From contig CAJBBX010000004.1 of NCBI GenBank assembly GCA_903951425.1, positions 1 to 40,409 of the forward strand: DNA of 40,409 bases. Reading direction: 5' to 3'. Positions 1 through 40,409 of the stretch are shown piece after piece. The translations under genes were made by a program, and so were the position numbers. Within the stretch, counting starts at the first letter, position 1; each line of letters starts with the position of its first letter. Under the pieces are notes generated by a model. That model saw nothing but the letters and a program-made list of their open reading frames with translations. It had not been told where the DNA came from and did no database searches. The stretch comes from an uncultured Chthonomonas sp. (GTDB lineage Bacteria; Armatimonadota; Chthonomonadetes; Chthonomonadales; CAJBBX01).

Positions 1-2423
1 AGGCCCGTGCGGTCCACGGTGCTGAGGCCGGTAGTGGCCTGGGTTACCGTGAGCGTGTTCGATCCGGAGCTGGGTTCGTAGGTCGCGTCGCCCGCGAAGG
101 CCCCGCCCAGCGTGTGTGCGCCCGCCGACAGGGCGTCAGTCGCGGCGTAGGCTAGCGTTGCGATGCCGGTGGCCGCAGTCGTGGCAGATCCGATCCCGGT
201 CCCGTCGATGGTGAAGGTTACCGACTTGCCCGAGACCCCCGCGCCGCCGCCGCCGGCCAGCTTGGCAGTCAGCGAGACCGACGCGCCCGGAGCGCCGGAA
301 GCCGTGTCCACGGTCAGGGTGGTCGGCTGCACGGTGGCCGCCGTTATCTTGGTGACGAACGCATCAGATCGGCCGGAGAAGGTCGTACCGAACGCGCCGC
401 TCGTAGTGGGGTAGCCGGTGTCGGTAGTGTAGCCGGTGACGACCGTAGCGGTGCCGGGCACGTTAACCGCAATGCCGTAGCCGCGGTCGGTTCCGCTGCC
501 GCCGAGGTACGTGCTGTAGGTCAGGGCTGTACCTTCGGCGCCCAACTTCGAAACGAAGGCGTCTTCGTAGTCGAGCTTCTTGGTGGCGTATGCGTCGGCC
601 GTGGTCGGGTAATCGGTCGAGGAGGTGTAGCCCGCCACGTAGATTGCGCCTGCGCCGTCAACGGCCACGGCGCAGATGTCGTCGTAGTCGGCCCCGCCCA
701 GGTATGTGGCGAAGACCAAACTGGAGCCACCAACGGCCAGTTTTGCCACGAAGCCGTCGCCCAGTCCTCCGAGCGACGTGTCGTAGCCGCCAACAGGGAG
801 GTCAACCGAGTAGGTGGAGCCCACGACGACGGCCGCACCGCCGCTGTCTAGGGCTACGCCGCTTGCGTAGTCGTCATCGGAGCCGCCCAACAGCGTGCTG
901 AACACCAGCGCACTGCCATCGGCGTTCAGTTTGGTGATAAAAGCATCGCTGGGGCCGTCCAGCGATCTGTCGTAGGCGTCCACGGTGGTCGGGAAGTCGC
1001 TGGAGCCGGTCTGGCCGGCTACGCAGGCCGCGCCCGTACCGTCCACGGCGATGGCGGAGCCGACACCAGCGCTTGCGCCGCCGAGGAATGTGCTGTAGGG
1101 CAGACTGCCCCCGTCGGCGCTGAGCTTGCTCACGAAGGCCTCTTCGTCGCCGTTGTGCTCCGTCCAGAAGGCGCCCGCGGTAGTGGGGAAGTCGACGGAC
1201 AGGGTCGAGCCCGTCACATACGCCGCGCCGGCGCCGTCGATCGCAATGCCGTACGCGGTCTCGTCGTCGGCGCCCCCAAGATAGGTGCTGTAGACCAGTG
1301 ACGAGCCGCTTGGGCTGAGCTTCGTGATGAAGGCATCGCGCCAGTCGGCAAGAGTGGTGCTGTAGGCGCCGGCAGTCGTCGGGAAGGCGGTTGAGTAGGT
1401 GTCGCCTGTGATGAAGGCCGACCCGGCAGCATCAACTGCGATTGCGTAGGCACGCTCACGGGCCGAGCCGCCGATGTAGGTGCTGTAGGCCAGGCTCTTC
1501 CCGTCGGCTGCCATCTTGGTGACGAACGCATCGTAGTTGCCAGTGCGGGTCCGATTGAAGGCGCCTGCGGTGGTGGGGAATGCAGTGGACAACGTACGAC
1601 CGGTGACATAGGCCGCACCGGCGCCGTCGATGGCGACGGCGGCGCCGTAATCCTGATCGGCGTCGCCCAGGTAGGTGCTGTACTCCAGCGTCGGGTCCAC
1701 CACCAGCGGGCGGCCCGCGTCGTAGCGGGCGACCTGGAAGGCGACGGTGTTGTGCTCAAGGGTGAACGCGCAGGCTACGTGTTTGCGCACGCCGCCGATG
1801 GTCTGGTAGGCGTAAGGGCGGTTGAGGGCCACGTCGCCGCAGGCCGTGGAGGCGATAAGCTTGCCACCGACGGTGCGCAGCGACTTCGCGCCGGAAACCG
1901 CCATGCGGATCTGCTTGGGGTCCGCGCCGGGCCGCACGACGAAGTCATACTCCAGCGTGCGCGACCGGCCTGCGCCGTAGGTGACCAGGTCCACGCCGGG
2001 GTAGACGCCAGCCAGCTTCACGCGGGAGTAGGTTGGGACGTTCGTCCGCCACTTTGCCGGGTCCTTGCCGAGGAAGTAGTTGACGATGCCGGGCTGCTTC
2101 TCCAGGCCGGACGCGACAGCCTTTGCGTTGGAGCCCTGCAGCATGAGCCGGAGCGTCGTGGCCTTGTCGCCCTTGCGGAGGGCAAGCACCGCCTCGCGCC
2201 GCGTGAGGAAGAGCGTGCCGCCTCCGCTTCGCGCGACGAACTGCACCTCCTTCGGCCAGTGACCCGTGTTCCTCTCGAACGTGAGGGGCAGGTTGGGCGT
2301 GGCGACGCGCCGGGCAGGCGCGGCCGGAGAGGCGATCGCGGCCGTTGCGGCAGCGGTGCAGGCCAGGAGGGCCAGAGGGCGAACCAACGCGTGGAGCGGC
2401 TGCTGGAGCAATGGGTAGGACAT
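1..2423 (-). CDS. SBBP beta-propeller repeat protein with DUF7948 head, 3'-truncated by window edge
   Basis: Reading on the minus strand from ATG at 2423, the frame stays open to base 1 (807 codons), so the C-terminus is missing. A short hydrophobic N-terminus (residues about 10-30) looks like a signal peptide. Residues about 38-170 form the DUF7948-type head (TGHWPKEVQFVARSGGG; PGIVNYFLGKDPAK). Then come seven repeats of about 55-65 residues, each with a pattern like STYLGG...AVDGAGAAYVTG...FPTT...DAFVTKL, the SBBP beta-propeller repeat. The last part has an Ig-like repeat (SVTFTIDGTGIGSATT). Such proteins are secreted or surface-exposed with unknown ligands. The start is supported by AGGGAG seven to eight bases upstream. 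It lies 135 bp downstream of a paralogous short gene on the same strand. Family assignment is firm; function is unknown. Confidence 0.9.
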   Translation of the reverse strand, partial: MSYPLLQQPLHALVRPLALLACTAAATAAIASPAAPARRVATPNLPLTFERNTGHWPKEVQFVARSGGGTLFLTRREAVLALRKGDKATTLRLMLQGSNAKAVASGLEKQPGIVNYFLGKDPAKWRTNVPTYSRVKLAGVYPGVDLVTYGAGRSRTLEYDFVVRPGADPKQIRMAVSGAKSLRTVGGKLIASTACGDVALNRPYAYQTIGGVRKHVACAFTLEHNTVAFQVARYDAGRPLVVDPTLEYSTYLGDADQDYGAAVAIDGAGAAYVTGRTLSTAFPTTAGAFNRTRTGNYDAFVTKMAADGKSLAYSTYIGGSARERAYAIAVDAAGSAFITGDTYSTAFPTTAGAYSTTLADWRDAFITKLSPSGSSLVYSTYLGGADDETAYGIAIDGAGAAYVTGSTLSVDFPTTAGAFWTEHNGDEEAFVSKLSADGGSLPYSTFLGGASAGVGSAIAVDGTGAACVAGQTGSSDFPTTVDAYDRSLDGPSDAFITKLNADGSALVFSTLLGGSDDDYASGVALDSGGAAVVVGSTYSVDLPVGGYDTSLGGLGDGFVAKLAVGGSSLVFATYLGGADYDDICAVAVDGAGAIYVAGYTSSTDYPTTADAYATKKLDYEDAFVSKLGAEGTALTYSTYLGGSGTDRGYGIAVNVPGTATVVTGYTTDTGYPTTSGAFGTTFSGRSDAFVTKITAATVQPTTLTVDTASGAPGASVSLTAKLAGGGGAGVSGKSVTFTIDGTGIGSATTAATGIATLAYAATDALSAGAHTLGGAFAGDATYEPSSGSNTLTVTQATTGLSTVDRTG
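1927..2270. repeat. Direct repeat copy A (DUF7948 head coding)
   Basis: This 344-bp block matches 2881-3224 at a constant offset of 954 bp with no indels. By hand I count 38 differences, about 89% identity. It encodes the end of the DUF7948 head in the SBBP gene. Confidence 0.85.
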
Positions 2424-2558
2424 GCGTTTCTCCCTTGTGTGGTATGGCGAACCCCGTTGCCGGGGGTAACGCTCTTGTCGGTCAGGCTTACAGGGTCATG
2501 GGCGCTCCGGTTGGGCTCGGGGCTGCGCGGCGGCGCGACGGCACCGAGCGAGTACGTC

Positions 2559-3365
2559 TTACGGCACCACGTTGAAGCCTGTGGTGGCGGTTACGGCTTT
2601 GTGCCATGCTTCGCCGGCGAACTCGGCTGCGGCGGTTTGCGCGCCGGTGGCTTCGCCGGCCGGGATCGCCCAGGTGGCAGAGGCCCAGCCGTCGGCGGCT
2701 ACGGAGCTGGTGCCGACCTCGGAGCCGTTCGCCCTGAAGGTGATGGACTTGTCGGGCTGGATCGCGTAGTCGGGCAGGCTCCGCCCGTAGGCCTTCAGCG
2801 CGAGATCTACACCACGCTTGCCGGTCTTCGCGTAGGGCAAGATATACATGTCGCCTGCGGTGACGGTGAGCTTGCCGGCGCCGGGCCGCACGACGAAGCC
2901 GTATTCCAGCGTACGCGATCGGCCCGTGCCGTAGGTGGCCAGGTCCACAACGGGATAGACGTCCGCCAGCTTTACGCGGGAGTAGGTGGCGACGTTGGTC
3001 CGCCGCTTCGCCGGGTCCTTGCCGAGGAAGTAGTTGACGATGCCGGGCTGTTTCTCCAGGCCGGACGCGATGGCCTTTGCGCTGCAGCCCTGCAGCTTGA
3101 GCCGGAGCGCCGTGGCCTTGTCGCCCTTGCGAAGGGTCAGGACGGCCTCGCACCGCGTGCGGAAGAGCGTGCCGCCGCCGCTTCGCGCGACGAACTGGAC
3201 TTCCTTCGGCCAGTGGCCGGTGTTGGGCGCAAACTGGAGTGGGACGGTGGGTGCGGGGTCGTGAGGTTTCGGTTTGGCCGGTGCGGCTACCGCGACCGTA
3301 CACGTCGCAAACACCAGGCAACGCGCCACGGCGCGCGCCGACGGCTGGAACGACGAGTCTGCCAT
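2559..3365 (-). CDS. DUF7948-head protein without SBBP repeats (deletion-type paralogue)
   Basis: This 268-residue protein begins with a signal-like segment (ARAVARCLVFATCTVAVAA), followed by the same DUF7948 head as the next gene downstream (EVQFVARSGGGTLF; NYFLGKDPAKRRTN; RTLEYGFVVRPGA). Directly after RPGA the homology stops and a single Ig-like domain follows (ITFRANGSEVGTSSVAADG ... AEFAGEAW), then the stop. The seven propeller repeats present in the neighbour are absent. I chose ATG 3365 because GAAGGGG lies eight bases upstream; an in-frame ATG at 3419 has no good ribosome site. A promoter about 220 bp upstream gives a long leader. It probably arose by tandem duplication and internal deletion. 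It is intact, with no frameshift, and likely secreted; its role is unknown. Confidence 0.82.
   Translation of the reverse strand: MADSSFQPSARAVARCLVFATCTVAVAAPAKPKPHDPAPTVPLQFAPNTGHWPKEVQFVARSGGGTLFRTRCEAVLTLRKGDKATALRLKLQGCSAKAIASGLEKQPGIVNYFLGKDPAKRRTNVATYSRVKLADVYPVVDLATYGTGRSRTLEYGFVVRPGAGKLTVTAGDMYILPYAKTGKRGVDLALKAYGRSLPDYAIQPDKSITFRANGSEVGTSSVAADGWASATWAIPAGEATGAQTAAAEFAGEAWHKAVTATTGFNVVP
2881..3224. repeat. Direct repeat copy B (DUF7948 head coding)
   Basis: Second copy of the repeat at 1927-2270, inside the short paralogue. The match ends abruptly at the codons for RPGA, which is where the two proteins diverge in architecture. Confidence 0.85.
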
Positions 3366-3577
3366 AACTGCGGCCCCTTCAAGTGTATTGCGGACCCTGA
3401 GAAGCAGGGATATCACCATGATGTGGCCAAGCCGTTATGTTACGGCTTGATAGGTCTGCGTTCAATCAATCAGCGAATGGATGTTCTGAGCATTATCAGC
3501 AGTGTACGCATAGGTGGAGGGTGGTGCTGTATGCGGGACGGCGCCGGCACCAGGGCGCTTGGCCGTCTCCCGCCTTA
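3366..3577 (-). other. Long 5' leader of the short DUF7948 gene, with hairpins
   Basis: If transcription starts about 3577 (promoter at 3584-3612), the leader is about 210 nt. It can form an 8-bp hairpin at 3428-3449 (CAAGCCGT/ACGGCTTG, 6-nt loop) and a 5-bp hairpin at 3395-3409 (CCCTG/CAGGG). There is no open reading frame of note and I match it to no known riboswitch. Confidence 0.4.
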
Positions 3578-3583
3578 GGGGCC

Positions 3584-3612
3584 ACTGTACCTTGTTGGTG
3601 TGGTGTTGTCAA
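3584..3612 (-). promoter_or_regulatory. Sigma-70-like promoter for DUF7948 gene
   Basis: On the minus strand TTGACA (3612-3607) is followed by a 17-bp spacer and TACAGT (3589-3584). It begins 21 bp past the stop of the LON-domain gene and points at the gene starting at 3365. Confidence 0.6.
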
Positions 3613-3632
3613 CAGGGGGGCACGCGGCAGCG

Positions 3633-4316
3633 TTAGTTCCGGCCCGTGAGCTCCCGGGCGTGGCTGGTGTCGTAGCGGAGGATCTGTTCGGAGGCCTCCG
3701 GCATCGCGTTAAGGCGCTCGATGCTGTCCTGCAGCATCTCGATCTCCTGGGCCAGCCGCTGGGCGGTATCGCGGGCCTCGAGCATGGCCTGCCTGCGAGC
3801 AGCTTCCTGCTGGATGACGGCGGCGATCACGAAGGAGAGGTCGCTAGGGTTGTGCGGCAGGTCGTACTCCGGCAGGTCGATACCGGCGCGCGAGACCAGC
3901 GACGCGAAGTAGTGGCCGAAGAGCCGCCGGGCGTCGGATGCCAGCGGGCCGACGACATCGGTGTCCTGCGGCGTGTCGCGGTAGAGGCTTGTGGTGCCGA
4001 CGAGGTAGTCGTCGGGGCCGGTTGTGTAGTCGAGTAGCCGAAACCGCTCCGTACCCATGGCGAGTAGCGTCAGGCCGTCGCCTTCGTCGTCGTGCTGGAC
4101 AGCCCGGATCCGCGCCATGGTGCCGATCACCTCCGGCACGGCGCCTCCGCCGACCTCTTCGCCCTCTCGGATCAGGGCCACGCCGAAGCCTGTCCGCTCC
4201 CGGATGCAGCGGGCGACCATGGCGAGGTAGCGTGGCTCAAACACGCGCAGGGGTAGCGCCATGCGGGGGAACAGCACCGTGCTCAGTGGGAAGATCGGGA
4301 TGCCCTCCCGTACCAT
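3633..4316 (-). CDS. LON N-terminal (substrate-binding) domain protein
   Basis: A 227-residue protein that is a stand-alone LON N-domain. The family signature is at the N-terminus (PIFPLSTVLFPRMALPLRVF, then EPRYLAMV), followed by the beta-rich core (GTMARIRAVQHDDEGDGLTL; GTERFRLL) and a C-terminal helical half with a probable coiled coil (residues about 175-210, ARDTAQRLAQEIEMLQDSIER). There is no AAA ATPase or Ser-Lys protease domain, so it is not Lon protease itself. Stand-alone members are thought to bind substrates or partners, but no reaction is known. GGAG lies seven bases before ATG 4316. It is on the same strand as the radical SAM gene, 89 bp downstream of it, so co-transcription is possible. 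Confidence 0.88.
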   Translation of the reverse strand: MVREGIPIFPLSTVLFPRMALPLRVFEPRYLAMVARCIRERTGFGVALIREGEEVGGGAVPEVIGTMARIRAVQHDDEGDGLTLLAMGTERFRLLDYTTGPDDYLVGTTSLYRDTPQDTDVVGPLASDARRLFGHYFASLVSRAGIDLPEYDLPHNPSDLSFVIAAVIQQEAARRQAMLEARDTAQRLAQEIEMLQDSIERLNAMPEASEQILRYDTSHARELTGRN

Positions 4317-4405
4317 GGTCTCGCTCCGTGACGGCCGGGCTCAGGACGCCGGACGTGCGTGCCTAGGTTAGGCGCGGATGGGCTCGTTTCCTGCCTGCGC
4401 CGCGG

Positions 4406-5443
4406 TCACCCCTCGAAGATGCCTGGGCAGGTCGCTCCGCAAGCGTTGCACCGCCCGCGGCATAGGCCCGTAGCGTCTGTCTGGTAGCCGCGTCGGCGGA
4501 CGAGCAGGGCGCCGCAACCCGCGCAGTGTGTGTCCGAACCCTCGGCAAGCCGTGTGTTCCCTAGGTAGACGTGGCGGATGCCGGCTTCCATCGCCAGGCG
4601 CCGGGCGCGCAGGAGCGTGCTATCCGGCGTGGGCGGCGTGGCCATGAAGTGGTGCGCCGGGTGGAATGCCGAGAAGTGGAGCGGAACGTCCGGGCCCAGC
4701 CGATCCGTAACCCAGGCGGCCAACGCTCGCAGTTCGGCGTCGCTGTCGTTGTGGCCGGGGATGACGAGGGTCGTCACTTCAAGCCACGTATCCATCGAAT
4801 GGCGAATGAGCTGCAATGTATCCAGTACCGCGTCGAGTCTGCCGCCGCACGCGGCATAGAACGCCGGGCTGAAGGCCTTGAGGTCGACATTAGCGGCGTC
4901 GATGCGGGGGTAAACATCCTCTGCCGCCTGGCGCGTGATGTATCCGTTGGACACGGCAACGGTGCGGATGCCGGCTGCCCGGCAGGCGTCGGCCACGTCG
5001 ATGACGTACTCAAGGCTGATTGTCGGCTCGTTGTAGGTGAAGGCCACCGCCGCGCATCCGTACCTGCGGGCGGCCCGAGCCACCGAGGCGGGAGATGTCT
5101 CGTCGCCCAGGTCGCGCAGTGAGCCCTCGGCGCTCAGATGCCAGTTCTGGCAGAAGCCACATGTGAGGTTGCAGCCGATGCCGCCGAACGAGAGCACTGA
5201 GGCGCCGGGCAGGAAGTGGAACAGCGGCTTCTTCTCGATAGGATCGACGGCGACGCCGCTGGTGCGCCCATAGGTCTCGGCCACCAGGCGCCCTGCCACG
5301 TTGCGGCGGTTCCGACAGGCTCCGAGTTGGTCATCGCCCAGCACGCAGCCCCGCGGACAGAGCCTGCACTGCACGCGGCCCGCCTCGATGACGCTCCAGT
5401 GTCTTGCAGGATGTGTGCTGTAATGGTCTGTGGCTTCATCCAT
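4406..5443 (-). CDS. amrS: AmmeMemoRadiSam system radical SAM enzyme
   Basis: A 345-residue radical SAM protein. The [4Fe-4S] cluster motif is C91-NLT-C95-GF-C98, in the context FGGIGCNLTCGFCQNWHLS that is typical of the AmmeMemoRadiSam radical SAM family. A cysteine-rich N-terminus (CRLCPRGC...GACRNR) and a C-terminal CxxC-type segment (HCAGCG; CNACGATC) may hold further metal. SAM radical chemistry is expected; the substrate is not known. I chose ATG 5443 (MDEATDHYS) over an upstream in-frame start at 5500, because GGAG lies eight bases ahead and the upstream start would run into the divergent gene. It is divergent from the Memo-like gene, its usual partner, with 76 bp between the starts. 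Confidence 0.93.
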   Translation of the reverse strand: MDEATDHYSTHPARHWSVIEAGRVQCRLCPRGCVLGDDQLGACRNRRNVAGRLVAETYGRTSGVAVDPIEKKPLFHFLPGASVLSFGGIGCNLTCGFCQNWHLSAEGSLRDLGDETSPASVARAARRYGCAAVAFTYNEPTISLEYVIDVADACRAAGIRTVAVSNGYITRQAAEDVYPRIDAANVDLKAFSPAFYAACGGRLDAVLDTLQLIRHSMDTWLEVTTLVIPGHNDSDAELRALAAWVTDRLGPDVPLHFSAFHPAHHFMATPPTPDSTLLRARRLAMEAGIRHVYLGNTRLAEGSDTHCAGCGALLVRRRGYQTDATGLCRGRCNACGATCPGIFEG

Positions 5444-5519
5444 TTTGGGTTCTCCGGCGGCTTGCGCGGTGCGGCCGCCCCTGCGGCGTCCGTCGCCCAT
5501 CCGAAGCGAGGATACACCT
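5444..5519. promoter_or_regulatory. Divergent intergenic region between the two AmmeMemoRadiSam genes
   Basis: The 76-bp gap holds both ribosome sites (GGAG toward amrS, GCGAGGA toward the Memo gene). Both promoters must sit in or next to it. I cannot assign clear -35/-10 boxes. Confidence 0.4.
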
Positions 5520-6314
5520 ATGTCGCACGTGCGTCAACCAGCCGTCGCAGGTAGCTTCTATCCCGCCGATCCCGCGGCGCTGGCGCGCGCCGTGGACGGC
5601 TATATTGCAGGTGCGCGGCCATGCCTGTGTACGGGCCTCCGCGCTCTCGCCATGCCCCACGCGGGCTACCCGTTCTCGGGCCCGATCGCCGGCTCAGCGG
5701 CTCGCTGCCTGGCGGCGCAGGCAGATCAGGTCCGAACCATCGTGCTGGTCGGCCCTGCCCATCGCGTGGCGGTGGCCGGGGTGGCGGCCTCCTCGGCGTC
5801 GGCCTTTCGTACCCCGCTCGGCGATGTGCCGACCGATGCCGCGACTACTGCGGCCTTCTTGGCGACGCCAGGCGTTGCGGTAGTCGATGCGGCCCATGCC
5901 CGCGAGCACTGCCTGGAGGTCGAGTTGCCGTTCATCCAGCGCGCGCTGCCGGGTTGCGCCATCGTTCCGCTCCTCTGCGGCCGCGGGAGCGACGATGTGG
6001 TTGCCGCGGTGCTGGCGGCCGTATGGGATGCGCCCGGCGTCCTCCCGGTGATCAGCACCGACCTGAGCCACTACGAGCCCTACGCCGCCGCGCTGCGGAT
6101 TGACACGCAGACGGCCGAAGCCGTGCTGGGCCTTGAGCCTGACAGGATCGAGGATGAGTACGCCTGCGGCGCTCCGGCGCTCCGCGCCCTATGCCGCGTT
6201 GCCGGGCGGCGCGGTTGCTCCGCCATGGCGCTGGACCTGCGCAGTTCGGGAGACACGGCGGGAGGCCGGTCCGAGGTGGTGGGATACGGCGCCTTCGCGT
6301 TCGTCGACGGCTGA
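5520..6314 (+). CDS. amrB: AmmeMemoRadiSam system protein B (Memo-like)
   Basis: A 264-residue Memo family protein. It begins RQPAVAGSFYPADPAAL, the family's standard N-terminus. Conserved active-site-like segments are present: MPHAGYPFSG (H47), LVGPAHR, the REHCLEVELPF segment, and STDLSHY. Memo proteins resemble extradiol dioxygenases and bind metal through such His residues; their bacterial role is uncertain. ATG 5520 is preceded by GCGAGGA at suitable distance and its product aligns with the family start; an upstream in-frame ATG at 5430 would overlap the divergent gene. The third member of the system, AMMECR1, is not in this window. Confidence 0.93.
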   Translation: MSHVRQPAVAGSFYPADPAALARAVDGYIAGARPCLCTGLRALAMPHAGYPFSGPIAGSAARCLAAQADQVRTIVLVGPAHRVAVAGVAASSASAFRTPLGDVPTDAATTAAFLATPGVAVVDAAHAREHCLEVELPFIQRALPGCAIVPLLCGRGSDDVVAAVLAAVWDAPGVLPVISTDLSHYEPYAAALRIDTQTAEAVLGLEPDRIEDEYACGAPALRALCRVAGRRGCSAMALDLRSSGDTAGGRSEVVGYGAFAFVDG

Positions 6315-6384
6315 CGCAGGCCCACGCTGCATCTCGGGTGTACTATGAAGGTGCGGCCCCGTTGCGGGCTGAAGGGAGTGGCAC

Positions 6385-9234
6385 ATGCAAGAAGAGGTCC
6401 GTACGAAGGGCGCACCACGGTGGCTCAGGGCACTGCGCATCGGGTTCGTGGCAGTCATGGCCTTCGGCCTGCTGTTTGGCTACCAGGTCGTTCGCATCAT
6501 CACGGACTTCCAGTGGTTCGGCGAAGTCGGCTACCAGAGCGTCTTCGGCGGGATACTGGGCGCCAAGCTAACGCTCTTCTTCGGCGTGAGCACCCTCTTC
6601 TTCCTGCTGGTCTACACCAACGTTTGGGCCGCCTTCGCCATGAACGCTTCCGTAGCCAAGCCGCGCCTGTATGATGAGGAGCGTGAACGCTTTGCCCATA
6701 TGGTGCGCTCGGTGGGCCGGTGGGGAAGCCTCGGCATCGTCCTGCTCCTTTCGCTCATGGTGGGCGGCAACGCCTCGACGCACTGGTCCGAATACATGCT
6801 CTTCACCCATCCGGCCTCATTCGGCCGAGTGGACCCGCAGCTGGGCAATGATATCGGCTTCTATGTCTTCCGGCTTCCATTCCTGAACTACCTCCAGGGG
6901 ACGCTGCTCTTTACGCTGGCGGCGGCGGCCATCGGCGCGGCGGCGATCCACTACGGCGAGCGCGCCGTTGACTTCGCGGCGGGCGCTACGCCCACGATTG
7001 CGCCCCACGTGCGGGCGCATGTGCTGGGCCTCCTGGGGGTCGTAGCCGTGGTGGCTGCGTGGGGCAGCCTGCTGGGGCGGTACGACCTCCTCCTCAGCGA
7101 CAATGGCCAGTTTGTTGGCGCGGGCTACACAGACATCCACGCGCGGATGCCCGGCATGGTGATCCAGGCCAGCCTTATGCTGATGGTAGCCGCGCTCTGC
7201 TGGCTTAACACGCGCCTCTGGCGGCCCTTCCTGCCGCCCATCGCGGGCCTCGCGCTCTGGGGCGTCGGCTCCGCCCTGGCGCTGGGCGTCTACCCCGGCT
7301 TCGTGCAGCGTTTCCGTGTGGTTCCGAACCAGTACAACGCCGAGGAGCCCTACATCAAGCGCGATATCGAGGCCACGCGCCAGGCCTACGGGCTGACCGC
7401 CGTGCGAACGGTGCCGCTGGATACGCCTGCTCCGCTCGTGACGTCCGACCTGGCCAAGGAGCACCTGACGACTTCGAATATCCGCTTGTGGGACTGGCCG
7501 CAACTCGGCCGTGTCTACCAGGCCAAGCAGGCCCTGAAGACCTACTATCGCTTCGGGCTCCCGCCCGGCGTCCCCTCCAGCACGGGGCCATACAACATCG
7601 ACGTGGACCGGTACGTCATCAACGGCGAGGAGCGGCAGGTGATGCTCGCCCCGCGAGAGATGTTCGTGCCCGGCCTGCCGCAGCAGGCGCAGACGTGGGT
7701 GAACCAGCGGCTCCAGTACACCCACGGCTACGGCGTCGTCATGAGCCCCGTCAACCGCGTAGATGCGGACGGCTTGCCCGAGTACTTCCTGGGTCAGATT
7801 CCTGTTCGATCGACGCGGCCGGAGCTCAAGGTCGACCAGCCCGGCATCTACTACGGCGAGTTGCAGAACGAGTACATTTTCGTCAACACCAAGCAGAATG
7901 AGCTCCACTATCCCGGTCCCGAGCGCAACGAAGAGACGCGCTACGCCGGGAAGGGCGGCGTACGGGTCGGCGGTTTCATGGGACGGACGGCCTGGTCCAT
8001 GCGGCTCGGCGACTTCAACCTGATGCTCGCGCCGGACCTCACGTCGGAGAGCCGGGTCCTCATTCGCCGCAATATCCGCGAGCGGGCCCAGACTGTGGCG
8101 CCGTTCCTGAACTGGGACAACGATCCCTACCTTGTGGTGGCCGACGGCCGTCTCACCTGGATGATGGACGCCTACACGGTCTCGGACCGGTACCCCTACG
8201 CGCGGCCCTACTCGGTGGGCACCGGATACGACGGCGTGAGCCAGCAGTTCAACTACATCCGCAATTCCGTGAAGGCCACCATCGACGCCTACGACGGCAC
8301 GCTACGGTTCTATGTCTCCGACACGGCCGACCCCGTACTGCGGGCCTGGTCGCGCATCTTCCCGGGCCTCATGAAGCCCCTCAGCCAGATGCCGCAGTCG
8401 CTACAGTCGCACATCCGCTACCCGGAGGACCTGTTCCGGGTGCAGCGTGATATCTATACGATTTACCATATCACAAGTCCGAAGATTTACTACGGTAAAG
8501 AGGATCAGTGGGATGTGCCGTCGGATCCCACCGACGCCGGTGAAGAGGGAAGCTCGGCCGCAGGACGCATGGCGCCCTACTACGTTAACATGCGGCAAGC
8601 GGGCGAGAAGGGCACCGAGTTCCTCCTGATGACGCCTTTCACACCCAAGGCGGTGCAGAACCTGGCCGCCTGGATGTGTGCGCGGTGCGACCCGGAGCAC
8701 TACGGCGAGCTGGTCTGCTATCGGTTCCCCAAGGGGAGCAACGTGAACGGGCCGCAGCAAATCATGGCTCAGGTTAACTCGCAGCCCGAGATCAGCCGTA
8801 CCGTCTCGCTACTGGATCAGCGGGGCTCGCGCGTCATCTGGGGCAACCTGCTGGTGATCCCTATGGGTAAGGCTCTGGTCTACGCGATCCCGCTCTACGT
8901 CCAGGCCAGCGCCAGCACTTCGGCGCAGATCCCCGAGATCAGCCAGGTGATCCTCGCCTGCGGTGACCGTGTCGTCATGCGGCCGACGCTCGACGAGGCG
9001 CTCCAGGCGCTCGTCCAGGGCCGCACTGAGGCGGTGGCCGAGGCCGGCTCGGAGCCGGCGCGGGATGGGGCGGCGCGCTCCACGTCCGCGGCTACGCCTG
9101 TGGCCGACGCGCTCACACGTGCCCAAGCGGCGCTACGCCGGGCTCAGGAGAGCAAGAAGGGCTACGACGCCGCACTGGAGGAGCTGTCACGAGCCCTGAC
9201 GGAGTTGCAGGGGTCGAGGCCGGCCCCAGACTAG
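6385..9234 (+). CDS. UPF0182 family large membrane protein
   Basis: A 949-residue protein. The first third carries about seven hydrophobic segments (residues about 17-38, 60-80, 110-130, 165-185, 212-230, 255-275, 285-305). The rest is a large, probably extracytoplasmic domain with family-typical stretches such as VPNQYNAEEPYIKRDIEATR, WDWPQLGRVYQ, GVVMSPVN and NSVKATIDAYDGTLRFYV. The C-terminus is a short helical segment (RAQAALRRAQ ... ALEELSRALTEL). UPF0182 proteins have no established function. GGGAG precedes ATG 6385 by six bases. The stop codon overlaps the stop of the convergent gene in the tetranucleotide CTAG at 9231-9234, leaving no space for an intergenic terminator. Confidence 0.95.
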   Translation: MQEEVRTKGAPRWLRALRIGFVAVMAFGLLFGYQVVRIITDFQWFGEVGYQSVFGGILGAKLTLFFGVSTLFFLLVYTNVWAAFAMNASVAKPRLYDEERERFAHMVRSVGRWGSLGIVLLLSLMVGGNASTHWSEYMLFTHPASFGRVDPQLGNDIGFYVFRLPFLNYLQGTLLFTLAAAAIGAAAIHYGERAVDFAAGATPTIAPHVRAHVLGLLGVVAVVAAWGSLLGRYDLLLSDNGQFVGAGYTDIHARMPGMVIQASLMLMVAALCWLNTRLWRPFLPPIAGLALWGVGSALALGVYPGFVQRFRVVPNQYNAEEPYIKRDIEATRQAYGLTAVRTVPLDTPAPLVTSDLAKEHLTTSNIRLWDWPQLGRVYQAKQALKTYYRFGLPPGVPSSTGPYNIDVDRYVINGEERQVMLAPREMFVPGLPQQAQTWVNQRLQYTHGYGVVMSPVNRVDADGLPEYFLGQIPVRSTRPELKVDQPGIYYGELQNEYIFVNTKQNELHYPGPERNEETRYAGKGGVRVGGFMGRTAWSMRLGDFNLMLAPDLTSESRVLIRRNIRERAQTVAPFLNWDNDPYLVVADGRLTWMMDAYTVSDRYPYARPYSVGTGYDGVSQQFNYIRNSVKATIDAYDGTLRFYVSDTADPVLRAWSRIFPGLMKPLSQMPQSLQSHIRYPEDLFRVQRDIYTIYHITSPKIYYGKEDQWDVPSDPTDAGEEGSSAAGRMAPYYVNMRQAGEKGTEFLLMTPFTPKAVQNLAAWMCARCDPEHYGELVCYRFPKGSNVNGPQQIMAQVNSQPEISRTVSLLDQRGSRVIWGNLLVIPMGKALVYAIPLYVQASASTSAQIPEISQVILACGDRVVMRPTLDEALQALVQGRTEAVAEAGSEPARDGAARSTSAATPVADALTRAQAALRRAQESKKGYDAALEELSRALTELQGSRPAPD

Positions 9235-10703
9235 GGAGTTGCTGACTGGATCAGATGCGCACCGAACAGGAACCGTGAGATCCCGGGTTCGACCGAAGGC
9301 TTCGGGAAGTTGCGCGCCCACCAGACGAAGGGCGACAGCGCATCGCAGACGGTATCGGCGGCCAGGATGGCGCCGGGGAACCGGGTGAGGAGGGCCCTGC
9401 ACAGGGCCCCCGCTGCCCGGAAGGCTTTGTTGCCGCCGCGCTCGGGCCTGCCGTCGTTGGGCATGGCGTCCAAGCCGACCAGCATCAGGGCATCAAACGG
9501 CGCATCGGCCGTAGCGCCCTCCGCCGCCGCGCTCAGGTGCGCCCGCCACTCGGGCGATGCCAGGCTCACGGCAGGCGGCTCCAGCGCCGCGTCTGCGTCT
9601 GGCCGCAGCACCAGTTGCCGCCTCCACCGTTCGGCATCGCCGGGAGCGGTCACGTCCAGGTCCAGCATCACGCGGCAGCCCGCCTGCTTGGCTCGACGCG
9701 CGGCGGCGGTCAGTGCGGCGTCCGGGGCGCCGGAGCGGGGTAGTGCGCCCACGAAGCGCACCAGCGTGGAATCTGCGACGTCGGTGTCCGCTGGAGGCTG
9801 CCAGTTCGCGGCCTTCGCTCCGGCGACCTCAACGACGCGGTCGATCTGCGTCACCCAACCACGGCCGCCTCGCGTGGGCACGGGCGGGTGCCGCTCATAC
9901 ATAAGGTCCCGATACTGCTGGGCCGGGCCGCGCCAGTCTCCCTTGTAGCAGTCGATACGCCATGTGACGGCTGGCATATGGTCGCAAGTTAGCCACGGCG
10001 CGGGCGCCTCGGTGGTCAGCTGCAGTTCGGCCTTGGAGCCTTGCGGCGTCACGGTGAGCGTCCGCCTCTCCCCGCCGTCCGGCGAGTAGGCGACGATACC
10101 CCCTTTGGCGCCCTGCCAGACGAAGAAGGGCGCCTGCCACTCACTCGGGTATGGGAGCGTGCGGGCCTGCCGCAGCGCCTTTGGCTTGATCACCTGATCT
10201 CCCGTGGCCGGCAGCAGCAGGCGGCCCACAGTGGCATCGAGGTTGCGGATGCCGAACTGCAGCCCGCGCAACCCCTCCTCGCGGGCGTCGGCCCACATCT
10301 CCACGATGACCTCGTCCGTGTCGCTGTCCACGGAGACGCTGAGGACGGCCGTGCGGGCCAGGTCCTTCAGCGTTAGCATGGCCGCGTTGGGGTTCTTCCC
10401 CGTGCGCCACTCGGTGCTGCGCAGCGCCGGCCACGAGCCATCGCCCGCCTGCAGCCGCGTCAGGGGCGTCCGGGGCCGCGCGCCGTACATGGGCCGTTCG
10501 TCTGAAGCGATGTTGCGCAGCTCAGCCAAGTCGGGTCCGAAGAAGGTGGCCTCCATGCGATTGGTGGTGACGTGCAGGCGCTCGCCTTCGATCCGCACGT
10601 CCGCCCGGCTCATGTTTGCCGCCAGCAGCGCCGCAAGCGCGGCAACCCGCCTCCAATGCCTTTGACCGCCTCGTAGACCCAAGGTAGAATGCTCCCCGAA
10701 CAC
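9231..10703 (-). CDS. Secreted protein of unknown function, possibly carbohydrate-active
   Basis: A protein of about 490 residues with an arginine-rich then hydrophobic N-terminus (RHWRRVAALAALLAANMSRA), likely a signal peptide. The first half is beta-rich (LHVTTNRMEATFFGPDLAEL; VSVDSDTDEVIVEMWAD), as in the N-terminal domain of some glycoside hydrolases. The second half has alternating strands and helices (TLVRFVGALP; GCRVMLDLDVTAP; PFDALMLVGLDAMPNDG) suggestive of a TIM-like barrel. I do not recognise a catalytic pair and cannot name a family. The start is uncertain: GTG 10703 has GGGAGG five bases upstream, GTG 10709 is almost on top of that site, and TTG 10682 has GGGGAG nine bases upstream. 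The gene is divergent from the next one, with only 26 bp between starts. Confidence 0.75.
   Translation of the reverse strand: MFGEHSTLGLRGGQRHWRRVAALAALLAANMSRADVRIEGERLHVTTNRMEATFFGPDLAELRNIASDERPMYGARPRTPLTRLQAGDGSWPALRSTEWRTGKNPNAAMLTLKDLARTAVLSVSVDSDTDEVIVEMWADAREEGLRGLQFGIRNLDATVGRLLLPATGDQVIKPKALRQARTLPYPSEWQAPFFVWQGAKGGIVAYSPDGGERRTLTVTPQGSKAELQLTTEAPAPWLTCDHMPAVTWRIDCYKGDWRGPAQQYRDLMYERHPPVPTRGGRGWVTQIDRVVEVAGAKAANWQPPADTDVADSTLVRFVGALPRSGAPDAALTAAARRAKQAGCRVMLDLDVTAPGDAERWRRQLVLRPDADAALEPPAVSLASPEWRAHLSAAAEGATADAPFDALMLVGLDAMPNDGRPERGGNKAFRAAGALCRALLTRFPGAILAADTVCDALSPFVWWARNFPKPSVEPGISRFLFGAHLIQSATP
10662..10690 (+). promoter_or_regulatory. Sigma-70-like promoter for the DnaA_N-like gene
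   Basis: TTGACC (10662-10667), 17-bp spacer, TAGAAT (10685-10690), then about 39 bp to ATG 10730. The promoter lies inside the N-terminal codons of the divergent secreted-protein gene if that gene starts at a GTG. Confidence 0.65.
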
Positions 10704-10708
10704 CGTCA

Positions 10709-10720
10709 CCTCCCGGAGGG
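10709..10720. promoter_or_regulatory. Shared, back-to-back ribosome binding sites
   Basis: The segment CCTCCCGGAGGG has CCTCC/GGAGG arms. Read plus, GGAGGG (10715-10720) is nine bases before ATG 10730. Read minus, GGGAGG (10714-10709) is five bases before GTG 10703. The two Shine-Dalgarno sites are adjacent and complementary. Confidence 0.5.
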
Positions 10721-10729
10721 GCCCTCAGA

Positions 10730-11389
10730 ATGGCAACCACAACGTCCGATCCCGTCGCGCTCTGGCCGCGGGCTGTAAACCTCGTGAAGGACAAGACCAC
10801 CAGCCGCTCGTTCTGGCAGGCGCTGGAGAAGACCGTGGCGCTGGCGGTGCTCGACGACACCCTGATTGTGGGCCTCAATGCAAGATACGCCAATGAGGCG
10901 GGCGCGATCAACACGTCGCTCCACAAGACGGCCATCCTTCGCGCCTTGGCGGAGGTGAATGGTCGGCAAATTGGCTTCCGGCTCATCGAGGGCGACACGG
11001 CCGCCGACTGGGCCATGACGCAGGATCGCGATGCGCGCGTCGCGGCCATGCGAGCCGCCACCTACAGCCGCAAGGACCAGGCCGCCGCCGACGCCCAGGG
11101 CTGGGACGGCGTCTACGAGCAGGTGGCCCGCGCCTGGTCGGCCGCCACACTTCGGGCGTTGCCGCAGACCAAGGCGCGCTACCTCAGCGATATGCTCTAT
11201 GTACTCCTCGATGCCATTGACCAGTACTCGCCTGAAACGCCCGATGAGGCCACCGAGCGCCACATCGCCCGGGTGATCGATCGCATCGCCACCAACTCCG
11301 AGGTTCCTGCGACGCTGGTGGCGCTGGAGGTGGAGCGCCTGCGGGCGTGGCGCGCTTCCACTCCGCAAGCCGCAGCTCAGTCGGAGTAG
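10730..11389 (+). CDS. Small protein with DnaA domain I-like N-terminus
   Basis: A 219-residue protein. Residues about 10-88 resemble the N-terminal domain of the replication initiator DnaA: LWPRAVNLVKDKTTSRSFW, then a hydrophobic strand DDTLIVGLNARYANE, a helix, and a closing strand EVNGRQIGFRLIEGD. This matches the DnaA pattern of a tryptophan after leucine, a helix ending in F, 'L..DTL.I..PN.F', and a final strand 'I.F.V'. The AAA ATPase and the DNA-binding domain IV are absent. Instead residues 89-219 are predicted helical (DARVAAMRAATYSRKDQAA; ARYLSDMLYVLLDAIDQY). Domain I in DnaA is for protein contacts, so an adaptor role is possible. The resemblance is judged by eye. It is convergent with folC, overlapping by 13 bp. 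Confidence 0.75.
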   Translation: MATTTSDPVALWPRAVNLVKDKTTSRSFWQALEKTVALAVLDDTLIVGLNARYANEAGAINTSLHKTAILRALAEVNGRQIGFRLIEGDTAADWAMTQDRDARVAAMRAATYSRKDQAAADAQGWDGVYEQVARAWSAATLRALPQTKARYLSDMLYVLLDAIDQYSPETPDEATERHIARVIDRIATNSEVPATLVALEVERLRAWRASTPQAAAQSE

Positions 11390-12690
11390 CCCAGCCTCTT
11401 CGGGTCGGCCTCGCCGACGACGTAGAACGAGCCGGTGACCAGCACCAGGTCGCCGGCTCCCGCATCGCCCAGCGCCTGGCGCACGGATTGCTCCACGGGT
11501 GTCACTGTGCGTACGTCGGCGCAGATGCGCCGCGCTGCCGCGGCCACCTCGTCGGCCGGCAGCGCGCGCCGCCAGCCTGCCTGAGTGGCGATGATGCGCG
11601 AGGCCATGCCTGCGAGCGGCGCCAGGAAGGCAGCCGGATCGTGCCCGAGCGACACTCCCACGACCAGCACCAGGCGCTTGAAGGGCAACGCCCTCACCGA
11701 CCGCGCAAGCGCTTCCGCCGAGACGCGGTTGTGCGCGCCGTCAAGCACCAGCGTGGGATCGCACCCGTGGATCTCCATGCGGCCGGGTAGCCGCGTGGTC
11801 CTGAGCCCCTCCGCCAGGGCGTCGGACGCCACCTCCCGGCCCAGACCCTCCAGCAGGATCTCCGCGGCCGTCGCCGCGCAGGCCGCGTTGCGCGCCTGGT
11901 GGTCGCCTCGCAGGCCAAGCTCCAGGTCTGTGTAGCGGCGTCGCGGCGTCGCGATCCAGACCCTCGGCGACGCTCCCCCGAACCATGCCCGCCTCACCGA
12001 GGGCGCCTCGCCGCCCGTCCCCGGCGCCACGGTGACCACGGGGGCGGCCAACTCCCGGGCGCGGCGGCGGATGACGCTGAGCGCGGTGGGCCGTCCCGGC
12101 GATGTCACAACGGGCGTGCCCGGCTTGATGATGCCCGCCTTCTCCCCGGCGATCAGCGCGATGGTGTCGCCCAGCACGTCGCAGTGGTCGTAGTCGATGG
12201 TGGTGATGACGCAGACGCGGGGCTCAAGCACGTTGGTGGCGTCCAGGCGTCCGCCCAGGCCCACCTCCACGACCGAGGCCTCGACCCGCGACGTGCGAAA
12301 GGCCTCGAAGGCCAGAGCCGTCTTCACCTCGAACTCGGTGCAAGGCCCGTCCGGTCCATCGGCCATCGCCTCCGCGGCAGCGGCCACGCGGTCGAGGCAC
12401 TGCGCGAAGAGGGGCTTCGGCGCCAGCTCGTCGTCGATCTGGACCCGTTCCCGGATGTCATACACGTAGGGCGAAAGGTACGCCCCGGCCCTGACGCCGT
12501 GCTGTTTCAGTATCGAGGCTATCATGGCGGTCACCGATCCCTTGCCCTTGGTGCCCGCCACATGCGCGGCCGGGCACGAGCGTTCAGGGTGGTCCAGCGC
12601 GTCGAGCAACGCACGGAATCGGTCCAGCCCAAGGCGAATGCCAAGCGGCTGCAGGTTGTTGAGGTACGCCACCGCCTGATCGAAATCCAT
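11377..12690 (-). CDS. folC: Folylpolyglutamate synthase / dihydrofolate synthase
   Basis: A 437-residue Mur-ligase-fold enzyme of folate metabolism that adds glutamate to folates and, in bifunctional members, makes dihydrofolate from dihydropteroate. The ATP loop is HVAGTKGKGSVTAM (residues about 44-57). Further family segments are SPYVYDIRERVQIDDE, EVGLGGRLDATNV, TTIDYDHCDVLGDT, IAGEKAGIIKPGTP and VLDGAHN. I chose ATG 12690 (MDFDQAVAYLNNL), because it matches the family N-terminus; the frame stays open far upstream but that part lies in the promoter region of the divergent gene. The ribosome site is weak. Cytoplasmic. Confidence 0.95.
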   Translation of the reverse strand: MDFDQAVAYLNNLQPLGIRLGLDRFRALLDALDHPERSCPAAHVAGTKGKGSVTAMIASILKQHGVRAGAYLSPYVYDIRERVQIDDELAPKPLFAQCLDRVAAAAEAMADGPDGPCTEFEVKTALAFEAFRTSRVEASVVEVGLGGRLDATNVLEPRVCVITTIDYDHCDVLGDTIALIAGEKAGIIKPGTPVVTSPGRPTALSVIRRRARELAAPVVTVAPGTGGEAPSVRRAWFGGASPRVWIATPRRRYTDLELGLRGDHQARNAACAATAAEILLEGLGREVASDALAEGLRTTRLPGRMEIHGCDPTLVLDGAHNRVSAEALARSVRALPFKRLVLVVGVSLGHDPAAFLAPLAGMASRIIATQAGWRRALPADEVAAAARRICADVRTVTPVEQSVRQALGDAGAGDLVLVTGSFYVVGEADPKRLGYSD

Positions 12691-12735
12691 GCGACCCAAG
12701 CCCCGTGTGTTGCCGCGATAGGTCGCGGTGCGTCT

Positions 12736-12741
12736 ATTGTA
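12736..12741 (-). promoter_or_regulatory. Possible -10 box for folC
   Basis: On the minus strand TACAAT lies about 46 bp before the folC start. No clear -35 is visible at 16-18 bp, so this is weak. Confidence 0.25.
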
Positions 12742-12780
12742 CAGCAGTGGATCATGGCAGGCGCCCCTGGGGTTCGCCGG

Positions 12781-12810
12781 TTGACTCGCCATACCTCCAG
12801 ACGCTATACT
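12781..12810 (+). promoter_or_regulatory. Sigma-70-like promoter for the NlpC/P60 gene
   Basis: TTGACT (12781-12786), 18-bp spacer, TATACT (12805-12810). It points at the gene starting at 12905, leaving a leader of about 88 nt. Confidence 0.65.
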
Positions 12811-12904
12811 GCGCCGACAAGGCAGGGGCCGATGGTCACTGCTGCGCCATTCCGGTACGATCTTTCGCGAGTGTGCCGACACAACGCCACTGAAGGTAGG
12901 GTAG

Positions 12905-13885
12905 ATGGTTCCATCCAAACTTCGCTGGGCGCTCCTGTGCGTCGCGGCTACTTACGGAGCGGCCATGCCCGCCATGGCCTCCAAGACGATCACAACGAAG
13001 AGGGGCGACACGCTCCACGGGCTCGCCAGGAAGTACGGCGTTTGGCCCATTGATATCGCCAAGGCGAACAACCTCCCCGCGGGTTCGAACATCAAGGATG
13101 GGGTGCGCCTGACGATCCCTGATCCCCCTGCAACCGTGTGGATTCGCCCGACACTCGATAGGCTCTCCGTTGTCAACAGCGACCGCATCATGGTTCGCCT
13201 CGGCCCGGGCTCGCAGTATCGGCGCACCACGTTGCTCGATAGCGGTTCGGTCGTCCGCGTAACGGCCAAGCAGGGCGTCTGGTGTCAGGTCTCGGCCGGG
13301 CCGGAGATCAAGGGCTGGATCCGCGGCGACCTGCTGTCGGCCCCGAGCGGCTCCCAACTGGCTGCCGCCCGCGCCAGGGCCGCGGCCAAATCCGGTGAGA
13401 CGCGCCGCGTGGCGTCGGCCACTTCGACCCGCTCGAAGCGCTCCCCAAGCCGGACCCACGTGGCGAAGGCTCGCGTTCGAAGCTATGCCGTCTCCGGCAG
13501 GGCCCCGGCGGTGCGACGCACACGCGACGTCGTACGAACAGCGCTGGCCTACCGTGGTGCGCCATACCGCTACGGCGGCGCCGGGCGGCGCGGGTTCGAC
13601 TGCTCAGGCTTCACCAGCCATGTCTACGCGGGCAAGGGCGTTGCCCTCCCGCACTCCTCGGCCGCTCAGTTCTCCAAGGGGCAGCGCGTCACCAAGGGCA
13701 CGATGAAGCCCGGCGACCTTGTCTTTTTTGGGCGCGGTCGGCGTGGCATCAACCATGTGGGCATCTACATGGGCGGCGATCGGTTCGTTCACGCGGCGCG
13801 GCCGGGCAAGGGCGTGCGGGTGGATAGCCTTAGCTCGTCGTACTACAAGTCGAACTTCAAGGGCGCGCGCAGAATCGCCCGTTAG
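12905..13885 (+). CDS. LysM-SH3-NlpC/P60 cell-wall hydrolase
   Basis: A 326-residue secreted peptidoglycan hydrolase. A signal peptide (residues 1-25, WALLCVAATYGAAMPAMA) is followed by a LysM domain (about 27-72, TITTKRGDTLHGLARKYGV ... LTIPD), an SH3-like domain (about 85-142, VRLGPGSQYRRTTLL), and a basic Ser/Ala/Arg linker (about 145-205). The NlpC/P60 domain follows (about 208-326) with the catalytic cysteine C233 in FDCSGF, a histidine in GINHVGIYMGG and a third polar position in FVHAARPG. LysM binds glycan and NlpC/P60 enzymes cut stem peptides, usually at D-Glu-diamino acid bonds; the exact bond here is inferred. It has its own promoter. It is followed after 64 bp by a tRNA gene that has a separate promoter. 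Confidence 0.95.
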   Translation: MVPSKLRWALLCVAATYGAAMPAMASKTITTKRGDTLHGLARKYGVWPIDIAKANNLPAGSNIKDGVRLTIPDPPATVWIRPTLDRLSVVNSDRIMVRLGPGSQYRRTTLLDSGSVVRVTAKQGVWCQVSAGPEIKGWIRGDLLSAPSGSQLAAARARAAAKSGETRRVASATSTRSKRSPSRTHVAKARVRSYAVSGRAPAVRRTRDVVRTALAYRGAPYRYGGAGRRGFDCSGFTSHVYAGKGVALPHSSAAQFSKGQRVTKGTMKPGDLVFFGRGRRGINHVGIYMGGDRFVHAARPGKGVRVDSLSSSYYKSNFKGARRIAR

Positions 13886-13908
13886 GGTCGCTCAAGCGGC
13901 TGTGGCCG

Positions 13909-13938
13909 TTGACTTACGTGGCCGGGAGGGGTTATACT
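13909..13938 (+). promoter_or_regulatory. Promoter of the tRNA-Glu/tRNA-Leu unit
   Basis: TTGACT (13909-13914), 18-bp spacer, TATACT (13933-13938). It ends 11 bp before the first base of tRNA-Glu, which fits a stable-RNA promoter. Confidence 0.75.
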
Positions 13939-13949
13939 CTCCGACGCTT

Positions 13950-14021
13950 GGCGCCATCGTCCAGAGGTCAGGACGGCGGGTTTTCAGCCCGTAGACCGGA
14001 GTTCGATTCTCCGTGGCGCTA
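13950..14021 (+). tRNA. tRNA-Glu (anticodon TTC)
   Basis: A full cloverleaf can be drawn: acceptor GGCGCCA/TGGCGCT (closing with a G-T pair), D stem GTCC/GGAC, anticodon loop TTTTCAG giving anticodon TTC, and T arm CGGAG-TTCGATT-CTCCG. The 3' CCA is not encoded; the sequence after the discriminator A is TATGCC. Confidence 0.93.
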
Positions 14022-14024
14022 TAT

Positions 14025-14111
14025 GCCGAGGTGGCGGAATTGGCAGACGCGCACGTTTGAGGGGCGTGTGCCCTTACAGGCATACGGGTTCAAGTCCCGT
14101 CCTCGGCACCA
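14025..14111 (+). tRNA. tRNA-Leu (anticodon GAG)
   Basis: Acceptor GCCGAGG/CCTCGGC, D stem GCG/CGC, anticodon stem CACGT/GCGTG with loop TTGAGGG (anticodon GAG), a long variable arm (GCCC...GGCA) typical of class II tRNA, T arm ACGGG/CCCGT. The CCA end is encoded. It lies 3 bp after tRNA-Glu. Confidence 0.93.
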
Positions 14112-14117
14112 ATTCGG

Positions 14118-14152
14118 AAGGCGGGCACGGCATCTGCCGGAGCCCGCCTTTT
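14118..14152 (+). terminator. Rho-independent terminator after tRNA-Leu
   Basis: Stem AAGGCGGGC/GCCCGCCTT (14118-14126 with 14142-14150), with an inner CGGCA/TGCCG stem, followed by T residues up to 14152. It lies 6 bp after the tRNA CCA end. Confidence 0.85.
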
Positions 14153-14226
14153 CCATGTCACGGGCGCTTGCCTGGAGTGGACTGCTAAGCGGCTAACGAT
14201 TTTTGCTCCCTGCAGGCCCGTTCGCA

Positions 14227-14256
14227 TTGACTTGCCCGGCGGGGCGCAGGTAGACT
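14227..14256 (+). promoter_or_regulatory. Promoter of the gap operon
   Basis: TTGACT (14227-14232), 18-bp spacer, TAGACT (14251-14256), followed by a T run. The expected leader before gap is about 80 nt. Confidence 0.65.
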
Positions 14257-14301
14257 TTTTGCTGGTTTCGGCGCAGGCGGGATCAGGGAACTTGAACGGT
14301 T

Positions 14302-14319
14302 ACAAGCTTTCGAGCTTGT
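14302..14319 (+). other. UUCG-loop hairpin in the gap leader
   Basis: ACAAGCT-TTCG-AGCTTGT forms a perfect 7-bp stem closed by a TTCG tetraloop. It sits 10 bp before the gap ribosome site (GGAAGGAG). It may stabilise the 5' end of the mRNA. Confidence 0.5.
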
Positions 14320-14344
14320 CTGTAATAGGAAGGAGCACTCCCAC

Positions 14345-15358
14345 ATGGCAGTGAAGGTAGGCATCAACGGGTTCGGGCGCATCGGTCGGCTCAGCCTCCG
14401 GGCGATCCTCGAGGGGTACCCGAACGACATCGAGGTCGTGGCGCTCAACGATCTGACCGACGCCAAGACCAACGCGCACCTCTTCAAGTACGACACCAAC
14501 TACGGCATCTACAAGGGCACCGTTGAGGTTGACGGCAACGATATCATCATCGACGGCAAGCGCATCGTCGTCTACAAAGAGCGTGACCCGGGCGCCATCG
14601 CGTGGCAGAACCAGGGCGTCGAGATCGTTCTCGAGAGCACCGGGCTCTTCACCGCCGCCGACAAGGCCAAGGCCCACCTGAACGCTTCGACTGTCAAGAA
14701 GGTCATCATCTCCGCTCCCGCGAAGGGCGAGGATGCCACCATCGTCCTCGGCGTCAACGATGAGGTCTACACCCCCGCGGCGAGGATCATCTCCAACGCC
14801 TCCTGCACCACCAACTGCCTGGCGCCCGTCGCCAAGACCATCAACGATACCTTCGGCATCGTCTGCGGCATGATGACCACCGTTCATGCCTACACGAACG
14901 ACCAGAAGGTCGCCGACCAGGCCCACAGCGACCTCCGCCGCGCCCGCGCTGCCGCCGAGAGCATCATCCCGACATCCACCGGGGCCGCCAAGGCCATCGG
15001 CGTCGTGGTGCCCGCCCTGAACGGCAAGCTCAACGGCATGGCCCTCCGCGTCCCGACGCCCACCGTCTCCCTGGTTGACCTCGTGCTGACCACCGAGAAG
15101 CCGGTGACCAAGGAGACCGTGAACGCCGCGTTGCGCGCTTCTGCCGCCGGCTCCATGAAGGGCTATCTGGTGGTCGAGGATGCCCCGCTGGTCTCTACCG
15201 ACTTCGTCGGCAACCCGGCCTCGTCGATCGTCGACGCCTCCGAGACGATGGTCATGGGCGAGAACATGGTGAAGATCATGGCCTGGTACGACAACGAGTG
15301 GGGCTACTCGTCCCGCGTCGCCGACCTGATCGTCTTCATGGTTGAGAAGGGCCTGTAG
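14345..15358 (+). CDS. gap: Glyceraldehyde-3-phosphate dehydrogenase
   Basis: A 337-residue GAPDH of usual length. It catalyses oxidation and phosphorylation of glyceraldehyde 3-phosphate to 1,3-bisphosphoglycerate. The N-terminal NAD-binding fold begins [12 protein letters not shown]. The catalytic cysteine is C154 in [12 protein letters not shown]. Further signatures are [46 protein letters not shown] and [15 protein letters not shown] preference is expected from the fold but not proven. GGAAGGAG lies nine bases before ATG 14345. It is the first gene of a long plus-strand run and has its own promoter and structured leader. Confidence 0.98.
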
Positions 15359-15426
15359 GCTCCGTTTCGGGTTTGCCCTCCGGGTAGCGCCCGGCGGCCA
15401 ATAGTTGGCCAGGGCTTCAAGCAGGA

Positions 15427-15460
15427 GCACGGGGGGCACGTTGCGGCGTGCCCCCCGTGC
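15427..15460 (+). other. Perfect 14-bp hairpin between gap and pgk
   Basis: GCACGGGGGGCACG (15427-15440) pairs with CGTGCCCCCCGTGC (15447-15460) around a 6-nt loop. No T tract follows (TGCGTTATC), so it is not a standard intrinsic terminator. It may act in mRNA processing, 3'-end protection of gap mRNA, or partial termination. Confidence 0.6.
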
Positions 15461-15521
15461 TGCGTTATCGGCCGGATATCCGTCGTTTGCGGCGGAAAGT
15501 GTAAGGAACAGGTAAGCGAGC

Positions 15522-16724
15522 GTGAAACTTAACAAGAAGACCATCGAGGACGTGGATGTTCGCGGCAAGCGCGTACTCGTCCGTGTCGACTTCAACGTGC
15601 CACAGGACCCCGCCGATCCCAACATCATCACCGATGATCGGCGCGTCCGCGAGGCCCTGCCCACCATCCAGCGGCTCATGGCCGAGGGCGGGCGCGTGGT
15701 CCTCGTCTCGCACCTGGGCAAGCCCAAGGGCGGCCCGTCGGCCAAGCTGAGCCTTGCCCCTGTGGCCAAGCTCCTCTCGGGCCTGCTGGGCGTCCCGGTC
15801 GCCTTCGCGATGGACTGCGTCGGGGAGCCCGCCGAGGCCGTGGTTGCAGGCCTCACCGACGGCTCCGTGGCCCTGCTCGAGAACCTTCGCTTCCATCCCG
15901 AGGAGGAGGCCAACGATCCGACCTTCGCCAAGGCGCTGGCGGGGCTGGCCGAGGTCTACGTCAACGACGCCTTCGGCACCGCCCACAGGGCGCACGCCTC
16001 CACCGAGGGCGTTACCCGCTACCTGCCGGCCTACGCGGGCTTCCTGATGCGCAAGGAGATCGAGTACCTCAGTGGCGCGCTTGAGGACCCCAAGCGTCCC
16101 TTCGTCGCGGTCCTGGGAGGCGCCAAGGTAAAGTCCAAGATCCCCGTGATCCAGCAGCTTCTGTGCAAGGTCGACAAACTCATCGTCGGCGGTGGCATGT
16201 CCTACACCTTCGCCAAGGCGGTCGGCCATGAGATCGGCAACTCGCTTCTGGACGAGTCCTCGCTGGAGTACTGCCGCAAGCTCCGAGCCGAGGTCGGGGA
16301 CAAGCTACTCCTGCCCACCGACGTGGTCGTGGTGGACGGCAACCCGTTCGAGGTCGACCCCGCCACGCTGAACGCCAGGATGGTGCCGGTCAGCGAGATC
16401 CCGGTGGGCTGGGAAGGCGCCGATATCGGCGTGGAGACCCGCGCCAGTTTCTCCGATGCCATCCGCGGCGCAGGTACCGTAGTCTGGAACGGCCCCATGG
16501 GCGTGGCTGAGTATGAGCGCTTCGCCGCGGGCACCCGCGCTGTAGCTGAGGCGATGGCGGAGTCGAGCGCGGTGACCATCGTGGGCGGAGGCGATTCCGC
16601 GGCCGCCGTGCAGCAACTGGGCTTTGCCAACAAGATGACGCACATCTCTACCGGCGGCGGCGCCTCGTTGGAATTGCTCGAAGGCAAGGAGCTGCCCGGC
16701 GTGGTGGCGCTACTCGACAAGTAA
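15522..16724 (+). CDS. pgk: Phosphoglycerate kinase
   Basis: A 400-residue enzyme that transfers phosphate from 1,3-bisphosphoglycerate to ADP. Signatures are [13 protein letters not shown] near the N-terminus, [84 protein letters not shown] and the C-terminal nucleotide loop [10 protein letters not shown]...[16 protein letters not shown]. Length is typical. The start is GTG 15522, which gives the normal family N-terminus; the ribosome site is not strong. It follows gap after 163 bp containing a strong hairpin, so its level relative to gap may be set by that structure. Confidence 0.97.
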
Positions 16725-16757
16725 CGCATTCGGGTTCGCCCGGAAGGGACGGCCGAC

Positions 16758-17597
16758 GTGAAGCTAGGAGTGATGCTGGCCGGTCGCCGTGCGGAGGACA
16801 TCTCCAAGCGGTTGGCTCAGGCCCGGGAAGCAGGGTTCTCCCTGTGCCAACTGAACCTCCAGCAAGAGGGCCTGTCGCGCGCCGATCTGGTGGAGATCGC
16901 GGATGCCTTGCTCGAGTACGGCATCCGGCCCGTCAGCATCGGCTGCTACGTGAACCCGCTGGCGCCGAACCGTCCTTCATACCTGGGGGCGACCCGGGGC
17001 GACCTTGAGACCGCGCTGCACGGGCTCGACATCCTGGGGGCCCGCCGCGTCGTGCTGCTCAGCGGCAGCCGCGGCGACGCGTTCTACGACGCCGAGCCGT
17101 GGAACGAGACGGATGAGGCGCTTGCGGATCTCTCGAGCTTCATCACGAGCGTCGTAAAGGAGACGAAGGCCAGGAACTACCTGCTGGTCCTGGAGCCCTG
17201 GTATTGCCATGTGCTCTATTCGGTGGAGCGCATCCTGCAGTTCCATGACGGTCTGCATCCGGATGTCGCCCGCCATGTGCGCTACGTTCTGGACGCCGTG
17301 AACCTGTTGAGCCCTGAGCGCTATGAAGAGCGCGATACGGTCGCTGCGTCGGCGTGCCGCGCCCTGGGCGCCGGCGCCGGCGTGGTGCATCTCAAGGATA
17401 TCGTGATGCCGCCGGACGGCGAGCACGCCATGCCGCCGCCCGGACTGGGGCGCCTGGACTACGCGGCCTATGTGGCAGCGCTGCACGAGTATGCCGCCGA
17501 CGAGACGCCCGCCATTGTGCGGAATGTGCCCGCCCAGGAGATGGCGCAGGTCCGCGATATCCTCCTCCGTATGTCGGATCGATGGCGGCTCGCATAG
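16758..17597 (+). CDS. Sugar phosphate isomerase/epimerase-like TIM-barrel protein
   Basis: A 279-residue protein with the AP endonuclease 2-like TIM-barrel fold shared by xylose isomerase-type sugar isomerases and epimerases. It starts KLGVMLAGRR and shows the alternating barrel segments GFSLCQLNLQQ, RPVSIGCYVNPLAP, GARRVVLLSGSRGD, YLLVLEPWYCHVLYS, VRYVLDAVNLL, GVVHLKDIVMPPDG and the C-terminal LDYAAYVAALHEY. E in LEPW, D in LDAVN and H in VHLKD are the expected metal-ligand positions. The substrate is unknown. Start GTG 16758 follows GGAAGGGA. It sits between pgk and tpiA, which suggests a sugar-phosphate substrate, but this is only inference. Confidence 0.85.
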   Translation: MKLGVMLAGRRAEDISKRLAQAREAGFSLCQLNLQQEGLSRADLVEIADALLEYGIRPVSIGCYVNPLAPNRPSYLGATRGDLETALHGLDILGARRVVLLSGSRGDAFYDAEPWNETDEALADLSSFITSVVKETKARNYLLVLEPWYCHVLYSVERILQFHDGLHPDVARHVRYVLDAVNLLSPERYEERDTVAASACRALGAGAGVVHLKDIVMPPDGEHAMPPPGLGRLDYAAYVAALHEYAADETPAIVRNVPAQEMAQVRDILLRMSDRWRLA

Positions 17598-17634
17598 AGC
17601 CTGAACCAAGCAACAAGCTAAGGAGAACTCATCT

Positions 17635-18438
17635 GTGAGCCGAAAACTGATCATCGCCGGCAACTGGAAGATGCACAACACCACGGCCCAGGCCCGCGCC
17701 CTCATCGCCGACCTGGCGCCTCTGGTAGCCGGCGCGGCCGCCGTGGACGTGGTGGTCTGCCCCACCTATACAGCGCTGGCGGCGGCGTCTGACGCCCTGC
17801 AGGGCACCGGCATCCTGCTGGGCGCGCAGGATGTCTTCTGGAAGGACAAGGGCGCCTACACCAGCCGGATCTCGTCCTCCATGCTCCTCGACCTGGGTGT
17901 GACCTACGTCGTCATCGGCCACTCCGAGTGCCGCGGCCGGTTCGGCGTGCCGGAGCCGGACTTCGATGAGGCGGTATTGGCTCACTTCGGTGATAGCGAT
18001 GCCACGGTGAACCGCAAGCTCAAGGCCGCGCTGGCGGCCGGCCTCAAGCCCATTGTTTGCGTTGGCGAGACGCTCTCGGAGCGGCGCCAGGGCGAGGCCG
18101 ATGCCGTTGTGGCGTCCCAGGTCCGAGGCGCCCTCGTGGGCATCGATGCCGAAGCCGTACCCGGCCTGGTGCTGGCCTATGAGCCCGTGTGGGCCATCGG
18201 CACCGGCGAGGTCTGCGGTTCCGATGAAGCCGACCGCATCTGCGGCGTCGCCCGCGCCACCGTGGCCGAGCTCTACGGCGCCGCAGCGGCAGAGGCAGTC
18301 CGTGTGCAGTACGGCGGCTCCGTGAAGCCCGACAATGCGGTCGAACTGCTCGGCAAGCCCAATATCGACGGCGCACTGGTTGGCGGCGCCGCGCTGAAGG
18401 CCGCCGACTTCGCGGCCATCGTCAACGCGGGCGCCTAG
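17635..18438 (+). CDS. tpiA: Triose-phosphate isomerase
   Basis: A 267-residue TPI that interconverts dihydroxyacetone phosphate and glyceraldehyde 3-phosphate. The active-site residues are present: K12 in GNWKMH, H96 in IGHSE and E183 in AYEPVWAIGTG. The phosphate loop VQYGGSVKPDNA and the LVGGAALKA end are normal. It is longer than the usual 250 residues because of an insertion of about 15 residues right after H96-SE (GRFGVPEPDFDEAVLAHF) before the normal DATVNRK helix. Start GTG 17635 follows AAGGAGAA at good distance. It completes the gap-pgk-tpi glycolytic set, 37 bp after the TIM-barrel gene. Confidence 0.97.
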   Translation: MSRKLIIAGNWKMHNTTAQARALIADLAPLVAGAAAVDVVVCPTYTALAAASDALQGTGILLGAQDVFWKDKGAYTSRISSSMLLDLGVTYVVIGHSECRGRFGVPEPDFDEAVLAHFGDSDATVNRKLKAALAAGLKPIVCVGETLSERRQGEADAVVASQVRGALVGIDAEAVPGLVLAYEPVWAIGTGEVCGSDEADRICGVARATVAELYGAAAAEAVRVQYGGSVKPDNAVELLGKPNIDGALVGGAALKAADFAAIVNAGA

Positions 18439-18451
18439 GGCGCGGAGATCT

Positions 18452-18479
18452 GGGCGCCCGGACCAGACGTCGGGCGCCC
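18452..18479 (+). other. Hairpin between tpiA and rlmN
   Basis: GGGCGCCCG (18452-18460) pairs with CGGGCGCCC (18471-18479) around a 10-nt loop. No T tract follows, and the rlmN start is 8 bp downstream. It takes the place where a ribosome binding site would be expected. Confidence 0.5.
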
Positions 18480-18486
18480 TATCGCG

Positions 18487-19536
18487 ATGAAACCCTTGGT
18501 CGGCCTCAGCTCCGACGAACTTGCCTCCCTGGCCAAGGAGCTGGGGCAGCCGGCCTATCGCGGCAAGCAGATAGGCCGATGGCTTTACCACGCCCACGCC
18601 GCCACGTTCGATGAGATGTCCGACCTGCCTGCCGCACTCCGCTCCGCCCTTGTGGCCCGGTTCACCATCGGCACCGGGCGCTGCATCTCGGCCAGCCTCG
18701 CCACGGACGGTACAGAAAAGCTCGCGGTGCGGTTCGGCGAAGACGCCGTCGTGGAGTGCGTCCGGCTACCGTATGAGGACCGCGTCTCGGTCTGCCTCTC
18801 GTGCCAGGAGGGCTGCGCCATGCGGTGCGCCTTCTGCGCGACGGGCCTCTCGGGCTTCCGGCGCAACCTGACCCGCGGCGAGATCCTGCAGCAGTTCCTG
18901 CTCCTCCAGGCCCGTGCACCGGAACGGCGGATCTCGCACGTCGTCTTCATGGGCATGGGGGAGCCGATGCATAACCTGGACGAAGTGCTGGGCGCGGCTC
19001 GAATCTTGGTGGGCGAAGTGGGCCTCTCGGCGCGGTCGATCACGGTCTCCACAGTGGGCGTGGTCCCTGGCATCCTTCAGTTGGCCGACGCCGGCCTGCC
19101 CATCAACCTGGCCGTTTCGCTGCACGCTCCGGACGACGGGGTGCGCGCGGGCCTTATCCCGGCTGCTCGGAAGTGGCCCATGTCGGAGGTGTTGGACGCC
19201 TGCCGCCAGTACCGCGCTCGCACAGGCCGCGATGTGACCTACGAGTACCTGCTGATCGCCGGCGTGAACGACGACCCGGACCAGGCGCAGCGGCTGGCGG
19301 ACGCGCTGCGCGGAACGCCCGGCTCTGTGAATCTGATTCCGTACAACCCGGTTCCCGGCGCGCCGGCCTTCCACCGCCCCTCGGGGCAGTCGGTTCAGCG
19401 GTTCCGGGCTGTCCTGGAGGCCGCGGGGCGCCATGTTACACAGCGGCAGGAGCGCGGCAGCACGGTTGACGCGGCATGCGGGCAACTCCGGCTGCGCGCC
19501 TTGAGGGAGCCGACGGTCTCGGGCGGCGCGCTTTGA
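18487..19536 (+). CDS. rlmN: 23S rRNA (adenine2503-C2) / tRNA methyltransferase RlmN
   Basis: A 349-residue radical SAM methyltransferase that methylates C2 of A2503 in 23S rRNA and, in known members, A37 of some tRNAs. The cluster motif is C110-AMR-C114-AF-C117. The two further catalytic cysteines are visible: C103 in SVCLSC, seven residues before the cluster, and C331 in VDAACGQL near the C-terminus. Other family segments are LPYEDRVSVCLS, VFMGMGEPMHNLDEV, STVGVVPGI, NLAVSLHAPDD, EYLLIAGVND and NLIPYNPVPG. ATG 18487 lies just after a hairpin and I see no Shine-Dalgarno sequence, so translation may depend on coupling or structure. Its stop overlaps the lptC start. Confidence 0.97.
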   Translation: MKPLVGLSSDELASLAKELGQPAYRGKQIGRWLYHAHAATFDEMSDLPAALRSALVARFTIGTGRCISASLATDGTEKLAVRFGEDAVVECVRLPYEDRVSVCLSCQEGCAMRCAFCATGLSGFRRNLTRGEILQQFLLLQARAPERRISHVVFMGMGEPMHNLDEVLGAARILVGEVGLSARSITVSTVGVVPGILQLADAGLPINLAVSLHAPDDGVRAGLIPAARKWPMSEVLDACRQYRARTGRDVTYEYLLIAGVNDDPDQAQRLADALRGTPGSVNLIPYNPVPGAPAFHRPSGQSVQRFRAVLEAAGRHVTQRQERGSTVDAACGQLRLRALREPTVSGGAL

Positions 19537-20102
19537 AGCGATTTGGCCTTGCGTGGGTCGTGCCGGCGGTGGCCCTCCTCGCCCTGGCAGGCGGCTGCGG
19601 CGGGCGCAAGCCTCCGGCCGACGGGCAGGGTAGCGGGAAGAAGGGCCCGCCGACGCTGCCGCAGTTCGTCACGTCGTCGGGGATTGAGGTCCGGTGGCAG
19701 GAGCAGGGCAAGGGCGGTCGCCTGCAGCCAATACTCGAGGTGCAGGCCGAGACCGGCGACCTGAACGCGCAGACGCAGTCGGGGCGTTTGATGAAGACGC
19801 GTGGGCGGTTCTTCAACCAGGGCAAGCCTGCGGCGAGGTTCCAGGCGCCGGAGGTGGATGCCAACCAGGACCGGCACGAGGTGTTGGCCCGCGGCGGTGT
19901 CACGCTCACGAGCATCGAGCCGGCCGGACTCACCGTAACCGCTAGGAACGTCGTATGGAACACGCTCTCCGGTACCATACTGCTGCGGGGCGACGTGCGC
20001 TTTGCGTACGTAGAGCCGGGCGGCACGGTGGTGACAGCCGCCGGCGGCCCGTTCGACAGGATTACCATGAACGCCGAGATGCGCCGGGTGACGATCCCGT
20101 AG
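19533..20102 (+). CDS. lptC: LptC-like LPS export protein (lipoprotein-type N-terminus)
   Basis: About 190 residues. The N-terminus is basic then hydrophobic (KRFGLAWVVPAVALLALAGG) and ends in a cysteine (LAGGC) that looks like a lipobox, so it may be lipid-anchored rather than a membrane-spanning LptC. The rest is beta-rich in the LptC/OstA manner (GRLQPILEVQAETGDL; GRFFNQGKPAARFQAPEVDA; GVTLTSIEPAGLTVTARNVVW; GDVRFAYVEPGGTVVTAAGG). LptC takes LPS from the inner-membrane LptBFG complex and hands it to LptA. I chose TTG 19533, which overlaps the rlmN stop as TTGA; the frame opens earlier at 19476 but that is inside rlmN. It is directly followed by lptA, lptB and the permease. Confidence 0.85.
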   Translation: MKRFGLAWVVPAVALLALAGGCGGRKPPADGQGSGKKGPPTLPQFVTSSGIEVRWQEQGKGGRLQPILEVQAETGDLNAQTQSGRLMKTRGRFFNQGKPAARFQAPEVDANQDRHEVLARGGVTLTSIEPAGLTVTARNVVWNTLSGTILLRGDVRFAYVEPGGTVVTAAGGPFDRITMNAEMRRVTIP

Positions 20103-20144
20103 CGGCGTCGCGGAAGCCGGTATGAGGCGGAAAGGCGAAGGTGT

Positions 20145-20852
20145 ATGGCAATGAGACAGGCCCATGGGCTGCGTTGGGCCGCGGTTGCGGCGGGGTTGGC
20201 CCTGCTGGCCGCCGCCGGGCTGGCCCAAGAGAAGCGCCAGGCCATTCGGTTCGGCGACATCATGCTGTCCAACTACGCCAAGGCGGAACTGGAGCTCGGC
20301 GTCTCGGCCATGGCCAAGGGCCCCGACACCACCGTGGACGCCACCGACCCCAAGTCCGGCGCCCAGGCTCGCCTGCAGGCTCAGTCTATCACTGCATTCC
20401 TGGTGCCGAAGGCTCGGAACGAGGTAGAGCGTGTTGAGGCCGTGGGAGCCGTCCGCTTCTGGTCCAGCCGTGCCGCCGAGGGCGTCCAGGGCCGGCAGAC
20501 CGTCAAGGCGACGGGCACGAAGGGCATCTACTACAAGGTCGAAGAGCGCCTGAGCCTTACAGGCCCGCTCACATTCGAGGCCGAGCAGCCCTCCGCCGGG
20601 GGCAAGGGCGCCGAGAAGGTCACAGGCTCCGCCGAGAAGGCCGAGTACGACGCGGGCAAGCGTTCGCTGACCCTGACCGGGCATGTCGAGGCCACGGTCG
20701 TGACGCCGGACACTCCGGCAGAGGGCTCGACTTTCTCAGGCGACAGCGTGCGCATCGACATGCGGTCGCGGCCCTACAAGGTCTACATCGACAACCCGTC
20801 CATGGACGGCAGCATCAAGATTCGGTTCAAGGAGCAGGACAAGAAGCCGTAG
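20145..20852 (+). CDS. lptA: LptA/OstA-like periplasmic LPS transport protein
   Basis: A 235-residue protein with a signal peptide (residues 1-27, WAAVAAGLALLAAAGLAQ). The mature part is a repeated beta pattern like the LptA/OstA jellyroll: QARLQAQSITAFLVP, VERVEAVGAVRFWSS, RQTVKATGTKGIYYKVEERL, LSLTGPLTFEAEQ, KVTGSAEKAEYDAGKRSLTL, TGHVEATVVTPDTPAE and STFSGDSVRIDMRSRPYKVY. LptA bridges the periplasm and carries LPS between LptC and LptD. ATG 20145 is preceded by GAAGGTG. It lies 42 bp after lptC. LptD, the outer-membrane end point, is not in the window. Confidence 0.88.
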   Translation: MAMRQAHGLRWAAVAAGLALLAAAGLAQEKRQAIRFGDIMLSNYAKAELELGVSAMAKGPDTTVDATDPKSGAQARLQAQSITAFLVPKARNEVERVEAVGAVRFWSSRAAEGVQGRQTVKATGTKGIYYKVEERLSLTGPLTFEAEQPSAGGKGAEKVTGSAEKAEYDAGKRSLTLTGHVEATVVTPDTPAEGSTFSGDSVRIDMRSRPYKVYIDNPSMDGSIKIRFKEQDKKP

Positions 20853-20874
20853 GGCTGCCTGCTGAGAGGCCACC

Positions 20875-21594
20875 TTGGAAATATGCGCTGAAGAACTCGT
20901 CAAGAGCTATCGGGGTCGCCGCGTCGTCAACGGCATCTCCCTCGAGATGCAGCAGGGCGAGATCGTGGGTCTGCTGGGCCCCAACGGAGCCGGCAAGACC
21001 ACAACGTTCTATATGATCGTCGGGCTCGTGCGACCCAACAGCGGCCGCGTGTTACTGGACGGCAAGGACATCAGCGGCGCGCCTATGTACAAGCGCGCAC
21101 GCATGGGCGTAGGCTACCTGGCTCAGGAGCCGTCGGTGTTCCGCGAGCTCACGGTGGCGGAGAACCTGCGATTGGTGCTGGAGCACTCGCCCATGCGCAA
21201 GGCCGAGCGCGAGGACCGAATCGACGCGTTGCTCTCTGAACTTGGCGTGGAGCGGCTCCGTAACGCCGTAGGCAAGACGCTCTCGGGCGGCGAGCGTCGC
21301 AGGGTGGAGATCGCCCGCGCACTGGCCACCAGCCCAGCCTTCATCCTGTTGGATGAGCCTTTTACCGGCGTCGACCCCATCGCCATACAAGATATCCAGC
21401 AGATCGTGGTGCAGTTGAAGGAGAAGGGGATCGGCATCCTCATCACCGACCACAACGTGCAGGCCACGCTACGCATCACCGAGCGGGCCTACATCGTCGC
21501 AGACGGCGAGATCAAGGCGGCGGGCCTGTCTGACGAGCTTCCGAACGACCCGGTCGCCCGCCAGTTCTACTTTGGCGAGGGTTACGATGGCTGA
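20875..21594 (+). CDS. lptB: LPS export ABC transporter ATP-binding protein LptB
   Basis: A 239-residue ABC ATPase that powers LPS extraction from the inner membrane. It has the Walker A loop GPNGAGKTTTFYMIVGLV, the LptB-typical segment VGYLAQEPSVFRELTVAENL, the signature LSGGERRRVEIARAL, Walker B FILLDEPFTGVDPIA and the switch histidine in ITDHNVQATL. The C-terminus ARQFYFGEGYDG is typical of LptB, which helps to separate it from other ABC ATPases. TTG 20875 gives the family N-terminus (MEICAEELVKSYRGRRVVNG) and has AGAGG upstream. The permease gene begins 9 bp after its stop. Confidence 0.96.
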   Translation: MEICAEELVKSYRGRRVVNGISLEMQQGEIVGLLGPNGAGKTTTFYMIVGLVRPNSGRVLLDGKDISGAPMYKRARMGVGYLAQEPSVFRELTVAENLRLVLEHSPMRKAEREDRIDALLSELGVERLRNAVGKTLSGGERRRVEIARALATSPAFILLDEPFTGVDPIAIQDIQQIVVQLKEKGIGILITDHNVQATLRITERAYIVADGEIKAAGLSDELPNDPVARQFYFGEGYDG

Positions 21595-21603
21595 GGCGCG
21601 CCC

Positions 21604-22755
21604 GTGAAGATCGTCGATCGGCTCATCCTGAAGGAGATGCTCGGCCCCGTCGCCAACAGCTTCTTCATGTTCCTGATGCTCGTCTACACCACGACCTGGC
21701 TGGTCCGCATGACCGACTGGATGGTGAAGGGCGCCTCCATGTCGCTGGTGGTCCGCTCGGCCGTCTACAGCCTGCCCGCGCTGGCCACGCAGTGCCTGCC
21801 CATGGCCCTACTGCTCGGCACTCTGCTCGCCTTCGGGCGGCTCTCCGGCGACAGCGAGAACATTGCGCTACACGCCGGCGGCGTCAGCTTCTGGCGCGTG
21901 GCCAAGCCGGTCGGCGTCCTCGGCATCGTGATCGCCGTGATCACCTTCACCTGGAATGACACGCTGGTGCCCTGGGCGCAGACGCAGTTCTTGGGATTGC
22001 AGCGCGAGGTGATGGAGAGCCTGGGCTCGACCAACCAGCCCATCAGCTACGCCGTGCCGCGTCGCGAGGGCAAGGGCGTTGACGAGTGGATCAACATCGC
22101 CGGCGGGTACGACGCCAAGAGCCGCTCGCTTCTCAACGTCACGATCCTGAAGATGAGCGAGGAGCGCGAGCGTGTGGGGCGGCCCGAGGTGCTCGTCTAC
22201 GCCGAGAGGGTGCAGGCGCGCTTGGCCGGCGGGCCCATGACCGACGCCGTGTTCATGGACGGCTACGTTCGCTACCTGCGCCCTGATGCCAACGGCAAGA
22301 TAATCGACGTGAACTTCGAGCTCGCCGAGTCGCGCTCCTTGCCGCAGAACGTGGGCTTCGGCGGACGTGACTTCAAGCGCATCATCGAGACGGGAGCCAC
22401 GGACAAGTGGTCCATGACGTTCGCGCGGATGCGCGAGAAGATCCAGCGTGATCATCAGGACGGCAACTTCGACACCGGCGTCGATGAGTTCAACATGTGG
22501 GAGAAGATCTGGCTGCCGCTGGCCAGTTGCATCTTCGGCCTGGTAGGCGCGCCTCTGGGCGTCAGGCCGCACCGGGGCAACAAGACGCTGGGCTTCGGGC
22601 TCGCCATCGTGATCATCTTCCTCTATTGGGTTACGCACAACTGGATGTTCCAACTGGCCAAGGGGGGCGCCTTCTCGCCCATGCTGGCAGCTTGTACGGC
22701 CAACATCGTGGGGGCCATAGCGGCGGCGGTCCTGATGGCCCGCACGCGCCAGTAA
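21604..22755 (+). CDS. LptF/LptG family LPS export permease
   Basis: A 383-residue permease of the YjgP/YjgQ family. It starts KIVDRLILKEMLGPVANSF, the family's coupling-helix N-terminus. Membrane segments are clustered at residues about 15-35, 55-80 and 98-120, then a periplasmic jellyroll-like region (about 125-290: NQPISYAVPRREG; SLLNVTILKMSEE; MDGYVRYLRPDANGKIIDV), and three more segments near the C-terminus (about 300-380: ASCIFGLVGAPLGVRP; GFGLAIVIIFLYWVTH). LptF and LptG form a heterodimer in proteobacteria; only one permease is seen here, so a homodimer or a distant partner gene is possible. GTG 21604 has GAGGCG upstream. I cannot tell LptF from LptG. Confidence 0.92.
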   Translation: MKIVDRLILKEMLGPVANSFFMFLMLVYTTTWLVRMTDWMVKGASMSLVVRSAVYSLPALATQCLPMALLLGTLLAFGRLSGDSENIALHAGGVSFWRVAKPVGVLGIVIAVITFTWNDTLVPWAQTQFLGLQREVMESLGSTNQPISYAVPRREGKGVDEWINIAGGYDAKSRSLLNVTILKMSEERERVGRPEVLVYAERVQARLAGGPMTDAVFMDGYVRYLRPDANGKIIDVNFELAESRSLPQNVGFGGRDFKRIIETGATDKWSMTFARMREKIQRDHQDGNFDTGVDEFNMWEKIWLPLASCIFGLVGAPLGVRPHRGNKTLGFGLAIVIIFLYWVTHNWMFQLAKGGAFSPMLAACTANIVGAIAAAVLMARTRQ

Positions 22756-22806
22756 CCACTCCGGGGCGGCCTCCGGTCGCCGCAAGGAAGGTCTGAACAG
22801 AGCGGT

Positions 22807-24381
22807 ATGTGGATCGCGGCTGCACTGACGATCACGGTGCTCGTGGGCGGCGTCATCGCCTATGCCGGAGACCTCATCGGTCGCCGGCTGGGCAAGCGGC
22901 GCGTCAGTGTGTTCGGCCTGCGCCCGAAGCACACCGCTATCCTGATCACCAGCGTCACGGGCGTCGTTATCTCGTGCATCACCACGGTGGTCCTCTTCCT
23001 GATGGTTCCGCCCGTCCGCGAGGTGCTGTTGCAGGGGCGCGCCGCCCTAAAGCAGCTGCCCGGCCTGCGGAAGCAGACAGAGCAGCTACGCAAGGAGATC
23101 GCCGACGAGCGCTCACGGCTTGCCACCGCCCTGACGGAGCGGCAGTCTGTGCAGCTGGACCTCGACCGCGCTCGGCGTGACTACCGGCGCATCGTGGCCG
23201 AACTCGGGCGCACTCGGGCCCGGCTGGTCAATGCTCAGACCCTGGTGCGTCGCGCCGAGGCCGCCCGCGCTGCAGCCTTCCTCGCCGCGGGCAAGGCGCA
23301 GACCCAGGCGAAGCAGGCCCGGGCGCAGACGAGGCTCGAGCAGCAGCAGGCGCAGAAGCTGGCGGAACTGAACGAGGGCCTTCGCGGCGTCAACATGGAG
23401 CTGGCCAAGGAGAAGGCGGCCCTGACGGCATCGGTGGCAAAGCTGAACCAGCAGATCGGCGACCTCCAGCAGCATAACGCCGAGCTCCAGCGCCGCAACG
23501 ACGAGGCCGCCCGCCAGAATGCCGACCTTCAGGCCGAGACGACCCGCCTCAACACGGTGATCTCGGGCCTTCGGGAGCGCCAGGCCGCCCTGTCCGTAGC
23601 CGTGGCCGAGCTCGAAACCCGCAATGCTGACCTTGAGCGCACGGCCGTGGACATCTTCGGCCGCAACCGGACGCTCTGGGGCCTCTACGAGTCGCTGCGC
23701 ACGGGGCGCGTCGCCGTGCAGGGCGGCGAGGACCTTGCCCGCACCGTCCTGCCTTCGGGCTCTACTCCGCGCGACGTGCGCGAAGGGATTGACCAACTCC
23801 TGCACGCCGCGCACCTGAGCGCGCTGGCCAAGGGCGCAGGCCCGGGTGCCAAGGCGCGCGCCGTGCAGATTGTCGACAAACGACTCTTCGTCGGCGGCCC
23901 CAACGGACCCGGCTACACCGTGCAGGTCACGGAGGAGGATCGGATCAGCGCCTTGGTCGCTAGGCTCACCCAGTCGCCGGAGCCCATGTGCCTCGTGGCC
24001 CTTGCGGTTGCCAACAGCGTTGCCGGCGAGCCCGCGGCCATCGACCTTCAGCCCTTCTCTAACGGGCTCATCTACGTGAAGGGTCAGGCCATCATCAGCC
24101 GCACGGTGAACGGTCGTGAGCCCGCGACGGCTGTGTTCACGGCTCTGGTGGGGTTCTTGAAGTCGGTGGGGCAGAGCGCTCTGGGCCGCGGGCTGATCCC
24201 CCGCTTCGATCCCTCCACCGGCGAGCCACAGGTGGGCGCCATGGGTGCGGCCGATCTGGTGGGTCTGACTGAGCGCGTACGCCGCATCGGCAAGTCTGTG
24301 ACCCTCACTGCCGCCGCCGGCGCCGATACCCGGGCCGCCGAGCCGCTGCAGTTGACCTTCCGGGTCGAACCCCGGCCATGA
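22807..24381 (+). CDS. DUF3084 coiled-coil membrane protein
   Basis: A 524-residue protein with two N-terminal membrane segments (about 2-24 and 46-70) separated by the DUF3084 signature YAGDLIGRRLGKRRVSVFGLRP. A long coiled coil rich in Q, A, E and R follows (about 80-295; LRKQTEQLRKEIADERSRL ... DLQQHNAELQRRNDEAARQN). The C-terminal 200 residues are globular with alternating strands (ARAVQIVDKRLFVGGP; MCLVALAVANSVAGEP; NGLIYVKGQAIISRTVNGRE). No function is established for this family, known mainly from cyanobacteria, Deinococcus and relatives. It follows the LPS permease by 51 bp and overlaps the next gene by ATGA, so the two are translationally coupled. Confidence 0.92.
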   Translation: MWIAAALTITVLVGGVIAYAGDLIGRRLGKRRVSVFGLRPKHTAILITSVTGVVISCITTVVLFLMVPPVREVLLQGRAALKQLPGLRKQTEQLRKEIADERSRLATALTERQSVQLDLDRARRDYRRIVAELGRTRARLVNAQTLVRRAEAARAAAFLAAGKAQTQAKQARAQTRLEQQQAQKLAELNEGLRGVNMELAKEKAALTASVAKLNQQIGDLQQHNAELQRRNDEAARQNADLQAETTRLNTVISGLRERQAALSVAVAELETRNADLERTAVDIFGRNRTLWGLYESLRTGRVAVQGGEDLARTVLPSGSTPRDVREGIDQLLHAAHLSALAKGAGPGAKARAVQIVDKRLFVGGPNGPGYTVQVTEEDRISALVARLTQSPEPMCLVALAVANSVAGEPAAIDLQPFSNGLIYVKGQAIISRTVNGREPATAVFTALVGFLKSVGQSALGRGLIPRFDPSTGEPQVGAMGAADLVGLTERVRRIGKSVTLTAAAGADTRAAEPLQLTFRVEPRP

Positions 24382-24863
24382 CCGAGCCCGGCGCGTCGCC
24401 GGTTGCCGGCGCGCCGGCTCCGGCCGACATCGTGATTGCCATCGACCCGGGCACAGGCAAGTGCGGCCTGGCCGCGGTACGGAGCGATGGCGCCGCTCTA
24501 CGGCAGGAAGTGGTGTCGGCAGTCCTGGCGTCCGGGATTGCGGCGCAGTGGGCCGGGGAGTTCGGCGCCTCTGTCATCGTGCTGGGCGACGGCACCGGTT
24601 GCAGGTGTATGCAGCGTTCGCTGGAGCGCCTGACGTCGTCAAAAGCCGTCTCGTTGATGGTGGTTAACGAGCGCTGCTCATCCGAGGAGGCACGGCGCCT
24701 CTACCTTCAGGCGCATCCGCCCCGTGGCCTCGCCCGGCTGGTGCCGCCGTTCATGCGTTACCCTGACGGATGCTACGACGACTACTGCGCGGTGGTTCTG
24801 GCGCGCCGCTGGTTCGCCCTCAACCCCGGCAGCGGTGTGGCGCCGGACCCCGAGAAACCATAG
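24378..24863 (+). CDS. RNase H-fold nuclease-like protein (YqgF/RuvC-like)
   Basis: A 161-residue protein with a Pro/Ala-rich start and then an RNase H-like fold: IVIAIDPGTGKCGLAAV (first strand, catalytic Asp), ASVIVLGDGTGCRCMQRSLE, LMVVNERCSSEEARRLYLQ (Glu) and DDYCAVVLARRWF (C-terminal Asp). This order of acidic residues is that of the YqgF/RuvX and RuvC resolvase group. YqgF members mature pre-16S rRNA ends and RuvC cuts Holliday junctions; which applies here is unknown. The ATG at 24378 overlaps the DUF3084 stop (ATGA), pointing to joint production. Confidence 0.82.
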   Translation: MTEPGASPVAGAPAPADIVIAIDPGTGKCGLAAVRSDGAALRQEVVSAVLASGIAAQWAGEFGASVIVLGDGTGCRCMQRSLERLTSSKAVSLMVVNERCSSEEARRLYLQAHPPRGLARLVPPFMRYPDGCYDDYCAVVLARRWFALNPGSGVAPDPEKP

Positions 24864-24879
24864 CAAGGAGCCCCCTTGA

Positions 24880-27345
24880 ATGCCCACCCCATCGGCCGTT
24901 CACCTGGTCTGCAACGCCCACCTGGACCCTGTCTGGCTCTGGGAGTGGGAAGAGGGCGCGGCCGCGGCCGTCTCTACATTCCGCACAGCGGCCGACCTCT
25001 GCGAGGACTTTGAGGGCTTCGTCTTCTGCCACAACGAGGTCATCTTGTACGAGTGGGTCGAGGAGTACGAGCCGCAGCTCTTCGCTCGCATCCAACGGCT
25101 GGTGGCCGCCGGCAAATGGCACGTCATGGGCGGATGGTATCTGCAGCCTGACTGCAACATGCCCTGCGGCGAGGCCCTGGTGCGCCAGGCCTCGACGGGG
25201 CGTCGCTACTTCTCCGAGAAGCTGGGCGTGCGGCCCACGGTGGCGATCAACCTCGATCCCTTCGGCCACAGCCAGGGCTTGGTCCAGATCATGGCCCGCT
25301 GCGGCTATACCGGCTACCTCTTCTGCCGGCCGGGCGGCGGCGACCTGCCGCTACCCTCCGAGCTCTTTGCATGGGTGGGGTATGACGGCTCCACGGTGGC
25401 GGCGCGGCGCGTACCCTCGTACAACTCGCCGCTGGGCCATGCCCGCGAGAAGGTAGAGGGATGGATCGGCTCCTGCGACGAGGCGGTCACCGTGGTACTC
25501 TGGGGCGTCGGAGACCATGGCGGCGGCCTATCGCGGAATGACCTGCGCCGCCTGGCCGACCTCATCGCAGCCAACCCATCGATCCACCACTCCACGCCGG
25601 AGGCCTACTTCGCCGAGGCATGCGCCGGCGCCGACCTGCCGCGCGTAGGCCGCGACCTGAACCGCTGGGCCGTTGGATGCTACACGTCGCAGGTGCGGAT
25701 CAAGCAGAGCTACCGCCGCCTCGAGAACTCGCTCTTCGTGGCGGAGAAGATGGCGTCCGCTGCCGCTGCCGCAGGGCTCATGGCCTATCCGCAGTCCGAG
25801 CTGGCCGAGGCCGAGCGCGTGATGCTCACTAGCCAGTTCCACGACATCCTCCCCGGCTCGTCGATCCAGCCAGTGGAGGAGGCCGCGCTACGCGGCATGA
25901 GCCATGGGATGGAGCTTCTCAGCCGCGTGCGCGGTCGAGCCTTCTTTGCGCTGGCGGCGGGGCAGCCTCCGGCCGCCGAGGGCGATATCCCGGTGCTGGT
26001 CTATAACCCCCACCCGTGGCCCGTGCGGACGGTCGTCTCCTGCGAGTTCCAGTTGCACGACCAGAACTGGACGGAGACCTTCACCAACGTACATGTCGTG
26101 GGCGCCTCCGGACCCGTCCCGGCGCAGGTGGAGAAGGAAGAGAGCAACCTGCCCCTCGACTGGCGAAAGCGCGTCGTCTTCGACGCGGAGTTGGCCGCGT
26201 CGAGCATGAACCGGTTCGACTGCAAGCTCGAGGTGCTGCCCGCACGTCCGCCCCGGCCCGGCGCCGATGCCGATGGCGACATTCTGCTCCAGAACGCCGA
26301 CCTGACCATCCGCATCGGCCGCAAGACGGGACTAATCGAGGAGTGGACCTGTCCGGCGGGCCCTGTCCTTGCCGCGCCGGGGCCCGTGCCGCTGGTGCTG
26401 GAAGATGATGAGGACCCCTGGGGCATGCGCCTCCAGCGGTTCGACGGGCGCTCGGAGCCGTTCCGCCTGATGACCCCCGCAGGGGCCGCCCGGTTCTGCG
26501 CGGTCCACGCTGCCGAGCTGGAGCCGGTGCGCGTCATCGAGCATGGCGACGCCCGTACTGCGGTCGAGGCGCTCTTCACGTGGGGGCGGTCCAGCCTTGT
26601 CCTTCGGTACGCCGTGCCTCGGAACGGCGCCGACATCGAGGTCGAGGCCCGCGTCTTCTGGTTCGAGAAGCAGAAGATGCTCAAGCTCGCTTTGCCGATT
26701 GCAGGCGGCGACCAGGCCCAGATGATCGGCCAGACCGTCTTCGGTCGCGACACGCTGTCCGTCGATGGAGCGGAGGCGGTCTACCAGAAGTGGATCGCGG
26801 CCGTCTGTCCCGAGACAGGCCTGGCGCTCACGGCGATCAATGACGGCAGCTACGCAGCGGACTTCCGCGACGGCGCCTTGCGGCTCACGCTGCTCCGGTC
26901 GCCGGGCTACTCCGCGCATCCCATCGGCGACCGCGACATCCTGCCGCAGGACCGGCATATGCCGCACGTTGACCAGGGCGAGCGTGTCTTCCGGTACTGG
27001 CTCAGCGCTGGCCCGGAGGCAATCCGCTTGCGCGACGTGGAGCGTGAGGCCGCCGTTCGTAACGAGCAGCCCATGGCGGTCTCGTTCTTCCCGTGCGGAC
27101 AGGGCGAGGGCCCGGGGACGTTTGTGTCGCTCAGCGACCCCACGGTGCAACTGGCGTCCGTACGTCGTAGCCTCGACGGCGCGGGCTGGACGCTGCGGCT
27201 GGTGGAGACCACCGGCGGGCCTGCCGAGTTGACGGTGCGCCTGCCGGGCCTGGGCATCGAGGCGCCTGTCGCCCTCGGCGCCTACGAGGTTCAGACCCTG
27301 AGGACGGCGGGCGCGGGGCTCGCCGTGGTCTCGATGCTGGAGTAG
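24880..27345 (+). CDS. Alpha-mannosidase, GH38 family
   Basis: An 821-residue enzyme expected to hydrolyse terminal alpha-linked mannose. The N-terminal catalytic barrel has the zinc site H14-x-D16 in NAHLDPVWLWEWEE and a second Asp-His segment, D126 and H130, in INLDPFGHSQG, which holds the nucleophile. The three-helix middle domain has the family segment TSQFHDILPGSSI (about 325-337). The C-terminal beta domains span about 360-821 (RFDCKLEVLP; DILLQNADLTIRIGRKTGLI; PGTFVSLSDPTVQLASVRRS). There is no signal peptide, so it is likely cytoplasmic. AAGGAG lies nine bases before ATG 24880. It follows the nuclease gene by 16 bp. Confidence 0.95.
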   Translation: MPTPSAVHLVCNAHLDPVWLWEWEEGAAAAVSTFRTAADLCEDFEGFVFCHNEVILYEWVEEYEPQLFARIQRLVAAGKWHVMGGWYLQPDCNMPCGEALVRQASTGRRYFSEKLGVRPTVAINLDPFGHSQGLVQIMARCGYTGYLFCRPGGGDLPLPSELFAWVGYDGSTVAARRVPSYNSPLGHAREKVEGWIGSCDEAVTVVLWGVGDHGGGLSRNDLRRLADLIAANPSIHHSTPEAYFAEACAGADLPRVGRDLNRWAVGCYTSQVRIKQSYRRLENSLFVAEKMASAAAAAGLMAYPQSELAEAERVMLTSQFHDILPGSSIQPVEEAALRGMSHGMELLSRVRGRAFFALAAGQPPAAEGDIPVLVYNPHPWPVRTVVSCEFQLHDQNWTETFTNVHVVGASGPVPAQVEKEESNLPLDWRKRVVFDAELAASSMNRFDCKLEVLPARPPRPGADADGDILLQNADLTIRIGRKTGLIEEWTCPAGPVLAAPGPVPLVLEDDEDPWGMRLQRFDGRSEPFRLMTPAGAARFCAVHAAELEPVRVIEHGDARTAVEALFTWGRSSLVLRYAVPRNGADIEVEARVFWFEKQKMLKLALPIAGGDQAQMIGQTVFGRDTLSVDGAEAVYQKWIAAVCPETGLALTAINDGSYAADFRDGALRLTLLRSPGYSAHPIGDRDILPQDRHMPHVDQGERVFRYWLSAGPEAIRLRDVEREAAVRNEQPMAVSFFPCGQGEGPGTFVSLSDPTVQLASVRRSLDGAGWTLRLVETTGGPAELTVRLPGLGIEAPVALGAYEVQTLRTAGAGLAVVSMLE

Positions 27346-27361
27346 CCGCAAGGAGGCAACC

Positions 27362-29803
27362 ATGCGAAACAGGCAACTCGTGGCTGTGGGCTTCGTCGCG
27401 CTCATGCTGGTCGGCGGCGCTGTGGTGGCGTCGCGAACCAAGAGTGGCCGAATGCGCCACCCGTACACCGGACGCATCGTGGACGTTCCGGGCTCCATCG
27501 GGCCCGCCTACCGGCTGCACAGCGGGTGGCAGGTTCGGCCCGTGGGCCGCCATGCGCCGATCAGTGATATGCCGCTGGGCGGCGCGGTGAGCCCGGACGG
27601 CCGCCTACTGGCCCTGCCGAGCTGCGGGTTCAACGCCAACGGCCTGAACCTTGTGGACCTGAAGACAGGCGGGGTCGTCGCCACTGTGGCCCTCACGCGG
27701 GCGTGGCGCGGCGTGGCTTGGGCTCGCGATGGTCGCACCGTCTATGTCTCCGGCGGCGTCTCCAACCCGACCGGCGATATCCTGACGGTCGTCGTGGGAG
27801 ATGACGGAAAGTGGAAGCAGGCGGCGGGCATCAAGCTCACCAGCCGCACGCCATCAGGCATTTGCCTCTCCACGTTGGCCCTAATGCCCGACGGCCGCCG
27901 CATCATCGCGCTGAACGTGCTGGACGGCGCCTCGTTCGTGATCAATACGGCCGACGGCACGGTTCAGCCCGCCGGGCGCATCGCCAGGAACCCTTCCTCG
28001 GGCGTCCTCGCGCAGGACGGCAAGACGCTCTACGTCACGGACTGGGCGGCAGGAACGCTGCTCGTCGTCGATGCCTCGGCCGTGCCGTTCTCCGTGGCCC
28101 GCACCGTGCCGACCGGCCTGCGGCCCACTGACCTCGTCGCTGCCGCAGACGGCCGCGTCTTCGTCGCGTGCGCCGGCGACGACGTGGTGGCGGTACACGG
28201 CGGCGCCGACCTGGCCGTTGCCGAGCGCGTGAACACCACCCTCTCGCTGCGTCACGTGACCGGCAGCACCCCCACCGCCCTGTCGCTGTCGCCGGACGGA
28301 GCCACGCTGGCCGCCGCAAACTCGGACAACAACAACGTCTGCATCATCGATGTCCGTGCGCAGGGCTCCAGCCGTGTCGCCGGGTTCGTTCCTACAGCTT
28401 GGTACCCATCGGCGGTCTCCTTCGCCCCTTCGGGCAGGCTCGCCATCGGGTCCGGCAAGGGCTTGGGGAGCCGGCCCAACCCAGCCAAGGCGCCCATCAA
28501 TGCCACGACGCCCGCCGGGTTCGAGTACATCCCGCGGCAGCTCAAGGGCCTCGTGACCCTGGTCGATGCGCCGACGGGCAGCCGGTTGCGTGGCTGGAGC
28601 GCCACGGCGCGCCGCTGCGTGCCGTTCCGCGACCGGCATATGGCATCGGCCGATGGTCGGGGCTCCGTTGCCGTGCCTGCGAAGGTTGGCGCGCCGTCGC
28701 CCATCAAGCATGTGATCTATATTATCAAGGAGAACCGGACCTACGACCAGGTCTTCGGCGACATCCCCAAGGGCAACGGCGACCCATCGCTCTGCCTCTT
28801 CGGCGCCGACGTCACGCCGAACCAGCACGCCCTTGCGGAGGAGTATGTGCTGCTCGACAACACCTACTGCAGCGGCGAGGTCTCGCAGGATGGGCATCCC
28901 TGGAGCACTCAGGCCATCGCCACCGAGTTCACGCAACGGGCCTGGACCATCGGCTACTCGGGCAAGGGACAGCTTGCGGGCGACGGCGCGTTGGCCGACT
29001 CGCGGGGCGGCTACCTCTGGGAGGGCTGCAAGCGGAAGGGGCTGAGCTTCCGCTCCTACGGTGAGTATGTCGGCCATCCGACCCTTGAGGGACACATCAG
29101 CGAGGCGTACATCGGCAAGGCGGGTCCGGGCAGCGCGCCTCCGGGCCGCGACCCCGACCGCGCAGACATCTTCATCCGCGAGTTCCGCGAGTTCGAGGCT
29201 AGGAGCGCGGTGCCGAGCCTCATGGTGCTCTCGCTGGGCGAGAACCACACGAACGGCACCAAGGCCGGCTCCTTCACGCCGAAGGCCATGGTGGCCTCCA
29301 ACGACCAGGCCGTGGGGCGGATCGTCGATGCCGTCTCGCACAGTTCGGTGTGGGCCCGCACGGCCATCTTCATCATCGAGGACGACGCCCAGAACGGTCC
29401 CGATCATGTGGACGCCCATCGCACGACGGCGCTGGTGATCAGCCCGTGGGCGAAGCGGCGCTCGGTAGACAGCACCATGTATACGACGGTCTCTATGCTG
29501 CGCACCATGGAGCTGATCCTCGGGTTGGAGCCGCTGACGCAGCATGATGCCTCGGCCGCGCCCATGTTCGCCTGCTTCGCCGACAAGCCGGAACTGACGC
29601 CCTACACCTGCCTGCCCCCGCTTACCAACATGAACGCCCGGAACGGCGCGCAGGCCTACGGCGCCCAGCGGTCGGCGGCCATGGACTGGAGCGAGTACGA
29701 CCGCATCGACGAGGACGCGCTGAACCGCATCCTGTGGCACAGCATCAAGGGGAAGCAGATGCCATACCCGGGTTCGGTGCGGCGGTCCTTGGCGGCAGAG
29801 TGA
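27362..29803 (+). CDS. YncE-like beta-propeller / phosphoesterase fusion
   Basis: An 813-residue two-domain protein. Residues 1-23 form an uncleaved or cleaved signal (VAVGFVALMLVGGAVVAS). Residues about 60-430 are YVTN/WD-type propeller repeats (GGAVSPDGRLLALP; ARDGRTVYVSGG; AQDGKTLYVTDW; LSPDGATLAAANSDNNNV). From about 447 a phospholipase C/acid phosphatase-type phosphoesterase domain begins (IKHVIYIIKENRTYDQVFGD, metal-binding E-N-R), with DNTYCSGEVSQDGHPW, LSLGENHTNG, IEDDAQNGPDHVDAHR and TTALVISPWAKR. Such proteins are exported and may cleave phosphomonoesters or phospholipids; the substrate is unknown. ATG 27362 follows AAGGAGG. It is the last gene of the plus-strand run. Confidence 0.93.
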   Translation: MRNRQLVAVGFVALMLVGGAVVASRTKSGRMRHPYTGRIVDVPGSIGPAYRLHSGWQVRPVGRHAPISDMPLGGAVSPDGRLLALPSCGFNANGLNLVDLKTGGVVATVALTRAWRGVAWARDGRTVYVSGGVSNPTGDILTVVVGDDGKWKQAAGIKLTSRTPSGICLSTLALMPDGRRIIALNVLDGASFVINTADGTVQPAGRIARNPSSGVLAQDGKTLYVTDWAAGTLLVVDASAVPFSVARTVPTGLRPTDLVAAADGRVFVACAGDDVVAVHGGADLAVAERVNTTLSLRHVTGSTPTALSLSPDGATLAAANSDNNNVCIIDVRAQGSSRVAGFVPTAWYPSAVSFAPSGRLAIGSGKGLGSRPNPAKAPINATTPAGFEYIPRQLKGLVTLVDAPTGSRLRGWSATARRCVPFRDRHMASADGRGSVAVPAKVGAPSPIKHVIYIIKENRTYDQVFGDIPKGNGDPSLCLFGADVTPNQHALAEEYVLLDNTYCSGEVSQDGHPWSTQAIATEFTQRAWTIGYSGKGQLAGDGALADSRGGYLWEGCKRKGLSFRSYGEYVGHPTLEGHISEAYIGKAGPGSAPPGRDPDRADIFIREFREFEARSAVPSLMVLSLGENHTNGTKAGSFTPKAMVASNDQAVGRIVDAVSHSSVWARTAIFIIEDDAQNGPDHVDAHRTTALVISPWAKRRSVDSTMYTTVSMLRTMELILGLEPLTQHDASAAPMFACFADKPELTPYTCLPPLTNMNARNGAQAYGAQRSAAMDWSEYDRIDEDALNRILWHSIKGKQMPYPGSVRRSLAAE

Positions 29804-29815
29804 GGGAGAGGGGAA

Positions 29816-29888
29816 TGGGCCCGGTAGGATTCGAACCTACGATCAATCAGTTATGAGCCGACTGCCTTCACCGCTAGGCTACGGGCCC
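29816..29888 (-). tRNA. tRNA with anticodon CAT (elongator Met or Ile2)
   Basis: On the minus strand: acceptor GGGCCCG/CGGGCCC, D stem GCCT/AGGC, anticodon loop CTCATAA (CAT), T arm GTAGG-TTCGAAT-CCTAC, discriminator A. The 1-72 pair is G-C and there are no three G-C pairs in the anticodon stem, so it is not the initiator. Elongator Met and lysidine-modified Ile cannot be told apart here. CCA is not encoded. Confidence 0.88.
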
Positions 29889-29918
29889 CTGTAATCGACA
29901 TTCTACCTAGAGAGCGCA

Positions 29919-31103
29919 ATGAGCGTCAATGAAGCGCCGGGCGCCGCCGGCGGGCCGCGGCAGGGCTGGAACTCGGGGAAGTACCTCTGGATCACGCTGG
30001 CGGTGATCGCCGGGTACCTCCCGCTGGCCCTTGCCGACGCCGCAGCGACGGGGCGCCTTCGGTGGGGCGCCGGAGCGGTCTACGTGCTCCTGGGAGCGGC
30101 GGTGTTCAGCGCGGGCCTCCGCACCTGGTCGGCCTTCCGTTCAGGCGGCCACAACACTCGCCGTCGCGGATGGGCGTTCGATGTGGCCGATACGGGCCTC
30201 ATCTCCGTGGGTGTGGCTGCCACGGGCGGAGTTCAGAGCGAGATATGGCTCTTCTACTTCGTGGTGGTGGCGTCGGAGGCGCTCTTCGAGAGCCGAGCCG
30301 GGGTGGCCCTGCTGGTCGGCATGGCGGCCGTGGGCTATTCCGTCGCGGCGCTGGTGCCATGGGGCGGGCCGGCGGACCTTGGAGTGGTGGTGGTGCGCGT
30401 TGCCGTTATCGCCCTCGTCGCGCACTTCGCGCGGCAGATCTCGGTCCTTCGGGAGCGGCAGGACCGCGAGACGGCTGCCCTCCGCGAGCAGATGGCCTCG
30501 GCGGACGAGCGCGCCCACATCGCGCGGGAGCTGCACGACGGACTAGGTCACGCCCTGACGGCCTGTATCCTGCGATTGCAGCTTGCGGCTCGGCTGGTGG
30601 AGCCCCGGCCCGCCGAGGCGCGATCCATCGTGGAGGATGAGACCGCCGGCCTTCGTGCGGCATGGAGCGAGTGCCGCGATGTAGCGTTCCACTTGCGGCC
30701 GCTGGACGCCGGTTCGGCTGGTTTCATCGACGCTGTGCGGGTCTATCTCGGCCGCTTCGCCGAGCGCACCGGCGTTGTGGTGACGCTGGATGCCGCGCCG
30801 GACACGCCCGAACCTGGCGCCACGGTTCGCCACGCTGTTGAGCGCGTGCTGCAGGAGGCCCTGACCAATGCCGTTCGGCACGGGCAGTGCCGGTCCATCG
30901 AGGTCGGCCTTGGAGCTGACGGCGGCATGCTTCGGCTGTCGGTTAGGGATGACGGCGTGGGGTTCGACGCCTCGACCCACACCGCAGGGGTGGGTATGGG
31001 CTCCATGCGTGAGCGGATGGCGAGGTTCGGCGGGACGTTAGAGGTTACCTCCGCTCCCACCGGTGGGGCTGAGGTCGTGGCGATCGCGCCGGTGGGACGG
31101 TAA
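29919..31103 (+). CDS. Membrane sensor histidine kinase (NarL/DesK type, HisKA_3)
   Basis: A 394-residue kinase. Five to six hydrophobic segments occupy residues about 25-170 (YLWITLAVIAGYLPLAL; AGAVYVLLGAAVFSAGL; IWLFYFVVVASEALF; VALLVGMAAVGYSVAALV; VVVVRVAVIALVAHF). A short linker coiled coil leads to the dimerisation and phosphoacceptor motif HIARELHDGLGHALT with the phosphorylated His at about 203. The ATPase domain has EALTNAVRHG (N box, about 312), RDDGVGFD (G1) and GMGSMRERM (G2). There is no large extracytoplasmic sensor, so it may sense the membrane itself. It is followed after 12 bp by its response regulator. The signal is unknown. Confidence 0.94.
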   Translation: MSVNEAPGAAGGPRQGWNSGKYLWITLAVIAGYLPLALADAAATGRLRWGAGAVYVLLGAAVFSAGLRTWSAFRSGGHNTRRRGWAFDVADTGLISVGVAATGGVQSEIWLFYFVVVASEALFESRAGVALLVGMAAVGYSVAALVPWGGPADLGVVVVRVAVIALVAHFARQISVLRERQDRETAALREQMASADERAHIARELHDGLGHALTACILRLQLAARLVEPRPAEARSIVEDETAGLRAAWSECRDVAFHLRPLDAGSAGFIDAVRVYLGRFAERTGVVVTLDAAPDTPEPGATVRHAVERVLQEALTNAVRHGQCRSIEVGLGADGGMLRLSVRDDGVGFDASTHTAGVGMGSMRERMARFGGTLEVTSAPTGGAEVVAIAPVGR

Positions 31104-31115
31104 CTGGAGGCACGC

Positions 31116-31775
31116 ATGGAACAGGAGCGCCCGATCCGGGTCGTCATCGCCGAGGACCAGCGCCTCACCCGCGAGACCCTGGCCCGCCTACTGGCGATGG
31201 AGCCCGGTTTCGAGGTGGTCGGCGCCGCTCAGGACGGTTTGGATGCGCTCAACCTGGTGCGCCGGTCGAGGCCCACAGTCCTGCTGACCGACATCGAGAT
31301 GCCCTGCATGAACGGCATCGAGCTCACGCGCACGGTGAAGCAGGAGATGAGCGATGTGGGTGTGGTGGTCCTGACCATCTACCACGATGACGCCCGCGTG
31401 TTCCAGGCCATCCGCGCCGGGGCGCAGGGATACGTGCTCAAGGACTGCCCGATGGAGGACACGCTGGACGCGATCCGCGCCGTGGCGCGCGGCGAGGGGC
31501 TGCTGCACCCCTCCGTGGCGGCCCGCGTCCTGACGGAGTTCGCCCGCCTCGCCGGTCGGGGCGCCTCAGACCAAGCTGTCTTCTCCGAGCTCTCAGCCCG
31601 CGAGGTGGAGGTACTCCGCGAACTGGCTACCGGCAAGCGCAACCGGCAGATCGCCGAAGCGCTCTTCATTAGCGAGAAGACCGTCAAGAACCACATCAGC
31701 AGCATCCTCTTCAAGCTGCACGTCAATGATCGAACCGAGGCCGCCCTGCTCGCGGCGCGCCAGGGGCTTGTGTAG
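31116..31775 (+). CDS. NarL/FixJ-family response regulator
   Basis: A 219-residue regulator. The receiver domain (about 7-125) has the acidic pair in VVIAEDQRL, the phosphoacceptor D59 in LLTDIEMPCMNG, a conserved Thr in VVVLTIY and Lys in GYVLKD. The LuxR-type helix-turn-helix (about 155-215) reads LSAREVEVLRELATGKRNRQ and SEKTVKNHISSILFKL. It should be phosphorylated by the kinase just upstream and bind DNA as a dimer; its targets are unknown. GGAGG lies five bases before ATG 31116. Confidence 0.95.
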   Translation: MEQERPIRVVIAEDQRLTRETLARLLAMEPGFEVVGAAQDGLDALNLVRRSRPTVLLTDIEMPCMNGIELTRTVKQEMSDVGVVVLTIYHDDARVFQAIRAGAQGYVLKDCPMEDTLDAIRAVARGEGLLHPSVAARVLTEFARLAGRGASDQAVFSELSAREVEVLRELATGKRNRQIAEALFISEKTVKNHISSILFKLHVNDRTEAALLAARQGLV

Positions 31776-31863
31776 GGGTTCTAGGTATGCCCGAGCCAGT
31801 ATACTAAGGGCGCGGCGGCGGTCATATGATCACGTGCCGCGCATTTGCTCGGGAGGGTGCGCG

Positions 31864-32526
31864 TTGGCTATCGGCTCCTTGTTTGTGGTCTCCGGCCCCA
31901 GCGGCGTGGGCAAGGACACTCTGCTGCAGCGTGTCCTGTCGCGCCTGGGCCAGGGCGCACTCGTGCGGGTCACCACGGCCACCACGCGCCCCAAGCGGCC
32001 CGGCGACCTGGACGGCGTCGCGTACCACTTCCTGAGCCGCGACGAGTTCGAGAGGCGTGCGGCGGCGGGCTGGTTCCTTGAGTGGGCTCGCTTCGGCGGC
32101 GAGCTCTACGGCACGCCTACCGGGGCGGTGGCCGAGGCCCGGGCGGCTGGCAGGCACGTGCTGATCCAGATCGACGTGCAGGGCGCCGACCAGGTGCGCG
32201 CGCTGGCGCCTGATGCGGTACTCATCTTCATCGCACCGCCCACCATGGTAGCCATGCGCGATCGGCTGCTGGCGCCGGGAGCCGATGCCCGTAACGATCT
32301 GGAGCAGCGCCTGCAGCGCGGCGCCGAGGAGGTGGCCGGCGCCGGGAGGTTCGACTTCGTGGTCATCAATGACGTGCTGGAGGAGGCCACTGACGAGTTG
32401 GAGGCCGTCCTCGTGCTGCATGGCGCCGCGCCGGCCGGCCCAACGCCGGCGCAGCGGCGGCTGGCAGAGCGGTGTACGGCAGCGGCCCGGAGGCAGCACC
32501 TCGACGCCCTCTTGGCGGATCGTTAG
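31864..32526 (+). CDS. gmk: Guanylate kinase
   Basis: A 220-residue enzyme converting GMP to GDP with ATP. The P-loop is SGPSGVGKDTLLQRV, where K17 is followed by D18 rather than the usual Ser or Gly. GMP-binding segments are TTATTRPKRPGDLDGVAYHF, FLEWARFGGELYGTP and IQIDVQGADQV, with the lid and end regions IFIAPPTM and DFVVINDVLEEA. I chose TTG 31864, because GGGAGGG lies six bases upstream and the protein then starts at the family N-terminus; the frame is open back to 31726 inside the regulator gene. It is 3 bp upstream of ricT, so the pair is probably co-transcribed. Confidence 0.94.
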   Translation: MAIGSLFVVSGPSGVGKDTLLQRVLSRLGQGALVRVTTATTRPKRPGDLDGVAYHFLSRDEFERRAAAGWFLEWARFGGELYGTPTGAVAEARAAGRHVLIQIDVQGADQVRALAPDAVLIFIAPPTMVAMRDRLLAPGADARNDLEQRLQRGAEEVAGAGRFDFVVINDVLEEATDELEAVLVLHGAAPAGPTPAQRRLAERCTAAARRQHLDALLADR

Positions 32527-32529
32527 CCC

Positions 32530-33390
32530 ATGCCGCTCGCTGTGGGGGTCGCCTTCCGGCGCTGCACGCGCGCCTACTGGTTCGATCCGGGCTCACTGGA
32601 GCCTGCCGAGGGCGCCGATGTGGTGGTGGAGACCGCCAAGGGCCTCGACATCGGCCACGTGCGCATCGCGCCGGTCGATGTGCCCGAGTCCGAGCTACAG
32701 GCTCCGCTGAAGCGCGTGGTGCGAATCGCCACCAAGCGCGACCTGGACTCGGTGACGCGCAACCGCGATCGTGCGGCCCGGGCGCTGCAGGTCTGCGGCG
32801 TGCGCATCCGGCACCATAAGCTGCCCATGAAGCCGCTCGCGGCCGACTTCGCCTTCGACAGCTCGCAGGTCACGGTCTACTTCTCGGCCGATACGCGCGT
32901 CGACTTCCGCGACCTCGTCAAAGACGTGGCGGGCCAGCTCCGGTGCCGCGTCCAGCTCCTCCAGGTTGGCGCACGGGACCAGGCCAAGATGCTGGGCGGT
33001 GTCGGCACCTGTGGACGCGAGCTCTGCTGTTCGTCGTTCATCACGGAGTTCATGCCCGTCTCCATGCGCATGGCCAAGGACCAGAGCCTCTTCCTGAACC
33101 CGGCCAAGTTCTCCGGCGCCTGCGGCAAGCTGATGTGCTGCCTGCGCTACGAGCACGAGGTCTACGTGGCAGCCAAGCGCATTCTCCCCCCGTTGGGCGC
33201 CACCATCGAGACGCCGATGGGCAAGGGGCGGGTTGTGGGGCTGCAGATGCTCCGCGAGCAGGTCACTGTGCAGCTTGACGACGCCGAGGGTACCGTGGCG
33301 GTTGCACCCCACGATTGTACGTGGCGTGCGCATCCTGCCGCCGCCAACCACCCCGACGATGAGCTCGAGGGGAGCGACCTGGAGGACTAG
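32530..33390 (+). CDS. ricT: PSP1-domain protein, RicT/YaaT-like
   Basis: A 286-residue protein of the RicT (YaaT) family. The N-terminal PSP1 region has AVGVAFRRCTRAYWFDPG and VRIATKRDLDSV. The central part shows KLPMKPLAADFAFDSSQVTV and FRDLVKDVAGQLRCRVQL. A cysteine-rich block follows (GGVGTCGRELCCSSFITEF and FSGACGKLMCCLRYEHEVY), which in B. subtilis RicT takes part in Fe-S cluster binding by the RicAFT complex that affects RNase Y action. The RicA and RicF partners are not in the window. ATG 32530 is 3 bp after the gmk stop. The stop overlaps that of the convergent helicase gene within CTAG at 33387-33390. Confidence 0.95.
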   Translation: MPLAVGVAFRRCTRAYWFDPGSLEPAEGADVVVETAKGLDIGHVRIAPVDVPESELQAPLKRVVRIATKRDLDSVTRNRDRAARALQVCGVRIRHHKLPMKPLAADFAFDSSQVTVYFSADTRVDFRDLVKDVAGQLRCRVQLLQVGARDQAKMLGGVGTCGRELCCSSFITEFMPVSMRMAKDQSLFLNPAKFSGACGKLMCCLRYEHEVYVAAKRILPPLGATIETPMGKGRVVGLQMLREQVTVQLDDAEGTVAVAPHDCTWRAHPAAANHPDDELEGSDLED

Positions 33391-35720
33391 CCGGCCGGCG
33401 CGGTTAGGTCCCGCAGCAGGAGCTCAGCGCCGCGCTTGTCGGGGAAGCGCCCGCGGACGCCGGCGTCCATGTCGCCCATGGCGAACGCCGGTACCGCCGA
33501 GCCCACGCACGAGGGGCAGCCGTCGCGGCAGGCGCACGCGGCCACGATGTCCCGCGCTGCCGCCAGGATGCGGTCCACGCTGTCCAGGCACCGCCGGGCG
33601 AAGCCCATCCCGCCGGGGAACCGGTCGAACAGGAACACCGCCTCTCGGCCCAGGCAGGCGACATCCACCGTTGCCCCGATGTCGCTTACGTCGCACATGG
33701 CGAACATGGGCGCCACTTCAACCAGCAGGTTGGCAACCCCCAGGAGCGCGTCGGCCGCAGGGATGCCCTCGGCGGCGATGCGCTCGAGCATGGCGGGCGA
33801 CGGCGCGACCCACATCGCCACCGTGGGCAGCGTTACCGGCGGCAGGTCCAGCGGCTCGAAGCCCAGGCTGTCACGGCTGGTGAACTTGATCTTCTTGAAC
33901 ATGGGCAGGGTCGTCGTCACGGTCACGTCGCCGAGCCCCGTCTGCACCTCCCCGCGGTCGGTCCGCTCCACGGCCTCGTCCAGCCGTAGTTGCGCTACCT
34001 GCACGGCCTGGGTGTAGTAGTCCAGGTCGCGGCGCTCCACGTGGGCGATCTTCTGGTCCATGTCCAGTCGCGTGACGAAGTAGGTGTCGGCCTCGTGGAG
34101 GTAGACCGCGTTGGTGTGGAGCTGCTGCATGGCCCCTGCCTCGTCCATGGTCCCGATCACCCGGCTTCGATCGCTGTCGTCCTGAATGGTGTAGACCGGG
34201 CCCGCTATGTTGCGCAGGCTCACCTCTGCGGCCGGGTAGCTGCTCTGCGCCCAGTAGAGCCGGCCGTGGCGGCGCACCACCTGTTGCTCCTCTTCCAGTA
34301 CCTCGCCCAGCGCCGCGCCGTAGCCGCCGAAGCGCTCGAGGTCCGCGTCCGTGAGCGGTAGCTCCGATGCGGCGCATCGCACATGGCCGATGACGATGTG
34401 CGGGTTGTCCGCGTCAATGGTGGCCTGCTCGGGGCACTGGCCGAAGAGGTACTCCGCGTGGGTGGCGATATACTGGTCCATGGGCGAGTTCTGCGCTACG
34501 AGGAAGACGAGCGCGTCGGATCGCCCTCGCCCGGCGCGCCCTGCCTGCTGCCACATGCTGGCCACACTGCCGGGGTAGCCGACGAGGATGCAGGCGTCCA
34601 GCGACCCGATGTCGATGCCCAGCTCCAGGGCGTTTGTCGATGTGACCGCCAGCAGGTCGCGATCCAGGAGCCTCCGCTCGATCTCCCGGCGGTCCTCAGC
34701 CAGGTAGCCTCCCCGGTAGGCGTGGATACGCTCGGTGAGCCGCTTGCCGTCGCGCCGCAGGGCCTCGCGGGTCTCGCGGTAGAGCATCTCGGCCGTGAGA
34801 CGGGTGCGCGAGAAGGCGATCGTCTGCACTCCGCTCCGCATGAGGGTGGCAAGGAGCCTCACGGCCTCGTGGACGCAGCTCCGGCGCTCGCCGCCGGCAC
34901 GCCAGCCCGGCTCGCCTTCGGGGCGCACGATGAGGGGCGGGTTCCAGATGACGAACCTCTTGGGCCCCGCGGGCGAGCCGTCATGTGTGATCAGCTTCAC
35001 CGGGCGGCCCAGGATTCGCTCGGCGTGCTCCTGCGGGTTTCCGATCGTTGCCGACGAGCAGATGTAGGTCGGCTCTGAGCCATAGTGGCGGCAGATGCGG
35101 TCCAGCCGCCGCAGCACATTGGCCAGGTGCGACCCGAAGACGCCCCGGTAGGCGTGAAGCTCGTCGATGACCACGTACCTTAGATGGCTCAGGAACCTGT
35201 TCCACCGCGGATGGTTGGGGAGGATGCCCGCGTGGAGCATGTCGGGGTTGGTGAGGGCCGCATGGGCCGCGTCGCGCACCTTGCGCCGCTGGTTCTGCGG
35301 TGTGTCGCCGTCATATGTGCCCGCAATGAGCCCGATGCCCTCCTTCCCGCCGTACCGCTGCAGTACGCGGAACTGGTCCTGCGCCAGCGCCTTGGTGGGG
35401 TAGAGGAGCAGCGCCGTGGCCAGCGGGTCCGCCACCACGGCCTCAACAATGGGGATGGCGTAGCAGAGCGTCTTGCCGCTGGCCGTCCCGGTGACCACCA
35501 CGACGCTCTGCCCCTGCCGCGCGCCCGCGATGGCCTCCATCTGGTGGGAGTAGAGCCGATCGACCCCGTCGCGCTCCAGTATCTGCCGGATCGGATCCGA
35601 GAGGCCGAGGTCCGCCTCCCCGAAGGCGGCGTTCCGCGGTTCCGTGTTGCGGATGCAGACGGCCTGGCCCTCGTAGTACGGCAGTGTCTGGATCCTGGCG
35701 GCGATCTCCGCAAGGTTCAT
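33387..35720 (-). CDS. mrfA: DEAD/DEAH-box helicase with DUF1998-type Cys region (MrfA-like)
   Basis: A 777-residue superfamily 2 helicase of the YprA/MrfA type. Walker A is VVTGTASGKTLCY (residues 78-84 GTASGKT), Walker B IDELHAYRG (DELH 186-189), motif III SATIGNP, motif V TNALELGIDIGSLDA and motif VI QQAGRAGRGRSDALVF, all canonical. The C-terminal domain ends with a four-cysteine cluster (CACRDGCPSCVG) typical of MrfA. In Bacillus subtilis MrfA acts with the exonuclease MrfB in a nucleotide-excision pathway for mitomycin damage. Here its ATG overlaps the stop of the upstream paralogue (35717-35720, ATGA), so the two are translationally coupled. The full set of motifs predicts an active helicase. 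Confidence 0.95.
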   Translation of the reverse strand: MNLAEIAARIQTLPYYEGQAVCIRNTEPRNAAFGEADLGLSDPIRQILERDGVDRLYSHQMEAIAGARQGQSVVVVTGTASGKTLCYAIPIVEAVVADPLATALLLYPTKALAQDQFRVLQRYGGKEGIGLIAGTYDGDTPQNQRRKVRDAAHAALTNPDMLHAGILPNHPRWNRFLSHLRYVVIDELHAYRGVFGSHLANVLRRLDRICRHYGSEPTYICSSATIGNPQEHAERILGRPVKLITHDGSPAGPKRFVIWNPPLIVRPEGEPGWRAGGERRSCVHEAVRLLATLMRSGVQTIAFSRTRLTAEMLYRETREALRRDGKRLTERIHAYRGGYLAEDRREIERRLLDRDLLAVTSTNALELGIDIGSLDACILVGYPGSVASMWQQAGRAGRGRSDALVFLVAQNSPMDQYIATHAEYLFGQCPEQATIDADNPHIVIGHVRCAASELPLTDADLERFGGYGAALGEVLEEEQQVVRRHGRLYWAQSSYPAAEVSLRNIAGPVYTIQDDSDRSRVIGTMDEAGAMQQLHTNAVYLHEADTYFVTRLDMDQKIAHVERRDLDYYTQAVQVAQLRLDEAVERTDRGEVQTGLGDVTVTTTLPMFKKIKFTSRDSLGFEPLDLPPVTLPTVAMWVAPSPAMLERIAAEGIPAADALLGVANLLVEVAPMFAMCDVSDIGATVDVACLGREAVFLFDRFPGGMGFARRCLDSVDRILAAARDIVAACACRDGCPSCVGSAVPAFAMGDMDAGVRGRFPDKRGAELLLRDLTAPAG

Positions 35721-38464
35721 GGCGTGGTCTCCTTGGTTTCGTGCGCGGGCGGCTCCGGCTTGCGGCGGGCGCGCAGGCGGGCGAGCGAGGCCAGGTCATC
35801 GCCTGCGCGGATGGCCGAGCGCTCGGGTGTCTGGGGCGACGTTTCTACACGCTCGGCGGGCATCTCAAGCCGTTGGCCGGGTAGCTCCGCATGCGGCTCG
35901 GCGGCGCCGCTTCGGCGCAGTCGGCGCACCAGCTCCCGGTCGAAGCCCGCCCGTGTGCGCGAGCGTGTGGAGGCATCAGGGCTGGTGAGCGCCGCCGGAC
36001 TTGGCGGCTCAGGCCGCTCCAGGCGGTCGCCGAACTCAATCGCGTGGGGGAGCTTGGGCTCCCGTTGGCGCTCCAGCCTCCGCTTCAGTTCGCGCTCCAG
36101 CGAGAGGCGCACGGCTTCCGCGTTCTCAGTCATCCGCTCGTTGTCGATCTCCGGCGTCGCCACGTGGTCGGCCAGGAGGCCCTTGAGGATGGCCATCGAC
36201 GCGCGCTTGTCGGGGACCGAACCCTCGCCACGTTCCACGTTCCACGTAGTGAAGCGCCGAAGCGGCTTGCCCACGCAGAGCGGGCACCCGGTGCGGCATT
36301 CGCACTTGCGGATGGCGTCATAGACGGCGGGCAGCACTTCGTGGATGCGGTCATAGGCGGCCTGGCTGTACCCGAGGCCGCGCGGTAGCCGTTCGTAGAT
36401 GAAGACGGCCTGCCACGGCGAGTTGGAGCAACCCACGCTGTGCGATAGGTCGGCCGTATCGCACCGCACGAACAGCGGCAGAAGCATCCGTGCCGCGTAC
36501 CCGATGCCGCGGAGGCCCTGCATCACGTCGAGGCCCGCGCGCCGCACGTCGGACAGCAGCGGCTCCGGAGCCACGAACCAGACCGCCATGGTCTCGAGCC
36601 ACATAGTCGGCGTGAAGACCGCATGTGTGGAGGCGGCGTCCAGCGATCGGAAGGGGATGCGCGAGTAGTGGGTCGTGTCGAAATGCGCCGTCACCTCGCC
36701 CCAATTGCACTCTCCAGAGCCCATGGGCTTGCGGCGCAGCACATGGTCGATGTGATTCACATCGGTGCCGCCCGAAGGCTGCGTGTAGTAGTCCACGTCC
36801 TCGCGGTGGACCGTACAGACCTTGCGGCCGAGGTCGAGGTGGTCCACCAGATAGGTGTCGCCGTGCTGCATGTAGACGGCGCCCTCGTGGATCAGCGGCT
36901 GGGCGTCGTACTCGTTGAGATGGCCGATGACCTGCCCGGTGTCGCGGTCCTGAATCGGCACGTCGGCGCCGTCCATGCTGCGCAGTCCGAACTCGTGCTG
37001 GGGCGTCTCCGACGTGGCGTGGTACCAGCTGTGGCCGATGCGGCGGACCTTGCCCTGCGCCTCGAGGACCGCCATGGCGGTGCTCGCGTGGGGGCCGAAG
37101 AGGCTCATCTCGCCCTGCTCCATGGGCATCTCATGGGCGGCGCAACGGAGGTGGCCCATGACCACGAATGGGTTGTGCGGGTCCACGCTCGCCGTCTCCA
37201 GCGGACGGCCGAACAGGTACTCGGGGTGCCGCATGATGTACTGGTTGGCCGGCGTCTCCAGCCCGACCAGCACACAGAGCCCCTCGCCATCGGCCCGGCC
37301 GGCTCGGCCCGCCTGCTGGAGGAAGGCTGTCAGTGTGCCGGGGTAGCCCACCAGCACCGAGGCAGCCAGCGAGCCGGTGCGGATGCCATTCTCCAGGGCC
37401 GGCGTGGCGCTTACTCCGGCCAGCGAGCCCGCGAGTAGCCGCTGCTCGATGGCGCGTCGCTCCGGCTGCAGGTACCCGGCCCGGTATGCCTCGACGGACC
37501 TCGAGCCGGCCGATGCAGCGTCGCCCAGCTCCTCGCTGCAGTAGCGCGCGATGAGCTCCGCCGAGATCTTGGCCTTGGAGAAGGCGATGGTCGGCGCGCC
37601 GGCGGTGATCAGCCTCGCCATGATGTCGGCCGCCTCGATCAGCGCGCCTCGCCGTGCCTTGCGCCGCGTGGATCGGATGATGGGAGGGTTCCAGAGCACG
37701 AAGGTGCGCAGGCCCGAGGGTGCGCCGCTCTGGTCGATCACGTGCGCGGCGCGGCCCGTCAGCGCCTCCATGAGTTCCGCCGCGTTGGCCACCGGTCCGC
37801 AGGCGCTCTGTACCGTGGGACGCGCACCGTAGTGGCCGGCGACGCGGAGCAGGCGCCGCACGAGGTTGCCCATACCCGCGCCGAACATGCCGCCGTAGGC
37901 GTGCAGGTCGTCGATGATCAAGAGATCCAGGCGGCTCAGGAAGCGCTGCCAGCGGGCGTGCTGAGGCATGAGGCCCGCGTGGACCATGTCCGGTGTAGTG
38001 ATGATGAGGCGCCCCTCCTCGCGGAGCCTCCGGCGCGTGGCGGCGGCCATCTCGCCGCGCATGGCGCCCATGGTCACATCGCCCAAGCCTGCCCCCGCCA
38101 GCAGCGCCTCCAACTGCACGGCATGGTCGAGGCACGAGGAGCGGCTAGGGCAGAGGATGAGGGCGCAGCAGTCGCGGCCCAGCATGGCTGAGGACGCCGC
38201 CAGCCTGAGGCTGGAGGACTTACCTGTATCCACCCCGGTGGCCAGCACGCCGTCGCGGCGGCTCTGGGCAAGCTGCATGAGCTCCAGCTGGTGGCTGTAG
38301 AGCGGGTACTCCCCGGAGGTATGCAGGGCGGCGCACAGGGGCGCGGGTAGTCCTTCCTCGGCGGCGTACACCGGCGCCCGGGCAGGAACGCGGTGGATGT
38401 GCGTGATCTGCCCGGCGTAGAACGGGCTGCCGCGCAGGGCCTCGATCCAGGTCTCGGCGCCCAT
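35717..38464 (-). CDS. Degenerate MrfA-like helicase paralogue
   Basis: A 915-residue paralogue of the next gene, alignable over almost the full length (LYSHQLELM; RWQRFLSRLDLLIIDD; HPEYLFGRP; MHGHLRCAAHE-like regions). Its ATPase motifs differ: Walker A reads ATGVDTGKSSS (G77-K82-S83), Walker B is DDLH (185-188) instead of DELH, motif III is SAC instead of SAT, and motif V is ATPALENGIRTGS. Motif VI (QQAGRAGRADGE) and the four-cysteine cluster (CECRTGCPLCVG) remain. A C-terminal extension of about 130 residues is charged and Pro-rich, probably disordered. It may be a weakened ATPase or a structural subunit, or may bind damaged DNA. It lies 9 bp after the exonuclease gene. There is no frameshift, and the reading frame is well kept. 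Confidence 0.9.
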   Translation of the reverse strand: MGAETWIEALRGSPFYAGQITHIHRVPARAPVYAAEEGLPAPLCAALHTSGEYPLYSHQLELMQLAQSRRDGVLATGVDTGKSSSLRLAASSAMLGRDCCALILCPSRSSCLDHAVQLEALLAGAGLGDVTMGAMRGEMAAATRRRLREEGRLIITTPDMVHAGLMPQHARWQRFLSRLDLLIIDDLHAYGGMFGAGMGNLVRRLLRVAGHYGARPTVQSACGPVANAAELMEALTGRAAHVIDQSGAPSGLRTFVLWNPPIIRSTRRKARRGALIEAADIMARLITAGAPTIAFSKAKISAELIARYCSEELGDAASAGSRSVEAYRAGYLQPERRAIEQRLLAGSLAGVSATPALENGIRTGSLAASVLVGYPGTLTAFLQQAGRAGRADGEGLCVLVGLETPANQYIMRHPEYLFGRPLETASVDPHNPFVVMGHLRCAAHEMPMEQGEMSLFGPHASTAMAVLEAQGKVRRIGHSWYHATSETPQHEFGLRSMDGADVPIQDRDTGQVIGHLNEYDAQPLIHEGAVYMQHGDTYLVDHLDLGRKVCTVHREDVDYYTQPSGGTDVNHIDHVLRRKPMGSGECNWGEVTAHFDTTHYSRIPFRSLDAASTHAVFTPTMWLETMAVWFVAPEPLLSDVRRAGLDVMQGLRGIGYAARMLLPLFVRCDTADLSHSVGCSNSPWQAVFIYERLPRGLGYSQAAYDRIHEVLPAVYDAIRKCECRTGCPLCVGKPLRRFTTWNVERGEGSVPDKRASMAILKGLLADHVATPEIDNERMTENAEAVRLSLERELKRRLERQREPKLPHAIEFGDRLERPEPPSPAALTSPDASTRSRTRAGFDRELVRRLRRSGAAEPHAELPGQRLEMPAERVETSPQTPERSAIRAGDDLASLARLRARRKPEPPAHETKETTP

Positions 38465-38473
38465 GGCAGTAGC

Positions 38474-39397
38474 CTACGGAAGCCTGGCGGCCAGCTCCGC
38501 CAGCGTTAGCAGGTCCTGCAGGTTGTGCTCCAGGATGCGCTCGAGATGGGTGGCGTTGCCGGTGCGGACGAAGTGGTGGTAGGCGTCAGGCACGGCCCAG
38601 CCGGGGATGTCTTCGGCGCGTCGGCGCCCGCAGACCTGCCGCTCCAACGTCTGTAGCTTGCAGTCGGGTAGCGCATCGGCCCAACATCGGCGAGCCATGT
38701 GGAGCAGGTCCACATGCGCCGCCGGCGGCGTCCATAATACGCCTGTGGCGGCTGCCCGGGCCCGCAGGTATGGTACGTCGAAGCTCTTGCCGTTGAAGGT
38801 GAGGACGGCGTCGGCTCCGGCCAGCGCCTCGACCGACCAAGCCACTACCGCGGGCTCCTCGGAGTAGTCGCGCGCCAGATGCTGGTTCAGCGTAAGGACG
38901 CCCTGGTCGTACTCCAGCATCCCCACAAGGAAGACCGGCGAGTTGCCCAGCCCCGTCGTCTCGATGTCGAGGAAGATGGCCCGCTGGGCAGGGCGCCCGG
39001 TCGGCCCGGCGGTGGCCCGGCTGGAGGTCGAGCCCGGGTCGCCGAATGCCGACCGCACGAGGGTCTCGATGGACGTTGCGGTGCGCCCCAGGTCGGCGGC
39101 AACGTCGCAACGCACAAACGAAGGGCCCCACTTCGCATGCTGCAACTCCACGCCGCGGACCGCTTCGTCCAGCGTGATGGAGCGCGTAGGAGGTTCGTAG
39201 CGGCGTCCCTGCGCCATGGGCTGACGCGGCTCGCCCAGTTCGGGGTTCCACGCGAAGTAGGGGGATGCCGCCGGCGTCGCCTTGCGCGGCGATGCGGGCT
39301 CTGGCTCGCTCGTGGCGGCGTCGGATTCGGGCTGCTCCGCGCCGTGGGTTCGCAACATTGCCCGGCGGATCAGGTCGCGGTCGCCGGTCGGTGCCAT
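38474..39397 (-). CDS. mrfB: DEDDh-type exonuclease, MrfB/YprB-like
   Basis: A 307-residue protein. Residues about 1-130 are a variable, partly disordered head (SEPEPASPRKATPAASPYF; then ITLDEAVRGVELQHAKWGP). The RNase H-like nuclease domain follows: IFLDIETTGLGNSPVFLVG (first D and E), LTFNGKSFDVPYLRARA (third acidic), HVDLLHMARRCW, and EHNLQDLLTLAEL with the H-x3-D end typical of the MrfB active site. The C-terminal TPR region of B. subtilis YprB is absent. I chose ATG 39397 (MAPTGDRD) because AGAGGA lies ten bases upstream; an in-frame ATG at 39451 has no ribosome site and overlaps the upstream gene. It is first in a three-gene operon with the two helicases. Confidence 0.92.
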   Translation of the reverse strand: MAPTGDRDLIRRAMLRTHGAEQPESDAATSEPEPASPRKATPAASPYFAWNPELGEPRQPMAQGRRYEPPTRSITLDEAVRGVELQHAKWGPSFVRCDVAADLGRTATSIETLVRSAFGDPGSTSSRATAGPTGRPAQRAIFLDIETTGLGNSPVFLVGMLEYDQGVLTLNQHLARDYSEEPAVVAWSVEALAGADAVLTFNGKSFDVPYLRARAAATGVLWTPPAAHVDLLHMARRCWADALPDCKLQTLERQVCGRRRAEDIPGWAVPDAYHHFVRTGNATHLERILEHNLQDLLTLAELAARLP

Positions 39398-39440
39398 GGT
39401 CTTGGTGTCCTCTGGGTGGGGCGTCAGGGCTTCACGTGCC

Positions 39441-40409
39441 CTAGCATACACCAGAGTCTGGGTTAATGTCTACCTGTTTGTCTGCTGTAAGATGGATGAT
39501 GAGGATCAGGCCGACCACCACATAGACGCCCAGCATGAAGAGGGCGGAAACGATGCCCGAGTCGTTGAACACGCACGAAACCGCCGCGCCCAGGCGGAGC
39601 GGCGGACCTGCACCGGCCCAGCGGGGAGTACGAGCCACCAGGGCCCGCAGGGCCGGACGCAACGGACCCGTGGCCATCGCCACAGCGAACGCGATAACGA
39701 CCACCGAAGCTACCACCGGGCCACCCGCGGCGATGCCCAGGTTCATGGCCACCTTGCGTGCGGCAATCTGCCACACGGCCTGCGCGCCGGTCTCCTGGCC
39801 TAGCCGGATGGCCGCGCCGATATGCGAAGCCTGTGCTCCGTACAGGGCTCGGTCGGCCAGCGAGACGCCCCAGGCTGCCGCCATGCCTGCCATGGTCCAA
39901 CCCGCGGCGGACGCTGCGGTCAGCCTGCGCCCGGCCATGGCCGCGACGCTGGGACCGAAGCAGGCGACCGCGCCGATGAGGCCGCCGGCGTCGGCGCCGA
40001 TGGTGGGCCAGCCGATCGCCGCGGCTGTGATGGCGAACACCCCCGCCCATGCCCGAGCGCCCCAGCCGGTGAGGAACGTCCCTAGCGCCAGGCAGCCCAC
40101 CAGCAGGCCCATGGGCTCGTTGCCGATGCCGTAGAACCGTATGCCGCGTATAGGACCCGCTACCAACGGAGAGACCTTCATGCAGGGCTGTCCGGCCAGT
40201 TGGTCGATCAGGAGCGCCGCCGCGCTCACCAGGAGGCACGCAGTGAGCCTCCGTAGCAACCTGGGCGTTCCGGCGGCGGTGGCGTCCGATATCGCCCTAA
40301 CCACTGCGTACGCAGCTACCGTGACGGCCAGCGAGACGGCTGTGAGGCCCACGATATGCGCCGGCGCGCCCAGGGCGAACCATACCGGCGCGGCGATCAC
40401 CATGGAGAA
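39441..40409 (-). CDS. Multi-spanning membrane protein, 5'-truncated by window edge
   Basis: At least 322 codons, open to the last base of the window, so the N-terminus is probably missing (an ATG at 40403 exists but sits at the very edge). About nine to ten hydrophobic segments are visible. The segment RGIRFYGIGNEPMGLLVGCL, the later WPTIGADAGGLIGAVACFG and FNDSGIVSALFMLG near the C-terminus recall the membrane-embedded C-terminal parts of some alkaline phosphatase-like proteins of Gram-positive bacteria; this is from memory and uncertain. The protein ends LIIHLTADKQVDINPDSGVC. The mrfB operon starts 43 bp downstream on the same strand. Confidence 0.75.
   Translation of the reverse strand, partial: FSMVIAAPVWFALGAPAHIVGLTAVSLAVTVAAYAVVRAISDATAAGTPRLLRRLTACLLVSAAALLIDQLAGQPCMKVSPLVAGPIRGIRFYGIGNEPMGLLVGCLALGTFLTGWGARAWAGVFAITAAAIGWPTIGADAGGLIGAVACFGPSVAAMAGRRLTAASAAGWTMAGMAAAWGVSLADRALYGAQASHIGAAIRLGQETGAQAVWQIAARKVAMNLGIAAGGPVVASVVVIAFAVAMATGPLRPALRALVARTPRWAGAGPPLRLGAAVSCVFNDSGIVSALFMLGVYVVVGLILIIHLTADKQVDINPDSGVC
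39443..39472 (-). promoter_or_regulatory. Possible promoter of the mrfB operon
   Basis: On the minus strand TAGACA (39472-39467), 18-bp spacer, TATGCT (39448-39443). It overlaps the last codons of the upstream membrane-protein gene and would start transcription about 40 bp before ATG 39397. Confidence 0.4.

Follow-up and report, generated by a model that had tools for sequence, protein, structure and literature searches.

The contact pieces that wire bacterial replication are DnaA domain I, tau domain V, and DciA, and they vary most between phyla. DnaA domain I of Bacillus subtilis (PMC4285326) holds SirA through the core residues T26, W27, and F49 and the rim residues W53 and E25. The same face of E. 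coli DnaA (E21, W25, F46, and W50) is described in PMC5448010 as serving both DnaB and DiaA, and W6 of helix 1 is given there as a dimer residue.

We analyzed a gene in a 40,409-nucleotide stretch of DNA from an uncultured Chthonomonas sp. (the window, which here means that whole stretch). The N-terminal domain of its product resembles DnaA domain I in fold, size, strand order, and the conserved helix-1 Trp, whereas DnaA domains II-IV are missing and a C-terminal helical bundle stands in their place. The gene is a member of an unnamed, nearly phylum-wide family, not an oddity of a single genome. Searches of the literature, which reached few subscription journals, found no description of this family. 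We propose, with a probability of roughly 0.4, that the gene belongs to the Armatimonadota set of an undescribed family of two-domain adaptors, whose partner, as far as we can infer the function, would probably be a replication or repair protein. If this is true, it would be a fourth protein on the same piece, one that nearly all genomes of the phylum carry once and that no curated model picks up at its cut-off. The replication or repair wiring of Armatimonadota would then include a part that is absent from the E. coli and B. subtilis models.

Gene and predicted domains

The gene occupies positions 10730-11389 of the window on the forward strand, stop codon included, and encodes 219 aa from an ATG start. 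The GGAGG at 10715-10719, on the same strand just 5' of the start, is the likely ribosome-binding site. The protein is 94-95% identical to its copies in two congeneric genomes, the dN/dS values against these congeners are 0.06 and 0.08, and third codon positions take 47 of the 64 base differences in one comparison and 45 of 64 in the other, indicating a real coding gene under strong purifying selection. Its 5' neighbor is an opposite-strand gene (9231-10709), a divergently oriented 492-residue frame without a Pfam match that is kept in the congeners. Its 3' neighbor, a folC-like gene of the Mur-ligase type (11377-12918), is also on the opposite strand, and the 3' ends of the two genes overlap by 13 bases. 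The window also contains a 949-residue UPF0182 protein (6385-9231), which spans the full Pfam model and whose function is not known, and a gapA-pgk-tpi glycolysis cluster (14345-18435) in which pgk and tpi flank a TIM-barrel gene resembling xylose isomerase.

The AlphaFold2 model, built with 81 relatives, has a mean pLDDT of 89.4 and a pTM of only 0.51, which leaves the packing of the domains unsure. For residues 8-88 (10751-10993, forward strand), the prediction is confident and shows the KH-like DnaA domain I fold. The secondary structure elements at residues 8-87 run a-a-b-b-a-a-b, which matches solved members of the superfamily that unites DnaA domain I with tau domain V. In the Foldseek search, the first-ranked chain was DnaA domain I (4tps_D; E 5.8e-4, TM 0.78 by target length), and the solved E. 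coli tau C-terminal domain appeared among the further rows. The VIA comparison also placed B. subtilis DnaA domain I (4TPS) at the top, with Z 11.5 and an rmsd of 2.8 over 83 residues. Its next row was domain I of H. pylori DnaA (Z 8.4). DciA (7ykm) came close behind with Z 8.1, as did further KH-like proteins such as RbfA and eS7.

The domain is followed by a family signature, I-E-G-x-T-x-x-D-W, at the junction with a long linker helix (residues 86-94; 10985-11011, forward strand), which is visible as conserved columns in three family alignments. The linker helix is modeled at residues 91-121 (11000-11092, forward strand), and its end is poorly predicted. Four more helices, at residues 125-138, 145-166, 173-190, and 194-210, are predicted to form a conserved four-helix bundle (residues 125-210; 11102-11359, forward strand), as judged from alignment motifs and a model of the bundle alone. 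The 219-residue protein contains neither the AAA+ ATPase domain III nor the DNA-binding domain IV of DnaA, and the clamp-loader AAA+ domain of DnaX is likewise absent. The preliminary description had read an N-terminal domain of the DnaA_N type from this frame, with about 130 helical residues replacing the ATPase and DNA-binding parts. Both points hold in the model, where the linker and the four helices fill residues 91-210 and the domain takes the KH-like fold of domain I instead of another one.

Comparison with DnaA, DnaX, and DciA

The window protein alone matched no Pfam family even at E 10, and its NCBIfam search gave only two meaningless matches (E 0.07-0.08). The homology to the DnaA/tau-type domains emerges only once relatives are included. 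In hhalign comparisons, the family profile matched the phylum's own DnaA domain I with P = 8.4e-12 and the phylum's tau domain V with P = 2.2e-11, against P values of 0.05-0.5 for unrelated controls. One control, 'aN', did match the family profile, because two of its rows are short DnaA frames which still hold domain I. Against all PDB chains, the best match of the family profile was DnaA domain I (E 0.018).

The two homologous domains are nearly tied when members are taken one by one, with the DnaA profile better in 42 and the DnaX profile better in 39 of the 81 members. The curated libraries lean toward tau for the N-terminal domain. The gamma/tau models of NCBIfam match up to 14 of the 81 members, with a best E of 8.7e-10 and in every case at the C-terminal end of DnaX, and Pfam DnaX_C (PF20964) matches seven (best E 8.2e-6). 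The NCBIfam DnaA models match two to three members (best E 4.9e-4), and Pfam DnaA_N (PF11638) matches eight with a best E of 0.0039, which is below its cut-off, and leaves the window protein unmatched. Given the tie between DnaA and DnaX and the curated lean to tau, the N-terminal domain is a separate branch, the third one next to DnaA domain I and tau domain V, and not a copy from DnaA. The earlier label of a stand-alone DnaA domain I is right about the superfamily and goes too far in implying a DnaA-specific origin. Likewise, the profile link to DnaA that it anticipated emerges with relatives included but not from the curated DnaA_N model alone.

The lean to tau raises the possibility that the protein is a detached module like tau domain V, which would bind DNA polymerase III alpha or another tau client and modulate polymerase coupling. 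The curated gamma/tau and DnaX_C matches, which are the best that the domain obtains, and the tau structure among the Foldseek rows are in line with such a module. We consider it unlikely, although it is the strongest of the alternatives. The family lacks the AAA+ clamp-loader part of DnaX, and the genomes retain a normal DnaX, complete with domain V, so that nothing is missing. DnaX was found in 29 of 30 genomes, the C-terminal tails that were read show domain V, and the DnaX of the window's own genome (G000:C101) ends in its own domain V. Moreover, the profiles from within the phylum prefer DnaX no more than DnaA, and in structure tau is outranked by DnaA domain I, the best match.

We compared the partner-contact residues in a joint alignment of 81 family members with 25 DnaA and 21 DnaX rows from the phylum; one of 26 DnaA and four of 25 DnaX sequences had been left out before counting, as they scored too low with the family profile to be trimmed. 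At the position of B. subtilis W27, 22 of the 25 DnaA rows have Trp, Phe, or Tyr, and 74 of the 81 family members have Ala. The W53 position is Trp in 20 of 25 DnaA rows and mostly His or Tyr in the family. The F49 position is Phe in 21 of 25 DnaA rows and rarely aromatic in the family, with a possible alignment shift of one residue at this site. The helix 2 and helix 3 contact residues of DnaA are therefore not those of the family. In return, the position of B. subtilis E25, an exposed site in DnaA, has become a new helix-2 Trp in 58 of 81 members. The partner-facing surface of DnaA has not been copied, and the family conserves another one. A conserved face of its own, together with the loss of the DnaA face, speaks against competition for the partners of DnaA and for a partner of its own.

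The preliminary description had suggested that a free copy of domain I could compete for the contact hub of DnaA, and the residue comparison does not support this idea. In its wider form, the protein would compete for the helicase or regulators, or would cap DnaA through the dimer face of helix 1, and so set the frequency of initiation. The fold, the homology, and the dimer-residue Trp (B. subtilis Trp8, E. coli Trp6), which is conserved in 80 of 81 members, could be taken in its favor. However, 25 of 25 DnaA and 19 of 21 DnaX rows share this Trp, which makes it a mark of the superfamily and not of dimerization with DnaA. With the hub residues replaced and no linkage with dnaA or dciA seen, we regard a competitor of DnaA as improbable.

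DciA (DUF721, PF05258), the helicase operator, shares with the family the layout of a small KH-like domain with an extension, and its structure 7ykm superposes with an rmsd of 2.2 over 73 residues. In contrast, a sequence link to DciA was not found by hhalign (P 0.01, from only 5 DciA rows), and the PF05258 model has no match at the locus of the window gene. DciA is separately present in 95 of 101 genomes by PF05258 search, including a single match at C63:69588 in the window's own genome, where a true DnaA is also found elsewhere. The DnaA_N model was matched in 26 of 30 genomes. We also asked whether DciA, tau domain V, or DnaA domain I is missing and the family substitutes for it, and rejected this, because the genomes keep an ordinary DnaA, a DnaX with domain V, and DciA, and nothing is replaced. 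As a separate observation, dciA lies no more than about 3-7 kb from dnaA in many genomes of the phylum (G018, G034, G037, G038, G039, G052, G057, G083, G087, and G097), and the two are on different contigs in the window's genome.

Distribution, descent, and gene neighborhood

We sampled 101 Armatimonadota genomes, 74 of which reach a completeness of 90% or more with no more than 5% contamination. A single-sequence search found the family in 91 of the 101, at one place per genome; double matches in G030, G031, and G099 are pieces of a single gene. Among the 74 good genomes, 71 carry the gene and three (G044, G055, and G082) do not, so the family is not strictly essential in the phylum. A profile search of the ten misses added a full gene in G079 and a fragment in G036, and the profile matches in G082 and the second one in G036 are DnaA itself. 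In the gene tree, which holds 64 of the 81 aligned members after 17 near-duplicates were dropped, members mostly group by host family. Seven more members, found by profile only, are outside the main alignment and the tree. Across almost the entire phylum, this gene is kept in single copy and inherited vertically.

A wider scan of genome contigs returned 21 loci in records labeled Chthonomonas, Chthonomonadales, Armatimonadetes, or just 'bacterium', with patterns that were tuned to near relatives and that distant members in other phyla could escape. A phage origin was considered and set aside, since the nine pattern matches among viral contigs, when checked, gave no confirmed relative.

No operon conserved across the phylum was found around the family gene, and the largest neighbor cluster comprises 10 loci on the opposite strand. 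In a scan of 81 neighbor loci for five genes, several same-strand neighbors are DNA-repair genes: upstream, RecO at 4 of 81 loci (L058, L065, L071, and L075; two host families) and MrfA-MrfB at 3 of 81 (L051, L057, and L074; two families), and downstream, MutS2 at 1 of 81 (L067). These repair linkages occur in separate lineages and are suggestive. At 8 of 81 loci, which belong to three host families (L040, L043, L059, L080, L081, L082, L084, and L085), an RNase E/G gene precedes the family gene on the same strand, and at five of these the two genes are no more than 60 bases apart; this linkage points away from repair. A metallo-beta-lactamase-type hydrolase is found 3' of the family gene in six loci of one host family, and the remaining neighbors are metabolic.

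The RNase E/G linkage, together with RbfA and eS7 among the structural rows, would fit an adaptor on the RNA side, in which the KH-like domain works with RNase E/G in RNA processing. We rate this about as low as competition with DnaA, because the sequence homology leads to DnaA and DnaX and not to RNA-binding KH proteins, and the linkage is absent at the other loci. In one host family, the next gene after the family gene (L085:5354-6028; the +1 gene in L080, L081, and L084) encodes a small cysteine-rich protein, and the copy that was searched has no Pfam match.

Helical bundle, J-domain fusions, and a proposed adaptor model

The linker and the C-terminal bundle are as strongly conserved as the N-terminal domain, and the bundle is therefore not filler. 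The most constant motifs of this helical part are R-x-L-P-Q-x-K-A-R-Y and D-E-x-x-E-R-x-L-A-R-x-x-D-R-I-A. Modeled alone, the segment gave a confident four-helix bundle with pLDDT 89.9 and pTM 0.81. A Foldseek search of this model against solved structures returned nothing better than E 0.95, and the sequence comparison with PDB entries gave E 0.27 or worse throughout. When the bundle alone was compared by VIA, the best natural proteins were four DnaG primase entries with Z 6.1-7.3, values that any helical bundle may attain, and families unlisted by VIA-align are not thereby excluded. The best of these rows, 5guj (Z 7.3, rmsd 2.3 over 68), covers DnaG residues 366-435, and the similarity lies at the helical end of the DnaG polymerase domain (the Pfam DnaB_bind region). 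The profile support for DnaG is weak in comparison: P is 0.003-0.011 over 24-34 columns against the phylum's DnaG profile, about tied with the 0.025 of unrelated DnaX helices. None of 300 column shuffles reached the real DnaG score (22.2; best shuffle 21.3), with the reservation that shuffling destroys helix periodicity. The likeness to DnaG is a suggestive lead, not above what other helices give.

One clade of the family differs from the rest in carrying a J domain before the family core (L049, L051, L055, L057, L074, and L076). These members come from four host families and form 6 of the 64 tree rows, and the fusion is a single change in the tree. The three loci with MrfA-MrfB neighbors belong to this clade. 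Compared with described J-domain proteins (DnaJ class III), this clade has Pfam DnaJ in front of the core, whereas a J domain with HPD is absent from the window protein and most other members. J domains act on whatever their neighboring domain binds, and the family core is therefore probably a target-binding module.

In the adaptor model that we prefer, the KH-like domain, which comes from a protein-binding superfamily, would provide the first contact surface, and the four-helix bundle would provide a second, family-specific one. Through the bundle and the conserved surface of helix 2, which includes Trp29, the protein would most likely bind a component of the machinery for chromosome replication or repair. 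The protein, which has no enzyme domain, would tether or present the bound component. In the J-fused clade, the N-terminal J domain would call DnaK to whatever the core binds. This clade offers a direct handle, since the client of its proteins should reveal which partner the family as a whole has. The predicted fold and the homology with the two contact domains of DnaA and tau, the near phylum-wide single-copy distribution with a tree by host family, the J fusion, and the repair neighbors at some loci speak for the adaptor model. The lack of a conserved operon, the metabolic or RNase E/G identity of the other neighbors, and the three good genomes without the gene count against it.

A more specific proposal is that Armatimonadota have an adaptor dedicated to the replisome or initiator and not described elsewhere, which combines the DnaA/tau-type domain with a primase-like bundle in one protein, could bridge the initiator, the clamp loader, and the primase or helicase, and in the J-fused clade would aim DnaK at the replication machinery. 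This would be a chromosomal counterpart of the use that lambda P and plasmid initiators make of DnaJ/DnaK. We view such a bridge as a speculative and rather improbable elaboration of the adaptor model.

The least probable reading places the whole family in proteostasis, as a type III J-protein family (by ancestry or through its relatives) that selects DnaK clients with the DnaA-like domain as a generic client binder; the HPD motif is intact in five of the six fused proteins, but the fusion is confined to one small clade, most members are J-less, and L076 has lost the motif. In the fused proteins, of which five were scanned with Pfam and the J domain of L051 was read by eye, the DnaJ matches have E values of about 1e-20 to 1e-22 except that of L076 (8e-13).
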